A stretch of DNA of 64,000 bases from Chloroflexus aggregans DSM 9485 (lineage in GTDB: Bacteria; Chloroflexota; Chloroflexia; Chloroflexales; Chloroflexaceae): NCBI RefSeq assembly GCF_000021945.1, contig NC_011831.1:496001-560000 (forward strand). Reading direction: 5' to 3'. Position 1 is the first letter of the stretch, and every line of letters begins with the position of its first letter. The notes under the pieces are model-generated. The model saw only the letters and a list, made by a program, of their open reading frames with translations. It was not told the DNA's origin and searched no databases. A program made the translations under genes and the position numbers. Below, piece by piece: positions 1 to 64,000 of the stretch.

Positions 1-399
1 GGGCGAAAAGTGCAATTCCATTGGATATATATGTTCACCGGACGGCCAACAGTCGAGTGAGCCGATCAATGCACCGGTATCAACCCGGTACAGGTTGACC
101 CGCCCCTGCTTGCCGATCCCGATCAACCGACCGGTGGAATCACCTGCAACATACCCACCATCAGGCAACATCTGCGTTAGTTGTCGGTCAGGGAAGGGAT
201 AGAACACGATCTGGCGATCATGCGCTATGACCAACCGACCGTCGTTGAGAAAGATTGCCGAACGAATCGGCTTACATTTCCAGACCAACGAAGGTTGTGC
301 CTCTCGCCGGAGCCACGATGTGATAGTCCGAGCTAAGCTGCCGAGTTTGAGCAATACCAGGCCATCGCCATTAAGCAGTGCTCGCACCTTTCGCCACAT
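1..399 (-). CDS. Propeller-like protein, C-terminal part cut by window edge
   Basis: An open frame of 133 codons runs off the left end with no stop. The ATG at 399 follows an AAGGGG-type ribosome site. The N-terminus is basic and amphipathic. After residue 40 the chain alternates short strands with Gly-Asp, Asn-Asp-Gly-Arg and Asp-Thr-Gly turns (for example FLNDGRLVIAHD and VDTGALIGSLD), the look of WD40 or PQQ-type beta-propeller blades. No signal peptide is evident. Function is unknown; it lies 72 bp downstream of the esterase gene on the same strand and could share its transcript. Confidence 0.6.
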   Translation of the reverse strand, partial: MWRKVRALLNGDGLVLLKLGSLARTITSWLRREAQPSLVWKCKPIRSAIFLNDGRLVIAHDRQIVFYPFPDRQLTQMLPDGGYVAGDSTGRLIGIGKQGRVNLYRVDTGALIGSLDCWPSGEHIYPMELHFSP

Positions 400-471
400 C
401 GATCATCCCCTTTCTGTCCGTGCAGTGGCTTAGGAGAGGCACTTCTGCGCAGCTATCGCTTACCAACCGCG

Positions 472-1266
472 TCACACATCTATCACAAAAGCGATTGCAT
501 CGGCCACACGTGCTCGCCACGCCGCTTCGTTGTGCGTTGCACCGGGGAACTTGCGCGTCAACCAGTCATGGCCATGATGGTACCCGGCTTGCACCATGTA
601 GGTATCCATACGCTGTTGAAACGGTTCATATTCCGCATCGAGACCATCTGTACCGTAATCGAAATAGAAACGGTGCCTACCCGGTGGTGGTAAGAGGGCT
701 GCGAGTTCATCAACCAGAATTGTTCCGCCTGCCGGCCAATGGGTTGACAAACACCCTGCACCACGAAAAATATCTGGATAACGGCAGAGAGCGTACAGCG
801 AGATCAGCCCACCCATACTCGAACCCATAACGAACGTGTTGGCCTGATCGGGCAGTGTTGGGTAGGTCATATCGATCCACGGTTTCACCTCCTCTACCAG
901 AAAGGCGAGGTAAGCGTCCGAAATCGGTTCCCCACCCATTCGCTCGACGAGCCACTCCCAGCCACGGGTTTGGCGTAGCACATTGAACGGTTGTTGTGGT
1001 GCGTACTCGCGCCAACGCTGATCGGTACACCAGATACCAACCACAATCGCACCGGGCCAGTTTCGTTCCTGCTGTAGCCGCTCAATGGCTCGATCAACAG
1101 CCCAGACTTCGCCATCGGCGCGTAATGCCGGATCGAACAAATTCTGACCGTCGTGCATATAGATCACCGGCAATCGCCGATCACCGATGGTCTCCGGCAC
1201 CCATACATCAACCGGGCGCGATACAACGTAACGGCTGGTCATCGTGGTGTGACGGTAAAGTGGCAT
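472..1266 (-). CDS. Putative esterase, alpha/beta-hydrolase fold (esterase D / IroE type)
   Basis: The 264-residue protein resembles the putative-esterase family (PF00756). It shows the PVIYMHDGQNLFDP segment near the N-terminus and the nucleophile elbow GSSMGG (serine about two thirds in). A histidine in the C-terminal GATHNEAAW segment completes the likely catalytic triad. I place the start at 1266, ten codons inside the longest frame, because a GGAAGGAG ribosome site lies about 8 bases upstream of it. No signal peptide is seen, so it is probably cytoplasmic. The substrate cannot be told; relatives cleave acyl esters including feruloyl and enterobactin esters. Confidence 0.8.
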   Translation of the reverse strand: MPLYRHTTMTSRYVVSRPVDVWVPETIGDRRLPVIYMHDGQNLFDPALRADGEVWAVDRAIERLQQERNWPGAIVVGIWCTDQRWREYAPQQPFNVLRQTRGWEWLVERMGGEPISDAYLAFLVEEVKPWIDMTYPTLPDQANTFVMGSSMGGLISLYALCRYPDIFRGAGCLSTHWPAGGTILVDELAALLPPPGRHRFYFDYGTDGLDAEYEPFQQRMDTYMVQAGYHHGHDWLTRKFPGATHNEAAWRARVADAIAFVIDV

Positions 1267-1319
1267 TGTGTGACTCCTTCCTCTGTACACGCTCAAGACG
1301 CCCGTGGTCTGGTTCTTGA

Positions 1320-3455
1320 TTACGGGACTGAACTCAATTGATACAACAACACCCCATCAGTACGGGTCCCAATCCACAATATCTGACGGTGATCGACCGC
1401 CAACGCCAACGGCTCAGCGCCGGTAAAACCAGAGTCACGGGGTAAGAAGTTGCGCCACCGTTGCCCATCATAGCGCAACAAAAAGCCGCCGGTCGTCAGT
1501 GGCCGCGCCGCGCCAATCCAAATCTCACCGGGCCGCGCTTCGAGCATGGTGGTAATCGTTTGCGCCGGTAATTGGCGATTGGCAGTTGTGAACCACTCCC
1601 AACGTGTGCCATCCCAACGTGCTACCCCCTCACCGAGCGTCGCAGCCCACACGATACCGCGATGATCGACCAAGAGATCGGCCACACCGGCACTGGCAAA
1701 GCCGTCGGCCCGCTCAAAGTGTTGCCATACCCCACGTTCCGGCAGATACCGGCTAACCACACCGATCCCACCAAACCAGACCGCCCCGGCCGGATCGACG
1801 GCAATCGAGAGCACCATCCCGCCACGCGCTGCTTGCGGCAACGGTTGCCATTGCCCATCAATCCCACGCACCGCTCCACCGACGCTTGTACCCAGCCAAA
1901 GCCTACCATCGGTACCACTCGCAACTGTGCGAATCACAACATCACGCTGAACGCCAAGTGCGGGGGTTTGCCATTCCCATCGGTCATCAGATCGTACCAA
2001 CGCCAACCCCTGCCGACTCGCTACCCATATACCGGCCGTCGTCTCGGCCAGCGCGTACACTCGACCTAGCGGCAGATACGTCCAACGCGGCGGATCTTCG
2101 CTCACCATCGGTGCTTGCCAGATTGCCAGCCCAAAATCACCACCCAGCGCAACTCTCCCATCACGCAACGGTTGAACGGCATAAATTGCTCCCGATGGCA
2201 AGCCACCGGCACTCGGACGCAATGTACTCCACCCAATACTGCCCAGCGTCACCATCAAGAGCGCAGTTGCATAGACCGTCGCGATAAATCCTACCAGCAA
2301 CGCCAACGCGATCCATGCGTAACGGGGAGGGCGCAACAGCATCAGATGGCTCCAACCCCAATAGTCATTCTGTTCACGCAACCACGCGGCTATCCGGCTC
2401 AATACCGGATCTGCTAACAGCACGATGGGCGTGATCAGGGTCAAGATGTACTGCGGCCACTTAACCGGCCACCACAACAAGATCAATACGCCGCTTACCA
2501 GCCATACAGCAAGATAACGACGCTTCGGATCGCGCCAAGCTGCCGGCACACCGATCAAGGCAAGCGCTACGATCAGCGGATCGAGACCGGGCAATAAGAA
2601 GACTTCTGGGTGCCAACCTACTGCCGGTGCAGTTGCCAACCACACGAGCGGTTGATACCAAGGGTAAGCGGCAGCCTGCACTTCATCACCCCGACTATAC
2701 GCCGGCCAGAAACCGGCCATCGCGCCGAGGCGTGTGAATGGCTCGTGCCAGAGTGTCGGGTTGGCAAGCCAAAAGGTGAGCAGGGCAACTGCAACCACTT
2801 CACCCCATCGCCATACATTACCCAACCTGCCAAACGGTCGCTCGTGTTCGGCACGCAATGCCGTCGCCAGCAGCATCAGCATCGCCGGCATAGCGATAAG
2901 TGCGTAATTCATCTTCGCCGCAGTTGCCAGTCCCCACCCAATCGCCCCAAGCCTCAGCCACAATCGCCGCTGTGGTTCAACCGGACGCGCAGCACGCACC
3001 CACGCCCCCACCGCAGCAATCGAGAACGCCAGCGGCCACGCTTCGAGGTAGGCCTGTGCTGTGTACTTGATCGTCAGCGTATGGACGGCCAATAAACCGG
3101 CCGGTAACAGCCCGGCAATCGTCGCCAGTACGGCCACAGCCAGGGTACCGAAGACTACCGACAGCAGGCGAGCAACGATCAGCACGGTGGTCTGATTCGC
3201 GCCATCACCGAGCATGAGCGCACCACCGGCGTAGATCAACTTATACAGCGCCGGATGCTGTCGGTTGCCGGGATATTCGATCACCGCTGCCCGGTCACCT
3301 TGTCGGATGAGGCGGGCATAATCAAGGGCTGCACCAACATAGACCGGCTCATCGAAATCGAGCGGTAATGTTAGGGCAGCCCATAATCTAAGCAGCGCAG
3401 CCAGCGCGATAACGCCGAGCAACCAGCCACGCGAAGATGATGCGTTCACGGACAC
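1320..3455 (-). CDS. GT39-like membrane glycosyltransferase fused to a two-component-type propeller
   Basis: A 711-residue protein with two parts. The first roughly 400 residues are a multi-span membrane domain with the LDFDEPVY acidic motif after the first helix, typical of GT-C glycosyltransferases (PMT/ArnT-like) that use polyprenyl-phosphate sugars. After the last helix come about 300 residues of repeated blades with the W-x-G/A-T/S signature (GRLWLGTSVGG, IVWAATLGEG, ILWIGTRTDG), matching the Reg_prop beta-propeller repeats of sensor kinases. The propeller should face the same side as the end of the last helix, probably outside. It directly abuts the MalG-type permease gene (1 base), so it probably ends that operon. 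The fusion is uncommon; role inferred only. Confidence 0.75.
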   Translation of the reverse strand: MSVNASSSRGWLLGVIALAALLRLWAALTLPLDFDEPVYVGAALDYARLIRQGDRAAVIEYPGNRQHPALYKLIYAGGALMLGDGANQTTVLIVARLLSVVFGTLAVAVLATIAGLLPAGLLAVHTLTIKYTAQAYLEAWPLAFSIAAVGAWVRAARPVEPQRRLWLRLGAIGWGLATAAKMNYALIAMPAMLMLLATALRAEHERPFGRLGNVWRWGEVVAVALLTFWLANPTLWHEPFTRLGAMAGFWPAYSRGDEVQAAAYPWYQPLVWLATAPAVGWHPEVFLLPGLDPLIVALALIGVPAAWRDPKRRYLAVWLVSGVLILLWWPVKWPQYILTLITPIVLLADPVLSRIAAWLREQNDYWGWSHLMLLRPPRYAWIALALLVGFIATVYATALLMVTLGSIGWSTLRPSAGGLPSGAIYAVQPLRDGRVALGGDFGLAIWQAPMVSEDPPRWTYLPLGRVYALAETTAGIWVASRQGLALVRSDDRWEWQTPALGVQRDVVIRTVASGTDGRLWLGTSVGGAVRGIDGQWQPLPQAARGGMVLSIAVDPAGAVWFGGIGVVSRYLPERGVWQHFERADGFASAGVADLLVDHRGIVWAATLGEGVARWDGTRWEWFTTANRQLPAQTITTMLEARPGEIWIGAARPLTTGGFLLRYDGQRWRNFLPRDSGFTGAEPLALAVDHRQILWIGTRTDGVLLYQLSSVP

Positions 3456-4301
3456 CTATCCCTTGACACCGCCAACTGTCAAACCGGATACGAGGAACCG
3501 CTGGAGCATCAAGAAGACAATGATCGTTGGGAGAATGATAAGCAAACCACCGGCAGCAAAATTACCCCACGGCACACTCTGGCTATTTGCCAGACTGAAC
3601 AAACCGGGCACGACCAGCTTCATAGTATCAGGCGCGGGTACTAACACCGACGCGAAGATGAAATCACCCCAACCGGCCAGAAAACCGAGCAAGGCCGTTA
3701 CTGCTAAGGCTGGACGGGCCAAAGGCAATGCAATGAGGATAAATGATTGAACCGGACCACAGCCGTCGATCATGGCTGCCTCTTCCAGCTCAATCGGAAT
3801 GGTATCGAAATACCCCTTCATGTTCCACGTACTAAAGACCAACGTACTCGTCGTATAGGCAAGGATCAACCCCTCGTGCTTACCGTACAAGCCAAGCGCC
3901 GTCAGCAACTGAGCAACCGCCACCAAACTTAACACGCCGGGAAAGGTCTGGATCGCCAACAGCAAAATCAGAGCAAACTCTCGCCCATAAAACTTAAACC
4001 GCGAAAACGCAAACGCCGCCGATGTCGTAATCACCAACGAGGCAACCGTTGTCACACCGGCTACATACAAGCTATTGCGCAACCACGTCAACAGTGGTCG
4101 GTCAAAGATCATCGCCCGATAATTCTCGAACGTCCACTCAGTGGGCAAAAACATACCAAGCAGATTCAAGGTATAGAGCCGGTCTCCGGCACGGCCTGAA
4201 GCAAGGAAGGCAAACCAGAGCGGGTAGACGGCGAACAGCACGCCGAGAATTAAAATGGTGTACTGCAACACCAAGACCGGTCGAGTAGGTTTGCGGATCA
4301 T
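3456..4301 (-). CDS. Sugar ABC transporter permease, MalG type
   Basis: A 281-residue inner-membrane permease with six predicted helices. The cytoplasmic EAA loop, which docks the ATPase, is visible at about residues 171-190 (ELEEAAMIDGCG then LPLARPAL). The conserved C-terminal end of MalG-type proteins (VSGLTVGGVKG) is intact. It overlaps the upstream MalF-type gene by four bases, so the two are translationally coupled. No ATP-binding subunit is encoded here; such importers often share a general MsmK/UgpC-like ATPase encoded elsewhere. Specificity is probably an oligosaccharide or maltodextrin, inferred from subunit type only. Confidence 0.92.
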   Translation of the reverse strand: MIRKPTRPVLVLQYTILILGVLFAVYPLWFAFLASGRAGDRLYTLNLLGMFLPTEWTFENYRAMIFDRPLLTWLRNSLYVAGVTTVASLVITTSAAFAFSRFKFYGREFALILLLAIQTFPGVLSLVAVAQLLTALGLYGKHEGLILAYTTSTLVFSTWNMKGYFDTIPIELEEAAMIDGCGPVQSFILIALPLARPALAVTALLGFLAGWGDFIFASVLVPAPDTMKLVVPGLFSLANSQSVPWGNFAAGGLLIILPTIIVFLMLQRFLVSGLTVGGVKG

Positions 4302-5518
4302 GACTCGTAGGCCCCTTTCGTGATGCGCGTCAGCCGCAGGCTATAGAGGGTCGCTGTGAATAGGAAGATAAAGAGGATCACAGCGAAAGCCGTCGCATTA
4401 CCATAATTTTGGGTTTGGAAGATCTGCTTGTAGGCGTAGACGATCACAAACTCGGTTGCGCCGGGTCGCCCCACTTCATTCACCGGCCCACCTTGGGTAA
4501 TAGCCCACACGGTGCCGAACATTTGAAAAGCCGTAATGGACGTCAGCACCGTTGCCGGTAATACAGCCGGGCGAATCAGCGGCAACGTGATCTGGGTAAG
4601 CTGTTGCCACCACGACGCCCCATCCAGCTCGGCAGCCTCATAGACATCGCGTGGTACGGCTTGCAATGCACCGAGAATGACGATCATGAAGAAGGGGTAG
4701 GAGAACCACGTGTCAACCAGTACGACGATCAAAAACGCACTTAACGGATCACGTAGCCACGCCGGACCGGCAATACCAAAGAGCGCCAAAACCTGGTTGA
4801 TCGTCCCTTGCTCACGGAAGAAGAACTGCCAGATCAGCGCCATCAGAATAGCAAGCGATGAAGCTGCCCACGGCACAAACAACATCACTCGGAAGAAGGT
4901 ACGCCCCGGTAAATAATCACTATTCAAAATGAGGGCAAAGGTGAGACCGAGCAAGAAACTGAACGGCACACGAGCAATCACGAAAAGAAGGGTACGGAAA
5001 ACAACCACCACAAAATCGCCGGTGCGCATGAGCGTATCGTAGGCTTGGGCCACATTGACCACCGCAGCCAAGATAAAACCCAATACCAGAGCACCCAGCC
5101 ACACCACCGACGTTGACACCGGCGGCTCCATCATCTGGTTCAGGCGACGGTTGATGAACGTTGCTGCAATGAGCGGCACAAAACAGAGAAAAATAGCCGC
5201 CATCGCTCCCAACGCTTCTGGGGTAAAGAGGTTACCGATCAGGTTTGCATAATTAGCGAAAATCGGGTCTTGTAATCGATATGGCTGCCCCAAACCGACC
5301 GGTGCAGACGTGCGAAATTGCGGCCAACACAATGGATCGAGAATGCCGGTCAGAAATACGTTACAATCGGGATTCGGACGAAATCGATTACGATTGGTAA
5401 ACGAAGTATAGACGCTGAGTAGAATGGGATAGATATTAAACAGCAGAATACCGATAATCGTGGGGCCGGTAAAGAGCAGAACGGTGAGCGCCTTGCGGCG
5501 TTTGGACCACGACACCAT
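4298..5518 (-). CDS. Sugar ABC transporter permease, MalF type
   Basis: A roughly 406-residue permease. One helix lies near residues 15-38, followed by a periplasm-side insert of about 65 residues, then seven or so further helices. The EAA loop is at about residues 295-314 (VYEAAELDGASWWQQ then LPLIRP). The binding-protein-dependent permease core is complete. An in-frame ATG two codons upstream (5524) is possible, but the GAGG ribosome site is better placed for 5518. It works with the MalG-type permease and the binding lipoprotein encoded upstream; an 11-bp hairpin separates it from the lipoprotein gene. Confidence 0.9.
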   Translation of the reverse strand: MVSWSKRRKALTVLLFTGPTIIGILLFNIYPILLSVYTSFTNRNRFRPNPDCNVFLTGILDPLCWPQFRTSAPVGLGQPYRLQDPIFANYANLIGNLFTPEALGAMAAIFLCFVPLIAATFINRRLNQMMEPPVSTSVVWLGALVLGFILAAVVNVAQAYDTLMRTGDFVVVVFRTLLFVIARVPFSFLLGLTFALILNSDYLPGRTFFRVMLFVPWAASSLAILMALIWQFFFREQGTINQVLALFGIAGPAWLRDPLSAFLIVVLVDTWFSYPFFMIVILGALQAVPRDVYEAAELDGASWWQQLTQITLPLIRPAVLPATVLTSITAFQMFGTVWAITQGGPVNEVGRPGATEFVIVYAYKQIFQTQNYGNATAFAVILFIFLFTATLYSLRLTRITKGAYES

Positions 5519-5637
5519 GGGCATTACCTCACTGCAAGCAGCCAGAACCTTATCGGTCGGTAGCCGGGCGCCCGACCAGCAGTTATCTCGACAACAATCC
5601 GAACTGATGCACGCAGGAACGATGACGATACAAACAT

Positions 5638-5664
5638 GGGGGTGAGTATTCGTTACTCACCCCC
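5638..5664 (-). terminator. Hairpin between binding-protein and permease genes (attenuator)
   Basis: A perfect 11-bp stem (arms 5638-5648 and 5654-5664) with a 5-base loop sits 8 bases after the lipoprotein stop codon. No long T tract follows on the minus strand. Such hairpins commonly protect the binding-protein mRNA and reduce read-through into the permease genes, giving excess binding protein. Confidence 0.75.
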
Positions 5665-5672
5665 TCTAGCAT

Positions 5673-6959
5673 CTACTTCATCTGCATGATGGCTTCTTCA
5701 ATCGCTTTAGCAGCGGCAGCTAGCGCATCAGCAGGCGTCTGCGCACCGGTCCAAATCGCAACGCTGGCCTCACCCACCGGACCCCACTGGGCCGAAGCGT
5801 AAGGTGTATTCGCCATCGGTACACCCGCATTCAGGGCAGCACCAAACCCGGCCAGGGTCGGAAGGGCAGCCACCTCTGGATTCTTGAGTGCAGCCGTCGC
5901 CGCCGGCACCGTCTTGTTGGTCAGCGCCAGTTTGGTCTGCACCTCCGCACTGGTGAAGTACTTCATAATGTCCAACGCGACCTCGGCATTGCCACGCTCA
6001 ACCGCGTTGCGGGTCAGCATCAAGGTCTTGATACCGACGAAGGGCTTGCCCAACGGCAGAATACCGTAATCAACGCCATCCTGCTCGATACCGGCAATCG
6101 CCCACGGGCCGGTCCACCACATGGCAGCCTTACCCTCGGCCAATGCTGCCTTGCAGATATCGTAGCTCTGCTCGCTGAACGAGACTTTGCTCATCGCGGC
6201 CAGCCACTCACCGCCCTTGATCATCTCCGGCGTATTGACGTAGACATTGCCCTGATCGTCCACGTAGCTCGGCACGCCATACCCGAAGTAGATCGGAGCG
6301 ACGTGATAAGCATCGTTCCCACCGAATCCCTGATTGCAGACAAGCGTCTTATCAGGGTTCTCAGCGCGGAACTTCGTCGCCATTTCCAGCAGCTCATCGA
6401 GGTTGGTCGGCAACTGCATGTCACCAATGACGGCCTTGTTGTAGATCAAGGCAATACCTTCCTGCGTCTCCGGCAACGCCCAGATCTTGCCCTGCCAGAT
6501 GACGCCATTCACAGCCGCCGGCTCGTAGGTGCTGCGCAGGAATTCTTCGGTGATCCCATAATCGTTGAGCGCGACGATGTTACCCACCAGCGCCTGCTGG
6601 CCGATCTGGTCGTTGGCCCAACCGATAATATCGGGACCTTCACCGGCCGGGATGGCCACATTGAGCGCGTTGCTCACATCTTCCGGCTTCGAGAGGTCGA
6701 TCTTGACATTCGGGTGAGCAGCCTCGTAATCACGGAACGCTTGCTCGATTGCGGTCAGGTAGGCACCATCCCACTGGTGCCAAATCTTAATCGTCACCTG
6801 TTGGGCAGCAGGCGCAGTAGTCGGTTGCTCCGCCGGCGCAGTAGTCGGTTGCTCCGCCGGCGCAGTAGTCGGTTGTGCGGTTTGACCACCGCCACATGCC
6901 GCAAGCATCATGGCTACGGCGAGAAACATAGCGATCAGGGCACTCTTCATTGCTTTCAC
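5673..6959 (-). CDS. Sugar-binding lipoprotein of ABC transporter (MalE-like, family 1)
   Basis: A 428-residue extracellular solute-binding protein. A lipoprotein signal peptide ends in the lipobox MLAAC, so Cys22 is the lipid anchor. A flexible linker of three near-identical PTTAPAEQ units (residues about 29-52) tethers the binding domain. The mature domain starts at VTIKIWHQWDG and has typical family-1 motifs. The start is GTG at 6959, seven bases after AAAGGAG; an ATG three codons later lacks this spacing. First gene of the importer operon, preceded by a strong promoter and a structured leader. Substrate is probably an oligosaccharide; not determinable from sequence. Confidence 0.92.
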   Translation of the reverse strand: MKAMKSALIAMFLAVAMMLAACGGGQTAQPTTAPAEQPTTAPAEQPTTAPAAQQVTIKIWHQWDGAYLTAIEQAFRDYEAAHPNVKIDLSKPEDVSNALNVAIPAGEGPDIIGWANDQIGQQALVGNIVALNDYGITEEFLRSTYEPAAVNGVIWQGKIWALPETQEGIALIYNKAVIGDMQLPTNLDELLEMATKFRAENPDKTLVCNQGFGGNDAYHVAPIYFGYGVPSYVDDQGNVYVNTPEMIKGGEWLAAMSKVSFSEQSYDICKAALAEGKAAMWWTGPWAIAGIEQDGVDYGILPLGKPFVGIKTLMLTRNAVERGNAEVALDIMKYFTSAEVQTKLALTNKTVPAATAALKNPEVAALPTLAGFGAALNAGVPMANTPYASAQWGPVGEASVAIWTGAQTPADALAAAAKAIEEAIMQMK

Positions 6960-7116
6960 AGTTATACTCCTTTACGGTGTCTACACTGACAGCAGTACTG
7001 GGGAAGGACAATTTGTTCCGAGTGAGCGAACAGAATCCCGACGAACGTTACGGTTGATCGTCTGCGTGCCACCTCCTTCCTACCTATCATCTATGCGATA
7101 GAGCACGGCGAGCAAC

Positions 7117-7203
7117 GTAGGGAACGGCAATAAGGGTTGAGGCACTGCTTGAGATGAATCGGCAGTGTTTTTCAGATGTGAAGTATCTGCACCCGTTCCC
7201 TAC
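7117..7203 (-). promoter_or_regulatory. Predicted three-way-junction RNA in the transporter leader
   Basis: Within the long 5' leader an 11-bp perfect stem (arms 7193-7203 and 7117-7127) closes an 87-nt element. Inside are two further hairpins: P2 with 5-bp arms (7185-7189 / 7173-7177) and a 7-nt loop, and P3 with 6-bp arms (7162-7167 / 7143-7148) and a 13-nt loop. A GGGT next to P1 could alternatively pair with an ACCC after P3. The layout resembles a compact three-way-junction riboswitch, but I recognise no known class. Ligand and function are unknown. Confidence 0.5.
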
Positions 7204-7265
7204 ACTTGCATCGGGCGAGAATAGTTTTGCTAGACATTGTTTTACTTACAACCTTTTCATTCACA

Positions 7266-7294
7266 ACTATACACCATCACCGCGGCCCTGTCAA
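7266..7294 (-). promoter_or_regulatory. Strong sigma-70-type promoter of the sugar transporter operon
   Basis: On the minus strand TTGACA (7294-7289) is followed by exactly 17 bases and TATAGT (7271-7266). Transcription would begin near 7259, leaving a leader of about 300 nt before the GTG at 6959. A second TATAAT lies upstream near 7309-7314 without a good -35. Confidence 0.75.
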
Positions 7295-7540
7295 GTGATC
7301 ACATGCAATTATACCGCAGCGTAAAGATAGCGAGAGAAAGAGTAAAGAGCAGAGTTGTTCTGACCAGTACGCGAGGAGCTTACTACTGAAGATACAAAGA
7401 GTTCATGGGCGAGCTTCCGTCTGGGCATCCGTGCCTACGCAATGACAAGAGGGCACGCGACGGTCGATGCACGCGCGTGCGGTTCGTGTGTCCAACCTAC
7501 GGTCAGTTCGCCCACAGCACCGTCTCTATAAGTAAACCCT

Positions 7541-7820
7541 TGTCATTTCGAGCGTCGCGAGCAAGCTTCCCCATCCCCCCTGACCTTTCGAGCGGCGCGC
7601 GAAATCTTACCCGCCCCCCTGTCCTTTCGAGCGGCGCGCGAAATCTTACCCGCCCCCCCCCTGTCCTTTCGAGCGTCGCGAGACATCTTCCCCGCCCCCC
7701 TGTCCTTTCGAGCGGCGTGAGCAAGCTTCCCCGCCCCCCCTGTCCTTTCGAGCGGCGCGAGAAATCTTCCCCGTTCTCCCTGTCCTTTCGAGCGGCGCGA
7801 GCAAGCTTAACCCGTCCCCG
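7541..7820. repeat. Seven tandem copies of a 39-42 bp repeat
   Basis: Seven units start at 7541, 7581, 7620, 7662, 7701, 7741 and 7781. Each has the frame TGTCCTTTCGAGCGGCGCGA, then either GAAATCTT or GCAAGCTT, then a C-rich tract of variable length. Unit 1 has the form TGTCATTTCGAGCG, resembling a dispersed intergenic repeat seen in many bacterial genomes. Length varies only in the C tract, pointing to slippage. The units are contiguous with no unique spacers, so this is not a CRISPR array. Confidence 0.9.
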
Positions 7821-7961
7821 TCAGCGAAAAACGTCTGTGACACTACGATCTGACATAAGCAGCCCAAACAGAGAACGTGCCCTCAACGGCGCACGTTCCT
7901 AGCAAGAACAGTCTACCATCAAGGGCATCGATAGTTTTTGCACTATACCCTAGCCCACGCT

Positions 7962-10637
7962 CTACGGGCCGTATCGCCAGCGCACGTAGTGCTGACCAAC
8001 ATTCCCCATTTCGACCCGCCAGTTGGGATCGTTATCAGGAGTATAGGTCAAGACTCGCCGTTCAAACGCCTGCATAAGAACATCTTTCTCAACACCACCA
8101 ACTTTGACCCGTGCCCAGTACGGCTCACTGATCGGTAGACCCATGACAAAGATCCAATCAATGATCTGGCGGGTAACGTACCGCCCATTTTCGAGCACTA
8201 CACCTTGCTGCGCGAAGTAGTCGAGAAAGACTTGGGGGATGTTATGACCGAGCGTAGCTTCATAGCTGCCAATCCGTACATCATAGCGGGCGAGATCGGG
8301 TCGGTCAACGACGGTGCCATCACGATTGAGAAAAGCAGTCACTACTTGACCGTTCCGGTCAGGTGCGCGGGCCGGGTTAACCGGAAAAGCAACGCTGCGG
8401 AGCGTGGCATATGTCGGTGCATTCGGATTCACGCTTGCCGGATCACCTGCTACAGCTTCCGTCGCCGGTGTACGATCTTCAAACTGCGTATCACCAAGTT
8501 GGATTCGTCCGGTGAGCATCTCAACGACTAACAAACCATTGGTCACATACCATTGGTCGCGTGGTGCATTAGGATTGTTGATCTCCATACGGCTCTTGTC
8601 GAAATACTGGACAAGCCGGCTACCACCGGGGCTTTGCGCATAAGGCTCTCGCATCGCACCACTGATCGGTTGTGGCCCCCAGATCCACGAACGCGGACGC
8701 AACCCAGGCGCACCACCGGCGACCGGTTGATCGGTGCGCTGCCAGACGTTACGCATCGCATCATCGGCAAAGGCACCATTGGATGGAACAAAACCGCTAC
8801 CGGTTGATGGCTGCGATGGCGGCTGCACCGATGCAGTTCCCGGCTGATAGATCAGGTAGATCGGACGTGGCCCAACATCGAGGGTCAATATACCCCCCGC
8901 TGCCGTCTGTCGCCGCTCACCACCATCACGATCAACAATCGTCACTTCGCTATCGGCACTCGGTATGCGTACTTGTCCATTATCAACAGCCCATACGACT
9001 TCGACCACACCACGATCGGCGGCAAAACGGGCTGCGTAAGCTTCCGGCCCGCTGTAACCGATGAGGTCATCGAGATAGACGACACCTTCTCCGGTTCGGC
9101 TATCAGGGTCATCGTCGATCACTATCGCCTGCAACGTAATGTCACCGTCAAGCCGACCGTTCACAAAACGAATCTGGTTTCCCGGCTCGACCGGCCCGGT
9201 GATCGCCGTCACTAATTGCTGCCAACCGCTAGGGCCGATCTTGCCTAAGCGGTATTGGAGGATCTCGCCTTGCGTGTCGCGCAGTTGGACTTTAAGATCG
9301 AAGCTGCTGCCATCTCCGTATACCCATAACCCGATCTGACTTGTACCGGCAGGAAAGGTAATTGCCTCGCGTGGTGTGAAGCTCACATAATCATTGCCAC
9401 CGGTAGTAAAGCGATAACGCACTTCAACGGCACCGCTGCCGCTGTGCGTTTGCCCGCTACTCTGGGCAATTGAGCCGTTACCGGGAGGAAATGTTTGCCA
9501 AGCAATGGCCCGCTCGAAATCAAACGCTATCCGCTCGTCACTCAATCGTCGTAAGCCAAGCGGCTGCCGACCACCTACCTGTTGGTTCAGCGTGCGGAAG
9601 GCATTAAAAGCCGGTTTGAACTGACTATAATCGGCTTGACCACTGCCGTAGCGCAACAGACCGTAGGCGTTGTACGGGACACCGTTCCGCAGTTGCATAT
9701 CTTTGAAGCGGTACATGATTACCCGCTCGACACCGGCCTGGCGCAGCATTGCCATCGCCCGAATCAGATAATTGGCCTGTGTTTCCGGGTCTATACTCTG
9801 TTCGCCGGTGCGGTCGGTCGGACTATCGGCCCAGCCGAACTCGGTAACCCAGATCGGTTTAGGGCCAAGCCGCGCGGCCAGCGTCTGAATCGCACCGATT
9901 CCAACCGTATCAATCGATCCGGCTTCAGGGCCAAGCGGATCGGTGTATGGATGAAGTGCGATAACATCAAACGACCCCCATGCGCCATTATCGGCAATGG
10001 CTTGCAGGAATGAACCGGCCGGTTCAGGTGAAACAATCCCGGCTGCCAGCACTGTCGCGCCCGGATCAGCACCTTTGATCGCCGGATAGACTGCACGCAA
10101 CAGGGCCGCATACGCTGCCGGATTAGGAGATGGTCGCCAGTAGACCGGGTTGTCCGGTTCATTCCAGACCTGCCAATAGCGCACACGATCTTTATAGCGA
10201 TTGACGACGGTCGCGGCAAAGTTGGCGAAAAGTTGTGGATCAGGCGGGTAGAAGCTTCCTTGCTCTGGTGGAATATAATCGTCCGCCGGATCAGGCGTAC
10301 CCCAACCGACTGCCGGGTTGAGCAACCCCACGATCGTAATGCCACGCTTTACTAACTCATTGACCGCCCGATCGGTAAATGTCCAATCAAATTGACCGGG
10401 ACGAGGTTCGATGCGGCCCCACTGAAATTCCTCACGGACCCAACCCATTCCACTTTGGGCAATCACGTTGGCGGGCCGATTCAGCGAGTCGGGAAACGGA
10501 TAACTGGCCGCAATATGGGTGTTGGCCCCAAATACGGAAGGACTGGCCGATTGCACCATCGGCACCGGCGACGACCAAGTGTTCAAGCAGAGCACAACAA
10601 GAACGATCCATAGGCCGAGATGACGGATATAACGCAT
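7962..10637 (-). CDS. Secreted glycoside hydrolase (clan GH-A, GH5/GH39-like) with accessory domains
   Basis: An 891-residue exported protein. A signal peptide covers about residues 1-32. A (beta/alpha)8 hydrolase domain follows, with the acid/base Glu160 in WQVWNEPD and the nucleophile Glu267 in WVTEFGWAD, the retaining clan GH-A pattern. Residues about 390-560 look like a beta-sandwich carbohydrate-binding module, and the C-terminal 250 residues form a separate domain ending GNVGQHYVRWRYG. I start at 10637, where AGGGAG lies 9 bases upstream, rather than 13 codons earlier. It probably degrades an extracellular glycan whose products could feed the nearby importer; the substrate is not known. 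Confidence 0.82.
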   Translation of the reverse strand: MRYIRHLGLWIVLVVLCLNTWSSPVPMVQSASPSVFGANTHIAASYPFPDSLNRPANVIAQSGMGWVREEFQWGRIEPRPGQFDWTFTDRAVNELVKRGITIVGLLNPAVGWGTPDPADDYIPPEQGSFYPPDPQLFANFAATVVNRYKDRVRYWQVWNEPDNPVYWRPSPNPAAYAALLRAVYPAIKGADPGATVLAAGIVSPEPAGSFLQAIADNGAWGSFDVIALHPYTDPLGPEAGSIDTVGIGAIQTLAARLGPKPIWVTEFGWADSPTDRTGEQSIDPETQANYLIRAMAMLRQAGVERVIMYRFKDMQLRNGVPYNAYGLLRYGSGQADYSQFKPAFNAFRTLNQQVGGRQPLGLRRLSDERIAFDFERAIAWQTFPPGNGSIAQSSGQTHSGSGAVEVRYRFTTGGNDYVSFTPREAITFPAGTSQIGLWVYGDGSSFDLKVQLRDTQGEILQYRLGKIGPSGWQQLVTAITGPVEPGNQIRFVNGRLDGDITLQAIVIDDDPDSRTGEGVVYLDDLIGYSGPEAYAARFAADRGVVEVVWAVDNGQVRIPSADSEVTIVDRDGGERRQTAAGGILTLDVGPRPIYLIYQPGTASVQPPSQPSTGSGFVPSNGAFADDAMRNVWQRTDQPVAGGAPGLRPRSWIWGPQPISGAMREPYAQSPGGSRLVQYFDKSRMEINNPNAPRDQWYVTNGLLVVEMLTGRIQLGDTQFEDRTPATEAVAGDPASVNPNAPTYATLRSVAFPVNPARAPDRNGQVVTAFLNRDGTVVDRPDLARYDVRIGSYEATLGHNIPQVFLDYFAQQGVVLENGRYVTRQIIDWIFVMGLPISEPYWARVKVGGVEKDVLMQAFERRVLTYTPDNDPNWRVEMGNVGQHYVRWRYGP

Positions 10638-10757
10638 ACTCGCATACTCCCTAACAAGACACAACCGATCTGACAACCCTTAGTGTACCATCTCGCTCAA
10701 TTGAAAACGGTAACATCTTTGCAAAACCTCTGTTCGATAAAATGTGCAACAAGATGA

Positions 10758-10786
10758 AGGGCAGACCGCTCGGCGGCGACTGCCCT
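10758..10786 (-). terminator. Hairpin after the metallopeptidase gene
   Basis: Seven-bp arms AGGGCAG / CTGCCCT around a 15-base loop, 30 bases after the metallopeptidase stop on the minus strand. There is no clear T tract, so termination is likely but not certain. Confidence 0.45.
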
Positions 10787-10815
10787 GAACGATGAGATAA
10801 CCGTTTGAGCGGCGT

Positions 10816-12375
10816 CTACCGTAGAATTAACGGGATCAGCACCGTCACCGGTTCTGGCACATTGATAGGTAACGAGTAGACCAACGATGGTAAACCGGCC
10901 GCATCGATAAAGCGCACATACAGCACCGACGCATTGGTGAATGTGGTCAGTGCCAACTCATTGGGTAACGGCAGAGCAATTTCGGAGCGGTAGGGTAGAC
11001 GCCACGGATTGGCAAAGTCGCGACGTGTGCTCACTTCGACAAGTTGTGTCTCCGGTGGTGCTTGGACGTGGATCACCAGCGTTCGATTTTCAATGGATGC
11101 CGGCTCTAGCCGATAGGCCGGCGCCACACCTAAACCACTAACTGTGAACGTCTGTGTGATCGGGTCTGAGACGTTGCCTACCAGATTAACAGCGCGAAAC
11201 TCAACGACATACTCACCGTCGTACAGCGGTAATTCGACGTGAACAATCTCGCGGGTTTGGTCAAACGTACCATCAACCGGTAGCGCAAGCTGCCAATCAC
11301 TGTCTCCAACCCGATACTCTACCGACCGGATCGGATTAATGCTGACGTCAGGCTGTACCGGCGAGGGATAACCCAGATCACGAACCATCAACTCTACCAC
11401 CGGACGATGGCTGAGCGTTTGCCCAGTAGCGGTAAGCGTGATCGTCGGCGTCGTATCGAGTACATCAATCACGCCATCACCATCGCTATCACGATAACCA
11501 AGCTGCGCCCGCGCCGATGCGTCAACCGCACCGATAGTAAAGCTGTTGATCAGTTCACGCATAATGCTAGGCTCGTCAGTACCGCAATTGTTGAACATAC
11601 TGTTGGTCGTCGGTGCAAACAGATAGCCACTCCGCTGATCGCAGCTCACACCTGCCGCACTATACTGACCGAGTGCGCCGAAGAGATGGGCAAATTCGTG
11701 GGCGATAACGGCACGCAGCCACCGAGTCGTGTACGGCCCACCATCGGATGTGATGACGCTCAATGGGCCGTTGAGGTAGGCATAGGCAAAGCGACCATCG
11801 GCAAAGTAGCCATCATCGCGGGCACTATTGACAATAAATATTGTCGTCGCCCAATCAGCACTACGCTGATCGCGCAGATCAAACGCAACACGGTACGCTT
11901 GCTCAATATAGTTACCACCGTTGTAGCCCAGTTTCTGCAACACGTCACCAATCCAGAGACCTTCTTGCGCAATGCCATGGTGAATCGGTTCATAGTTGGT
12001 CGGCGCCGTCTGAACAACCAGGTCAAACGCTAGCCGGGCAGCAGGCAATCGATCGCGCCACCAGTCGAGAGCGGCTTGCGTTTCGCTTACAACCTGCTCG
12101 ATCTGATCAGGCGTCCAATCCTCATCTGACGGATCGATCAGCCCATTGCTTTCAGGCAACACCAACCGCACGGCCACCCGACCGGCGAGGTACTGGCTCG
12201 GTAGGCGGAGATCTTCGTCGGTGGCAAAGGCAAGGGTGGCTGGTGGCGGTGCGATCAGCACATCATTCGGCGGTGGAGCAAATTCAGGCGTTGTAACCGA
12301 CGGAGCCGCGTGGATCAAGGCTACCGGTGTTATGCTCAAGCAAAGTAGCAGGCTGAGAAGAAGTCTGGTATGCAT
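10816..12375 (-). CDS. Secreted zinc metallopeptidase-like protein with beta-sandwich domain
   Basis: A 519-residue protein with a signal peptide (about residues 1-24). The zinc-binding motif HEFAH is at residues 226-230, followed by LFGALG: the spacing matches HExxHxxGxx, but the usual third His/Asp of metzincins is a Gly, so the third ligand must be elsewhere. A calcium-site-like stretch DSDGDGVIDVLD follows at about residue 300, then Ig-like strands to the C-terminus. No close family is recognised. It is probably an extracellular protease or adhesion-type enzyme. It is transcribed toward the glycoside hydrolase gene on the same strand. Confidence 0.65.
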   Translation of the reverse strand: MHTRLLLSLLLCLSITPVALIHAAPSVTTPEFAPPPNDVLIAPPPATLAFATDEDLRLPSQYLAGRVAVRLVLPESNGLIDPSDEDWTPDQIEQVVSETQAALDWWRDRLPAARLAFDLVVQTAPTNYEPIHHGIAQEGLWIGDVLQKLGYNGGNYIEQAYRVAFDLRDQRSADWATTIFIVNSARDDGYFADGRFAYAYLNGPLSVITSDGGPYTTRWLRAVIAHEFAHLFGALGQYSAAGVSCDQRSGYLFAPTTNSMFNNCGTDEPSIMRELINSFTIGAVDASARAQLGYRDSDGDGVIDVLDTTPTITLTATGQTLSHRPVVELMVRDLGYPSPVQPDVSINPIRSVEYRVGDSDWQLALPVDGTFDQTREIVHVELPLYDGEYVVEFRAVNLVGNVSDPITQTFTVSGLGVAPAYRLEPASIENRTLVIHVQAPPETQLVEVSTRRDFANPWRLPYRSEIALPLPNELALTTFTNASVLYVRFIDAAGLPSLVYSLPINVPEPVTVLIPLILR

Positions 12376-12554
12376 AGCGGTCTCACTCGGCTAAAGTGAG
12401 AGAAGAGGCAAAGCCGGTTTCTATCTGTACTGTAGCCGAGCAAGACCGTTTTGTAGAGAGACGAAGGAGTCCTGTTGTAGATTGACAAAAGGGATTAGAC
12501 AATCACGACAATAGGTAGGAGTAGTGTACTAATACCTTTTCCATCAAAGCAATG

Positions 12555-12583
12555 TTTTCAGTTGTGATGGGAATGGCTATAAT
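12555..12583 (+). promoter_or_regulatory. Promoter of membrane STAS gene
   Basis: A perfect TATAAT (12578-12583) lies 17 bases after TTTTCA (12555-12560). The predicted transcript starts near 12590, which rules out the longest open frame at 12552 and supports the ATG at 12618. Confidence 0.55.
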
Positions 12584-12617
12584 AACAAATACCGGTCTCT
12601 ATACCATAGGAGATTGT

Positions 12618-13703
12618 ATGCGTTCGATGATCTCATGGCTGACGAACATTCGTGCTACCAACGAAGATAATCTCCGACGTGGGCGCACAACGGTTGTTGT
12701 TGCTTTAGTCATGATCTGTTTAGCAGTACTGGCAATCCCCCTCACATTGTTTAACAGTAACCCGATCATTTCACTCGCTATTATCGTCGCCGGGATTACC
12801 GCTTACCTGATCACCATTGCGATCACTCGTCTAGGGTACGTTACCATAGGTGGTTTGACATTAATCGCATTCATTACCCTACCGATACTCACACCAATCG
12901 TTATCCAAAGCTCGCCGACCAGCCCGCTTACATCACCTTTTTACCTCATTCTGTCTATCTTGGTCGCCGGTCTGACCTTACGTCCGGTATTCATCTGGCT
13001 GGTCTTGATTGCGAATGTTGTCGGTCTCTTTATTGCGTGGTCCGTTGCCAACACACCAATCTTTACCGATCCGCTCGAAACTCCCCTTACCCTCGCTGCA
13101 CTCTTTCTACAAGTTGGTACTGCGTGGTTTACGTTTATCGGTGGACAGATTACCGACAACGCCCTCAAAGAAGCCCGTCGCTCGAGCAATGAAGCACGGC
13201 AAACCGCTGCTCGATTGGCCGAACTCAACACCACCCTCGAATTGCAGGTCGAACAACGCACGAAAGCCCTACAAACCGCGTTGCACGATCTAGAACAACG
13301 GACTGCCGAACAAGCGCGCTTACTCGCCGAAAATGAGCAGCAACGCCAAGTCATCCGCGAGCTTAGTGTTCCGGTCCTCCCGGTACACGATACGACTCTT
13401 GTCATGCCCTTGATCGGTGCCCTCGATACAGCTCGGCTGGTTGATATGCAGCAACAAGCACTCAACCAAATTGAGCACACGAATGCGCGCAAGCTACTCA
13501 TCGATGTTACCGGTGTACCGGTGATCGATACTCAAGTGGCTAAAGGATTACTACAACTGGTAGAAGCAGCGCGATTGATGGGGACGCAGGTCATATTAGT
13601 CGGGATTCGGCCTGAAGTAGCCCAGACGCTCGTAACACTGGGGATTGATCTCCACCACATTCGCACATATAGCACATTGCAGGCGGCACTGGCGAGACGA
13701 TAG
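12618..13703 (+). CDS. Membrane-anchored RsbR-like STAS-domain protein
   Basis: A 361-residue protein with about six membrane helices (residues 20-180), a coiled coil rich in Gln, Glu and Arg (about 185-265) and a C-terminal STAS domain. The STAS segment LIDVTGVPVIDTQVAKG is that of RsbR-type stressosome proteins, with the phosphorylatable threonine conserved (about T298). Start chosen at 12618, five bases after AGGAGA. RsbR proteins usually have soluble globin-like sensor heads; here a membrane domain replaces it. No partner RsbS or RsbT gene is adjacent. It probably senses a membrane or redox signal. Confidence 0.8.
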   Translation: MRSMISWLTNIRATNEDNLRRGRTTVVVALVMICLAVLAIPLTLFNSNPIISLAIIVAGITAYLITIAITRLGYVTIGGLTLIAFITLPILTPIVIQSSPTSPLTSPFYLILSILVAGLTLRPVFIWLVLIANVVGLFIAWSVANTPIFTDPLETPLTLAALFLQVGTAWFTFIGGQITDNALKEARRSSNEARQTAARLAELNTTLELQVEQRTKALQTALHDLEQRTAEQARLLAENEQQRQVIRELSVPVLPVHDTTLVMPLIGALDTARLVDMQQQALNQIEHTNARKLLIDVTGVPVIDTQVAKGLLQLVEAARLMGTQVILVGIRPEVAQTLVTLGIDLHHIRTYSTLQAALARR

Positions 13704-13718
13704 GTTCACACAAGCGTA

Positions 13719-13760
13719 GAGCCGTGCGTTGATCAGCCTCTAGCGGACAACGCACGGCTC
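13719..13760. terminator. Bidirectional terminator hairpin
   Basis: A perfect 13-bp stem (arms 13719-13731 and 13748-13760) with a 16-base loop lies between the convergent STAS gene and etfA, so it can serve both. No strong T tract is seen on either side. Confidence 0.7.
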
Positions 13761-13786
13761 CCGGAAAGCAATAATCTTCAGTTTCC

Positions 13787-14764
13787 TTAGCGATTCAGCC
13801 GCCGCTTCACCTCTTCTGTCAGCAACGGCAGGATTTCATTGACATCACCGACCACGCCAAACGTTGCAATGCGGAAGATCGGCGCCTCAGGGTCTTTGTT
13901 GATCGCCACAATCGTGCGACTCGTTCGCATACCGGCCAAGTGCTGGATTGCCCCGCTCACACCGGCTGCGATATACAGTTTGGGACTCACCGTCTTACCG
14001 GTTTGACCGACTTGGTGCTCGTAGGGAACCCAGCCATCATCGACAATAGCACGTGAAGCTCCATACGCACCGCCCAGTACCTCGGCCAAAGGTGGAATGA
14101 GGCGGTAGTAGTTATCTTTGTTCCCCAATCCACGACCACCGGTGACAATAATCGCTGCATCGGTAAGATTAACGGCTCCGGCTTTTGGCACTACCGATAC
14201 GACCTCGGTACGCGGAGTAAGATCAGAGATAGTGAGTTCGGTGATCGGTACACTGCGGTCGGGTTGAGCGGTTGCTTCTGGGAAACTCTGCTTCCGCACC
14301 AGTGCCACCACCGGCTTACCGGCAGCAAACCGATAGGTATTGATCACATTTCCGCCGTGTGAAGGTCGGGTCGCTTGGAGTGCACCATCGACAACTTGCA
14401 GATCGGTCACATCAACAACCAGACCGGCATTGAGATCGGTCGCCAGTGCTGCACCAAAATCACGCATCTGAAAACTGCTACCGGCCAAAATGAGTGCCGG
14501 ATTGCACGTCTGCACTGCGGCCATTGCGGCTGCAACGTATCCATCGGTCGTATATTGAGCCAGCACCGGTGCCTGTACCGTATAGACCTGATCGGCGCCG
14601 AAAGCACCGGCCTGCGCTGCGACAGATGTCGTCGGGCCAATCGCCAGTGCGGCCAGTGGTCCACCCAACGTATCGGCCAATTGCCGGCCCTTGCCGAGCA
14701 ATTCGCGTGAAATAGCGGCCAAATCGGTACCAATGGCTTCGAGAATCACTAATACGCCGCCCAT
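13787..14764 (-). CDS. etfA: Electron transfer flavoprotein, alpha subunit
   Basis: A 325-residue protein of usual length. The C-terminal FAD domain is intact, with the signature GAYGASRAIVDDGWVPYEHQ and VGQTGKTVSPKLYIAAGVSG. It binds FAD and, with EtfB, passes electrons from acyl-CoA or other dehydrogenases to the membrane quinone pool through ETF-quinone oxidoreductase. AAGGAG precedes the ATG. The gene follows etfB by 19 bases in a two-gene operon. No dehydrogenase gene is adjacent, so it may serve several partners. Confidence 0.96.
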   Translation of the reverse strand: MGGVLVILEAIGTDLAAISRELLGKGRQLADTLGGPLAALAIGPTTSVAAQAGAFGADQVYTVQAPVLAQYTTDGYVAAAMAAVQTCNPALILAGSSFQMRDFGAALATDLNAGLVVDVTDLQVVDGALQATRPSHGGNVINTYRFAAGKPVVALVRKQSFPEATAQPDRSVPITELTISDLTPRTEVVSVVPKAGAVNLTDAAIIVTGGRGLGNKDNYYRLIPPLAEVLGGAYGASRAIVDDGWVPYEHQVGQTGKTVSPKLYIAAGVSGAIQHLAGMRTSRTIVAINKDPEAPIFRIATFGVVGDVNEILPLLTEEVKRRLNR

Positions 14765-14783
14765 GATCTGCTCCTTCCCGCGC

Positions 14784-15563
14784 TTAAATCACCTGATACT
14801 CCATCAGCTTATCGACCAACTTGCGCACCTTCATAGCGGCATCAGGACCATCAATGATCTCACCTTTCGGGCGCGGTGGCGGCGGTACCCGTGCCGTCAG
14901 TTGCGCTACCGGTGTTATATCGGCAGCATTCAACCCTAGATCGGCGGCCGTCCAAACCGGTGGCTCGACTTTGGCCACCCGCTTGATCTTGAGTAGCGAA
15001 GGATAGCGTGGCTCATTGATGTCTTTTACCACCGACATGACTGCCGGCAAGCGACAAGCAACCGTCTCGATCACACTTTCGAGATGGCGTTCCACCTTGA
15101 TCGTGCCACCCGGCTGGAGTTCGAGCACCTTACCGACGTAGGTCAACTGCGGCCAGCCTAACAAACGCGCCAGCGCAGGCGCAAACGCACCACTTTCGTC
15201 GTCGGTGCTATTACGGCCGGTGATGACGAGATCGACATCGCCCAACTTACGGATCGCTGCCGCCGCAACACGTGCAGAAGCGATGGTATCGAGGTTCATA
15301 AACGTCAGGTCACTGAGCAACAGCGCATCGGTGGCGCCCATTGCTAACGCCCGCCGCAATTGCTCAACCCATTCGGTAGTCCCAATTGATAAAGCGGTTA
15401 CCTTGCCGCCGTGCTGTTCGTTCCAGCGGATGCCCTCTTCGAGCGCATATTCGTCAAAGAGGTTGATGATCTTCTCGATCCCCTCGGCATCAATCGTCAG
15501 ATCCGGTCGGATCTTAACCGAATTGTCGCGAGGGACCTGTTTCAGACACACAACGATGTGCAT
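14784..15563 (-). CDS. etfB: Electron transfer flavoprotein, beta subunit
   Basis: A 259-residue protein starting MHIVVCLKQVP, the classic EtfB N-terminus. The AMP/adenine-nucleotide site region DLVITGRNSTDDESGAF is visible. It forms the heterodimer with EtfA, where it holds the structural AMP and the docking loop for dehydrogenases. AAGGAGG lies 6 bases before the ATG. It is the first gene of the etfBA operon. Confidence 0.96.
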   Translation of the reverse strand: MHIVVCLKQVPRDNSVKIRPDLTIDAEGIEKIINLFDEYALEEGIRWNEQHGGKVTALSIGTTEWVEQLRRALAMGATDALLLSDLTFMNLDTIASARVAAAAIRKLGDVDLVITGRNSTDDESGAFAPALARLLGWPQLTYVGKVLELQPGGTIKVERHLESVIETVACRLPAVMSVVKDINEPRYPSLLKIKRVAKVEPPVWTAADLGLNAADITPVAQLTARVPPPPRPKGEIIDGPDAAMKVRKLVDKLMEYQVI

Positions 15564-15615
15564 GATGGCCTCCTTCGTACCAACTAACGGTAACGCACTG
15601 CATTATAACAGAGTG

Positions 15616-16782
15616 TTAGCTCACGAGACTCAGGGCCGAGGGAATATCACGGGCATACCGAAACAAACCGGTGGGTAATTCGGTGAAAGCAAGCGCCTGT
15701 TTTGGGCGAACACCAACGAGAATAGCGGTCGCTCCCAATAATTGAGCACCGCGTCCTACTCTCATGAGACTCTGCATTGTTGATTCGTCAACTGCTGCTA
15801 ACCCATGAACATCGATCACCACCGCGCGTGCTCGTCGTTGCTGAATTGCATTAAGGACCGTCTGCTCAAGCTGAGCACTCCGTTCGGCATCAAGATACCC
15901 AACGAGCGGTAAAAAGATTGTCTGTGGGCCAAGCGCCGTGACCGGTAAGCTCAAGGCCCGGATGGTCGCCTGCAATTGCACTTCGCGTTCGAGCTGCGCT
16001 TGCTGTGCCTGCAATGCAGCGGTTAATTGTTGTTGGCGCCGGTAATTGGCGTCGATCAGATGCTGAAACGCATCGCGCAACCGTTGGAGCTGGTTGATCG
16101 GACTGATTTGGCTAAGTACACCATAGGTGTCAGATTTCGCCAATTGTTCGGCATCGAACGTGAGGCGATCAACGCTCTTCCCTACCTGCCAGATGAGCGA
16201 AACGGCCAGGCCAAGGGCAATTGCGATTGATACACTGACAATGGTAGCCGCAAGCCAGAAACCCTCATTAATAATTTGCTCAAGGGCAGCAATCCGCGCG
16301 AGATACTGCGCTTCATATTCACGCTGTGCCCCGACTGCCAAACTATGAATGGCGCGAATATTACGGTGATAATCAACACTACTAATCCGCTCTAGCGCCC
16401 GCTGACGATCACCACGTTCGAGGAATGTCAGGGCGGCATCGTGCTGAGCAATCATCGTTTCAACACGCGCTACAAGTTCAAGTTCAACAAAACCTTCATG
16501 GACTGAGGCATAGTTCCCAAAAAACCGTTGTACTTCCGGGCGAATCCGCTCTAGCTCACCCCGACTCGCTTGATGACCGTTGATGATCTCGCTCACATAG
16601 TATTGTTCGAGTAAGATGAGCGACTCACCTTGTGCCACTTCAACGAGATTGCGAGCACTTCGATCAACCGCGGCAACTGCAGCAGCCACCCGTTGCTGAG
16701 AGTAAAGGGCAACTCCGCCAATAATCGCTAACGCCACCAGCAGAGGAGAGAGTGAGACGAGAAGGCGTACACGTAGATCCAT
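15616..16782 (-). CDS. Membrane sensor with four-helix periplasmic domain and STAS output
   Basis: A 388-residue protein. One helix at residues 10-27 and a second near 175-200 flank an extracytoplasmic alpha-helical domain resembling chemoreceptor-type four-helix bundles. A HAMP-like linker and coiled coil follow, then a C-terminal STAS domain (VVIDVHGLAAVDESTMQSL). Unlike the paralog at 12618, the usual phospho-threonine position is His, so signalling by RsbT-type phosphorylation may be lost or altered. Reads toward etfB. Probably a stressosome-like input protein; partner genes are not in the window. Confidence 0.72.
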   Translation of the reverse strand: MDLRVRLLVSLSPLLVALAIIGGVALYSQQRVAAAVAAVDRSARNLVEVAQGESLILLEQYYVSEIINGHQASRGELERIRPEVQRFFGNYASVHEGFVELELVARVETMIAQHDAALTFLERGDRQRALERISSVDYHRNIRAIHSLAVGAQREYEAQYLARIAALEQIINEGFWLAATIVSVSIAIALGLAVSLIWQVGKSVDRLTFDAEQLAKSDTYGVLSQISPINQLQRLRDAFQHLIDANYRRQQQLTAALQAQQAQLEREVQLQATIRALSLPVTALGPQTIFLPLVGYLDAERSAQLEQTVLNAIQQRRARAVVIDVHGLAAVDESTMQSLMRVGRGAQLLGATAILVGVRPKQALAFTELPTGLFRYARDIPSALSLVS

Positions 16783-16850
16783 AACTTAATTACCCATTTG
16801 TTTGATCAACCAATCGCCTTTGTTTGTCATTGTACCATTGCTTACTGTGA

Positions 16851-18293
<1,443 letters not shown>

Positions 18294-18312
18294 GCTGGAG
18301 GTTTATCCTTGT

Positions 18313-18337
18313 CGCGGCGTTGTACCACGACGCCGCG
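18313..18337 (+). terminator. GC-rich hairpin after argG
   Basis: Arms CGCGGCGT (18313-18320) and ACGCCGCG (18330-18337) with a 9-base loop, 20 bases after argG and upstream of the next start. It lacks a T run, so it may attenuate rather than stop transcription. Confidence 0.5.
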
Positions 18338-18359
18338 AATACCACACCGAGGTCGGCAG

Positions 18360-19610
18360 ATGAAGCGGATCCCGACGATCCTCATGGTGTTCATAGCAAT
18401 CGCACTCCTCACCATTGCCTGGTCTCAGTCTGCACAGAATCTTTTTTTACCGCTGATCAGCCGTCTACCGGTTATTCCACCGGCAGACGAAGTGGCAAAC
18501 CGCCTCCAAGTGGCCGAAGGTTATGCCGTCCGTTTATATGTAAGTGGGCTTAATCGACCGCGCCTGATGGCAATAGGACCTGATGGCGCACTGTATGTTG
18601 CCGAGCGGGGTACGAACCGGATAGTACGACTGGTTGATGGACATAGTGATGGATATGCCGACACGCCACAACCGGTTGCGATCAATCTGACAGGGGTACA
18701 TAGTCTCGAATGGTACGCGGGTGATTTGTACGCTGCGGGTAATGCAACGGTTTGGCGGTTACGTGATGTGAACGGTGATAGACAATGGAGTACCGATGAA
18801 ATCGTCGCATTAGTGATGGATTTACCCAGCGATGGGGGACACTCAACCCGCACTGCACGGATCGGGCCGGATGGGATGCTCTACGTATCGGTCGGCTCAA
18901 AGTGTAATATCACCGTCAACTGTAGCGAAGGCGACCCTCGCCGGGCCGCTATCCTTCGTTATACACTCGATGGAGATATTCCCGCCGACAATCCCTTCGC
19001 CGATGACCCTGATCCGCGTCGCCGCGCAGTGTGGGCTGAAGGGTTGCGCAACAGTGTTGATTTTATCTTCTTGCCAGACGGTCGGCTATGGGCTACCCAC
19101 AACGGTAGCGATGGTTTGGGCAATGATCTGCCACCGGAAGAGGTGGTAATCGAGGTTGAACGTGGCAAGCACTACGGCTGGCCCTACTGCTACACCGCCG
19201 AGCTGGGGCCGGTGCCGCGCAACACACAAGAGGTACGTGACACCCGGATTCCGCTCGATACAACGTTTACCGGCTGCGAACAAGCAACGCCGGCACTTTT
19301 CACCGATGTAGCTCACTCTGCGCCACTGGGAATTGATCGGTTGGCGAATGGCGATGTGTTGATCGCCTACCATGGCTCGTGGAATGCTGATGAAACACCG
19401 CGCGACTGCCGCGTGCAACGGATTCGCGTCACCGATGGACAGCCAGTCTCGGCAGAGCCGTTCTTGACCGGCTTCCGCAATAATCCCCAACAAGAATGTG
19501 GCGGTGCATGGGGCCGACCGGCAGGAGTCACGATTGCACCAGACGGATCGATCTTTGTTTCCGATGATAAAAACGGGAATATTTATCGGATCGTACCGGT
19601 CGGTAGTTAG
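18360..19610 (+). CDS. Secreted PQQ-type sugar dehydrogenase (Gdh/sorbosone dehydrogenase family)
   Basis: A 416-residue exported protein with a signal peptide (residues 1 to about 28). The body is a six-bladed propeller of the soluble glucose/sorbosone dehydrogenase family, with motifs LNRPRLMAIGPDGALYVAERG, GWPYCYTAEL and FVSDDKNGNIYRI. Relatives oxidise aldose sugars using PQQ and pass electrons to the respiratory chain. The ATG at 18360 is preferred because the signal peptide starts there. Its stop overlaps the convergent CysZ-like gene by four bases. Confidence 0.82.
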   Translation: MKRIPTILMVFIAIALLTIAWSQSAQNLFLPLISRLPVIPPADEVANRLQVAEGYAVRLYVSGLNRPRLMAIGPDGALYVAERGTNRIVRLVDGHSDGYADTPQPVAINLTGVHSLEWYAGDLYAAGNATVWRLRDVNGDRQWSTDEIVALVMDLPSDGGHSTRTARIGPDGMLYVSVGSKCNITVNCSEGDPRRAAILRYTLDGDIPADNPFADDPDPRRRAVWAEGLRNSVDFIFLPDGRLWATHNGSDGLGNDLPPEEVVIEVERGKHYGWPYCYTAELGPVPRNTQEVRDTRIPLDTTFTGCEQATPALFTDVAHSAPLGIDRLANGDVLIAYHGSWNADETPRDCRVQRIRVTDGQPVSAEPFLTGFRNNPQQECGGAWGRPAGVTIAPDGSIFVSDDKNGNIYRIVPVGS

Positions 19611-20371
19611 TCATGCTCTGAGGTTGCCGATTCGGTGGTAGCCACATCGCAGTAAAAGAGCGTGCCGGCAGTAATACAGATTGGCACGGCCAGCAAGTTG
19701 AGCAACGGAATACTCACCAACCCTAAACAGATCAACCCAAATCCGGCACTGGCCGGCAAATAACGGCGGATGAAACCAAGCTTCGCCCGAAACGTTAATC
19801 TTCGCCGTTCAAGTGGTGGATCAAAAAAGTCAAGACAAGCAATCGTTACCCCAAGCGCTATGCCGATCATCGTAGCCAGCACCGAGCCGATACCGGGAAG
19901 AACATTGAGCAACAGTGCCAGGAGACCGACTGTCACCATTAGCAGGAGCTTTTTTACTTCAAACAGCAAAGCGCGTCCTAGATCACGAACGAGCTGAGCG
20001 GGCGTCGCTTGGGGTGCGGTAAGCGTGACACCTCGCAGTTGTTCTTCGAGTAATTCAGAAAGCCGACTGTAAAAAGGCGAACCGAGCACAACACCAAAAC
20101 GCACCATCAGATAACCCAACCCGATGAAGAGAGCGACTACCAATACACCACGTAACACCCATGCAATCCAATCCGGCCAATCGGCGACAAGTGTATCGAT
20201 AGCGTGAAACCCGGCCAGCATCAAAGTCGTATAGAGCACGACCCCGACAAGCAGATTCAGACCGATCGGAACGGCAATATAGCGCCACCATCGCGGTTGA
20301 CCGATAAGGAGATGAAGGGCACGCCAAGGATAGCTAAACCCGATGAACAACCTTCGCATAGCTAACCTCAT
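19607..20371 (-). CDS. CysZ/EI24-like membrane protein
   Basis: A 254-residue integral membrane protein with about four hydrophobic regions and a cytoplasmic loop, beginning FSYPWRALHLLIGQPRWW, which fits the EI24/CysZ family. CysZ proteins are sulfate channels in proteobacteria; distant members have unknown roles. An in-frame ATG at 20359 has a better GAGG site and may be the true start. It follows the glycosyltransferase gene by 4 bases, so the two are co-transcribed. Confidence 0.7.
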   Translation of the reverse strand: MRLAMRRLFIGFSYPWRALHLLIGQPRWWRYIAVPIGLNLLVGVVLYTTLMLAGFHAIDTLVADWPDWIAWVLRGVLVVALFIGLGYLMVRFGVVLGSPFYSRLSELLEEQLRGVTLTAPQATPAQLVRDLGRALLFEVKKLLLMVTVGLLALLLNVLPGIGSVLATMIGIALGVTIACLDFFDPPLERRRLTFRAKLGFIRRYLPASAGFGLICLGLVSIPLLNLLAVPICITAGTLFYCDVATTESATSEHD

Positions 20372-20375
20372 CGTT

Positions 20376-21584
20376 TCAGTCGGCCAGTACCGCGATCAAA
20401 CGTGGCACAATCTGCGACCAATCGTAATGCGCACAGACAAACGCACGTCCGGCCTGACCAAGCTGCCAAGCCAATGAACGGTCGGTCACCAACCGCAGCA
20501 CAGCGTGCGCCATTGCCTGTGGCGTATCGGCGAGCAACAGATGTTCGCCATCACACAAACCGGGAATACCTTCAGCGCCCATCGTTGTACACACCACCGG
20601 TGCAGCCATCGCCAATGCTTCGAGCAACTTCAAGCGCGAACCGCCCCCAATGCGCATCGGAATAACGACGGCAGCGGCACGCGTCAACGCGGGACGGGTA
20701 TCGGCCACTTCGCCGGTAACGATCACCGTTTCATCATCGTGCAGCGCTGCTAATGCGCGATGGGGTCGGCGTCCGATCAGACGCAAGCGCATGTCTGGAA
20801 GTTGTGCCCGGATTAAGGGAAGCACTTCGTGGGCAAACCAAAGCACCGCATCGACGTTGGGCCGATAGTCGAGGGTACCGATAAACACGAGATCGTGGCT
20901 CGGCGGTGGTGGTGTGGTAGGCGGGACAAAATGCGAACAGTCAACGCCATTCGGCACTAACTCCAACCGCGCACGAGGGACGAGTCGGCGCAACGCTGCT
21001 GCATCTTCAGGCGAAACAACTAACACGCGCTGAGCAGTTTCTAACACACGTCGCTCGAAAACGGCCAACTTGAGCCACTGAATCAACGAGTAGCTCCCAC
21101 CGATCAATGCAGTGGGTTGTGGGAGGCGACGTAAATCATTGAGTGCCGCCCGCCGTTGGAGCAGGTACTCGGCATTAAATTCATCAAGGATGGTGTAGAA
21201 CCCACGCCGCGCGGCCTGCAATAAGTACGGTGCCATCTCGATACTTTCGGCCAACACCACATCAAACTGCGTCTTGGTCAGCAATTCGGTCAGTTTTGCG
21301 GCATACGAAGCACTCGCATTACGCAATGCCATATCAGGCAACGGACTGCATAGCGTTGTCAGGACACGTTGGGCTAGCGAACGAGACGGCGGGCCAAGCA
21401 CAACTTCAACCTGAGCCAATGCGCGGAGTGGTTGCAGAGCGGCAATCGCTGTTGCATCAGGGGCGAACGTCAGTAACGTCACGGAGTAACGGTTAACCAA
21501 TCCACGCAACAGGTGATAGATCCGCAGCGCACCACCGCTATGGGGTGGATAAGGCGGGTATGGCGAGAGCATCAAAATACGCAT
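20376..21584 (-). CDS. Family 4 glycosyltransferase
   Basis: A 402-residue GT-B fold enzyme. The N-terminal domain starts MRILMLSPYPPYPPHSGGALR and carries the glycine-rich acceptor loop. The C-terminal nucleotide-sugar domain has VFIGTLDYRPN, IPMRIGGGSRLKLLEALAMA and the E-x7-E type pattern of GT4. It is soluble or membrane associated and likely adds a sugar to a lipid or polysaccharide precursor; donor and acceptor are unknown. Confidence 0.87.
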   Translation of the reverse strand: MRILMLSPYPPYPPHSGGALRIYHLLRGLVNRYSVTLLTFAPDATAIAALQPLRALAQVEVVLGPPSRSLAQRVLTTLCSPLPDMALRNASASYAAKLTELLTKTQFDVVLAESIEMAPYLLQAARRGFYTILDEFNAEYLLQRRAALNDLRRLPQPTALIGGSYSLIQWLKLAVFERRVLETAQRVLVVSPEDAAALRRLVPRARLELVPNGVDCSHFVPPTTPPPPSHDLVFIGTLDYRPNVDAVLWFAHEVLPLIRAQLPDMRLRLIGRRPHRALAALHDDETVIVTGEVADTRPALTRAAAVVIPMRIGGGSRLKLLEALAMAAPVVCTTMGAEGIPGLCDGEHLLLADTPQAMAHAVLRLVTDRSLAWQLGQAGRAFVCAHYDWSQIVPRLIAVLAD

Positions 21585-21626
21585 ACAGGTCTGCTGAGAA
21601 GCACTCAGAATATGCCTGTGGTCGAG

Positions 21627-22667
21627 TCAGATCCATGCATCGGCGGGTCCGGGAACAGGTCTCGGCCGGTCAGGTGGATAGATCAGGTATACCGTACCTT
21701 GTGACTTGGCTTGCCACGCCGTTGCGAGCTGAGTTTGCGGATACGCACGCAAGATACGATCCCGCCCAGCCGGCTCAGCAATTAAAGCATGGGTTTCGGT
21801 AAAACCACGCACTATGGTCAAATGCCCACCGGTTCGTGCCGGAGCATCATCGATTTGATTCTGCTCCCACGCCAAGCTCAAAATCACCGGTACACCGGCT
21901 GCCGTCCAGCGTCCTACTTGCTCAAGTGTATCGAAGCGTGTGACGTAGGCACGCAGGCCAAAGCGCGCCGCAAATGCGGTATTGAACGACCAATTGCCGG
22001 TACCGTTCCATCCCGGATCGAATATACCGGCTACGGTCAGATGGGGCAATGTCGTCCCATCGGCAAACTGAGCGAGACGTGGATCGAGCAATTGTGCATA
22101 CCAATAGGCCAACACCATGTGAACAGCCGTCGGACTACACCAGCCTGCACCATCGGGGTAGTCATATTGGCTCATCAAGAGCGGCAGTGCAATAGCCGAT
22201 AACGCCGGTGGTACCGATACCACACTGGGTGGCGCCGTCGTGGTTATGCAAAGAAACAGGTCGAGCAATTGCGGCATATCAGCACCGGGCAAACCGCAGA
22301 GCAACACCCGGACTTGCACTGCTTGTCCCGGCACAACCAGGCACAAGGTATCGGTTGCCACATCAGCATACTCATCGTGCTGCGACGCGAAACTTGTCCG
22401 GTGAGAACCATCGTTACTCCACACTGCCATCCGGTACCACTTGCTCCACCGCCCCGACTGTTGCACACGTAATTGCACTTCGATCCAACCATCAGGTGAT
22501 GTATCGGCAGCCCAGCTTGGGATCAGTTCAATAGCCTCGCTGACCGCGAGGGCCGGGCTAATCAACGCAATCCGCGCATAGGGGTCATCATCAGGAAGAG
22601 GGGCAGCGCGTTCCCAACGATCTATTGCGGTTTCATCCCAGTGGTAGAGCAGATGATGGGGAGTCAT
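21627..22667 (-). CDS. Peptidase C39-like protein
   Basis: A 346-residue protein. The N-terminal 160 residues are beta-rich. The C-terminal half is a papain-like C39_2 domain with likely catalytic Cys in DGAGWCSPTAVHM and His in RTGGHLTIVRGF. No signal peptide is visible, which is odd for a domain often found outside the cell. The ATG at 22667 follows GGGAGAA, four bases beyond the stop of the LarA-like gene, so they form an operon. Function unknown; related proteins are cysteine peptidases or transglutaminase-like enzymes. Confidence 0.72.
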   Translation of the reverse strand: MTPHHLLYHWDETAIDRWERAAPLPDDDPYARIALISPALAVSEAIELIPSWAADTSPDGWIEVQLRVQQSGRWSKWYRMAVWSNDGSHRTSFASQHDEYADVATDTLCLVVPGQAVQVRVLLCGLPGADMPQLLDLFLCITTTAPPSVVSVPPALSAIALPLLMSQYDYPDGAGWCSPTAVHMVLAYWYAQLLDPRLAQFADGTTLPHLTVAGIFDPGWNGTGNWSFNTAFAARFGLRAYVTRFDTLEQVGRWTAAGVPVILSLAWEQNQIDDAPARTGGHLTIVRGFTETHALIAEPAGRDRILRAYPQTQLATAWQAKSQGTVYLIYPPDRPRPVPGPADAWI

Positions 22668-22671
22668 CAGT

Positions 22672-23955
22672 TTATTCTCCCGTTGTGTCGAGGATCCATT
22701 CAGCCGGTCCGAGCAACTCGAGGTCGGGGTTAGCATGTACTTCCGCCAACAATGCCTCGCTTACCAGCAACTCTTCCAGATGTAGAGTATCGGGAATGCG
22801 TACTAAGCGCACGGACATCGGATCAGGTTGACCGCACGTCTTGACCGCCATTGCTACTGCATCGCGCTCGGTGGGCAGGGTAATCGGCAAACCACCCTTG
22901 CAAAGGCCAACCAGCCCGGCAGTCAAAACATTCACATAGGTCGCGTGAAAATCGATCTTTGCGGCAAGGCGCGCGGTCGTAATATCGGCCAAGCCTATGC
23001 CATTGGCGTTCCCGTGGGTTTCCGGGGTAAGATCGAGAACAACAATGACGTTAATCACCGGCCGTTCAGGCGGCGGCTCACCGGGGATCGGCAAACGTCC
23101 GATCACGTTCGTATCCATACCGGTACCACTGATATTTTTGCCGATCCGATCAACCACCAACACATCCAGCCGGTCAAACGGCAAACGCGCCATCATCTCT
23201 TTGCTACGCACAAGCAGCGCCGCTTCACCGGGACCGCCAATCTCTGCCGGTGGAAGGGCCACAATTGCCGCCGTCTGATCGCGGGCATCTTCGAGGATTG
23301 CCAGCCCGGCCAGCACCTTCCCACGCTCGACGATCAACCGCGCCATGGGGACGATCTGCTCTTTCAAACCGTAGACAGCCGTGCGATGCACGATTTCGGC
23401 TCCTTGACGCTTTCCCAACCCCACCGCGCACATTTTTGCCAGCCCACTCTCAATCGGCGCTTTGAACGAGGTATGGGTCTTGATGCGGTTGATCACCAGT
23501 ACCCCATCCGCCTCGAACGCAAAGCGATCCATATAGACCGGTGTGCCATCGGCGATGGTGCCTAACTCAACCACTTCCATCGTTGCCCGGATCGGACAAC
23601 CCACGGAAGCTTCGGTAATACCCAGCGACGCCAATAGAGCCACCTGCCCGGCAGCAGTGGCACCGCCATGACTCCCCATTGCCGGCACAATAAACGGCTC
23701 GGCGCCGTGATCACGCAGCCAGCCCACCGCCGCCGCCGTGATCGGCACAATATTGGTAATTCCCCGGCTGCCGGCGGTGACAGCAATACGCATACCGGGC
23801 CGAATCTGTGCTGCCAAACCGAGCCGATCAAGTTCGCTGCGGACGGTAGCGGTCACATCGGCGATGGGTGTCGTCTGCCAGCGTTGGCGGACGCGAAAGA
23901 GCGAAGGAAGTGGCGTATCAGCGCGAATAGATTCGATATTGAGTGTGATCTGCAT
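22672..23955 (-). CDS. LarA-family (DUF2088) protein, possible racemase/epimerase
   Basis: A 427-residue protein matching the lactate-racemase-like N-terminal domain: IAVTAGSRGI and IVPAMGSHGGAT. In place of the histidine cluster of nickel-pincer LarA it has INRIKTHTSFKAPIESGL and GLGKRQGAE, so it belongs to a divergent branch and its cofactor is uncertain. The start at 23955 is 41 codons inside the longest frame and has GAGAGG just upstream; the extra residues read like untranslated leader. No larB/C/E cofactor genes lie nearby. Substrate unknown. Confidence 0.75.
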   Translation of the reverse strand: MQITLNIESIRADTPLPSLFRVRQRWQTTPIADVTATVRSELDRLGLAAQIRPGMRIAVTAGSRGITNIVPITAAAVGWLRDHGAEPFIVPAMGSHGGATAAGQVALLASLGITEASVGCPIRATMEVVELGTIADGTPVYMDRFAFEADGVLVINRIKTHTSFKAPIESGLAKMCAVGLGKRQGAEIVHRTAVYGLKEQIVPMARLIVERGKVLAGLAILEDARDQTAAIVALPPAEIGGPGEAALLVRSKEMMARLPFDRLDVLVVDRIGKNISGTGMDTNVIGRLPIPGEPPPERPVINVIVVLDLTPETHGNANGIGLADITTARLAAKIDFHATYVNVLTAGLVGLCKGGLPITLPTERDAVAMAVKTCGQPDPMSVRLVRIPDTLHLEELLVSEALLAEVHANPDLELLGPAEWILDTTGE

Positions 23956-24071
23956 ACAGCCTCTCGTCAAGCAATGCCGGTGCGCTGCCGGGATGGTGCA
24001 GGCTCGATTATTGTACCACGAAGAGCGATGCGGGGTAGGGTGCCCTGGAGGGAACGGAGCAATGCTAATGC

Positions 24072-24118
24072 TAGACAAGGCTTTTGCCGTGTGGTATACT
24101 GGTTACCGACCGGTCGGT
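24072..24118 (+). promoter_or_regulatory. MFS gene promoter with TetR-type palindromic operator
   Basis: TAGACA (24072-24077), 17 bases, TATACT (24095-24100) form a promoter with start near 24107. A perfect 14-bp palindrome, ACCGACCGGTCGGT, spans 24105-24118 and would cover the start point. ACCG..CGGT palindromes are typical TetR-family targets, and a TetR gene lies directly downstream of the pump. Confidence 0.75.
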
Positions 24119-24152
24119 CGGTTTTTAGCCGTATGTAAGGAGTGTGGGTCGT

Positions 24153-25535
24153 ATGGTCAACGAACGTCAGCGTAATCAGATCCTCGGCCTGTTGTTCTTC
24201 GGCGTATTAATGGCAGCGCTCGATATTGCCATTGTTGGGCCGGCATTGCCGGTGCTTCAGCGTGTATTTACGGTTAGCGAGCGACTGCTGTCGTGGGTTT
24301 TCTCGATCTATGTACTCGGCAATCTAGTCGGGACACCGATGATCGCCGCGCTCTCGGATCGGTTTGGTCGGCGGGCGTTGTATGTTCTGAGCTTAAGTAG
24401 CTTCGCGCTTGGTTCACTCATCGTTGCCCTTGCACCATCGTTTTCGGTACTTCTCGTCGGGCGGTTGCTACAAGGTCTTAGCGCCGGCGGTATTTTCCCG
24501 GTAGCCAGCGCCGTCATCGGCGACACATTTCCGCCAGAACGACGTGGATCGGCTCTCGGCTTGATCGGGGCGGTCTTCGGGATCGCGTTTCTGATCGGCC
24601 CGATCATTGGTGGGCTGTTACTCTTGCTTGGTTGGCAATGGTTATTCTTGATCAATTTGCCAATTGCGGCAATCCTCATCGCCTTCAGTGTGCGACTCTT
24701 ACCGGGACGCACAGTAACAAGCAGTGCGCCCTTCGATCTCACCGGCTTGCTGGTGTTGGGTATCATGCTGAGCAGTCTCGCATACGGCCTCACCGAACTT
24801 GATCCAGATGCGATCCGTGCTGGGAATGTACCATTCTTTGCGATAGGTGCCTTAATTGTCGCCGCCTTGCTGGTACCGGCTTTTATCACGATCGAGAAAC
24901 GAGCCACCGAGCCAATTTTGCAGCCATCTATCTTTCGTTCACGTCAAATCTGGCTGACAGCAGCCTTGGCCGTCGGCGCCGGTATCGCCGAGTCGTCGAT
25001 TGTCTTCGTGCCGGCGTTGCTGACGGCGGCGCACGGTGTAAGCAGCTCAACTGCCAGCTTTATGCTCTTACCGGTGGTATTAGCGATGGCGGTCGGATCA
25101 CCGGTTTCGGGTCGGATGCTCGATCAATTTGGGTCGCGGATTGTGGTGACTATCGGTGTGATTCTGAGCGGTGCAGGGCTGGTGTTGCTCGGTGCGCTAC
25201 CGATGAGCCTTGTCGCCTATTATCTTTCCGCGATCGTGTTCGGGATCGGCCTGGCGATCCTGCTCGGTGCATCGTTACGGTACGTTCTGCTGAATGAAGT
25301 TCCGGCCAACGAACGCGCAGCAGCGCAAGGATTACTTACCGTCACGATGGGCGTTGGGCAGTTGCTCGGCGCGGTGTTGGTTGGCTTGATCGCCGCCACC
25401 GGTGGCGGTGGAGCCGGTGGATATGGGGTGGCCTTTTTAGTCATCGGTATCTTGATGCTCGCCCTAACCTTTGCCGGCTTGGGGTTGAAGAATCGGACGG
25501 CCGAGAAAGCCACAGCGCTGGCCCATGCTCATTAG
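24153..25535 (+). CDS. MFS multidrug efflux transporter
   Basis: A 460-residue major facilitator with about 12-14 helices. Motif A (SDRFGRR) follows helix 2, and helix 1 has MAALDIAIVGPALP, the DHA2 (EmrB/QacA-like) drug:H+ antiporter signature. The ATG at 24153 is preferred over a GTG three codons earlier because AAGGAG is then 10 bases upstream. The operator in its promoter and the TetR gene behind it form a classic drug-induced efflux module. Substrates unknown. Confidence 0.88.
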   Translation: MVNERQRNQILGLLFFGVLMAALDIAIVGPALPVLQRVFTVSERLLSWVFSIYVLGNLVGTPMIAALSDRFGRRALYVLSLSSFALGSLIVALAPSFSVLLVGRLLQGLSAGGIFPVASAVIGDTFPPERRGSALGLIGAVFGIAFLIGPIIGGLLLLLGWQWLFLINLPIAAILIAFSVRLLPGRTVTSSAPFDLTGLLVLGIMLSSLAYGLTELDPDAIRAGNVPFFAIGALIVAALLVPAFITIEKRATEPILQPSIFRSRQIWLTAALAVGAGIAESSIVFVPALLTAAHGVSSSTASFMLLPVVLAMAVGSPVSGRMLDQFGSRIVVTIGVILSGAGLVLLGALPMSLVAYYLSAIVFGIGLAILLGASLRYVLLNEVPANERAAAQGLLTVTMGVGQLLGAVLVGLIAATGGGGAGGYGVAFLVIGILMLALTFAGLGLKNRTAEKATALAHAH

Positions 25536-25561
25536 ATGAGCAGCGATTGCCAAACTGAGCA

Positions 25562-25612
25562 GCCCCGCCCTTGCCACCGAACCGCCAGCTTGTCTGTAGG
25601 CAAGGGTGGGGC
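25562..25612 (+). terminator. Terminator-like hairpin after the MFS gene
   Basis: A 14-bp stem with one G-U pair (arms 25562-25575 and 25599-25612) lies 27 bases after the pump stop codon and is followed by CTTTG. Confidence 0.6.
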
Positions 25613-25613
25613 C

Positions 25614-25636
25614 TTTGTCGCAAAATTGGCGACAAA
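25614..25636 (+). promoter_or_regulatory. Inverted repeat upstream of tetR-like gene
   Basis: Perfect 8-bp arms TTTGTCGC and GCGACAAA flank 7 bases just before a TATATT (25643-25648). It may be an autoregulatory operator. Its sequence differs from the ACCGACC palindrome, so if both bind the same protein, recognition must be relaxed. Confidence 0.4.
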
Positions 25637-25678
25637 CCGTGCTATATTTATGTTGTGATGTCATCCGAAAGGGGGCGT

Positions 25679-26275
25679 ATGCGCCGACAACAGCACTCAG
25701 ATCATATTCGCAATCGAATCATTGATGAAGCCGCACGACTAATTGTCACCTACGGCTATGACGGCATCGCGATGCGTGAGATTGCTGATGCTGTCGGGTT
25801 GTCGAAGGCCGGGTTGTACCATCATTTTCGTGATAAGGAAGAGCTGCTGATCGCCGTCTTGACTAATTGGTCAAACGAGATGGCGGCATTAGTCGAGACC
25901 GCCGGACGCGAACCAACGGTACGCGCCCAGCTAACAGCACTGGTACGCGGCTTGTTTCAGCAAGCACCGGCACAACGCGCCTTGGTGCGGTTGAGTAATC
26001 AGGATATGCCGCGACTCAGTGAGACGGCGCGTCACAGTGTAACGCAGTGCTACATCAACGGATTGATCGGTCCGATTACGGAGATGATCACGACCGGTAT
26101 TGAGCGTGGTGAACTACGCCCGGTTGACCCCAAACTCGCGACATGGCTCTTATTGGGATTACTCTATCCCTTCTTCCATATTGAACAGGCAACGGTCGAC
26201 GATAGCAGCACGACGTTGGCCGACCTGATCATTACCACGTTCTTTGACGGGCTAAGCCAACCTCAAAGCCGGTGA
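25679..26275 (+). CDS. TetR-family transcriptional regulator
   Basis: A 198-residue regulator. The helix-turn-helix (residues about 25-50: GIAMREIADAVGLSKAGLYHHF) is canonical and the C-terminal ligand domain is all-helical. It probably represses the MFS pump upstream through the palindrome at 24105-24118. I chose the ATG at 25679 after GGGGG; an ATG seven codons earlier is possible. Confidence 0.88.
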   Translation: MRRQQHSDHIRNRIIDEAARLIVTYGYDGIAMREIADAVGLSKAGLYHHFRDKEELLIAVLTNWSNEMAALVETAGREPTVRAQLTALVRGLFQQAPAQRALVRLSNQDMPRLSETARHSVTQCYINGLIGPITEMITTGIERGELRPVDPKLATWLLLGLLYPFFHIEQATVDDSSTTLADLIITTFFDGLSQPQSR

Positions 26276-26310
26276 CAAGGCCTATGGATTATGACAGGCC
26301 GCACTACTCA

Positions 26311-27645
26311 TCAAAAGATTGCTAAATAGCGGTCAATTTCCCACTGCGACACGTGGGCGCGGTAACTTTCCCACTCTTGCTGTTTGGCGTCGAGAAATCG
26401 CTCGGCAACCGATGGGCCAATTGCTTCGAGAATAACCTCATCCTCACGCAGTGCATCGAGGGCAGCTCCGAGCGATGTGGGGAGCATTGCCAAACCACGC
26501 GCACGCGGATCGACATGGAAGAGGTCTTCCTCAGCGGCATCACGGAGTGGTAACTTGCGGCGAATACCATCGAGTCCGGCAGCAAGCATCGCAGCATAGG
26601 CAAGATAGGGGTTACAGGCAGGATCAGGACAACGCAGCTCGATGCGCGTCGACTGGAGGCGTCCGGCGGTAATACGCGGTACTCGTACTAGCGCCGAGCG
26701 GTTGGTACGTCCCCACGAGATATGCACCGGTGCTTCAAAGCCGGGTACCAGCCGCTTATACGAATTGACCAACGGTGCCAACAACACACACATCCCACGC
26801 GCATGGGTTAACAGGCCGGCAATAAAATGACGGGCTAATGCCGATAGCCCATAGGGATCGTTGGGATCGGCAAACAGGTTCTTCCCGCTTTCAAGATCGA
26901 GCAGACTCTGATGAACGTGCATCCCGCTACCGTTAACTCCGGCCATTGGCTTGGGCATAAACGTCGCGTGTAAACCGTTGATCTGTGCCACCGCCTTGAG
27001 CGCCACCCGCGCCGTCACCAGATGATCGGCGGAACGCAGTGCGTCCGCGTAACGGAGATCGATCTCGTGCTGACCAGGCGCGACTTCGTGATGCACCGCT
27101 TCAACGGTAATCCCCATTGCTTGCAAGGTACGAGCCATCTGACGACGAATGTGTGTGGCGAGATCGGTGGAGACATCGAAATAACCGGCCTTATCGTGTG
27201 GTTCGTGAATCCGCCCATTCCCATCAACCTTAAACAAAAAAAATTCCAGCTCCGGTGCGACCATAAACCGATAACCGCTAGCCGCTGCTTGATCGAGTAT
27301 TCGTATCAACACATTGCGCGGATCACCGGCAAACGGCTTACCATCGGGGGTATAGACCGAACAGATCAAGCGGGCCGTCACCATTCCCTCATGCCGATCC
27401 CAAGGGACAACAGCATACGTTGTAAGATCGGGCACCAGATACATATCGCTCTCGACCATACGGGCAAAACCTTCGATGGACGAACCATCGAACCAAACCC
27501 CATGATCGAGAGCATCAGGAAGCTCCTCAACCGGAATGGTCACCGTTTTACCGATTCCCAACACGTCGGTAAACTGCAAATGAACGAAAGCGACGTTATC
27601 GGCGGCAACACGGCGCAGCAGCAGGTCGCGGGGATCTGCGCTCAT
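26311..27645 (-). CDS. glnA: Glutamine synthetase type I
   Basis: A 444-residue enzyme that assimilates ammonia into glutamine with ATP. Visible signatures are WFDGSSIEGFAR, the metal-site VAPELEFFLF, the ATP-site NGSGMHVHQSL and the RTNRSALVR substrate region. The adenylylation-type tyrosine motif near the C-terminus is not evident, and the length fits the shorter GSI-alpha class regulated by feedback rather than adenylylation. AGGAGGAG precedes the ATG at 27645, 26 codons inside the longest frame. No GlnR or nitrogen-regulator gene is adjacent. Confidence 0.95.
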   Translation of the reverse strand: MSADPRDLLLRRVAADNVAFVHLQFTDVLGIGKTVTIPVEELPDALDHGVWFDGSSIEGFARMVESDMYLVPDLTTYAVVPWDRHEGMVTARLICSVYTPDGKPFAGDPRNVLIRILDQAAASGYRFMVAPELEFFLFKVDGNGRIHEPHDKAGYFDVSTDLATHIRRQMARTLQAMGITVEAVHHEVAPGQHEIDLRYADALRSADHLVTARVALKAVAQINGLHATFMPKPMAGVNGSGMHVHQSLLDLESGKNLFADPNDPYGLSALARHFIAGLLTHARGMCVLLAPLVNSYKRLVPGFEAPVHISWGRTNRSALVRVPRITAGRLQSTRIELRCPDPACNPYLAYAAMLAAGLDGIRRKLPLRDAAEEDLFHVDPRARGLAMLPTSLGAALDALREDEVILEAIGPSVAERFLDAKQQEWESYRAHVSQWEIDRYLAIF

Positions 27646-27701
27646 GGCTGTGCTCCTCCTTACTAGATATAGCGAGTCCTTGCTTGTACTATAGCAGAAA
27701 A

Positions 27702-27737
27702 CGGGTTTAGGCCGAGCATACAACCTGCCTAAACCCG
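27702..27737 (-). terminator. Intrinsic terminator of the helicase gene
   Basis: On the minus strand a perfect 11-bp stem (27737-27727 with 27712-27702), 14-base loop, then TTTTC, 42 bases after the helicase stop. A TATAGT downstream probably begins the separate glnA transcript. Confidence 0.8.
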
Positions 27738-27779
27738 CCTCAGCGGATTTGGGTAATGTTCCCTAACGAAGAATACCGA

Positions 27780-29432
27780 TTATGCTACAACCACTTCTTC
27801 TGAGACTAACACCGCCCGCACCCGTTGACCGCGTAACGTCGTGCGATTAAGAGCTTGCAGTACCTGGCGTACTGACCGACGTGGAACATCAACAAGGCTC
27901 ATCCGTGCCTGAACCTCGATAGCACCAATACTCCGCCCAGACAAACCGGCTTCATTGGCAATCGCACCAACAATATCGGCAGGCCGAATCTGATCGTTTC
28001 GACCGAGATTAAGCCGGATGCGAGCCATACCGCTTTCGCGACGGGTAGGTCGTTCATCAACAGCCGCACGCCTGGCACGTGATGAGCGCTCACCACGTTC
28101 AACCTGTTCGGAGCGGGGAGGTTCGAGGCGAGTAATCGTATCTACCTGCTCAGTTTCCGTCTCGTTGAGTAAGAGCTTGAGCGCCGCAGCAGCCAACGTG
28201 CGCAGATCGTGTTCAACGGTCAACTCGTCAAGCAGATCCATATAACTCGTGAGGCCGGGGGCCTGCATTGCCTCACGCAACTGATCGCGCAATGCTAGGC
28301 GGCGACGAGCAGCGACATCGGCTAAAGTGGGCATCTGGCAACGCTCGATCCGCGTGCGCGTCACCCGTTCAATGGTTTGAAGCATCCGGCGTTCACGGGG
28401 AGTAATGAACGTGATCGCGACCCCAGCACGCCCGGCACGCCCGGTACGACCGATCCGGTGAACATAGCTTTCAGGATCGGTCGGGACATCGTAGTTAATC
28501 ACGTGGCTCACTTCGGCAATATCGAGACCACGTGCCGCTACATCGGTTGCCACCAACACATCGAGTTGCCCCTCGCGGAAGCGCCGCATGACGCGATCGC
28601 GCACCGCCTGGCTCAAATCGCCGTGGAGCGACTCGGCAGCATAGCCACGCCCTTGCAGCCGTTCACCGATTTCATCAACCTCTTGGCGGGTCCGGCAAAA
28701 AACAATCGCCAGTTGCGGCATCTCGGCGTCGAGCACGCGGCAGAGCGCATCGAGTTTATCACGAGCCAAGATCTCGTAATAAATCTGACGGATATGCGGA
28801 GTGGTCAATTGTTCGGCAGCAATACTCACCCGGACCGGTTGGCGGGTATAGCGCAGGGTCAGACTCTGCACAGCGGGCGGCAGCGTCGCCGAGAACAGAG
28901 CCGTCTGGCGTTCGGCCGGGGTCAATTGCAGAATAGCCTCAAGCTCCTCGGCAAAACCCATATCGAGCATTTCGTCGGCTTCATCGAGCACAACCAGGCG
29001 TAGATGGTCGAAGCGCAACGTCCCCCGGCGTAAGTGATCGAGCACCCGTCCCGGCGTCCCAACGACAACTTGTACACCCTGAGCTAAGCCACGCAACTGC
29101 CGCTCAATCGGCTGACCGCCGTAGATCGGCAACACCCGGAGTGCGCGATGGCGGCCATAACGATGGACAGCCTCGGCCACTTGGACTGCCAGCTCACGAG
29201 TTGGCGCCAAAACGAGCGCCTGTACGACCGGTTCATCGGTCACTTGTTCAATCATCGGCAGCGCAAACGCCGCCGTCTTCCCGGTGCCGGTCTGGGCCTG
29301 AGCGATCACATCGCGACCGGCAAGTAACAAAGGAATGGCTTGCGCCTGAATGGGAGTTGGTTCGTCGTAGCCAAGCTCACGCAAGGTATGCAGAAGTGCA
29401 TCGCTCAGGCCCAACGCAGCAAACGTCGTCAT
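27780..29432 (-). CDS. DEAD-box RNA helicase (DeaD/CsdA type)
   Basis: A 550-residue ATP-dependent RNA helicase. The Q motif is at about residues 25-30, Walker A AQTGTGKT at 46-53, then DEAD in LDEADEMLDMGF, SAT, and motif VI HRIGRTGRAGR. The C-terminal 75 residues resemble the DbpA-type RNA-binding domain of cold-shock DEAD proteins. The longest frame begins 110 codons earlier, but the ATG at 29432 matches the family N-terminus and lies just after a good promoter. It likely acts in ribosome assembly or RNA unwinding at low temperature. Confidence 0.93.
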   Translation of the reverse strand: MTTFAALGLSDALLHTLRELGYDEPTPIQAQAIPLLLAGRDVIAQAQTGTGKTAAFALPMIEQVTDEPVVQALVLAPTRELAVQVAEAVHRYGRHRALRVLPIYGGQPIERQLRGLAQGVQVVVGTPGRVLDHLRRGTLRFDHLRLVVLDEADEMLDMGFAEELEAILQLTPAERQTALFSATLPPAVQSLTLRYTRQPVRVSIAAEQLTTPHIRQIYYEILARDKLDALCRVLDAEMPQLAIVFCRTRQEVDEIGERLQGRGYAAESLHGDLSQAVRDRVMRRFREGQLDVLVATDVAARGLDIAEVSHVINYDVPTDPESYVHRIGRTGRAGRAGVAITFITPRERRMLQTIERVTRTRIERCQMPTLADVAARRRLALRDQLREAMQAPGLTSYMDLLDELTVEHDLRTLAAAALKLLLNETETEQVDTITRLEPPRSEQVERGERSSRARRAAVDERPTRRESGMARIRLNLGRNDQIRPADIVGAIANEAGLSGRSIGAIEVQARMSLVDVPRRSVRQVLQALNRTTLRGQRVRAVLVSEEVVVA

Positions 29433-29492
29433 AGTAGTCCGTTTCACAATCAAGATTACATCGTGACGCAAAACACGCCACGCAAGGTGTAT

Positions 29493-29521
29493 ATTATAGC
29501 ACAAATCCCACTTTTGAGAAG
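29493..29521 (-). promoter_or_regulatory. Extended -10 promoter of the helicase gene
   Basis: Minus-strand TTCTCA, 16 bases, TATAAT (29498-29493) preceded by TG-C. The transcript would start near 29486, 54 nt before the ATG. Confidence 0.6.
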
Positions 29522-29562
29522 ATCTTTTAGCAAACTCGTATTCAAAAACTAATAGCTTCACG

Positions 29563-29591
29563 TTGAGTAAGTCGGTGTGGTATGCTATAGT
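29563..29591 (+). promoter_or_regulatory. Promoter of the response-regulator gene
   Basis: TTGAGT (29563-29568), 17 bases, TATAGT (29586-29591). Start near 29598 excludes the upstream in-frame start at 29563. Confidence 0.7.
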
Positions 29592-29655
29592 CAATAATCT
29601 AAGTAGGCCGAGCAAATGTGATCGATTGGGCTTTGTCTCACGGTGGGAGCATATC

Positions 29656-30981
29656 ATGACAGCACCGGCGCGGATCCTGGTTGCCGAAGATGAAGCAGAT
29701 GTAGGGAAGCTTCTACACGACATACTCACCGGCGCAGGGTACGAGGTCGAACTCGTTCCCAACGGTGATCAGCTCGTGCGACGCGCTCAGGCACAGCCAC
29801 CGGATCTGATCATCGCTGATTTACTCATGCCGCTGATAGACGGTCTAGAGGCGATTCGCCAGTTACGCAACGATACACGCACTGCCCATTTGCCAATGCT
29901 CATACTTACCGCCATTGGCGATTCATCCCGTATCGTTGAAGGCTTTGAGAACGGTGCAGATGACTATATCACCAAACCGTACAATCGCGATGAGCTGTTG
30001 GCCCGCGTCCGATCGCATTTACGGCGGGCTGCTCAGTTGCCCCAGCGCAACCCACTGACCGGCTTGCCCGGCAATGTCGTCATTCAAGCCGAGATCAATC
30101 GCCAACTTGCTCAGCAAGCCACGTTTGCGTTGCTGTATATTGACCTCGACAACTTTAAGGCATTTAACGATGTCTACGGCTTCGCGCGTGGCGATCGTGC
30201 CATCCATCTTTTGGCCGACATTTTGCGAGATCAGATCAAACCCGGTGATTTTCTCGGTCACATTGGTGGTGATGATTTCGTCGTTCTCCACTTTGGTCCG
30301 GATGTGGAGTCATTATGTCAGCAGATCATTCGCGTGTTCGATGAGCAGATTCGTTCGTTATACGATGAGGCTGACCTACAGCGCGGTTATTTGCTCGCAA
30401 CCGATCGGTATGGTGTCCAGCGTCAGTTTGGTATTATCAGCCTTTCGATTGCCGTCGTAACGACGTATCATCGCACATTTACCGATGTTGATGAAATGAG
30501 CCGAGTTGCAGCCGAGTTAAAGAAGGCTGCCAAACAAATTGCCGGCAGTAGTTACAAAATTGATCGGCGTAGTGATGGGCGTTGTGATGATGGCATGGCG
30601 CCTGTGCCAACCGAACGGCGTACCGGTCGTTCGCCCGATGCGCTCATCATATGTCAGGATGCGGTTGCGCGTGCGGCTATTGTTGCGACACTGAACGTGC
30701 GTGGCTACTGTCTCTTTATCGCCGATAACGAAATTGCTGCACAGGGATTGTTGGCAAATGAGCCACAGCCAGAATTGGTGGTGGCAGAATTGTTCGATCT
30801 CAAAACACTCACCCTGTGGCGCCAGATTAATCACGATACACCACTTATTGCCCTGGCTCGCAACGAGCAAGAGGTCATAGACGCCCGCGCTGCCGGCGCC
30901 ACAACGGTGATCTGGTTAAACAATAATCCGCTCGATCTTTCAGACCAGTTGCAAACCGCACTGGATACGCTCAGCTTGTAA
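29656..30981 (+). CDS. Response regulator: REC, GGDEF-like (GGDDF), second REC-like domain
   Basis: A 441-residue protein. The first receiver domain has the phospho-acceptor Asp at residue 55 (IIADLLMP) and the conserved Lys in ITKPYN. A GGDEF-type domain follows with NPLTGLPGN at its start and the active loop GGDDF at residues 204-208; the Glu-to-Asp change makes cyclic-di-GMP synthesis uncertain. The last 115 residues look like a degenerate receiver (ALIICQDAVARAAI to the end). The start is supported by GGGAGC and the promoter. No histidine kinase is adjacent. It could be a diguanylate cyclase or a nucleotide sensor. Confidence 0.82.
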   Translation: MTAPARILVAEDEADVGKLLHDILTGAGYEVELVPNGDQLVRRAQAQPPDLIIADLLMPLIDGLEAIRQLRNDTRTAHLPMLILTAIGDSSRIVEGFENGADDYITKPYNRDELLARVRSHLRRAAQLPQRNPLTGLPGNVVIQAEINRQLAQQATFALLYIDLDNFKAFNDVYGFARGDRAIHLLADILRDQIKPGDFLGHIGGDDFVVLHFGPDVESLCQQIIRVFDEQIRSLYDEADLQRGYLLATDRYGVQRQFGIISLSIAVVTTYHRTFTDVDEMSRVAAELKKAAKQIAGSSYKIDRRSDGRCDDGMAPVPTERRTGRSPDALIICQDAVARAAIVATLNVRGYCLFIADNEIAAQGLLANEPQPELVVAELFDLKTLTLWRQINHDTPLIALARNEQEVIDARAAGATTVIWLNNNPLDLSDQLQTALDTLSL

Positions 30982-31002
30982 ACACGGTATGTATCCAACG
31001 GC

Positions 31003-31031
31003 TTGACACTAACCCCACTGCCTGCTAGCAT
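31003..31031 (+). promoter_or_regulatory. Promoter of tyrS
   Basis: TTGACA (31003-31008), 17 bases, TAGCAT (31026-31031). The leader is only about 38 nt, too short for a T-box. Confidence 0.65.
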
Positions 31032-31075
31032 ACACATCGTTTGAACCCACTCTAGAAAGCTTTGGAGCGTTTGGC

Positions 31076-32248
31076 ATGGATCTGTCCGAGCTATTAAGTC
31101 GCGGCGTTGCCGAGGTGATTGTTGAAAGTGAATTACGCGCGCGTCTCCAAAGTGGCACGCCGCTTCGCCTGAAACAAGGGTTTGATCCGACAAAGCCCGA
31201 CATGCATATCGGGCACGCCGTAGGGCTGCGTAAGCTACGCGCCTTCCAAGAACTGGGCCATCAGGTGGTGTTGATCGTCGGTGACTGGACGGCGCAGATC
31301 GGCGATCCGAGCGGTCGCGACGAGACGCGCGCCCGCTTGTCGGCGGCTGAAGTGCGCGCCAACGCCGAGACCTACATGGAGCAATTTTTCCGGGTGGTTG
31401 ACCGCCAACGAACCGAGGTACGCTGGCAGAGTGAATGGTTTGGTCAGTTTACCCTGGAAAACGCGCTCGATTTGGCCGGACGCTTTACGCTGGCCCAGAT
31501 GCTGGCGCACGAGACCTTCCGCAAACGTTATGAGACCGGCGCACCGCTGACCATCCTTGAATTGATGTATCCGATGCTGCAAGCGTATGACTCGGTCGCG
31601 ATTAGGGCTGATGTTGAGTTTGGTGGTACGGACCAGAAGTTTAATATTCTCGCCGGACGAGAGCTGATGGCGCAGTTGGGAATGACGCCGCAGCAAGTCT
31701 TCCTGGTACCGCTCATTCCCGGCACCGACGGGCGTAAGATGTCGAAGACGTTTAACAATACGGTCGATATTCGTATGCCGCCCACCGAAATGTACGGACG
31801 TATTATGTCAATGAGTGACGAGGTACTGCCACTCTATTTTGAAGTACTAACCGATGTACCGATGGCCGAGATTGCCGAGATGAAGACGGCAATGGCTACC
31901 GGCCAAGTCAATCCCCGCGATCTGAAGATGCGATTGGCGCGTGAGATCGTCGCCCAATTCCACGATCCGGCGGCGGCGGCAGCGGCAGAAGCGACCTTTA
32001 TTCGCCAGTTTGTCGAGCGTGAATTGCCGGAAGATATTCCGAACTTTACCCTTGAAGCACCCACCGGAATCGTGGATGTGTTAGTTGCCAGCGGCCTTGC
32101 GCCGAGCAAAAGTGAGGCGCGTCGCTTGATCGATGGCGGCGGCGTGCGCGTTGATGGCGAGCGCGTGGAAGGTTACACGCTTACGATCAATCCCGGTGCG
32201 AATGTGGTGGTGCAGGTTGGTCGGCGCAAGTTTGTGCGTGTCGTGTAG
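31076..32248 (+). CDS. tyrS: Tyrosyl-tRNA synthetase
   Basis: A 390-residue class I aminoacyl-tRNA synthetase. Signature motifs are HIGH at HIGHAVGLRK and KMSKT for KMSKS. Residues about 325-390 form an S4 RNA-binding domain (SGLAPSKSEARRLIDGGGVRV). The N-terminal layout fits the TyrZ-like branch rather than TyrS of E. coli. It charges tRNA-Tyr in the cytoplasm. Confidence 0.94.
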   Translation: MDLSELLSRGVAEVIVESELRARLQSGTPLRLKQGFDPTKPDMHIGHAVGLRKLRAFQELGHQVVLIVGDWTAQIGDPSGRDETRARLSAAEVRANAETYMEQFFRVVDRQRTEVRWQSEWFGQFTLENALDLAGRFTLAQMLAHETFRKRYETGAPLTILELMYPMLQAYDSVAIRADVEFGGTDQKFNILAGRELMAQLGMTPQQVFLVPLIPGTDGRKMSKTFNNTVDIRMPPTEMYGRIMSMSDEVLPLYFEVLTDVPMAEIAEMKTAMATGQVNPRDLKMRLAREIVAQFHDPAAAAAAEATFIRQFVERELPEDIPNFTLEAPTGIVDVLVASGLAPSKSEARRLIDGGGVRVDGERVEGYTLTINPGANVVVQVGRRKFVRVV

Positions 32249-32292
32249 GGCCGTATGGCCGTGCGGAATCTATCGCGCCCGGCAGTACGTCT

Positions 32293-32934
32293 TCAATGTG
32301 CGCGCGCCGTCCATACGATTAGTAGCGCCCCATCACGCACCTGCACCTGCGCCGGGGTCGCGGTGATCACGTTACTCACGCCACGCGCGCGGTCGTAATA
32401 GAGTGTACCATTGTGCAACGGATACGCTAAGCCTTCGGTGGTGATGCCGTGCGCATCGCCGCCGAACGGCAGCAGCGAGACGGTATCCCCCACTGCTCCG
32501 GGAATCACACTCACATCGGTCACCAGCCAAATCTGTTGCGGATGATCGAGTAAACGCACCCGTCTGCCCCGTAGTTCGGCCATCCCCAACAAGGTTACAT
32601 TCGCCAACGACTGATCCCACCGCCCGCCGAGTGCGCCGATTATGTCGATCCGGCTCGCACCGAGGTTCACCGCTGCTAGCAATGCCAACTCGAGGTCAGT
32701 TTCATCCTTATCAGGACGGTGGCGCTCAATTGCCACTCCCTGCGCTTGATAAGCCGCCAACGCTTCGGGAGTGATCGAGTCGAGATCGCCGATCAACAGG
32801 TGGGGTGTATATCCATGAGTAAAGAGCGCTGTCCCGCCACCATCGGCTGCGATCAAGCGTTCGGCAGTCGTGAGCAATTGGTGGTAAGGCGCAAGATTCA
32901 ACCCCGGTGCGTTGGCAACGATCACGACATACAT
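32293..32934 (-). CDS. Thiamine pyrophosphokinase
   Basis: A 213-residue enzyme that converts thiamine to thiamine diphosphate with ATP. Typical motifs are present: ERLIAADGGG, LIGDLDS and HRPDKDETDLELAL, the last being the magnesium-ATP site. The protein is of family length and complete. The LysE-family exporter gene ends 21 bases upstream on the same strand. No TPP riboswitch was found next to it. Confidence 0.9.
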   Translation of the reverse strand: MYVVIVANAPGLNLAPYHQLLTTAERLIAADGGGTALFTHGYTPHLLIGDLDSITPEALAAYQAQGVAIERHRPDKDETDLELALLAAVNLGASRIDIIGALGGRWDQSLANVTLLGMAELRGRRVRLLDHPQQIWLVTDVSVIPGAVGDTVSLLPFGGDAHGITTEGLAYPLHNGTLYYDRARGVSNVITATPAQVQVRDGALLIVWTARAH

Positions 32935-32955
32935 ACCACGAACTCCAAGCCGGTA

Positions 32956-33564
32956 TTACATTACCAGCGCAGCTATACCAAATCCGGCAATAATGACGCC
33001 GGATACAATATTCACGATACGCAACATCGGAGTTGTCACCCGACCGCGAACTAACGCTACACTACCGCTCAGGAGCGTCCACCAAAGGGCTGAACCGCTC
33101 ACAACACCGCACACGAGCACCACACCTTCCCACATACCTGCACCGGTACTCAAACCAAGACCGGCAAAGATCACTGTAAAAATGACGATAGTCGCCGGAT
33201 TGGTTAAGGTTAGGAAGAGCGTGGATAGGTATGTTCCGACCAAATCACGCCGAGTTGGCTCCGGTCGTTCGAGTACCGGCTGTGGACGCGCCAGGAGGGT
33301 GGTCAAACCGAGCCAGACCAACACCACCCCTCCGATGAAACGTAAAACCGGACTAATACCGAGTAGCAGCGTGCTCAGCGCTTGTAACCCAAGCGCGGCA
33401 ATCAAGCCATAGAGAGCATCAGCCGTTGCTGCACCTAATCCGCTCATGAAACCGGCCACTTGACCATCGGCGATAGTCCGTCTGATACAAAGCACCCCTA
33501 TCGGGCCAACCGGAGCGGCAATCGCCAGGCCAAACAAGACACCGCGTAGGTAGAACTCTAACAT
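32956..33564 (-). CDS. LysE-family amino-acid exporter
   Basis: A 202-residue membrane protein with about six helices. The signature of LysE/RhtB translocators (GLAIAAPVGPIGVLCIRRTIADG) is at the N-terminus. The ATG at 33564 has AAAGGA 9 bases upstream; earlier in-frame starts do not. A TATAAT lies just upstream on the minus strand. It likely exports an amino acid or a metabolite analogue; co-transcription with thiamine pyrophosphokinase does not reveal the substrate. Confidence 0.85.
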   Translation of the reverse strand: MLEFYLRGVLFGLAIAAPVGPIGVLCIRRTIADGQVAGFMSGLGAATADALYGLIAALGLQALSTLLLGISPVLRFIGGVVLVWLGLTTLLARPQPVLERPEPTRRDLVGTYLSTLFLTLTNPATIVIFTVIFAGLGLSTGAGMWEGVVLVCGVVSGSALWWTLLSGSVALVRGRVTTPMLRIVNIVSGVIIAGFGIAALVM

Positions 33565-33701
33565 AGCATGCATTCCTTTGCGCTGCATTATACGCGATCC
33601 ATGCTGATCGAGGGACAATAAAAGCGTGTATACTGAGGGGGCAAGGTTTGCGTTCAGACCCATGGACCGGATGCGGTGATCTACCTGCGAAGAGGACTAC
33701 T

Positions 33702-34916
33702 ATGCCCGAATTGCGCCGTGTGGCAATCTTTACCAATGAATATCCACCGTACATCTACGGCGGAGCCGGTGTACACGTCGAATATCTGAGTCACGCCTTA
33801 TCTCGCATTGTACCGGTCGAGGTGCGCTGTTTCGGCGACCAGCGTGTTGATGATCCCAACCTTACAGTACGTGGCTATCCTCGGTGGGAAGAAGCCCGTC
33901 ATAATACCGATCCGCGCTTTGCCGGCGCCGTCGATGCAGTCGCCCGTTCGTTAGCAATGGCCAAAGACAACCTCGATGCGAGTATCGTTCATTGTCATAC
34001 GTGGTACACCGATTTAGCCGGTCTATTTGCCAGTAAATTGTGGGATATTCCTTACGTTCTCACCATTCACTCACTCGAACCGCTACGCCCATGGAAGGTC
34101 GAGCAACTGGGCAACGCCTACCATCTCAGCTCGTGGATCGAGCGCACTGCCATCGAACAGGCCAATGCAGTGATTGCCGTCTCGCAAGAGACGCGATCCG
34201 ATATTTTGCGCCTATTTAACGTCGATCCGGCGCGTGTCCATGTGATCTACAACGGGATCGATTTGAACGAGTACCGCAAAACAAGTGCAACCGATGCCCT
34301 CGAACGTTATGGCGTCGATCCAAGCCGGCCGTTTGTTTTGTTTGTAGGACGCATCACACGCCAGAAAGGGATCATCCATCTGGTCAATGCCATCCCGCAT
34401 ATTGATCCGACCGCGCAAGTCGTGCTCTGCGCCGGCGCACCGGACACTGAGGAGATCGGGCACGAAATGGAGGAGCGGGTCGCCGCAGTGAGCGCCCAGC
34501 GTCCCGGCGTGATTTGGATCCGCGAGATGTTACCACGCCAAGATGTCATCCAGTTCTATTCACATGCTGCTGTCTTCTGCTGCCCAAGTGTCTATGAGCC
34601 GTTCGGCATTATCAATTTAGAGGCGATGGCGTGCGAAACCGCAGTAGTTGCTTCGGCCGTCGGTGGAATTAAAGAGGTGGTTGTACCGGAAGAGACCGGT
34701 CTGTTGGTCGATCCGAACCTCAAACCGGGCAGTTTTGACCCGATCGATCCGGTAGCATTCTCAGCCGATCTCGCTGCGGCCATCAACCGGTTGCTGGCCG
34801 ACCCAACGTTGCGTGAACAATTTGGCAAAGCGGGTCGCCGACGGGTGGAACAGGTGTTTAGCTGGGACGCCATCGCACAACAGACGGTGGCGCTATACCG
34901 GTCGTTGTTACCGTAG
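33702..34916 (+). CDS. Glycogen synthase / maltose-1-phosphate synthase, actinobacterial GlgA type
   Basis: A 404-residue GT4 enzyme. It begins RRVAIFTNEYPPYIYGGAG, the glucan-synthase loop KxGG variant, and has VGRITRQKGI and CPSVYEPFGIINLEAMAC with the catalytic Glu pair. The layout fits the short Corynebacterium/Mycobacterium GlgA (GlgM) family, which makes glycogen or maltose-1-phosphate from ADP-glucose. GAAGAGGA sits 6 bases upstream. It stands alone, but malQ 6 kb away acts on the same glucan pool. Confidence 0.85.
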   Translation: MPELRRVAIFTNEYPPYIYGGAGVHVEYLSHALSRIVPVEVRCFGDQRVDDPNLTVRGYPRWEEARHNTDPRFAGAVDAVARSLAMAKDNLDASIVHCHTWYTDLAGLFASKLWDIPYVLTIHSLEPLRPWKVEQLGNAYHLSSWIERTAIEQANAVIAVSQETRSDILRLFNVDPARVHVIYNGIDLNEYRKTSATDALERYGVDPSRPFVLFVGRITRQKGIIHLVNAIPHIDPTAQVVLCAGAPDTEEIGHEMEERVAAVSAQRPGVIWIREMLPRQDVIQFYSHAAVFCCPSVYEPFGIINLEAMACETAVVASAVGGIKEVVVPEETGLLVDPNLKPGSFDPIDPVAFSADLAAAINRLLADPTLREQFGKAGRRRVEQVFSWDAIAQQTVALYRSLLP

Positions 34917-34967
34917 AGCCACCCGGCCGTGCCGCTGTACCAATGTGGTTGATGCAAATGATGTAGC

Positions 34968-34985
34968 GCCGCACGGCTGTGCGGC
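34968..34985. terminator. Hairpin between convergent glycogen synthase and ABC permease genes
   Basis: Arms GCCGCAC (34968-34974) and GTGCGGC (34979-34985) with a GGCT tetraloop, between two convergent stop codons. Confidence 0.55.
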
Positions 34986-34990
34986 TCCCA

Positions 34991-35989
34991 TTATGGCCGT
35001 TCAAACGGTTGGCCGAGAGCGGCGGGTGCGGTGGCGCGCAGCCGGTTGATCGCGCCGAGCAATGGTCGTTGCCATAGCTGCGGCAAGGTCGCCACCCAGC
35101 GCATCGCTGCCGGTGATGAGGCCAGATTGACCAAGGCCAGCACGAAGATCATCAGCACAAATGGAGCAACTTGCACGATCTGAGTAGGAATATCGGGGAG
35201 AGCACTCTGCGAACGGGTGGCGAAGATTTCAAGTGCCGCAAAAAGGTAGCAACCCAGCGCTACTCGTAACGGTCGCCAACCGCCAAAAATGACAATCGCC
35301 AACACGATCCAGCCCGAACCAAAGGTGTGGCGATAGCTCCAGCCTTGCTTCAAATCGAGCGAAAATGCGGCTCCGGCGATACCAACTAATGCACCACCGA
35401 TGATCAGCATTGCATAGCGCCAGCGGGTGACATCAACACCGCGCGCATACGCGGTTGCCGGGCGTTCACCCAACGCCCGCACAATGAGACCGAGTCGGGT
35501 ATAGTAAAGAACATAAGCAGTAAGCGGAACAATGAGAAAACTGGCATAGATCACCGGATCGTGTTGGAAGAAGACGGTCCCCAATACCGGCAAATCGGCC
35601 AAACCAGGGATCGGAGAAAAGGGCACGGTGGGACCGGGCAGCCGCACAAACGGCGCCCCTAGAAACGATGAGAGATCGGTGCAAAGCAGGGCCAACACAA
35701 AGCCCACAGCGGTCTGCGATTGACCAAGAGTCAAACTAAACAGCCCAAGCACTGCGGCCACCACCGCACCGACCAGTGCTGCGGCAGCAAATCCGAGCAG
35801 TAGATTGTTCGTCGTCAATGCAACGGCAAAACCGGTCATTGCCGCCAGCAGCATCGTCCCATCGAGCGAGAGATTAATCACACCGGCTCGTTCACTAATC
35901 GTTTCACCCATCGCGGCGATGACCAATGGGGCAGCCGCCGCCAAGACTGCCGCGAGATCAATCCAAAGTTGATCCATACGAGCAACCAT
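34991..35989 (-). CDS. Nucleoside-type ABC permease (YufQ/NupQ-like)
   Basis: A 332-residue permease of the branched-chain/BPD_transp_2 superfamily with about nine helices. The segment GETISERAGVINLSLDGTM is diagnostic of the second permease of BMP-dependent purine nucleoside importers. An in-frame ATG at 35977 is an alternative start; neither has a strong ribosome site. Last gene of the importer operon. Confidence 0.9.
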   Translation of the reverse strand: MVARMDQLWIDLAAVLAAAAPLVIAAMGETISERAGVINLSLDGTMLLAAMTGFAVALTTNNLLLGFAAAALVGAVVAAVLGLFSLTLGQSQTAVGFVLALLCTDLSSFLGAPFVRLPGPTVPFSPIPGLADLPVLGTVFFQHDPVIYASFLIVPLTAYVLYYTRLGLIVRALGERPATAYARGVDVTRWRYAMLIIGGALVGIAGAAFSLDLKQGWSYRHTFGSGWIVLAIVIFGGWRPLRVALGCYLFAALEIFATRSQSALPDIPTQIVQVAPFVLMIFVLALVNLASSPAAMRWVATLPQLWQRPLLGAINRLRATAPAALGQPFERP

Positions 35990-36018
35990 TCATCCGATTG
36001 GCGCTCTTGCACGCAAAG

Positions 36019-37044
36019 CTATTTCTGCACACGAGCCGCCAAGGCAAACAAGACCAACGCCCCTTGTAGCACACCGGCAATAGCACTATCAATACCTAAC
36101 GTGAGTGGCAACTGAATACTGCCAACGGTAAAGGTAGCAAAGGCAACCGAAATCGGCAACAACCATCGTGGATCGGCCCGTGCCAACAGCGCCACAAGTA
36201 AACCGATCAGACCGATCCCACTTGAAATATTAGGGATCAGCGCATGATGCACGGCGACGACCTGGATCATCCCGGCCACACCGGCTAATGCGCCACAAGC
36301 AGCCAACGTTTCACCCATACGACGGGCGGTGGCGATCCCCAAGCGTCCGGCTGCCGCCGGATTGAGACCCACTGCACGCACCTCTAACCCCCAACGGGTG
36401 CCGGTGAGTGCCCACCACACCACCCCCAACGCAATTACGGCAATAACCGGCGCAGCCGGCGCTAGCCGCAAGCGATCAAGGGTAGGCAGCCAAAGTTCAC
36501 GCGGTAACAGCTCAGTGCCCGACAACGACGCCGAGGTTTGCCGTCGCCACGGACCCAAAACCATGTAGAGGGCCAACCCACTGGCGAGAAAATTCATCCC
36601 CAACCCGGCAAAAATCTCGCTCACGCCGGCATAACGACGCAGCACACCGATCAGCATTGCCCACAGTGCCCCGCCGGTCATACCGCTCAACCCGGCCAGC
36701 AGCCAGAGCAGCAGCGGCGGCCAATCGGGCCACAGCCGCAACGGTACCATCGCCGCGATCGCACCGACAATCATCTGCCCCTCGACACCGAGGTTGTACA
36801 GACCACCGGCAAAGGTGATGGTTAACCCGGTTGCGCAGAGCAACAACGGCGCGGCCAACATCATCATATCGCTCAGACGTACCGGCGTACTAAAAGCCCC
36901 GAAGAGAACGAGTCGGTAGACCTCAAGTGGTGAAACACCGGTGCTCAGCAGGGCCACCGTTGTAAACGCAAAGGCAGCAGCCAGCACCAACAAAAACCGG
37001 GTTGCTCCGGTAAGCTGCCGCACAGGAAAACTACCGCGTTCCAT
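36019..37044 (-). CDS. Nucleoside-type ABC permease (YufP/NupP-like)
   Basis: A 341-residue permease, partner of the YufQ-like protein. The family segment GLTITFAGGLYNLGVEGQM is present and about nine helices are predicted. It lies between the ATPase gene and the second permease gene, with gaps of 11 and 29 bases, so all are one operon. Together they would form the channel for nucleosides or a related compound. Confidence 0.9.
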   Translation of the reverse strand: MERGSFPVRQLTGATRFLLVLAAAFAFTTVALLSTGVSPLEVYRLVLFGAFSTPVRLSDMMMLAAPLLLCATGLTITFAGGLYNLGVEGQMIVGAIAAMVPLRLWPDWPPLLLWLLAGLSGMTGGALWAMLIGVLRRYAGVSEIFAGLGMNFLASGLALYMVLGPWRRQTSASLSGTELLPRELWLPTLDRLRLAPAAPVIAVIALGVVWWALTGTRWGLEVRAVGLNPAAAGRLGIATARRMGETLAACGALAGVAGMIQVVAVHHALIPNISSGIGLIGLLVALLARADPRWLLPISVAFATFTVGSIQLPLTLGIDSAIAGVLQGALVLFALAARVQK

Positions 37045-37055
37045 GGTTCACATCC

Positions 37056-38552
37056 CTATGCCGTCGCTACCAAAGCTTCAAAACCAACCCCACCGATCAA
37101 CTCGGCCAGCCGCCCCGCCGACAGTAATGCCCGCGGAATCGGCGGTCCGATCCGTCCGGCAAAGCACACAATGACCTCGTCGCTGTACTCCATAATTTCA
37201 TCGAGATCGGGGGAAGCAAAGACGACACAACAACCATCATCACGGCGGGCTTGCAACCGGCTCCAGATTGCGCGTGCCGACGCCACATCGAGGCCGCGCG
37301 TTGGCTGTTCAGCCAGAATACCGCGGGCATCCGGTGGGATGAGCGCTAACATCGCACGCTGCTGATTGCCACCCGATAGCGCAGCAATCGGAGTGATCGG
37401 TGTTGCCTTGATCTGATACTCTGCAATCGCTTGTCGGGCCAGTTCCTCCGCCCGACGCCGATCGATCAACACACCGTTTCGTTGCAACAGCGCAAAATGA
37501 TCGGTCAGCGACAATGCACCGATCATCCCGTCGTGCAGACGATCGGCCGGCAGGTATTCTATCCCTGCCTGGCGGAACACCAGCGGCCCTGCACCGCTCA
37601 AGTCACGACCATTCACCAACACCTGGCCCCGTTCAGGCACCAATTGACCGGCAAGCAGACGGAGCAACACTTGCTGACCGCTCCCATCAAGCCCGGCCAA
37701 CCCAATGATACGTCCCGCAGTAAAGCGATGATTCAAATCAACCAACTGCAACATACCACTCCGCACCGTCACATGCTTCAATTCCCAAACCGGCGGTGCA
37801 TCAATAGTGGGCAGGGGACGGTACACTGATGAAGCGGTACCGGCATCACCAAACATCAACGACAACAAATACTCTTGCGGTTGTGGCATTGGCAATTGAC
37901 CGGGAGGTACCACCCGTCCGTTACGGAGCACCGTCACGGTATCGCACAACTCGGCCACCTCTTCCAACTTATGCGATACAAATAGGACGGTCCGTCCCTC
38001 GGCGGCAATTTGGCGCAGCGCTGCAAACAGCGCTCGAGCTTGGGCAGCGGTAATGCCGGTCGTTGGTTCGTCGAGAATGAGCACCTGTGCGCCACACAAC
38101 AGTAAGCGCATGATCTCTACTTGCTGGCGCTGACCGACCGTCAACTGTTCGATGCGGGCTGTCGGATCGACCGTGAAGCCTAGCTGTGCGGACAATTCGC
38201 GCAGTACCATCTCCGCAGCTCGTCGTGAACGAAACACACCCGGTGGAGCGGCACAGAGCAGATTTTCGATCACGGTAAACGCCGGAATATCAAGTGGTTC
38301 TTGATGAACCATCCCCACACCGGCAGCGAGGGCATCCCCCGGCCCACGCAACCGCTGTACCACACCGTTAAACCGAATCTGACCCTCATCTGGCCGTAGA
38401 TACCCGGCCAGCAATTTCATCAGGGTACTCTTACCGGCACCGTTTTCGCCCAACACCCCGTGAATCTGGCCAGATGCAAACGAGATGGACAGTTGATCAT
38501 TGGCGCATACCGCACCAAAACGTTTCGTAAGATGTTCAACCGTGATTTGCAT
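37056..38552 (-). CDS. Nucleoside-type ABC transporter ATPase, two nucleotide-binding domains
   Basis: A 498-residue tandem ATPase. The first half has an intact Walker A (GENGAGKST), signature LTVGQRQQVE and Walker B LILDEPT. In the second half Walker A is degenerate (GLDGSGQQ, lacking GKS/T) while the signature LSGGNQQRAM is kept and Walker B reads ILAEQP, so this site is probably non-hydrolytic, as is usual in the YufO/RbsA-like family. It sits between the binding-protein and permease genes. Confidence 0.9.
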   Translation of the reverse strand: MQITVEHLTKRFGAVCANDQLSISFASGQIHGVLGENGAGKSTLMKLLAGYLRPDEGQIRFNGVVQRLRGPGDALAAGVGMVHQEPLDIPAFTVIENLLCAAPPGVFRSRRAAEMVLRELSAQLGFTVDPTARIEQLTVGQRQQVEIMRLLLCGAQVLILDEPTTGITAAQARALFAALRQIAAEGRTVLFVSHKLEEVAELCDTVTVLRNGRVVPPGQLPMPQPQEYLLSLMFGDAGTASSVYRPLPTIDAPPVWELKHVTVRSGMLQLVDLNHRFTAGRIIGLAGLDGSGQQVLLRLLAGQLVPERGQVLVNGRDLSGAGPLVFRQAGIEYLPADRLHDGMIGALSLTDHFALLQRNGVLIDRRRAEELARQAIAEYQIKATPITPIAALSGGNQQRAMLALIPPDARGILAEQPTRGLDVASARAIWSRLQARRDDGCCVVFASPDLDEIMEYSDEVIVCFAGRIGPPIPRALLSAGRLAELIGGVGFEALVATA

Positions 38553-38586
38553 GGGTTGGGTTAACTATGTGGTTATGGTGATATGT

Positions 38587-38620
38587 ATGGTAGAGGCAGA
38601 CGGTTGCCTACCCCTACCAT
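38587..38620 (-). terminator. Hairpin between BMP lipoprotein and ATPase genes
   Basis: A two-part stem, ATGGTAG/CTACCAT (38587-38593, 38614-38620) with inner AGGCA/TGCCT, lies 31 bases after the lipoprotein stop. It probably attenuates read-through so that more binding protein is made. Confidence 0.55.
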
Positions 38621-38651
38621 GTCAATCACGTATTAATTATCGTCGCTTGAA

Positions 38652-39893
38652 TTACGGTGCGCTTTGACCTTCGATACCGGCTAATAACTGCTGCGTATAC
38701 CAAATCGTTTTATCATCGGCGACTTGACCTTCAGGAACGAAGACGCTACCGTCTTGATAGTAGAGAGGTCCGGTGAACAGGTTTAAGCTTCCATCGGCCA
38801 GCTTAGCGATGAACTCATCAAGCTTCGCCGCATTCTCGGCGCTCAGAGCAGGCCCCTTGACAAAACCGATCATGCTTGTATCGGGATCATTGAGGTTGCT
38901 CCAGTTCGGTCCCGTCCATTCCCATGCCGGCTCCCACTTGCCTGAGCGGGCCAGCTCCACCAACCGCTTATAATCAGGCCCCCAGTTAAAGTACGGCACT
39001 CCCAAACAAACGGCTTCACCCTGCGCACATGCTCCCTTGAAATCGTAGGGGACTGCAAACACCCGTTTCCCGGCTTGCGTCGCCTTGTTGGCCTCAACAA
39101 TCGCCTCGGTGGTATCAATGCCCGACAGGATCACATCGTAGCCCTCGTTAATAAAATCATTCGCTACCTTTGTCGGATCGAGGGTCACACCGGGAATGTT
39201 GAACCAGAAGCCGATCCACGTCACCTTAAACGCCAGTTCGCTGGCCGGACGACCACGGTACGTCTCCCAGCAGTAGCGAGCGCCGAGGTACGTCGAATTC
39301 ACCAAACGACGGGTTTCGGGATCGATCAGCGGACCGAGGTAGGCCAACTTACCGGCTTCGGTGGTCAACGCTGCGGCGCAGCCGGCAATCATCTTCCCGT
39401 ACTCCATCCGCCCCATCAGATTGCGCACATTCGACGGCGCTTCGCCGGTCAGCACTTTATCACCAGAAGCGTGGATGAAGAAGACATCTGGATGCGCAGC
39501 GGCTGCGATGTTGGTACCATCGGCAAACTCGGCTGAATTGGTAATCACCAGTTTTGCCCCTTGCCCGATCAGCTCTTCGATCACCTGCTCCACCTTCACA
39601 TTCGGTCGATCGGCGGGGTTTACTTTGTCGATGTAGATAAACTTGACATCGGGCAGTTTCTCGACGACATACTGAGCGCCTTCGTAATGGGCCTGATTCC
39701 AACCACCGTCATTGATCGGGCCTACGAGCACCATGCCGAAGGTAAACTCTTCGGCAGAAGCCGCCGGCGCCGTAGTCGGTTCGGCTGCCGGAGCAGTGGT
39801 GGGTGCGGCTGTCGGCTGCGTTCCACACGCGGTCAGGATCAGGCTGAAGAGCATGATGACCAGCAACAGCCAACGGACACCTTGGTTTCTCAT
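38652..39893 (-). CDS. BMP-family substrate-binding lipoprotein
   Basis: A 413-residue lipoprotein. The signal peptide ends in LILTAC, with Cys23 the anchor, then a PTTAPA-rich linker like that of the sugar-binding lipoprotein. The mature domain starts FTFGMVLVGPINDGGWNQAHYEG, the hallmark of basic membrane protein (BMP/PnrA/Med) nucleoside-binding proteins. The ATG at 39893 follows AAGGAG by 8 bases. First gene of a four-gene nucleoside-type ABC importer operon; the ligand may be a purine nucleoside or another small molecule. Confidence 0.9.
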   Translation of the reverse strand: MRNQGVRWLLLVIMLFSLILTACGTQPTAAPTTAPAAEPTTAPAASAEEFTFGMVLVGPINDGGWNQAHYEGAQYVVEKLPDVKFIYIDKVNPADRPNVKVEQVIEELIGQGAKLVITNSAEFADGTNIAAAAHPDVFFIHASGDKVLTGEAPSNVRNLMGRMEYGKMIAGCAAALTTEAGKLAYLGPLIDPETRRLVNSTYLGARYCWETYRGRPASELAFKVTWIGFWFNIPGVTLDPTKVANDFINEGYDVILSGIDTTEAIVEANKATQAGKRVFAVPYDFKGACAQGEAVCLGVPYFNWGPDYKRLVELARSGKWEPAWEWTGPNWSNLNDPDTSMIGFVKGPALSAENAAKLDEFIAKLADGSLNLFTGPLYYQDGSVFVPEGQVADDKTIWYTQQLLAGIEGQSAP

Positions 39894-40072
39894 CGGTCGA
39901 CTCCTTACAAGCATCTGCAAACCTTATACCAGAACAACGAAGCGGCGCAATCGATGACAATGACGGCCATCGCTGCGCCGAGACGGTTTGCGCAGATACG
40001 CACCTCTAACGGGGAGGGCTTCCCTGCCGGCTTCTTCGCCGATCAGGGCGCTATCACGGAGCGCCCGATTAC
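39894..40072 (-). promoter_or_regulatory. Structured 180-nt leader of the BMP transporter operon
   Basis: The predicted leader holds several hairpins: a perfect 7-bp stem GGGCGCT/AGCGCCC (40066-40060 with 40052-40046), a CGGC/GCCG hairpin right after it, and CTGCGC/GCGCAG (about 39990-39968). The length and stacking of stems suggest a cis-regulatory RNA. Conserved cores of purine, TPP, cobalamin, SAM and FMN riboswitches were looked for and not found. Confidence 0.4.
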
Positions 40073-40078
40073 GCGGCG

Positions 40079-40107
40079 AGTATATCCGAGGTAGACGCGA
40101 CTGTCAA
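40079..40107 (-). promoter_or_regulatory. Consensus promoter of the BMP transporter operon
   Basis: Minus-strand TTGACA (40107-40102), exactly 17 bases, TATACT (40084-40079). Transcription should start near 40072. Confidence 0.8.
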
Positions 40108-40129
40108 TTGAAGTAGGATGGGGAAGTGG

Positions 40130-40261
40130 TCAGGCATGGTCAGGGTAGTCCCAATCGAACCAAGGCCCCCATGGATTCTCACTATGTGGCGCATTTAGTA
40201 CTAGGTTACCGATCAGCACTTCACACGCACACCGGTGGCTGAAAACAGCGATAACTGCCAC
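40130..40261 (-). CDS. Possible small ORF or gene remnant, 43 residues
   Basis: A short frame from GTG at 40261 to TGA at 40132-40130, with an in-frame stop ten codons above the GTG. The C-terminus, ENPWGPWFDWDYPDHA, is rich in Trp, Asp and Pro and does not look random. It could be the tail of a decayed gene. No ribosome site is clear. Low confidence. Confidence 0.25.
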   Translation of the reverse strand: MAVIAVFSHRCACEVLIGNLVLNAPHSENPWGPWFDWDYPDHA

Positions 40262-40656
40262 CTCATTGAACGCTTCGAGCGCACCCGGTTACAGTACCGG
40301 TAGTATGAACACACATCATTGCGATGCCGTTGGTCCGTGAAATCATGGACAAGCGAGCCGAGCTTTCCTTACCACGCAACGACAGCGTGAGACAGCCTCT
40401 TACCACCGTCACCGCCGGTGAATTAATCAGCGCACCGTGTCACAACTACGTTGGTCAAGGTTCGCGTTTTTCGGGTCGACGCGAACAGGGTTATGGTCGT
40501 CAGTCAGGTCGCAAATGCCATTCCTGATATGCGGCGCACAATCGGGTTCTTGCGCATTTATACCTATCGCAGCCCATCGCCAGGCAACACGTAGTACAAT
40601 CATCATGGCCCGGCGTCGTAGTGCCTGTACTACAACACAGCGTTGCCGATATTGCA

Positions 40657-40686
40657 TTGATTGCATCCGCAACAGTATGCTACAAT
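40657..40686 (+). promoter_or_regulatory. Promoter of malQ
   Basis: TTGATT (40657-40662), 18 bases, TACAAT (40681-40686). Start near 40693, just before the ATG at 40724. Confidence 0.6.
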
Positions 40687-40723
40687 ACCGGCCAGTTCGT
40701 TGGTTAGGTATTGGAGTACTATT

Positions 40724-42238
40724 ATGCAATTTCAGCGCGCAAGTGGTATCTTGCTCCATCCCTCATCGCTGCCCGGACCATGGGGGATTGGCGATTTAGG
40801 CCCGATGGCCTACCGGTTTGTCGACTTTTTGGTAGCAGCCGGGCAATCACTCTGGCAGGTCTTGCCACTTGGCCCAACCGGTTACGGAGACTCACCTTAC
40901 CAGTGCTTTTCAGCCTTTGCCGGCAATCCACTTCTGATCAGTATTGATGACCTCATCGAACACAATCTCTTAACCGTCGACGAAGCCCGGGCCGCACTCG
41001 GTTATCTTCCGGCAGAACGGGTCGATTTCGGTTCACTTATTCCGGCCAAGCAAACCCTACTTCGTCAGAGTTTTGAACGGTTTCGTAGCAGCCGTGGCAC
41101 ACCGCTCCATCAAGCGTACACACGATTTTGCCTCGAGAATGCAGAGTGGCTGGCGGATTATGCCCTCTTTATGGCGATCAAAGAGGCGCAAGGCGGTGGC
41201 AGTTGGCACAATTGGCCTCCCGATCTGCGCGACCGCAAGCCCGAGGCGTTGGCCCGCATTCGCCGCGATCTTGCGGTGAAGATTGACTTTCACCAGTACG
41301 TGCAGTTCCTCTTCTTCCGCCAATGGCAATCTCTGAAGGAATATGCCAATCAACAAGGCGTGATTATTATCGGCGATGCACCGATTTTTGTCGCCGACGA
41401 TAGCGCTGATGTCTGGGCACATCGCGATCTCTTTTACGTTGATGCGCAGGGAATGCCAACGGTGGTCGCCGGTGTGCCACCAGATTACTTCAGCACCACC
41501 GGCCAGCGCTGGGGGAACCCGCTCTATCGGTGGGATAAAATGGCCATGACCGGTTATCGTTGGTGGGTAGCACGGATGCGACAGGCACTTACGTTGTACG
41601 ACGTGCTGCGTCTTGATCATTTTCGCGGATTTGAAGCTTATTGGGAAGTGCCGGCCAGTGCGCCGACAGCAGTTGAGGGGCGGTGGGTGAAAGGACCGGG
41701 CGCCGATCTGTTTCACGTCTTGCATGCTGAGTTAGGTGATTTACCGATTATCGCCGAAGACCTTGGTCTGATTACACCGGAAGTAGAAAAACTGCGGCTC
41801 GCATTCGGGCTACCCGGCATGAAGGTGCTCCATTTTGCCTTCGGTGATAATCCGAACAACCCTTACTTGCCACACAACTACACAACGAATTATGTCGTCT
41901 ATACCGGCACCCACGATAATGACACAACGGTGGGCTGGTTCAACACCCTCGATCCGGCCGGCCGGGCCGCCGTTCTCACCTATCTTGGCCGTGATGAACA
42001 GACGGTTGATATTGCATGGGATCTGATGCGGCTGGGGATGATGTCCGTTGCCAATTACGTAATTACGCCTTTGCAAGATGTGTTACGGCTCGGCTCGGAG
42101 GCACGGATGAATATGCCGGGTCGCCTCGGCGGCAATTGGGCGTGGCGGTTTTCGGCTGATGCGCTACAGGAAGAACTGGTGGCACTGTTGCGAAAACTCA
42201 CCTACACCTATGGTCGGCTTCAACCGGCAAAAAGCTGA
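40724..42238 (+). CDS. malQ: 4-alpha-glucanotransferase (amylomaltase)
   Basis: A 504-residue GH77 enzyme that transfers maltodextrin segments between glucans. It begins [22 protein letters not shown] and keeps the GH77 core: nucleophile Asp in [15 protein letters not shown], the acid/base Glu in [13 protein letters not shown], and [18 protein letters not shown] lies 8 bases upstream of the ATG. The 3' end overlaps the convergent recF by 19 bases. It probably handles maltodextrins from glycogen or from the upstream importer. Confidence 0.96.
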
Positions 42239-43398
42239 CCATCTTCGACCCGAAAGCGACGGGCGGCAGCGAGAAAATCAGCACTAAAGTCGCTCAGATT
42301 GGTGGCCGTGAGCAGTGTCTGCTGTTGCGGGCGCAGAATAAGGTCAAGCAAATGCATGCGACGTCGGTTGTCGAGTTCGCTCAAAACATCATCGAGTAAG
42401 AGCACCGGTGCATCACCACCGCGTTGCTGCATCAGTTCGGCTTCACCGATCTTGAGCGCAAGGGCAATGGTACGTTGTTGACCACGCGAACCATACCGAC
42501 CAAGATTCACACCGGCAACGTTAAAAACCAGATCATCACGGTGTGGTCCGCAGAGTGTCTGCCCACGGGCCAGCTCATCGGTACGCTGAGCGGCAAACGC
42601 TAAACGTAGTCGCTCGGCTAGACTACCGGCATCGCGCGCTGCGTCGAGGTCACAACTGGCGATATATTCAATCTGCAATTCGTGTTCGCCACCGCTAATC
42701 TTTCGGTAAATGGACCCGGCCAGCGCGCTCAATTCGACAACGGCCCGCAACCGTTCGGCCAACAAATATCCTCCGGCAGCGGCCAGCTCTTGATCCCAAT
42801 ACCCTAACTCGGCATCAACATTGCGGGGCAAGCGACGTTGTTCACGCCATGCGCGCAAGAGACTATTGCGTTGCAACAGAATCTTCTGGTAATACGCCAG
42901 GGTTCGCACGTAGTGCGGATCGAGCTGTGAGAGGGTAATGTCGAGGTAGCGCCGCCGTTCGGCAGGGGGGCCATCAACCAGCATGACATCGGTAGGGGTA
43001 AAGAGCACTACCCGCAACTGACCGATCAGATCAATCGCGCGCGCCGGGCGCTTATCGATCCGCACCAATTTTTGCGCGCCGTTTAGCGGCTGACCACCAT
43101 CATCGAGCCGGCGCTGTACCAGTATCTCAAGCCGTACCGGTCCGATCCGACGCTCAACATCGGCTGCAATGCGGGCAAAAGGTGGCGCGCCGGCTTCACC
43201 GACTGCATCCCAGCGCACGAGGTCGCGATCGCTGCTGAGGCGAGGCGAGCGCGTAGTGGCGAGATAAAAAATAGCCTCAAGGAGGCTCGTCTTACCGGCA
43301 GCATTCGGGCCGTACAAGAGGATCGTTGTCGGCGAGAGGGCCACATCTTGCCGCCGGTAGTTACGAAAATCGCGCAAAGCAAGGTGATGAATGTACAT
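42220..43398 (-). CDS. recF: DNA replication and repair protein RecF
   Basis: A 392-residue SMC-like ATPase. The Walker A loop [17 protein letters not shown] follows the N-terminal LRDFRNY motif, and the C-terminal half has [19 protein letters not shown] and [12 protein letters not shown] (signature and Walker B). RecF loads RecA at gaps via RecOR. The start is at 43398, 27 codons inside the longest frame. It is 20 bases from fni, away from the usual dnaA-dnaN-recF context, so it is not origin-linked here. Confidence 0.93.
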
Positions 43399-43418
43399 AT
43401 GCAGGTCGCAGCAGCGGA

Positions 43419-44459
43419 TTACGGGCGCATACCGAGACGGAGATTTCGTAACTCGCTCAAGTTCGCGCAACCGCTGCAAAACATCGCCACCCGCAACTCA
43501 CGAATGAATGCGCTCAACCCCTCGATCACCGCCTCAGCACCACGTTCGTTGATCGCATCAAAGAGGGCGGGCCGCGCCGTTCCGGCCAGATCGGCCCCTA
43601 ACGCAATGGCCTTCGCCACATCAACACCACTCCGCACGCCACCTGAAGCGATGAGCGTGACATCGGGTAACGCCGCGCGCACCTCACGCACGCATTCGGT
43701 CGTCGGCAAACCCCAATCGGCGAATGCACTGGCCACCCGCCGCCCGGTATCGTTGGGTTGGCGGAAGCGTTCGACTTCACTCCAGCTCGTACCACCGGCA
43801 CCGGCGACATCGATGATGCGTACTCCGACTTCGTATAGCCGGATCGCGTCAGCCGCACCGATCCCGTTCCCAACCTCTTTGACGACAACCGGTACTTCAA
43901 GGCGACGACAGACCTCTTCGATCTTGTTCAATAAGCCTTTAAAATTCACATCACCTTCAGGTTGTACGGCTTCTTGGAGCGGGTTCAAATGCAAAATCAA
44001 CGCATCAGCCTCGATCATCTCAACCGCCCGTCGGCAATGATCGACGGTAAAGCCGTAATTGAGTTGGACAGCACCGACGTTCGCCAAGAGCGGAATCCGT
44101 GGCGCAACGCGACGCACCTGATAGGTACTCGCAAGACGCGGATCCATCACTGCAGCCCGCTGTGAGCCAACCCCCATCGGCAGGCCGAGATACTCAGCAG
44201 CCTCGGCCAGCGTCAAATTGATCTTCTCGGCACTCGCTGTGCCACCGGTCATTGAACTGATCAGCAATGGTGCAGCGATAGGTTTGCCGAGAAAGGTGGT
44301 GCGTGTATCAACCTCATTGAGATCGAGTTCGGGTAACGCGCGGTGAGGTAGACGGTAGGCGGCAAAACCGGTAACGACACCCTTGGCAGCAACATCTTCG
44401 TTGAGCACGATTCGGATGTGATCTACTTTACGCGATTCAGTTCTGTCGTCACCGGGCAT
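43419..44459 (-). CDS. fni: Isopentenyl-diphosphate delta-isomerase, type 2 (FMN)
   Basis: A 346-residue FMN-dependent enzyme that interconverts IPP and DMAPP for isoprenoid (including carotenoid and quinone) synthesis. It shows RKVDHIRIV at the N-terminus, ISSMTGGT and VGSQRAA in the middle, [10 protein letters not shown] and the phosphate-binding [17 protein letters not shown] lies 8 bases before the ATG. Co-directional with recF. Confidence 0.94.
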
Positions 44460-44512
44460 AGCAAACTCCTACACAGGTAAGGAGGGAGACCCACGTTAAC
44501 CGCTTTAGACGG

Positions 44513-44541
44513 ATCATACCAACAAAAGAGAGGAGCGTCAA
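44513..44541 (-). promoter_or_regulatory. Promoter of fni
   Basis: Minus-strand TTGACG (44541-44536), 17 bases, TATGAT (44518-44513), giving a leader of about 45 nt. Confidence 0.7.
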
Positions 44542-44618
44542 ACACGGTAGATTTGGTATCATACGTTCCGGTACTCATTACAACGTTGCTTACGGTGAGT
44601 AAGAAAGCGAAACAGACG

Positions 44619-45989
44619 ATGATGCACGCCGATGTAGTCATTTGTGGCGCCGGTATTGCCGGTGTCGCGCTCGCGCACGAACTCGCCATCGTGCATGGTT
44701 GGCATAACGTTGTGCTGATTGAAGCCGGCGCTCCCTTGACGTTGACCAGTGATAAATCAACCGAATGCTACCGAAACTGGTGGCCGGACGATGCGATGAT
44801 GGCGCTCATGAACCGTAGCATTGATCGATTGGAAGAGATTGCCCTGGCCAGTCGTAATCGGATTCGGCTCAATCGGCGCGGCTATCTTTATGCGACGGCT
44901 GACCCGCAGCGGGCCACACAGTGGCACCTGCAAGCTGAACGAGCAGCCCAACGCGGCGTCGGACCGCTCCGCATTCACCAGAGTACGCAGTCCGCGTACC
45001 AGCCCATCTCCCACGACTGGCGTGAGGCGCCGGATGGGATTGATCTGTTGCTTGATCCTTCCTTGATCCGACGGCATTTTCCTGACCTCAAACCGGCGAC
45101 GATCGCCGTCTTGCATACCCGCCGCTGCGGTTGGTTCAGCGCGCAACAGCTTGGCGCAATGCTGTTGGAAGACGCACGATTTGCCGGCGTTCGGCTCGTG
45201 CATGGGCGTGTGTCGGCAGTTGCACAGCGGGGCAGACGGGTAACGGCGGTGACGGTTGCAACGCCGGGTGGGAGTGAACAAATCGCCACACCATGCTTCG
45301 TCAATGCAGCCGGACCGCATCTTGCGACCGTTAGCGAATTACTTGGCCTTGACCTACCGGTCCATAACCAGTTACATCTCAAAGCTGCCTTTGCCGATAC
45401 GCTTGGTGTGGTACCGCGCACAGCACCACTCTTGATCTGGGGCGATCCGGTCGAGCTGGCGTGGAGTGAGGAGGAACGAGCGGAACTAGGCACCGATCCG
45501 AAAACTGCATGGTTAACCGCACCACTCCCGGCGGGAGTGCATTGTCGCCCTGAGGGTGAAGGAAGCAGCCAACAAGTTCTCGTTCTCTGGGACTACCACC
45601 CACACGATCCTACCGCCCGTACAGCCCACTTCCCGATACCGCTCGATGATACTTTCTTCGAGATCGCGCTGCGAGGGATGGCAACAATGCTCCCCGGCTT
45701 ACAGGCCTATGTTGAACGGTTGCCGCGCGCGTATCTCGACGGCGGCTACTACACCTGCACACCGGAAAATCGGCCCCTGATCGGGCCGCTGCCGCTGGAC
45801 GGCGCGTTTGTCATCGGTGCTCTGGCCGGTTATGGCATTATGGCGGCGCTGGCTGCCGCCGAACTATTGGCAGCCCACATAACCGGATCACCGTTGCCGA
45901 GTTACGCTTCTGCATTTCATCCGGCTCGTTACGACGATCCGGCGTATCAGGTGCAGATAGCAACGTGGGGAGAAACCGGTCAGTTGTGA
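44619..45989 (+). CDS. FAD-dependent oxidoreductase, DAO/glycine-oxidase family
   Basis: A flavoenzyme of about 456 residues from the ATG at 44619. The Rossmann dinucleotide loop GAGIAGVALAHELA is at the N-terminus. The C-terminal flavin-contact region YTCTPENRPLIGPLPLDGAFVIGALAGYGI is typical of D-amino-acid / sarcosine / glycine oxidases. Start uncertain: a GTG at 44595 and an ATG at 44553 are also in frame, and no ribosome site is strong. The substrate is probably an amine or amino acid; no partner gene indicates which. Confidence 0.8.
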   Translation: MMHADVVICGAGIAGVALAHELAIVHGWHNVVLIEAGAPLTLTSDKSTECYRNWWPDDAMMALMNRSIDRLEEIALASRNRIRLNRRGYLYATADPQRATQWHLQAERAAQRGVGPLRIHQSTQSAYQPISHDWREAPDGIDLLLDPSLIRRHFPDLKPATIAVLHTRRCGWFSAQQLGAMLLEDARFAGVRLVHGRVSAVAQRGRRVTAVTVATPGGSEQIATPCFVNAAGPHLATVSELLGLDLPVHNQLHLKAAFADTLGVVPRTAPLLIWGDPVELAWSEEERAELGTDPKTAWLTAPLPAGVHCRPEGEGSSQQVLVLWDYHPHDPTARTAHFPIPLDDTFFEIALRGMATMLPGLQAYVERLPRAYLDGGYYTCTPENRPLIGPLPLDGAFVIGALAGYGIMAALAAAELLAAHITGSPLPSYASAFHPARYDDPAYQVQIATWGETGQL

Positions 45990-46032
45990 GATAAGATCTA
46001 TAGAGCCCATTGTTGATATACCAGCGCAACAT

Positions 46033-46082
46033 TTGACATTGTTGCTCCCTTTCAGCTATTAATGTTCTATGTCTATAGAACA
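46033..46082 (+). promoter_or_regulatory. Promoter and inverted repeat of the first R-M locus
   Basis: TTGACA (46033-46038), 18 bases, TATTAA (46057-46062), followed at the start point by a perfect inverted repeat TGTTCTAT-GTCT-ATAGAACA (46063-46082). The repeat could bind a controller or the endonuclease/methylase itself. The predicted start near 46069 argues against translation from 46062. Confidence 0.55.
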
Positions 46083-46100
46083 TGGGTTCAAAAATATATT

Positions 46101-47024
46101 ATGTCGATCAGCAGGAAATATTTTGCAGAGCCAGACTCATCTCAACGCGCCAAGCGTTTCGCAGACTATAAACCAGAAGCAAGTCTCTGGATAACACTGG
46201 CTACCGGAGATTATTATCCAGACATATTACAAGATGCACGCAATCTCTATAGTCCAGTTATCGAACTATTTGGACAACTTCTCAAACAGTCCGCTTCATC
46301 GCAAGAGTTATTACTACGAATTAGTAAGATTAGTCAGACTTGGATGCGTATTCAGCTCCTAAGAGTCTTCCGAAAATATGTTAACCTTTCTCTTCCAGTT
46401 GAAATGACGAAACGAAAATCCGGTATACTACAAATAATTCAAACCTTTGGTTCACGGTTTCGTTCAATCCCAGAAGTGCAAAAAGCATACAACTCACGCC
46501 CGACTCCAGATGAAGCGCTCTGTGCATTACTATGGGAATACAAGGATCGCGGAAAGAAGGGATACGATTTGACCGAACGTTTTTTCGAGCTATTCCGCGC
46601 ACGGTTTCCCAACCTGATCATCGAAGGCCCAATCCGAGCCGGGCGTGATATTCTGATGGGTGACATCGTTGCTAACTATCCTAATCCCACCCGCCCAATT
46701 GATTTTGTGATATATGAACAAGGGAAGACGTCAATCTTGGCAATTGGGCTAGCTCGTTATGACTCTGATCGGGGAGGGGCGCAGGAAGACGATTGGCCCG
46801 GCCAATATCGCAGCCTCATTGATGAAGTGCTTAATTATGCACATGCACATCAATTAAATATAAAAATCATTCTGTTGAACGACGGGCCGGGTTTATTATT
46901 AGGATCAATGTGGGATGATTATAGCAAACTTGAAGATAGTTACCCTAACAAAGTCATGGTTTTAACCTTACGTATGATTCCTGAACGGCTCCATCTTGCA
47001 TGGCTGCATACACCTGCATCGTAG
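46101..47024 (+). CDS. Putative type II restriction endonuclease
   Basis: A 307-residue protein with no close named family that I recognise. The C-terminal half contains the likely nuclease core: RPIDFVIY followed by ILAIGLARYDSDRGGAQEDDW, an acidic cluster in the place of a PD-(D/E)xK site. Codon use is more AT-rich than in flanking genes. It lies 11 bases before a DNA methyltransferase gene, which is the main reason for the call. Start at 46101 because the first in-frame ATG (46062) is within the promoter. With the methyltransferase broken, the nuclease may be inactive or the host protected otherwise. Confidence 0.6.
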   Translation: MSISRKYFAEPDSSQRAKRFADYKPEASLWITLATGDYYPDILQDARNLYSPVIELFGQLLKQSASSQELLLRISKISQTWMRIQLLRVFRKYVNLSLPVEMTKRKSGILQIIQTFGSRFRSIPEVQKAYNSRPTPDEALCALLWEYKDRGKKGYDLTERFFELFRARFPNLIIEGPIRAGRDILMGDIVANYPNPTRPIDFVIYEQGKTSILAIGLARYDSDRGGAQEDDWPGQYRSLIDEVLNYAHAHQLNIKIILLNDGPGLLLGSMWDDYSKLEDSYPNKVMVLTLRMIPERLHLAWLHTPAS

Positions 47025-47035
47025 AGGATTGCATT

Positions 47036-48332
47036 ATGGCTCCCGGAGTTTCAAAGACAACATGGCATGGAAACGGCACCTCATCTCAGCCGGAAACGCC
47101 ATCTCCATCACCCGACGTAACCCTGTGCTATGAAGGCAAACGTGATGAAGCCGAAATTCTAAGCACTCATCCCGCGCTCACTCGTCCAATGTGGGGTGAT
47201 GAGCATGCACGTAATCACCTGTACTATGGTGATAATTTGCCAATTCTTGCTCAATTCTTCCAGAACCCATCATTGCGTGGCAACGTGCGCCTCATCTATA
47301 TTGATCCCCCATTCGCAACCAAGAGCGTGTTTAAATCCCGTTCGCAACGCGATGCGTATCAAGATCTGCTAGCCGGCGCACATTATATTGAATTCTTACG
47401 CCAACGTTTGATATTCCTCCGTGAACTCCTTGCCGATGATGGTTCTATTTATGTTCATCTTGATGAAAACATGGCTTTCCATGTCAAAGTAATCATGGAT
47501 GAAATCTTTGGAAAAAAACAACTTCCGCAATTGGATAACTCGCAAAAAATGTAATCCCAAAAATTATACTCGTAAAACATACGGCAATATCTCTGATTAC
47601 ATCCTGTTCTACACGAAATCAGATAATTATGTCTGGAATCGTCCAGTTCAACCGTGGACGGACGAGGCGGCACAACGAGAATACCAGTACATCGAAGAAG
47701 CGACCGGACGCAGGTACAAAAAGGTCCCGCTGCACGCTCCCGGTGTGCGCCACGGCGAAACCGGCAAACCGTGGCGTGGCATATTACCGCCACCCGGCAA
47801 ACACTGGCAGTTTACGCCGCAAACGCTCGATGAAATGGATGCACGGGGTGAAATTTATTGGTCGCCAAATGGCAACCCTCGTCGAAAGGTGTATTTAGAT
47901 GAAAGCGCAGGAATACCAGTGCAAGATATTTGGCTCGATTTCAAAGATGCACATAACCAGAATATCAAAATAACCGGTTATCCGACTGAAAAGAATGCAG
48001 ATATGCTAAACCTTATCATCCGTGCTTCGTCTCATCCGGGAGATGTTGTGCTCGATTGTTTTGCCGGATCAGGCACGACACTCGAAGTTGCCTCGCAACT
48101 AGGACGGTCGTGGATCGGGATCGACAATAGTCCAGAAGCAATAAGCACCACCTTACATCGCTTCGCTCATGGCACGAAACCAATGGGAGATTTTGTGAAG
48201 AACTCGGCCACACAGCAAAACCAGCCGAATTTAGGTCTCTTTCGCATCACCGATTTTGCACTGCACGTTAGCGAACCGTATAACGGCGATATTGATGAAC
48301 TGATCGTTCAGTGGCAAGGGTGGATTCAATAG
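47036..48332 (+). pseudogene. Beta-class DNA methyltransferase, frameshifted at an A7 tract
   Basis: Two overlapping frames together give one N4/N6-adenine or cytosine methyltransferase of about 431 residues. The first frame (47036-47554) has the catalytic IDPPF motif at about residue 90. The second frame (open to 48332) has the AdoMet-binding FAGSGTT motif, the DPPF-then-FxGxG order of the beta class. The break is at seven A residues, 47512-47518. With six As the reading continues GKNNFRNWITRK, which is the expected family sequence. The start at 47036 has GAGGA 7 bases upstream. Either an inactivated gene, a phase-variable gene, or a sequencing error; slippage of polymerase could restore some product. 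Confidence 0.85.
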
Positions 48333-49068
48333 ATGCTACACACCGCCGCAGCAGGAACAGCAACACTAACGGTATCAGGCCACCCCCACCTATTGCGGCG
48401 ACTACGCTATGTAGACGAGATGTATGACGGTACGGTGTCAGTAAGCAGCGATCAGGCCACCCCAACCTATTGCGGCGACTACGCTATACCTACGGAACCG
48501 GCTCGGTCAGTTTCTGCGACGAATAACGTGACCAATAACGACCGTGGTCGTTGAGCAGATGCAACATAACCAGTTCAAGATGCCATCATCCGAGCACGAG
48601 TGCTTGCCATCCCGCTTCTGTTGGATATGCCATGATCGGGCGAGCATTCGGTCGTGAAGGTGGATGAACATACAGCATCATCTCCTCGGTTGGGACACGA
48701 GTGATGGAACGCGGTTCCAAAGCTACCGGAGGACCCGAAGATTGATTATGTATTTTCTCTTTCGTGCGCCGCTATTGGAGGCGCACCACTCACGTTGGTA
48801 TCCTTGCGATGAGGCTCCCGTTGCAGCGAACGCAACCGCTGTAGGCACAGCTCCCACTATCACGAGGGATTGCTTCGCCGCCACTGGCGGCTCGCGATGA
48901 CATAGCTCAGCTTCATGGATACATTGTTCCCGAGATGAATGCGCCATTGTTCCGGCTATCATGTGCTGGCAATGCATATTAGCCGGAAGTTTCACATGTG
49001 ATGCTGCCGCGCCATACGCGCCAGCATGATCGTGGGCATGTGACGCTTGACGATCCCCTTGTCTCCCC
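48333..49068. other. 735-bp non-coding region with hairpins and repeat fragments
   Basis: No convincing gene. It holds the 37-bp direct repeats, a 7-bp hairpin GTGCGCC/GGCGCAC (48764-48786), and a GCCGCC-ACT-GGCGGC hairpin (48877-48891) inside a sequence resembling a dispersed intergenic repeat. It separates the convergent methyltransferase and serine hydrolase genes. Confidence 0.65.
48374..48487. repeat. Two 37-bp direct repeats
   Basis: Copies at 48374-48410 and 48451-48487, identical except one base, 77 bp apart start to start. They begin ATCAGGCCACCCC and end GGCGACTACGCTAT. They lie just after the R-M locus. Origin unknown; two copies are too few to call an array. Confidence 0.85.
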
Positions 49069-50253
49069 TCACGGTAGCATCGCACCGATGGTCGCGGCAA
49101 TAGCATCAGCATTCGTCCGTTCCATATTGCTCAAGACGATCACGACACTCTGGGTGTCGGGATAATAGGCAAGGTGCGTGACCGCACCTGAGATAAAGCC
49201 GGGGTGATATATCACCGTTCTCCCATTGCGATCTTCGATCTTCCAACCGTAGCCATAGTTATTACGAACCGGTGTATACATCTGGTTCAATTCGGCGGCG
49301 GGGAGGAGTTGGCCACTGTTAAGCGCGGTCACAAAGCGATATAGGTCTTCAACCGTCGAATAGAGACCACCGGCGCTGTAGAGATTACTCGTGTCAATCG
49401 GAATCGCCCGTTCCGCCCCCGGCCCTACATAACCAACCGTACCATTGAGCACTGTGGCATCACCGCTATCATAGCCACTATTGGTCATACCCGCCGGTGC
49501 GAAGATATTATCCCGCACATAATCGGCATACGATTGCCCACTAACAGCTTCGATCACCAAGCCGAGCACCACATAGTTGGAGTTTCCATAACGAAAGGCA
49601 CTACCGGGCGCAAAATCGAGCGGTAAGTTGCGGAAGCGCGCCGCGAGCTGGGTTGGCGTCACCGGCGAACGTTCAACTCGCTCAAAATCGGGGAAGTCGG
49701 TATAGTTTGGGATGCCGGACGTATGACTCAGCAGATGGTGCAGCATAATCGGCTGCCATGCCACCGGGCAGTCAGGCAAATAGCGACACACCGATTCGTT
49801 CACGTTCAGTTTGCTGGCGGCTTGCAACTGCATTATCGCCAGCGCCGTGAATGGTTTGGTGATCGAAGCGATGCGGAAGCGGGTCTGAGCCGTGTTGGGC
49901 AGATCGCGCTCGACGTTGGCCTGTCCGTAGCCACGGGCCACCAAGATGCGCCCCTGCGTCGCCACCAGCACTGAGCCGCGAAATTGGTCTTTTTCGGTCA
50001 GATCGCGCAGGTAGAGGTCGATTTGGGTGGCGATATCAACCAAGCTCGGCGTTGGTGTTGGCCGCACCGGTTCCATCACGGACACCAACGGCGTGCTTGC
50101 CGACAAGAGCGGGTCAGGGGTAACGCTGGGTAAGATAGTTGGTTGCGCCCCAACCGGTGCCCACGCCGAGACAATTGGATCGCGCTGGCCGCAGGCGGTC
50201 AACACGATGATGGCGAGGATGGATATAGCAATCGTCAAGCAGCGCATAGACAT
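49069..50253 (-). CDS. Serine hydrolase lipoprotein, beta-lactamase class C / PBP4* fold
   Basis: A 394-residue protein. A lipoprotein signal ends IIVLTAC (Cys21). The serine nucleophile is in SITK (RFRIASITKPF), the second motif is YGNSNY, and the third is HPG near the C-terminus. These match the class C beta-lactamase/DD-peptidase/esterase fold (PF00144). It is anchored outside the membrane and probably acts as a peptidase or esterase; lactamase activity is not indicated. Start is either 50253 or 50247. Confidence 0.87.
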   Translation of the reverse strand: MSMRCLTIAISILAIIVLTACGQRDPIVSAWAPVGAQPTILPSVTPDPLLSASTPLVSVMEPVRPTPTPSLVDIATQIDLYLRDLTEKDQFRGSVLVATQGRILVARGYGQANVERDLPNTAQTRFRIASITKPFTALAIMQLQAASKLNVNESVCRYLPDCPVAWQPIMLHHLLSHTSGIPNYTDFPDFERVERSPVTPTQLAARFRNLPLDFAPGSAFRYGNSNYVVLGLVIEAVSGQSYADYVRDNIFAPAGMTNSGYDSGDATVLNGTVGYVGPGAERAIPIDTSNLYSAGGLYSTVEDLYRFVTALNSGQLLPAAELNQMYTPVRNNYGYGWKIEDRNGRTVIYHPGFISGAVTHLAYYPDTQSVVIVLSNMERTNADAIAATIGAMLP

Positions 50254-50271
50254 ATCAAGACGTGAAGCGAG

Positions 50272-50365
50272 CAAAGGCGCAGAGACGTTCAACGCAAAGG
50301 CGCGAAGAGCGCCAAGAGACGCAAAGGATTAGAATAACGCTCTGCGCACTCTGTGGCCTCGGCGG
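50272..50365. repeat. Dispersed GCAAAGGCGC-type intergenic repeat
   Basis: A run of AACGCAAAGGCGCGAAGAGC and AGACGCAAAGG followed by a divergent complement (CTCTGCGCACTCTGTGGCCT). This is the widely dispersed imperfect inverted repeat found between genes in many environmental bacteria. It fills the gap between the serine hydrolase and the ligase-like gene. Confidence 0.6.
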
Positions 50366-50371
50366 TAAACC

Positions 50372-51193
50372 TCATCCCAAGGGCGCAAACCGGTTCTGCG
50401 CCGCCGCCATCGCCACCAATTCCGCCGCCGTCCAATCGGAAGGCGTGATGGTTACATCGTACCGCTGATGAAGTACCGTGGCAAATGCGGTTGCCAATGC
50501 AGCCAAATCGGGCGGTTTGACACAGACAGCGGCCAGATCGGTCACGCGAGCTGATAACCGGTCAATCAGCAATTGACGTTCCGATGCGGCAATGTTCAGT
50601 AGGTCAGCCAATTGCGCTCCCGGCCAATGGGTATACACCCCAACCTGAAACAAAAGACCTTCGCGCCGACGAATCTGGGCAAATCCAACCAATTTACGCC
50701 CGGCAACGAGCAATTCGTAGGGCGACCAACCACCAAAACATGCCCGCGCTACCAGCGGATCGAGCGATGCCCGGTCAGCGCGCGCTGCCGCAATGGTTAT
50801 CAGATCGGCCTGCACGCCAAAGTGAGCCAACGTCGCTTGCCACACTTCACCCAGCCAGCGGTACGACTCGCTAACATCAGGATGGGCCAGCGGATGATCT
50901 GCCGGCAGCACAATGTCTTGCATCAAGAAGCCGGGCACGAAGAGCACGGCCGTACCGCCGCTGGCTCGCCGATGCAGCGTGATGCCGGCATTCGCCAAGG
51001 CCGCCTGATCAACCTCGCACACCTTCTGGCCCGAACCGATCACCAACGCCGGCTGGGGCGCAGCGGCATACCAGCGAATCGCCGGTTGGGGCGTGGTCGC
51101 CAGGCCGGCCAGCATCGCCGCGCCGGCAGCCAACTCGCTGGCCGGATCGCCCTGCGCCGGCGGTAGTAGTCGCCACGACGTCATTCCTCCCAT
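50372..51193 (-). CDS. Lipoate-protein ligase A-like protein
   Basis: A 273-residue member of the BPL/LplA/LipB family. The lipoyl-AMP loop RRASGGTAVL and the lysine region AGRKLVGFAQIRRREG are present. It lacks the long C-terminal domain of E. coli LplA, so it may be an amidotransferase (LipL/LipM-like) or a scavenging ligase. The start at 51193 has AGGGGA 6 bases upstream and overlaps the AlkZ-like gene end. Confidence 0.82.
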   Translation of the reverse strand: MGGMTSWRLLPPAQGDPASELAAGAAMLAGLATTPQPAIRWYAAAPQPALVIGSGQKVCEVDQAALANAGITLHRRASGGTAVLFVPGFLMQDIVLPADHPLAHPDVSESYRWLGEVWQATLAHFGVQADLITIAAARADRASLDPLVARACFGGWSPYELLVAGRKLVGFAQIRRREGLLFQVGVYTHWPGAQLADLLNIAASERQLLIDRLSARVTDLAAVCVKPPDLAALATAFATVLHQRYDVTITPSDWTAAELVAMAAAQNRFAPLG

Positions 51194-52302
51194 CGGCATT
51201 CCCCTAACGGCGCCGCAAAGTGAGCAGCGACACCGGCAGCCAACGTCTCAAGCTGCGATCGTACTGCCGGTGGCAATGGGGTAAATGGTCGCAACGTGAC
51301 ATGCAACGTTTCTCCACGCCAATCGTAACGCCACGTACCGGCAACCCGCCCCGCTAACAAGATTGTCGCCTCGACATGACCGGCCGGACGCCAAACCTGC
51401 TTATAGCCTACCGCATCAACCAACCAGCTCCGATCACGTGTACCGAGCAAGAGTGGATCAAACCGACCGAGCAAACGCGGGGGTATATCGGCTAGCACCG
51501 GCAGATCGCGAATATGTTCGACACAGCACCGGAGCCACCACGCCGGCTTCCCGGCCACCGTCACTTTTACTACCTCATCACCCAACATCGCCAACCAGCG
51601 TTTTATCTCAGCCTGCGTCCGCCCACGCCAACAGGTTATGTCAGCAGGATAGGCCGGACCGAAGGCAGCCAGATAGCGACGCATCAACTCAGCATTGGCC
51701 TCATCGGTTGGCGGCGGATGCCACGCGAGATCGGGCAACCAGCGCAGCCGGTGAGCCATCCGCGCTTCACCACCGTGCGGTGCCGCATGACAAGCCAGAC
51801 CACGCCGAGCGAGAACTGAAAAAATGCCACCCCAACCGGACAAATGACGTTCATCAATCGTAGGTGTCAACCGACGCAGGTCACTGCGGCCCATCGTTTC
51901 GTGCTCGTACAACCACTGCGCCACACGGGTGATAAACGCCTCGCACGCTGCCGGATCCCACCCATCGCGCAACATTTCTAGCTCCCACGAAGTAACACGT
52001 CCGGCTTGGGCCGCATAGATCAACGGCCAATCACCGGCTGCGTACACGTGCAGCGTATGGCGTTGTCCCCATAAGCGCACGAGTGCTCGCTCGTGGTACA
52101 ACAATTGCTCAAACTGAGTGTTCGTCAAGCCGGGCACCCGATTCCACAAGGCTAAGCCGGCAGCAGGCAAGATTTGCGCTTGGACCCCCGCCAACTGCCG
52201 TGCTGCCGTCACCGGATCGGCAAACGGTTTGAACAGCCCATTCTGCACAATCCGGGCTGCCGCTACTTGTTCAATCGTAAGTTCGACTATCGCTTTTCTC
52301 AT
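51181..52302 (-). CDS. AlkZ-like winged-helix protein (HTH_42), possible DNA glycosylase
   Basis: A 373-residue protein with three tandem winged-helix repeats expected. The motif VQAQ (Gln41, Gln43) matches the catalytic QxQ of AlkZ/AZL DNA glycosylases, which excise alkylated or crosslinked bases. The C-terminal GRWR-like beta region ends in ETLHVTLRPF. Overlaps both neighbours by a few bases, so it is in an operon with the membrane glycosyltransferase and the ligase-like gene. Glycosylase role inferred from the motif. Confidence 0.8.
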   Translation of the reverse strand: MRKAIVELTIEQVAAARIVQNGLFKPFADPVTAARQLAGVQAQILPAAGLALWNRVPGLTNTQFEQLLYHERALVRLWGQRHTLHVYAAGDWPLIYAAQAGRVTSWELEMLRDGWDPAACEAFITRVAQWLYEHETMGRSDLRRLTPTIDERHLSGWGGIFSVLARRGLACHAAPHGGEARMAHRLRWLPDLAWHPPPTDEANAELMRRYLAAFGPAYPADITCWRGRTQAEIKRWLAMLGDEVVKVTVAGKPAWWLRCCVEHIRDLPVLADIPPRLLGRFDPLLLGTRDRSWLVDAVGYKQVWRPAGHVEATILLAGRVAGTWRYDWRGETLHVTLRPFTPLPPAVRSQLETLAAGVAAHFAAPLGECRWEE

Positions 52303-54779
52303 GGCGTACTCAACACGGCCAATGCCGCAGTACCACGGGCAAACACTCGTACAAGCGCTTCGCCGCCGGTCGGGATGGTTGGCGGCGATTCCACCTCTCT
52401 GCCTGCGGATCCAAGTGCGTTAAGGACGCCGGCAACCGTGGTGGCATCGGCCGAGACGGGCAAGACGACGAGCACGTCTTCATCACCGACCAACGAACCT
52501 CGCCAGATACGGGCCTGCTGTGCCGGTGCGAGATCGGCAGTAAGAAAACGTACTGTATCGCTCAGCGCCCACTCACGTGGTAGATACACCGGTACCGGGT
52601 GTGGTTGTGTTGCCGCATTCCGCACGATCTGAGCCATGACCATCTCGGTTCGATCAAACTCACCGTACACCCGCGGATCGTGCCACATCAGGCCGAAATA
52701 GACCCACAGATTCAGGGCCAAACTCGCTACCAGTGCGGCAGGAATAAGCCAACGCCGCCACGACACACTGGTCGCCAACCGGCTCAGCCCCCACCCGGCC
52801 AGCGCGCAGGCCGGCGCAAGGGTGCCGAGTGATCGCATAGCATGGGGCGCATTGAAGCTTAACAGACCTGGGATGTAGTAGAGCAGCCAGAGCGCCAATA
52901 CCACCCCTGCGGTGGACCGCGCCCGCCACGCCACACCGATACCGAGCAGCAAGAGCAGACCGACCACCGGATCGACCATTGGCGCCGATGGGAGATGATG
53001 GCGACCGTTAGATTCACCCTGAATGTGCCACATCAAGCCATAGGACACGACATTTTCGGCCAAAAAATCAAGCGGACGGTGGCGGCTGAGACTATCGGCT
53101 TGAAAGATCGAGACCGAACCAACCCGCCGGTTAAACCCGAAACTATCGGTCAGCAGATACCACACCAGCGGCATTACCACGATAGCACCGACAAGGGCTG
53201 CCAGCGCGAGCCGTGACCAGGTCAGACGCCAACGTTCTCGATTACGACCAAGCCGGAATAAGACCACAATGGCTAATGCTAGTGGTGCTAACCGCCCGGT
53301 ATGGTAGGTATAGACGGCCAACCCACCCAGCAATGCAGCCAACGCCACCGAGCACCAGATCCACCAGCCACGTCGGTTCGGATCCAATCCCCGCCACAGC
53401 AATCCAGCCGCCGTCAGCACCAGCAGATGATCGAGCGTAGCGGGGAAGGCCCAGCGGCTCATACTCAACGACCACGACGACCACGCCAACAGTGCTGCGC
53501 CTAGTACAGCAGCCCGCCGCCCAATGATCGGCGCAACGAACCAATACAGTGCGAGCGGGGTAAGGGCACCGGCTACCGCACTGACGAGCCGCACACTCCA
53601 CGTATGTGGCCCCAGTATCCCGACCACGGGGGCCATCAGATAAAACAACAATGCCGGCAGATCGGCCACAAACGGCACATAGATCGGGCGAAAATCAGGT
53701 TCTGACCAAATCCGCAACGCGAGCAAGCCATGGCGGGACTCATCACGCCACAGCGCCACCGGCATCTGGTCAAGAGCGACCAGTCGTGTGAGTAAGGCCA
53801 CACCGGTTATCGCAACCAACCAGCGACCGCTTGGCCACACTGATGAATCTTCGCGATTCGCTACTAACGGCCACGCCAACCCTACGCCGATGAGCACCGA
53901 CGGGAAGATAAGCCACGGCAACACACCGGCACGGATCAGCAGCAGACCACCCAACGCGATAACAACACCTGTCCAATGCACCACCGGTCGTGATGCCGTC
54001 CGGTTCAGCAGAGAGCGGCTACCGGTACGAAGATAGGGCCACCCTAGCAAAACGAAGATAGGGAGCAGCGGCCACCACGGCCATGGCACGGTAGGCAACC
54101 AGTACTCAGCCGTTGCCGGCGCGAGCGCCAAACCGAGCGCCGGCGCGAGCGCCAACAGCGCCCCTGCATCGCGCCAAAACCCCGGCCACTGCCACACAAC
54201 ACCTGCCATCCACACCAGCAGCGGCAAGGCGCTCCACGCGATGGTTTGGGCGCTCAAGGGTGGACGATCGGCCAGCGACCACTGCCTAACACCGCTCAAG
54301 GCGACGCCTAACTCGCGCACATCGGGCAGAGCGATGTATGGTTCGGTAGACCAGCGCAGCACAGTCTCACCAGTAGCAGCGGCAGGCACTAACAAACGGT
54401 AGCGACGCCAATATCCGGCGACCGTCACCGTACCCACGTCGCCATCTTGATAGGCAAATGTCGCTTGGGCCGGCGCCATGCCCGGCGCTCGTGGCGCAGC
54501 CAACCGCAACTCAACCAAGGCCGGCGCACCCCGATAGCCATACAAAAACAGTGCGGCTTGGGGCTGCGACCAGCGAAAGAGATCGGTTTCATTCTGTTCA
54601 TTTTCATGAAAACCGATAAGGATCGGTTCGTACTCTTCACCGACCCGCCAATAATGTGCCGGCCGAGATATGGGCAGCAGCAACAACAGCACTGCGATAC
54701 CCGTCAGTGCAATCGGCAACCACACGGCCGGCCAGCGATACAAGGTTGGGAGAAAATGATTACGAATCACGACGCGCAT
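52299..54779 (-). CDS. Large GT39/ArnT-like membrane glycosyltransferase
   Basis: An 826-residue membrane protein with at least twelve predicted helices. The N-terminal roughly 220 residues include an extracytoplasmic beta domain; then comes the GT-C core with LWRDESRHGLLALRIW, the acidic motif of polyprenyl-phosphate-dependent transferases. The start at 54779 is 18 codons inside the longest frame because the first helix region begins there. It resembles the protein at 1320-3455 in its core but has no propeller. Acceptor unknown. Confidence 0.8.
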   Translation of the reverse strand: MRVVIRNHFLPTLYRWPAVWLPIALTGIAVLLLLLPISRPAHYWRVGEEYEPILIGFHENEQNETDLFRWSQPQAALFLYGYRGAPALVELRLAAPRAPGMAPAQATFAYQDGDVGTVTVAGYWRRYRLLVPAAATGETVLRWSTEPYIALPDVRELGVALSGVRQWSLADRPPLSAQTIAWSALPLLVWMAGVVWQWPGFWRDAGALLALAPALGLALAPATAEYWLPTVPWPWWPLLPIFVLLGWPYLRTGSRSLLNRTASRPVVHWTGVVIALGGLLLIRAGVLPWLIFPSVLIGVGLAWPLVANREDSSVWPSGRWLVAITGVALLTRLVALDQMPVALWRDESRHGLLALRIWSEPDFRPIYVPFVADLPALLFYLMAPVVGILGPHTWSVRLVSAVAGALTPLALYWFVAPIIGRRAAVLGAALLAWSSWSLSMSRWAFPATLDHLLVLTAAGLLWRGLDPNRRGWWIWCSVALAALLGGLAVYTYHTGRLAPLALAIVVLFRLGRNRERWRLTWSRLALAALVGAIVVMPLVWYLLTDSFGFNRRVGSVSIFQADSLSRHRPLDFLAENVVSYGLMWHIQGESNGRHHLPSAPMVDPVVGLLLLLGIGVAWRARSTAGVVLALWLLYYIPGLLSFNAPHAMRSLGTLAPACALAGWGLSRLATSVSWRRWLIPAALVASLALNLWVYFGLMWHDPRVYGEFDRTEMVMAQIVRNAATQPHPVPVYLPREWALSDTVRFLTADLAPAQQARIWRGSLVGDEDVLVVLPVSADATTVAGVLNALGSAGREVESPPTIPTGGEALVRVFARGTAALAVLSTP

Positions 54780-54804
54780 TATACCACGTCGCCGATTGGC
54801 TCCC

Positions 54805-55722
54805 TCAGCTCGATCCGACCGCCGGCTTCCCACGCAACGCGCCGAGCAGCCAGTCGGTCAGCGATGTCAGACTCCGTCGGCCAAAGAGCCGCACATAATC
54901 TGATGCTGCGACCAACGGCCCCGGATCGGCACCGCCGTTGCGTTCACGCAAATACCAGCGGTGATCCATAATCCAACGATAGAGATCGGCTTCGGTACGA
55001 CCGGGAAAGTACCGTAGTGCATTTTGCCGTCTGATCACTTCAATCACCGGCATATAGACATTATCGTACCAGCTCGTTACCGCCTCTTCGCGCGTGACCG
55101 GCCGGCCCAGCTCTTGCCCCAAATAGTAGCGGTGAGCGTTAATATGCCGGACCAAATCGAGATAGCCACCCGGCTCGCTAAACTCGATCCGCTGCTCCGG
55201 TCGCAGATCGGCAAGACCGGTCCATTCGAGAAAATCGCTATACTCCTCTTTCAGCAGCAGATCGCGCACACTCAGATTAGGATCGAGAGGGACATCAACC
55301 ACCAACTCGGTCACAACGGCATCGATCTCACGTTGACCTTGGAAGCGGGCCACCGAAATCCGATGATGGCCGTCCTTGACAAAATAGATATCGCCCAGCT
55401 TATACAACTCAACGGCGGGCAACGGTACCCCCTCGTGATGGGCACGATCGATATTCATCCAGCGCAAACGATTAGCATTATGGCGCGGCGCAAACTGTCG
55501 ATCAAAGTCACTGTAGCGACCTTCGCTCCCGACAATCTTATCGAGCGGAACCGTCTGATGACCGAGATAATGCTGCCCACGCACATTCAGCCGCGCCCTC
55601 ACCTCATCGAGCGGCAACAATTCGTTGGGGCGGCGGGTAATCAGCGCCAGCAGCTCGCGCAGCATCTGGTCGCGGCGAATGCGGGTAAATTCATCATGGA
55701 CTATCGCTTGAATGGCTGACAT
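54805..55722 (-). CDS. ParB/sulfiredoxin-like domain protein
   Basis: A 305-residue protein. Residues about 55-140 contain VPLDKIVGSEGR and the motif IYFVKDGHHRISVAR, the ParB/Srx nucleotide-binding fold. The rest is helical with HINAHRYYLGQELG and a WYDNVYMPVIEVIRRQ segment. It is not a chromosome-partition ParB (no HTH). AAAGGAG lies 7 bases upstream. Function unknown; related proteins are widespread as hypotheticals. Confidence 0.65.
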   Translation of the reverse strand: MSAIQAIVHDEFTRIRRDQMLRELLALITRRPNELLPLDEVRARLNVRGQHYLGHQTVPLDKIVGSEGRYSDFDRQFAPRHNANRLRWMNIDRAHHEGVPLPAVELYKLGDIYFVKDGHHRISVARFQGQREIDAVVTELVVDVPLDPNLSVRDLLLKEEYSDFLEWTGLADLRPEQRIEFSEPGGYLDLVRHINAHRYYLGQELGRPVTREEAVTSWYDNVYMPVIEVIRRQNALRYFPGRTEADLYRWIMDHRWYLRERNGGADPGPLVAASDYVRLFGRRSLTSLTDWLLGALRGKPAVGSS

Positions 55723-56030
55723 CGGCCACTCCTTTCGGCCTCACCAATAATTGATGGTCAGCGCAGAAACAACGCGCTCTGCGATCGACCGGCAACGCCG
55801 ACGGCCGTCATCGCGAGTAGCGTACCACGAGTCAGACGCGATTGCAATATAAAAAGTTGCATAAAGAACCATCTTGCCGAATTGGAAGATAGTAGCAACA
55901 AGCGGAAAGACAGCGTTGTTCCCGCCAAATGACTCAGCGAGCGAGGAGATAGTTGCGGGCCAAGAACGTTCACCGCCATCAGATACTCGCCGGTCAGCCG
56001 ACCAACTTCAGCGCACTCCAACCTCGTGGA
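55723..56030. other. 308-bp intergenic region with no recognised element
   Basis: Between the phosphoesterase gene end and the ParB-like gene. A TATATT on the minus strand near 55850 lacks a good -35. Nothing else is supported. Confidence 0.5.
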
Positions 56031-56663
56031 TTACACAACCAGATCAAGTAAACGGTAGCCGGCCGTATTGATCACGAGGGTATCACCAACCTGGGTCTCG
56101 GTAGTATGGCTAAAACCATACGAGAGATGGATATGGCCGTGGATGAGATACCGTGGACGAAACCACTGCATCAGCAGTAACAGAGCGCGAAACCCCCGAT
56201 GGGGATAGTCGGGGCCATTGTGAATACCGAGCGGTGGTGCGTGCGTCAGTAGGACATCGAGATAACGGCCATACCGTAGCCGGTTGAGCACAAGACGCGG
56301 CACCATTCGCCACACACGGAACATCATCTGTGTTTCGGTGTACTGGTGATGACCATCAGGCTTGTAGCGGATCGAACCGCCCAAACCGCCGATCAACAGT
56401 CCTTGATGGCGCACCACGCGATCTTCGACACAGACCGCGCCACGGGCATAACTTACGACTTGCCCATCGGCCTGCACTTCTGGAGCGTCGTGATTGCCCC
56501 AAACGTAAAAACAGGGCTGTCCGAGCATCGTGACCACAAACTCAAGGTAGTAGATCGGCAGATCACCGCAGGCCAGCACGAGGCGTACATCGGCAAAACG
56601 TTGCTTGATATTCAGACTATAGACGGCAGGAACTACTTCATCGCTAATCGTGAGTGTGCGCAT
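56031..56663 (-). CDS. Metallophosphoesterase
   Basis: A 210-residue calcineurin-like phosphoesterase. Metal-site motifs are CGDLP, WGNHDAPE, LTHAPPLGIHNG and GHIHLSYG. The first D-x-H motif is replaced by ISDEV, so the N-terminus may be truncated or divergent. Cytoplasmic. Substrate unknown; relatives are phosphatases and cyclic-nucleotide phosphodiesterases. Confidence 0.83.
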   Translation of the reverse strand: MRTLTISDEVVPAVYSLNIKQRFADVRLVLACGDLPIYYLEFVVTMLGQPCFYVWGNHDAPEVQADGQVVSYARGAVCVEDRVVRHQGLLIGGLGGSIRYKPDGHHQYTETQMMFRVWRMVPRLVLNRLRYGRYLDVLLTHAPPLGIHNGPDYPHRGFRALLLLMQWFRPRYLIHGHIHLSYGFSHTTETQVGDTLVINTAGYRLLDLVV

Positions 56664-56738
56664 GCCGGCTATTGTACCTTATCTGGCAACAACCGACGGC
56701 AGCCATCGCCACCCGTTGGACACCCACTGCGGCTATCC

Positions 56739-58340
56739 TTAGCCGGTACTACTCGTTGCCGGCGATTCAGGCAACGGTAAATATATAGCAAACGTACTGC
56801 CGCGCCCGACTTCGCTCGCCACGGTCACATAACCACCGTGGGCCTCGGCCACCCACTTAACGATCGAGAGACCCAAACCGGTCCCACCACTATGGCGCGA
56901 ACGCGAGCGATCAACTCGGTAAAAGCGTTCAAAGATCAGATCACGTTCAGCCTCGCTAATCCCGATGCCGGTATCGGCAACACTCAGACAGGCAAATTGT
57001 TCGTAGCGTTCGAGACTCAGAATCACCAACCCACCGGGTGGTGTGTACTGCAACGCATTCACTCCTAAATTCAACAGTGCTTGTTTGATCCGATCTCGAT
57101 CACCGTAGACCAGTATCTGATCCTCAGCTCCAATCCGTAACCGCACTTGATTGGCGAGCGGTCGTAGCTCCCGAAAAACTTCGAGTAACAACGTATCAAG
57201 CTCGACCGGCTCAGAACGGAGGACAACGTTCGTTTCACTCTGGGCTAACAACAACAGATCGTTCACCATGCGAATCAGGCGCGCCGTTTCCCGGCGCATA
57301 TCACCGACCATCTCCTTAACGAGGGCCGGATCGGTACTCGCACCTCGCTCAAGGACTTCGAGATTACCCTGCATCACCGTGAGCGGTGTGCGCAATTCGT
57401 GACTGACATCGGCAACAAAACGCTGTTGCGTAGAAAAGAGCCGTTCCAGTCGGGATAATAGTTCGTTGATCGTTACCGTCAACTGATGAATTTCATCACG
57501 TTGCACCGGCTCAGGAATTCGCCGACCCAAATCTTCGGCGCGGACAATACTCTGCGCCGTTTGCGTAATCTGCTCGATGGGCCGCAACGCGCGCTTCGAC
57601 AAGTACATTGAACCCATGCCGGTCACCAACGTTGCCATAACGCCACCGATGATCAAGATCGTCTGCAACGTGGCAAGAGTGTCATTCACGTCATTGAGTG
57701 GACGTGAGACTTGGATAAATCCAATGGTCTGACCGTTATGCAACGTCACCCGCGTAATCAACGACTTGACTTGTACACCGTTAACTTCACGGATTATCGT
57801 CAAGCCATTTTCATCGGTGACGTTCATATTCAGTGCTTCATTGGGTAGAGGAAGCATATACGGAGCAAGATTGGGGGTACTGCTGACTAACGTCCCATCA
57901 CCCCGAAAAAATTGGGCGCCGATGTTGCGATTGGTAAAGAGTTGAATGAAATCGCTGTTAAGGTACAGTTGTAGCTCACCACTAGGAGTACGGACACCTT
58001 GCAAGCCAACGGCATTGAGAATCGAACGGATCTGTTGCGTAGCCGCAACCAGATCGCGTTGCACATTAGCGTGGAGGGTCTGCGCCACAGCAATGTGCAT
58101 ACCTACACTAATGCCAATGAGGGCCAGCACAAATAATGAGCTATAGAGCAGGGTCAACCGCACTCGAAACGGGATGGCACTGAATATCGGCTTCGCACGC
58201 CACCAGTGCATCAACCAGCTTGCCGGTACTGACACCACCCGATCGAGAAGCGCAATAGCTTTGAAATGATCCCGCTGTTCGTTCACTTTGGTCATAACGA
58301 TAGATGAAATGGCTATACGGTATGCCGACACCGATTGCAT
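56739..58340 (-). CDS. Sensor histidine kinase
   Basis: A transmembrane kinase of up to 533 residues. Two helices flank a periplasmic sensor of about 120 residues, then a HAMP linker, HisKA with the phospho-His in VSHELRTPLT, and a complete HATPase (N box LLNLGVNALQYTPPGG, G1 VADTGIGI, G2 GGTGLGLSIVKW). There is no response regulator next to it, so it is orphan. The start is uncertain: an ATG at 58295 is also in frame. Confidence 0.9.
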   Translation of the reverse strand: MQSVSAYRIAISSIVMTKVNEQRDHFKAIALLDRVVSVPASWLMHWWRAKPIFSAIPFRVRLTLLYSSLFVLALIGISVGMHIAVAQTLHANVQRDLVAATQQIRSILNAVGLQGVRTPSGELQLYLNSDFIQLFTNRNIGAQFFRGDGTLVSSTPNLAPYMLPLPNEALNMNVTDENGLTIIREVNGVQVKSLITRVTLHNGQTIGFIQVSRPLNDVNDTLATLQTILIIGGVMATLVTGMGSMYLSKRALRPIEQITQTAQSIVRAEDLGRRIPEPVQRDEIHQLTVTINELLSRLERLFSTQQRFVADVSHELRTPLTVMQGNLEVLERGASTDPALVKEMVGDMRRETARLIRMVNDLLLLAQSETNVVLRSEPVELDTLLLEVFRELRPLANQVRLRIGAEDQILVYGDRDRIKQALLNLGVNALQYTPPGGLVILSLERYEQFACLSVADTGIGISEAERDLIFERFYRVDRSRSRHSGGTGLGLSIVKWVAEAHGGYVTVASEVGRGSTFAIYLPLPESPATSSTG

Positions 58341-58427
58341 GGTGATTTGCTGTCAGCATACCATATCGGCAGGATACATGTCGTCTGTGTTTTCTGAGGA
58401 AGATCATCTCACACCGACGCGCGAGGG

Positions 58428-58456
58428 TTGACAGGCATAGCAAATCGGATCATACT
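58428..58456 (+). promoter_or_regulatory. Promoter of glutathione peroxidase gene
   Basis: TTGACA (58428-58433), 17 bases, CATACT (58451-58456). Start near 58463. Confidence 0.6.
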
Positions 58457-58497
58457 ACTAAAAGACCAATATTTGAACTTTCATACATCGAGGCACT

Positions 58498-58971
58498 ATG
58501 AACGTCTACGACTTTTCGGCTCGCACCATCGACGGAGTGATCCAATCGCTCGCCGACTATCGCGGCAACGTGCTCTTAATTGTGAACGTCGCCAGTTACT
58601 GTGGATTAACACCGCAATACGGTGATCTGGAATCGCTTTACCGACGCTATCGCGAGCGGGGACTGGTCGTGCTCGGTTTCCCTAGCAACCAATTCAATCA
58701 AGAACCGGATGATGAGGAAACGATTAAGGCTTTCTGTATACGAACCTACGCGATCACCTTTCCCCTGTTTGCCAAGATTGAGGTCAACGGCCCCAATACC
58801 CATCCGCTCTTTGCCTATCTCAAGGCCCAACAGCCGGGTAGCAGCCCTGACGGCGAGATCAAGTGGAACTTTACCAAGTTTTTGGTTAACCGCAACGGCA
58901 TTCCGGTGCGCCGCTACGCCCCCACTGACACCATTGGCTCCATCGAGCGCGAGCTGGTAGAGTTGTTGTAA
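58498..58971 (+). CDS. Glutathione peroxidase-like thiol peroxidase
   Basis: A 157-residue protein of family length. The peroxidatic residue is Cys35 in NVASYCGLTPQY, not selenocysteine. The tetrad partners are seen: Gln in FPSNQFNQEP and Trp-Asn in KWNFTKFLV. The resolving Cys in EETIKAFC suggests a thioredoxin-dependent thiol peroxidase. It sits at the left edge of the integron-like region and is convergent with it, so it probably marks the ancestral chromosome. Confidence 0.92.
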   Translation: MNVYDFSARTIDGVIQSLADYRGNVLLIVNVASYCGLTPQYGDLESLYRRYRERGLVVLGFPSNQFNQEPDDEETIKAFCIRTYAITFPLFAKIEVNGPNTHPLFAYLKAQQPGSSPDGEIKWNFTKFLVNRNGIPVRRYAPTDTIGSIERELVELL

Positions 58972-59023
58972 ACCGGTAACGTGTCATCCAAACGAGGAGG
59001 AGCAAGATTCGTTCCTGAGTGGC

Positions 59024-59632
59024 TCAATTATCCTTTATCACTGTGTGCTCTTCACTCACAAAGTAACATGATATTTTTACATACCCTTCATTGTCTGAGT
59101 AAGTATCATACCCGTCTACTGCGATAAAAGTTATGATCTCACCTTTTTTCAAATAATATTTAAACATTTCGCCTTCTGCTTCAATTTCCGCATCTGTATC
59201 AGATAAGAAATAGCCTTTATCCGCAAAACGCTTGACCACGTTCTCAGGTCCACCATTTTTCCAAGTAATTTCTTTACCATAAACAATATTAACACCTGTC
59301 GTCCATGTTGGCTGAGTTGAAGAATATTTATGAAAAGTGTATGCGCCTGCCTCATATTTGAACAGATAGTATCCAGAATCAGGAGCTTCAAAGTGTACTC
59401 CCACCCTAGAATCGCCAAGAACCATAATTTCTCCAACTTTAACTGCGATAGTGTATTTATCTCGCCCTATGCAAACGCTATCGGGGATTTTGAGACTAAC
59501 AAACTTAATCGCTATCGAATCCAAATACCCACATATGGGAGAACTAAGGATAAAGAATAGCAAGATCGCGCCAACAATTGTACCAAACATAAAACAAGAT
59601 CCGTGCTTCGTCAGAAAATTCTTAGTGTTCAT
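59024..59632 (-). CDS. AT-rich single-span membrane protein of unknown function
   Basis: A 202-residue protein with one N-terminal helix (GTIVGAILLFFILSSPICGY) and a beta-rich outer part. No known family. Base composition is clearly more AT-rich than the chromosome. The ATG at 59632 is 20 bases after a GTTAGAC heptamer, the distance expected between a cassette boundary and its gene. Likely a cassette-borne gene acquired from elsewhere. Confidence 0.55.
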   Translation of the reverse strand: MNTKNFLTKHGSCFMFGTIVGAILLFFILSSPICGYLDSIAIKFVSLKIPDSVCIGRDKYTIAVKVGEIMVLGDSRVGVHFEAPDSGYYLFKYEAGAYTFHKYSSTQPTWTTGVNIVYGKEITWKNGGPENVVKRFADKGYFLSDTDAEIEAEGEMFKYYLKKGEIITFIAVDGYDTYSDNEGYVKISCYFVSEEHTVIKDN

Positions 59633-59652
59633 ACGTACTAGCACCTGAGCTT

Positions 59653-59659
59653 AGGTGTC
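59653..59659 (-). other. GTTRRRY core-like heptamer (possible cassette boundary)
   Basis: Minus-strand GTTAGAC matches the GTTRRRY consensus of integron attC 3' ends and sits 20 bases before the gene at 59632. A matching RYYYAAC partner is not found within the usual 60-140 nt, so a complete attC is not supported here. Confidence 0.35.
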
Positions 59660-59871
59660 TAACGACCCGCCCTTCCGCCGCTGCCGTGATACGCCGGTTT
59701 CACGAACCAACCATTTAATATAGTATACAGTAGGAAAAGCATTATTACCAGAACACCTCTAATTGCTTTTGTCTCGCCAGACAAAGCCAGCGTGGGCGCG
59801 ACCTTACTGCCGACTGACCATCCTGCCCCAAGGACAGGAAGCGAATGAAGGCGACGGGCAAGGTACTTCAC
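59659..59871 (-). CDS. Possible 70-residue single-span membrane peptide
   Basis: A GTG-started frame with one hydrophobic stretch (GVLVIMLFLLYTILNGWFV). Its stop TAG lies inside the GTTAGAC heptamer. No ribosome site is clear and there is no family. It may be a decayed cassette gene or chance. Confidence 0.25.
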   Translation of the reverse strand: MKYLARRLHSLPVLGAGWSVGSKVAPTLALSGETKAIRGVLVIMLFLLYTILNGWFVKPAYHGSGGRAGR

Positions 59872-59918
59872 CAGAGCGTTTCCCGTCTGTATGCCATCCG
59901 CTAAGACAACACCTCACG

Positions 59919-60287
59919 TCAGACAACGTCATCCATCTGCACCAGCGACCGAATTTTCTTGATCATACTGTACCGTTCCATATCAAGCGCGACAAACTCT
60001 TTCCCGCCCCAAGGCTTTTCTTCCAAATCACCGTTTGGATGGATAACTCCTGCTTGCTGGTACTCCGTATACAACGCTTCAATATTGTCTACTGCGATCC
60101 TGCAAGCAGTGTTCTCGGCGATATTCTTATCCTGACATTCCCAAAGATGGATTTCTACGGCATCGCGCTTAACGGCAGCATAATCGCCATAGTTGAAAAG
60201 CTCCACAAAGCCCAATGTGCGCTTATAAAATTCAACCGAAGCCGTTACATTAGCAGTAGGGAATTTGGGGACGACATATCTGAACAT
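59919..60287 (-). CDS. VOC-fold (glyoxalase/bleomycin-resistance-like) protein
   Basis: A 122-residue VOC protein. It begins FRYVVPKFPTANVTASVEFY and has the second-half strand EEKPWGGKEFVALDM, typical of small VOC proteins that bind or conjugate metabolites or drugs. The last 20 residues (IKKIRSLVQMDDVV) diverge from the usual end and may result from a mutation. It follows the GyrI-like gene by 23 bases, probably in one cassette. Confidence 0.75.
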   Translation of the reverse strand: MFRYVVPKFPTANVTASVEFYKRTLGFVELFNYGDYAAVKRDAVEIHLWECQDKNIAENTACRIAVDNIEALYTEYQQAGVIHPNGDLEEKPWGGKEFVALDMERYSMIKKIRSLVQMDDVV

Positions 60288-60310
60288 CGTCTGCTCCTAT
60301 CGATGATTGC

Positions 60311-60782
60311 CTACAAAATCGGAACACAAACGTCCATCGTATGCTCGTAGTAGACTTCATACCTGGGACGTTGCGGGTCTACAATCAGTTGATGTTGTGG
60401 CACATACTCTGCAAAGAAACGCCCAATCGTCGCTCCTATCGTATTCGAGTCCTTCTCAAGTGATAGGATTGCATACCGCCCACCTGGTAGTTGTTTTGTT
60501 TGGATATCTTCTGTGTTTTGGGAAATGGATTCAGGAAGTTCGAGTGCGCAATCATAACCAACTAATTGAGCGCCATTGGTGTGTGGGATGCCAATTACCT
60601 TTAGGGCTGAAAGGTCATAACCGCGCTGTTGAGCCCAGTCTTTTATCTGTTGAAAACCGTCTCGGATTCGTTCGTTATACCTTACCAGTCGCTTGTTGTA
60701 GTTGGCAAGACACATAGGCAATAAAGGCAGGTGCCAAATCTTGTATCGTAACGTGCAATGGTTGTTCGGTAAAAGTGTTCAT
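60311..60782 (-). pseudogene. GyrI-like small-molecule-binding protein, frameshifted
   Basis: Two frames together give a protein of about 156 residues. The first begins at ATG 60782 (after GAGAGA) and reads MNTFTEQPLHVTIQDLAPA, the usual start of GyrI/AraC effector-binding-domain proteins. It then shifts near 60700-60713 into the frame IRDGFQQIKDWAQQRGYDL, running to 60311. One extra base, or two missing, explains the break. These proteins bind drugs or metabolites. It starts about 73 bases after the attC-like site, as a cassette gene should. Confidence 0.72.
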
Positions 60783-60851
60783 AACAAATCTCTCGTGCTG
60801 AAATTGTGAATGACAACGTAAGCGTGTTGGTGTGTTGGAACGGATTACGTT

Positions 60852-60930
60852 GCCCAACGGTACCGAGCTGAGCCGCTGTGCGGAGCGCAGCGGAGCGAGC
60901 GAAGCGGTCGGCTGGATGCGCTTGTTATGC
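60852..60930 (-). other. attC: attC-like integron recombination site (79 nt)
   Basis: On the minus strand it begins GCATAAC (60930-60924; RYYYAAC with one mismatch) and ends GTTGGGC (60858-60852, a perfect GTTRRRY). Between them an imperfect palindrome lets AGCCG and CGGCT pair. The length is within the known 57-141 nt range. It lies between the putative endonuclease gene and the GyrI-like gene, the expected position downstream of a cassette gene. Confidence 0.72.
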
Positions 60931-60941
60931 CGCCTGACAGG

Positions 60942-61889
60942 TTAGTGAACTTCAATTTGTAATGACAAATCGGATTCAACTTCTGACAATCGCTTGTTGT
61001 ATATCTCTATAATTTCTTTCAAGACAGCGAAAAAATCTTTGCTTTCATCTGTAGCAAGTTCAATGATGTTCAGGGCTACGAAATCCTCAATTGAGATTAT
61101 GGTCAATTCCTTGTCAATGCCTTCATCTTGTGCAAGGACGCGGGCTTTGCTCTCTTGTTCCCGTGGAACCAACAAAACAGGGTACAAACCAACCCTGATG
61201 TTACTTGCGCACTTCTGCAAAACATTCCTTGATGGCGCAGATGTAACATGATAAACCATTTTTGAAATCTCGAAATCGCCAGCGCGCTCTGTTTGGCTAT
61301 CCCCTGCATGGGCGGGATAATTCGGGATGCTCAAGTTCCTAAAACGTCTTGCCAGCTTTGCGCCAACAAGGTGTTGCTCCACAATTCCGCCCGAATGTCC
61401 TTTGGAATTCTCGATAATAACGTTGACCCAGGTTGTTGGGGCTTGCCGTCGGTCCACATCAATCTTCAAACTTTGGCGTTTTAGCCATTCGCTGGCTAAT
61501 TTCTTCAAATCCTCAATACACTCCAATAGGAAATGCTCCCTTTCTTCGGCTGGTATCTTTGCAAGATTCTTGCCCCATTCGAGTTGCTCAAGAAGCCTTT
61601 GTCCATCTTGATGACCTTGCCGTGTGGTTACTTCCTTCAGGTAACTGCTTGGGATTCCGTACTCGCCAAGAATTTTCCCCAGCCCTGACCGAGCGCCGCT
61701 TACTTCTCCGCCCTGAGAGATAACTTCATCACGCGATGCAGGGCAAGAGTGCCTGAGATGATCAAACACGACAATACCTATCGCGACTGTGTTTCGAGAA
61801 ATTTTGCCCCGTCGGGTGCATGACACAAGCCAGTCTTTTAGAATTTGACGGCTTTCCTGCTTGATTTTTTCGGTCTGTACATTGCTCAC
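60942..61889 (-). CDS. Putative restriction endonuclease of the C5-methyltransferase locus
   Basis: A 315-residue protein, third gene of the methyltransferase-vsr operon, 4 bases after vsr. It has a helical N-terminus with VSGARSGLGKILGEYG and a C-terminal part with GDFEISKMVYHVTSAPS, which could be the nuclease core. It may belong to DUF4928-type proteins often beside C5-methyltransferases, but that is from memory and unproved. Context makes a type II endonuclease the best guess. Its stop is 11 bases from the attC-like site. Confidence 0.6.
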   Translation of the reverse strand: MSNVQTEKIKQESRQILKDWLVSCTRRGKISRNTVAIGIVVFDHLRHSCPASRDEVISQGGEVSGARSGLGKILGEYGIPSSYLKEVTTRQGHQDGQRLLEQLEWGKNLAKIPAEEREHFLLECIEDLKKLASEWLKRQSLKIDVDRRQAPTTWVNVIIENSKGHSGGIVEQHLVGAKLARRFRNLSIPNYPAHAGDSQTERAGDFEISKMVYHVTSAPSRNVLQKCASNIRVGLYPVLLVPREQESKARVLAQDEGIDKELTIISIEDFVALNIIELATDESKDFFAVLKEIIEIYNKRLSEVESDLSLQIEVH

Positions 61890-61893
61890 AGAA

Positions 61894-62310
61894 TCACTCC
61901 ATGTCGCTAAGAAGATTACGAATCCTTGCCCTCACCTTTTCGATGTCAGCCATTTCATGTTCCCATATTCTGATTACTATCCAACCTTCTCGCTGCAATT
62001 GTTCATCATGCAATCTGGCTAGTTCTATGTTGCGATTGATCTTCCTTTCCCAATACTCACGGTTTGTCTTGGGCAGTTTTCTCTTACAGTAAGGACAACC
62101 ATGCCAAAAACAGCCGTCAATAAATATAGCAATACGCTGGTTCAAAAAAGCAACATCGGGTTTGCCCACTATATTGTCGGCGTTCTTTTTCCATCCCTTC
62201 AACCCTAGTCCTGCAAGCATGGCCCATAGACGTTTTTCGAGTCTTGTGCCTTTGCCTTTAACGGCTTGCATAGTTTTATGGCGATCTTGAGGGCTGAGGT
62301 TGTCGCTCAT
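61894..62310 (-). CDS. vsr: Very short patch repair endonuclease
   Basis: A 138-residue Vsr protein of family length. It starts SPQDRHKTMQAVKGKGT, has the catalytic Asp in GKPDVAF and the zinc-site FIDGCFWHGCPYC. It nicks beside T:G mismatches that arise when 5-methylcytosine deaminates, protecting the sites methylated by the partner enzyme. It overlaps the methyltransferase stop by four bases (ATGA), so the genes are coupled. Confidence 0.95.
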   Translation of the reverse strand: MSDNLSPQDRHKTMQAVKGKGTRLEKRLWAMLAGLGLKGWKKNADNIVGKPDVAFLNQRIAIFIDGCFWHGCPYCKRKLPKTNREYWERKINRNIELARLHDEQLQREGWIVIRIWEHEMADIEKVRARIRNLLSDME

Positions 62311-63485
62311 TTGTCAAACAAAAACATCTGCGCTGTAGGCAACTGCCACCGATATAGTGGCCTACCGTTTTCGGCCAAAGGGTTTAAAACATGCTCAGCA
62401 ATCCAGGATATAACTGGAACGCAAACTGCGTCGCCGAATCCTGTGAGAGCTTGTACGCCGTTTACGGTGATAGGATATTCATCAGGTACGCCTTGCAAAC
62501 GTGCGTATTCTCTCGGCGTCATAGCGCGCATTCGTATAGAACCTTTCCCCGCCCTTATCAAAAACTGCTTGCCGCTGCCGCCTATGGCAGTACGTAGACA
62601 ACCAGACAAATCGTCGTCTCTCACTTCTGCGCGTTGCTGACCATCGCGCCGTCTGCGAAAGAAAGTTCGGTATGCAAACTGCTGGCCTTGCGCCAGTTGT
62701 TCAACTCTCTGGCGATGGGTTTCTTTCATCATAGCCAAGTGACGCTTCACCTCAGCGTCGGGCCACCAGCGGTCATCAGAGTCTTCTAATGTTTCAACTA
62801 TCTCGGACAAACCGGAGGTTCTAAGAGGAGGAGGCTCTGGTATTTCATTATAAAACCATCGTAAATCTTCGTTGGCAATTATATTCTTTTTGAGTTGGTC
62901 GGGGAGTAAAGATTTCGGGCGCGTTAGTATTAGTTCGATGGTGGTGTAACTGACCGGCAGTCTAGTCCCAACAAGGAATATCCGCAGCCTACTTTGTGGC
63001 GTAAAGCGCAAAGCATCAACTGCAAACACATCGCATGCATAGCCCAGTTCATTGAGAGCCTGAACGGTTATTCTGAAATCCATTCCTTTATTTGAGTACA
63101 ACCAGCCTGGTACATTTTCAACAAGAACAAGCGGCGGCGCAGAGTCTCCTTGTTGTTTTAGTATTTTTATGAATCCCCAAAATGCACTCGAATGATTGCC
63201 GTTTATCATTCCATGCATGTTTCCGGCCAGCGAAAGGTCAATGCAAGGGAAAGAACAAGTTGCCAGGGTTGTGAGGGGAACCACAGTGGGGTCAATGTCA
63301 AAAATGTCGGCTGTCACATAATGAGCTTCTGCGTCGGGGAAAAACGCTTTGTACATCTCGAATTTCTTTTTAGAGATGTCGTTAGCGAAAATGACTTTCC
63401 AACCATAGGATTGTAGGCCCATCCTGACCAGGCCTATGCCTGCGAAATATTCGGCTACTGTAAGAGGAAAACTGGAATATTCCAC
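62307..63485 (-). CDS. DNA (cytosine-5) methyltransferase
   Basis: A 392-residue C5-methyltransferase. Motif I FAGIG is at residues 14-18, the catalytic Cys81 in FPC, motif VI VENVPG, motif VIII QSRLRIF, and motifs IX-X (PREYARLQGVPDEYP, GFGDAVCVPV) at the end. The target domain is between about 230 and 310 and its sequence specificity is not predictable. First gene of a methyltransferase-vsr-endonuclease operon with its own promoter, inside the putative first cassette of the integron. Confidence 0.95.
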   Translation of the reverse strand: MEYSSFPLTVAEYFAGIGLVRMGLQSYGWKVIFANDISKKKFEMYKAFFPDAEAHYVTADIFDIDPTVVPLTTLATCSFPCIDLSLAGNMHGMINGNHSSAFWGFIKILKQQGDSAPPLVLVENVPGWLYSNKGMDFRITVQALNELGYACDVFAVDALRFTPQSRLRIFLVGTRLPVSYTTIELILTRPKSLLPDQLKKNIIANEDLRWFYNEIPEPPPLRTSGLSEIVETLEDSDDRWWPDAEVKRHLAMMKETHRQRVEQLAQGQQFAYRTFFRRRRDGQQRAEVRDDDLSGCLRTAIGGSGKQFLIRAGKGSIRMRAMTPREYARLQGVPDEYPITVNGVQALTGFGDAVCVPVISWIAEHVLNPLAENGRPLYRWQLPTAQMFLFDK

Positions 63486-63523
63486 TTTTTCAATCCTATC
63501 TATAGAACGTTTGCTCTATGAAC

Positions 63524-63551
63524 ATTATATCCCACTTTTAGGACAAATCAA
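63524..63551 (-). promoter_or_regulatory. Promoter of the C5-methyltransferase operon
   Basis: Minus-strand TTGATT (63551-63546), 16 bases, TATAAT (63529-63524). The downstream leader contains TCTATAGAAC (63499-63508, plus-strand sense), a 10-mer also present in the promoter of the other R-M locus (46072-46081). The promoter lies inside the putative cassette. Confidence 0.65.
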
Positions 63552-63580
63552 GAACGACCATGGATTGGGATTGTTGAAGG

Positions 63581-63595
63581 GTTAGGCGGCCCAAC
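63581..63595 (-). other. attI: attI-like core site
   Basis: On the minus strand GTTGGGC (63595-63589), then one base, then GCCTAAC (63587-63581). GTTGGGC is identical to the end of the attC-like site at 60852-60858. It lies between the intI promoter and the first minus-strand genes, where attI belongs. A second GTTGGGC (63724-63718) near the intI start is an alternative core. Confidence 0.5.
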
Positions 63596-63663
63596 TAGCG
63601 GTTATACGGACATCCGCCTCATTCCTTTTCGATTACCCCCTTCCGCCTACTCCCCCAAACCGT

Positions 63664-63692
63664 TTGGGATTGTAGACAGAATGAGTTACAAT
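63664..63692 (+). promoter_or_regulatory. Promoter of intI
   Basis: TTGGGA (63664-63669), 17 bases, TACAAT (63687-63692). Start near 63699. No LexA box was recognised. Confidence 0.55.
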
Positions 63693-63736
63693 CCGGTGAA
63701 TGCATGATATCCCCCCCGCCCAACAGTCAATCCACG

Positions 63737-64000
63737 ATGGAACAACAACCCCCACGCAACCTCCTCGACCGGGTCTCCGACGCCATCCGCCTTACGCATG
63801 ACGCCTACCGCACCGAACAAACCGCCAAAGACCGGATCAAACACTTCATCCTCTTTCACCACAAACGCCACCCCAACGACATGGGCGCCCCCGAAATCCA
63901 GGCCTTCATTACCCACCTCGCCGTCGAAAAAAAACGTCTCCGCCTCCACCCAGAATCAAGCCCTCTCCGCCATCCTCTTCCTCTACCGCCACGTCCTCCA
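63737..64000 (+). pseudogene. intI: Integron integrase IntI, N-terminal part, frameshifted and cut by window edge
   Basis: The frame from ATG 63737 encodes LLDRVSDAIRLTHDAYRTEQ, then FILFHHKRHPNDMGAPEIQA and FITHLAVEK, the N-terminal core-binding domain of IntI-type tyrosine recombinases (compare the RTEQ, FI-FH--RHP and VS-ST-QAL pattern of IntI1). At an A8 tract (63927-63934) the frame shifts; with seven As it continues NVSASTQNQALSAILFLYRH, exactly the family sequence. An ATG at 63704 is also in frame. The catalytic domain lies beyond the window. As written, the product would be truncated or scrambled after about 65 residues. Confidence 0.85.

Follow-up and report, generated by a model that had tools for sequence, protein, structure and literature searches.

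The window, a 64,000-nt stretch of the 4.68-Mb, single-contig genome of Chloroflexus aggregans DSM 9485, carries a sugar-importer operon whose genes and leader lie on the minus strand, in the order sugar-binding protein (SBP), MalF-like permease, and MalG-like permease. The SBP starts with a GTG codon at 6959, and its top matches among solved structures, two fusion constructs aside, are maltodextrin- and maltose-binding proteins. Because both permease matches lie below their NCBIfam equivalog cut-offs, the sugar is not assignable from the permeases. In the direction of transcription, the features of the operon and its leader are as follows.

7308–7318, minus strand: second −10-like element TGCGGTATAAT, upstream of the main promoter and identical in all eight Chloroflexus leaders
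7266–7294, minus strand: promoter TTGACA-17-TATAGT, 11 of 12 consensus matches
7216–7260, minus strand: conserved promoter-proximal block, operator-like (DNA search and comparison of eight Chloroflexus leaders)
7172–7237, minus strand: weakly supported candidate for an upstream ORF, 21 codons long (ATG in eight of eight species)
7193–7203, minus strand: closing stem, 5′ arm GTAGGGAACGG, with an extension GCAA at 7209–7206 (folding, arm-swap test, and alignment)
7128–7192, minus strand: region enclosed by the stem, folded here into two hairpins but with a nonconserved layout (folding)
7117–7127, minus strand: closing stem, 3′ arm CCGTTCCCTAC, with an extension TTGC at 7115–7112 (folding, arm-swap test, and alignment)
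7070–7078, minus strand: apparently untranslated (orphan) Shine–Dalgarno sequence AAGGAGGTG, with the start codon 119 nt downstream (homologue comparison)
6967–6973, minus strand: the gene's own Shine–Dalgarno sequence AAAGGAG, 7 nt before the GTG (sequence)
5673–6959, minus strand: sugar-binding protein gene, MalE-like (Pfam SBP_bac_8 and SBP_bac_1 matches)
5638–5664, minus strand: perfect 11-bp stem-loop just 3′ of the SBP stop codon (folding)
4298–5524, minus strand: MalF-like permease gene (profile match below the NCBIfam equivalog cut-off)
3456–4301, minus strand: MalG-like permease gene (profile match below the NCBIfam equivalog cut-off)

The promoter is the only promoter-like site between 6900 and 7400, an interval in which shuffled sequences give 0.4 expected sites. 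Its hexamers are identical in all eight Chloroflexus species, with a spacer of 17 nt in seven and 18 nt in one. As the sole such site, it places the expected transcript start near 7259, upstream of the stem, and this start in turn predicts a leader of ~300 nt. An initial annotation of this locus had described a structured leader of that length behind a good promoter, and the data support it; in particular, transcription is predicted to start upstream of 7117 rather than downstream of it. The −10-like element at 7318–7308 may represent a second promoter. A homologous leader from Oscillochloris (L025) carries GCGGTATAATT, which by eye resembles this element. Imperfect direct repeats with units like CTGTCCTTTCGAGCGGCGCGAG..CTTCCCCGCCCCC were also read by eye at 7540–7820, just upstream of the promoter region.

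The closing stem begins ~56 nt into the leader, where 7203–7193 pairs with 7127–7117 in 11 perfect base pairs. Folding of the transcribed strand across 7117–7203 gave −29.5 kcal/mol (z = −4.38, with none of 200 shuffles as low), confirming the perfect closing stem and the two inner hairpins of the initial annotation. The plus strand of the same interval also folds (z = −4.63), and the full 271-nt leader is not unusually stable (z = −1.04, with 32 of 200 shuffles as low). Because the interval had been picked by eye, conservation is a better test than folding energy; by that test the closing stem is retained and the layout of the inner hairpins is not.

Each of the eight Chloroflexus genomes that were searched, among them that of the window, has the SBP gene, with 92 to 95% protein identity in the other seven. 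The leaders of the eight species have diverged strongly between the conserved 5′ block and a conserved AAAGGAGG. The minimum-energy fold pairs both ends of the stretch in seven of the eight species, and in the eighth (G048) the stem was found by a duplex calculation; z-scores of the individual species range from −0.82 to −5.49. When arms were swapped among the eight species, the own-species assignment came out lowest in total energy among the 40,320 possible assignments, and it was again the lowest of 720 when a single member of the close trio G048/G020/G035 was kept, leaving six lineages. Five control pairs of regions ranked 586, 15,661, 32,283, 34,846, and 38,109 of 40,320, and the best of them dropped to 177 of 720 with six lineages. 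For individual species, the best duplex partner of the 5′ arm is the own 3′ arm in four of eight. RNAalifold, applied to a plain MAFFT alignment, returned 11 consensus pairs in two helices, six of them with changes on both sides; the covariation term for the stem alignment was only −0.08. Pairing is possible in 88% of alignment cells, compared with 26 to 64% when the arms were slid by one to three columns, and shuffled alignments reached the five pairing measures in 17, 19, 40, 42, and 127 of 500 cases. Compensatory changes are present in the closing stem, as in a pairing kept by evolution. These comparisons indicate that the closing stem is evolutionarily real, with strong support from the arm-swap test and moderate support per column.

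The check on covarying pairs in related leaders that had been suggested for this RNA thus found the pairing of the closing stem kept, and the loss of the stem that would have spoken against it was not seen. The proposal of a three-way junction holds for its closing stem, which is kept in the eight Chloroflexus species, but not for the junction itself, the number of hairpins, or the sequence, all of which vary: the window has two separate hairpins inside the stem, the other Chloroflexus species have other arrangements, and 11 of 162 alignment columns are invariant among the eight leaders. When 60 genomes of the order were searched at the DNA level, matches other than the own genome were limited to the promoter-proximal block of six sister species; no instance of the stem turned up beyond Chloroflexus. 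In the Oscillochloris leader L025, by eye, ~47 nt separate a TATAAT from the orphan Shine–Dalgarno sequence, which leaves no room there for the stem. A mobile palindromic element was considered and rejected; a 211-base query matches the genome once, and the stem differs in sequence from species to species at the same place.

In the initial reading, the stem would close a sugar-sensing riboswitch. The co-variation that maintains this stem, and its place ahead of a sugar importer, are consistent with such a role, as is a short CARAYNC stretch 3′ of the 5′ arm that is readable in all eight alignment rows. An aptamer, however, would have a conserved core, and the region enclosed by the stem, where it would be expected, is the least conserved part and differs between species in both layout and sequence; this is the reverse of the expected pattern and argues against a riboswitch. 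No Rfam family (release 15) matched the window at gathering score in a cmscan search, in agreement with the earlier observation that no known RNA class was recognizable, and a search of 6900–7330 up to an E-value of 5 returned only a snoRNA family, at 18.3 bits against a gathering score of 37. In addition, DNA-level matches outside the genus were absent from the 60 genomes of the order, no terminator-like site was found after the stem on the minus strand, and the orphan Shine–Dalgarno sequence has no fixed pairing partner. We therefore do not retain the sugar-responsive riboswitch, which we now regard as highly improbable. A ligand pocket fits poorly as the role of the stem; a structural role, such as that of a spacer, a protective element, or a site of cleavage upstream of the orphan-site block, would fit these comparisons. 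A resemblance to a T-box (GGAGGTGG) was noticed by eye and rejected, as cmscan gave it no support.

Together with the −10 box, the promoter-proximal block holds inverted repeats within 7271–7216, TAGTTGT..ACAACTA and TTGTA..ACAA. The ACAACTA arm is intact in seven of the eight Chloroflexus species, and the window alone differs, with AAAACTA. A repressor bound at these repeats could regulate the operon purely at the DNA level, with the stem and the orphan site as passive passengers. Consistent with this possibility, the eight species share these repeats, which span the −10 box and the initial 45 nt, save for the one changed arm in the window, and LacI-like genes (identified by eye) adjoin three further importers in the own genome; an excerpt of PMC4052901 mentions sugar regulators of the LacI type in Chloroflexus. 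Yet a repressor leaves unexplained both the kept pairing of the stem and the orphan site, and a search of the own genome for the promoter-proximal motif with up to three mismatches found 31 places, no better than the 29 of a reversed control. One place with a single mismatch (L078) resembles coding sequence by eye. Regulation at the DNA level only is, in our estimate, quite unlikely.

The same conserved block contains an ATG at 7237 in all eight species, and the reading frame that opens there extends into the 5′ arm of the stem or at least in its direction. In leader-peptide attenuation, a ribosome on this ORF would open the 5′ arm, and its pausing would decide the structure downstream. Against such a peptide, the ORF varies from 11 to 45 codons (21, 25, 25, 21, 45, 25, 23, and 11 codons in the eight species), indels shift its frame, no Shine–Dalgarno sequence at normal spacing is apparent by eye, and an operator would account equally well for the conserved bases. 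We judge attenuation to be very unlikely.

The most conserved sequences of the leader are the promoter-proximal block, the gene's own start region, and the orphan Shine–Dalgarno sequence. Across homologous leaders, this orphan site is conserved more deeply than the stem. At least 8 nt of AAAGGAGGTGATC occurs 73 to 137 nt before the start in 21 of 24 close homologues, a set defined by similarity rather than by a tree and composed of eight Chloroflexus genes and 16 from records labeled Chloroflexales, Oscillochloris, Anaerolineae and relatives, or Chloroflexi; L033, L036, and L042 were left out of the count because of short upstream DNA or because they are not close homologues. Outside Chloroflexus the site is found in 13 of 16 homologues, and the three of the 24 that lack 8 nt of it are L024, L025, and L041. 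The reversed motif reaches at least 8 nt in one of the 24, and 300 shuffled motifs average 0.53, with a maximum of 18 for one motif. Complementarity to the 3′ end of 16S rRNA extends over 9 nt in the window and over 8 to 12 nt in another 20 homologues; for the own genome, this rRNA end was recognized by eye in L052 and L057. An excerpt of PMC10783764 gives AAAGGAGG as the Shine–Dalgarno sequence of Chloroflexia and Anaerolineae and cites STAB-SD in its reference list only, and a literature search with limited coverage of subscription journals found no report of such an orphan site in Chloroflexota.

Start codons are scarce behind the orphan site. They stand 4 to 12 nt after it in two of 22 homologues, compared with 7.9 expected by sliding; this analysis and that of pairing left out L024 and L041, which have no orphan site. 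With a wider spacing of 3 to 13 nt, start codons occur in four of 24, all of them TTG, with frames of 7 to 13 codons. An ATG follows 2 nt after the site in L030, L031, L034, and L039; that of L030 is in frame with the SBP gene, and the other three give frames of 27, 27, and 39 codons. A reading frame initiated from the orphan site was accordingly rejected as its general function, although it is possible in the four homologues with an ATG. Also rejected was a switch with the orphan site as one of its halves: the predicted partners of the site are scattered from −55 to +87 relative to it, and thus there is no fixed pairing partner. Inspection by eye also showed, at 7010–6967 in Chloroflexus, a small hairpin just before the gene's own Shine–Dalgarno sequence; most of the species have it as CTGTCGTC..GACACAG.

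Among 45 genes of the window tested, an orphan site of at least 8 nt was found once, at the SBP gene (none of 44 others). In the whole genome, the exact 10-mer AAAGGAGGTG occurs 15 times, compared with once for the reversed control. By reading of their contexts, six occurrences are ordinary sites before a start codon; three are antisense, two of them to 16S 3′ ends and the third to a long reading frame; one (L043) has an ambiguous context; and five (L044, L045, L049, L053, and L054) lie 71 to 98 nt before genes that mostly have their own Shine–Dalgarno sequence. Three of these five genes encode binding proteins. The sites of L045 (a membrane protein) and L053 (a secreted protein), at 98 and 71 nt, respectively, precede products that do not resemble binding proteins, and the feature may thus extend to other exported proteins.

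Orphan sites of at least 8 nt were found in the own genome at six of 17 SBP_bac_1, two of three Peripla_BP_4, and one of seven SBP_bac_5 binding-protein genes. The resulting contrast of nine of 27 with none of the 44 other window genes (Fisher p = 6e-5) could be inflated because the control genes are not all first in their operons. Gene starts in this survey were set by script, and several are uncertain; those of L066, L071, L073, and L144 are clearly internal among the binding proteins, and L075, L076, L131, L138–L140, and L148 (without a start) were left out. LacI-like genes were not counted as controls because four of the six (L133–L135 and L137) have internal starts. Three binding-protein genes with an orphan site, L059, L065, and L067, adjoin the Peripla_BP_4-matching LacI-like genes L137, L135, and L134 (by eye), and the orphan site of L059 is followed at normal spacing by ATG ATC TGA, a two-codon frame (by eye). 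Among the best-scoring SBP_bac_1 genes of the phylum, a site of at least 8 nt is present in four of 29 usable loci (L102, L110, L111, and L124; L100 was left out because its contig is cut). The orphan site therefore belongs to this group of homologues and several paralogues, and not to binding proteins in general.

We propose, at a confidence just short of even, that the leader holds an mRNA stabilizer favoring the binding-protein cistron and similar to the STAB-SD of Bacillus thuringiensis cry3A, which reportedly goes back to Agaisse and Lereclus in 1996. In the proposed mechanism, 30S subunits would bind the orphan site without translating, and the bound subunit would block the 5′-to-3′ exonuclease RNase J, with the orphan site guarding the binding-protein segment from its 5′ side. 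The stem-loop 3′ of the SBP stop codon would guard the 3′ end of this segment or thin transcription into the permease genes, and mRNA of the binding-protein segment would thereby stay in excess of that of the permeases. In Chloroflexus, the stem would contribute a further structural or processing element upstream of the orphan-site block. Shared anatomy with cry3A suggests, by analogy, the 30S binding and the mRNA stabilization; these, like the role of the stem, are inferences.

The proposal draws on what was observed: a stem that co-varies, an orphan site kept across homologues with few start codons behind it, an RNase J family gene, and the 3′ stem-loop. A profile search placed TIGR00649, which we take to be the RNase J family, above cut-off in all eight Chloroflexus genomes. 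A stem-loop after the SBP stop codon was present in all 13 homologues folded (chosen from the 24), with a sequence that varies by species. For three distant homologues whose promoters are strong, transcription is predicted to start 38 to 39 nt before the orphan site; a promoter with 11 of 12 matches was found in only three of the 14 non-Chloroflexus homologues examined. In six of the eight Chloroflexus species examined, the predicted start lies 165 to 198 nt before the orphan site, so that a STAB-SD would need earlier cleavage there. Moreover, the orphan site is predicted to be mostly paired in 17 of 22 leaders and would be ill suited to 30S binding, which argues against a STAB-SD.

The main rival of the STAB-SD reading is ribosome standby, in which the orphan site would load a 30S subunit while the gene's own Shine–Dalgarno sequence is structured and hand it over on opening, an effect on initiation and not on decay. 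The own site is indeed predicted to be largely paired in several Chloroflexus leaders (unpaired probability 0.03–0.05 in L019–L022), and the spacing between the two sites is fairly constant in this genus, at 114 to 126 nt. In some distant homologues, however, the own site is predicted to be open (0.68 in L030, 0.83 in L035, and 0.93 in L038), so that standby would be unneeded there, and the orphan site is itself often predicted to be paired. We consider standby loading unlikely, if the strongest of the competing explanations.

A wider form of the STAB-SD reading would make the arrangement a device of the phylum Chloroflexota: a nontranslating 30S site and a stem-loop after the stop codon would bracket the binding-protein cistron of ABC-type sugar importers and, through mRNA stability that differs by segment, set how far binding protein exceeds permease, while the fast-evolving, pairing-conserved stem of Chloroflexus would meter the entry of 5′ exonuclease. 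We put this forward as speculation that is rather less likely to hold than to fail. A stabilizing site of this kind, kept at a single gene throughout Chloroflexota and present ahead of several further binding-protein genes in the own genome, would suggest an old way of setting importer subunit ratios and would caution that a perfect Shine–Dalgarno sequence need not mark the start of a gene.

Several known systems share parts of this anatomy. Like the riboswitches of Rfam, the leader contains a multihelix RNA before a transporter operon, but it lacks a conserved core and a family match; the stem is an example of a real, co-varying leader RNA that resembles a riboswitch without the other signs of one. 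Ribosome standby sites bind 30S subunits upstream of a structured start site, and a structured start is predicted here as well; the own start is, however, predicted to be open in some homologues, and where a standby site is a generic single-stranded stretch, the element here complements the 16S 3′ end almost perfectly. Intergenic stem-loops of the malE–malF type, after binding-protein genes, are thought to favor the binding protein, and the putative counterpart described here also lies between binding-protein and permease genes, although its sequence varies from species to species. Stabilizing untranslated Shine–Dalgarno sequences are known mainly from Bacillus. For cry3A, an excerpt of PMC4113751 describes an untranslated Shine–Dalgarno sequence near the −129 5′ end that binds 30S subunits and blocks RNase J1. 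The leader described here shares with cry3A an apparently untranslated site, a considerable length, and a promoter placed further upstream. It differs in that the site, with its presumed stabilizing effect, is kept at a sugar-binding-protein gene across Chloroflexota and in that, in Chloroflexus, a co-varying stem precedes the site and a stem-loop follows the cistron.
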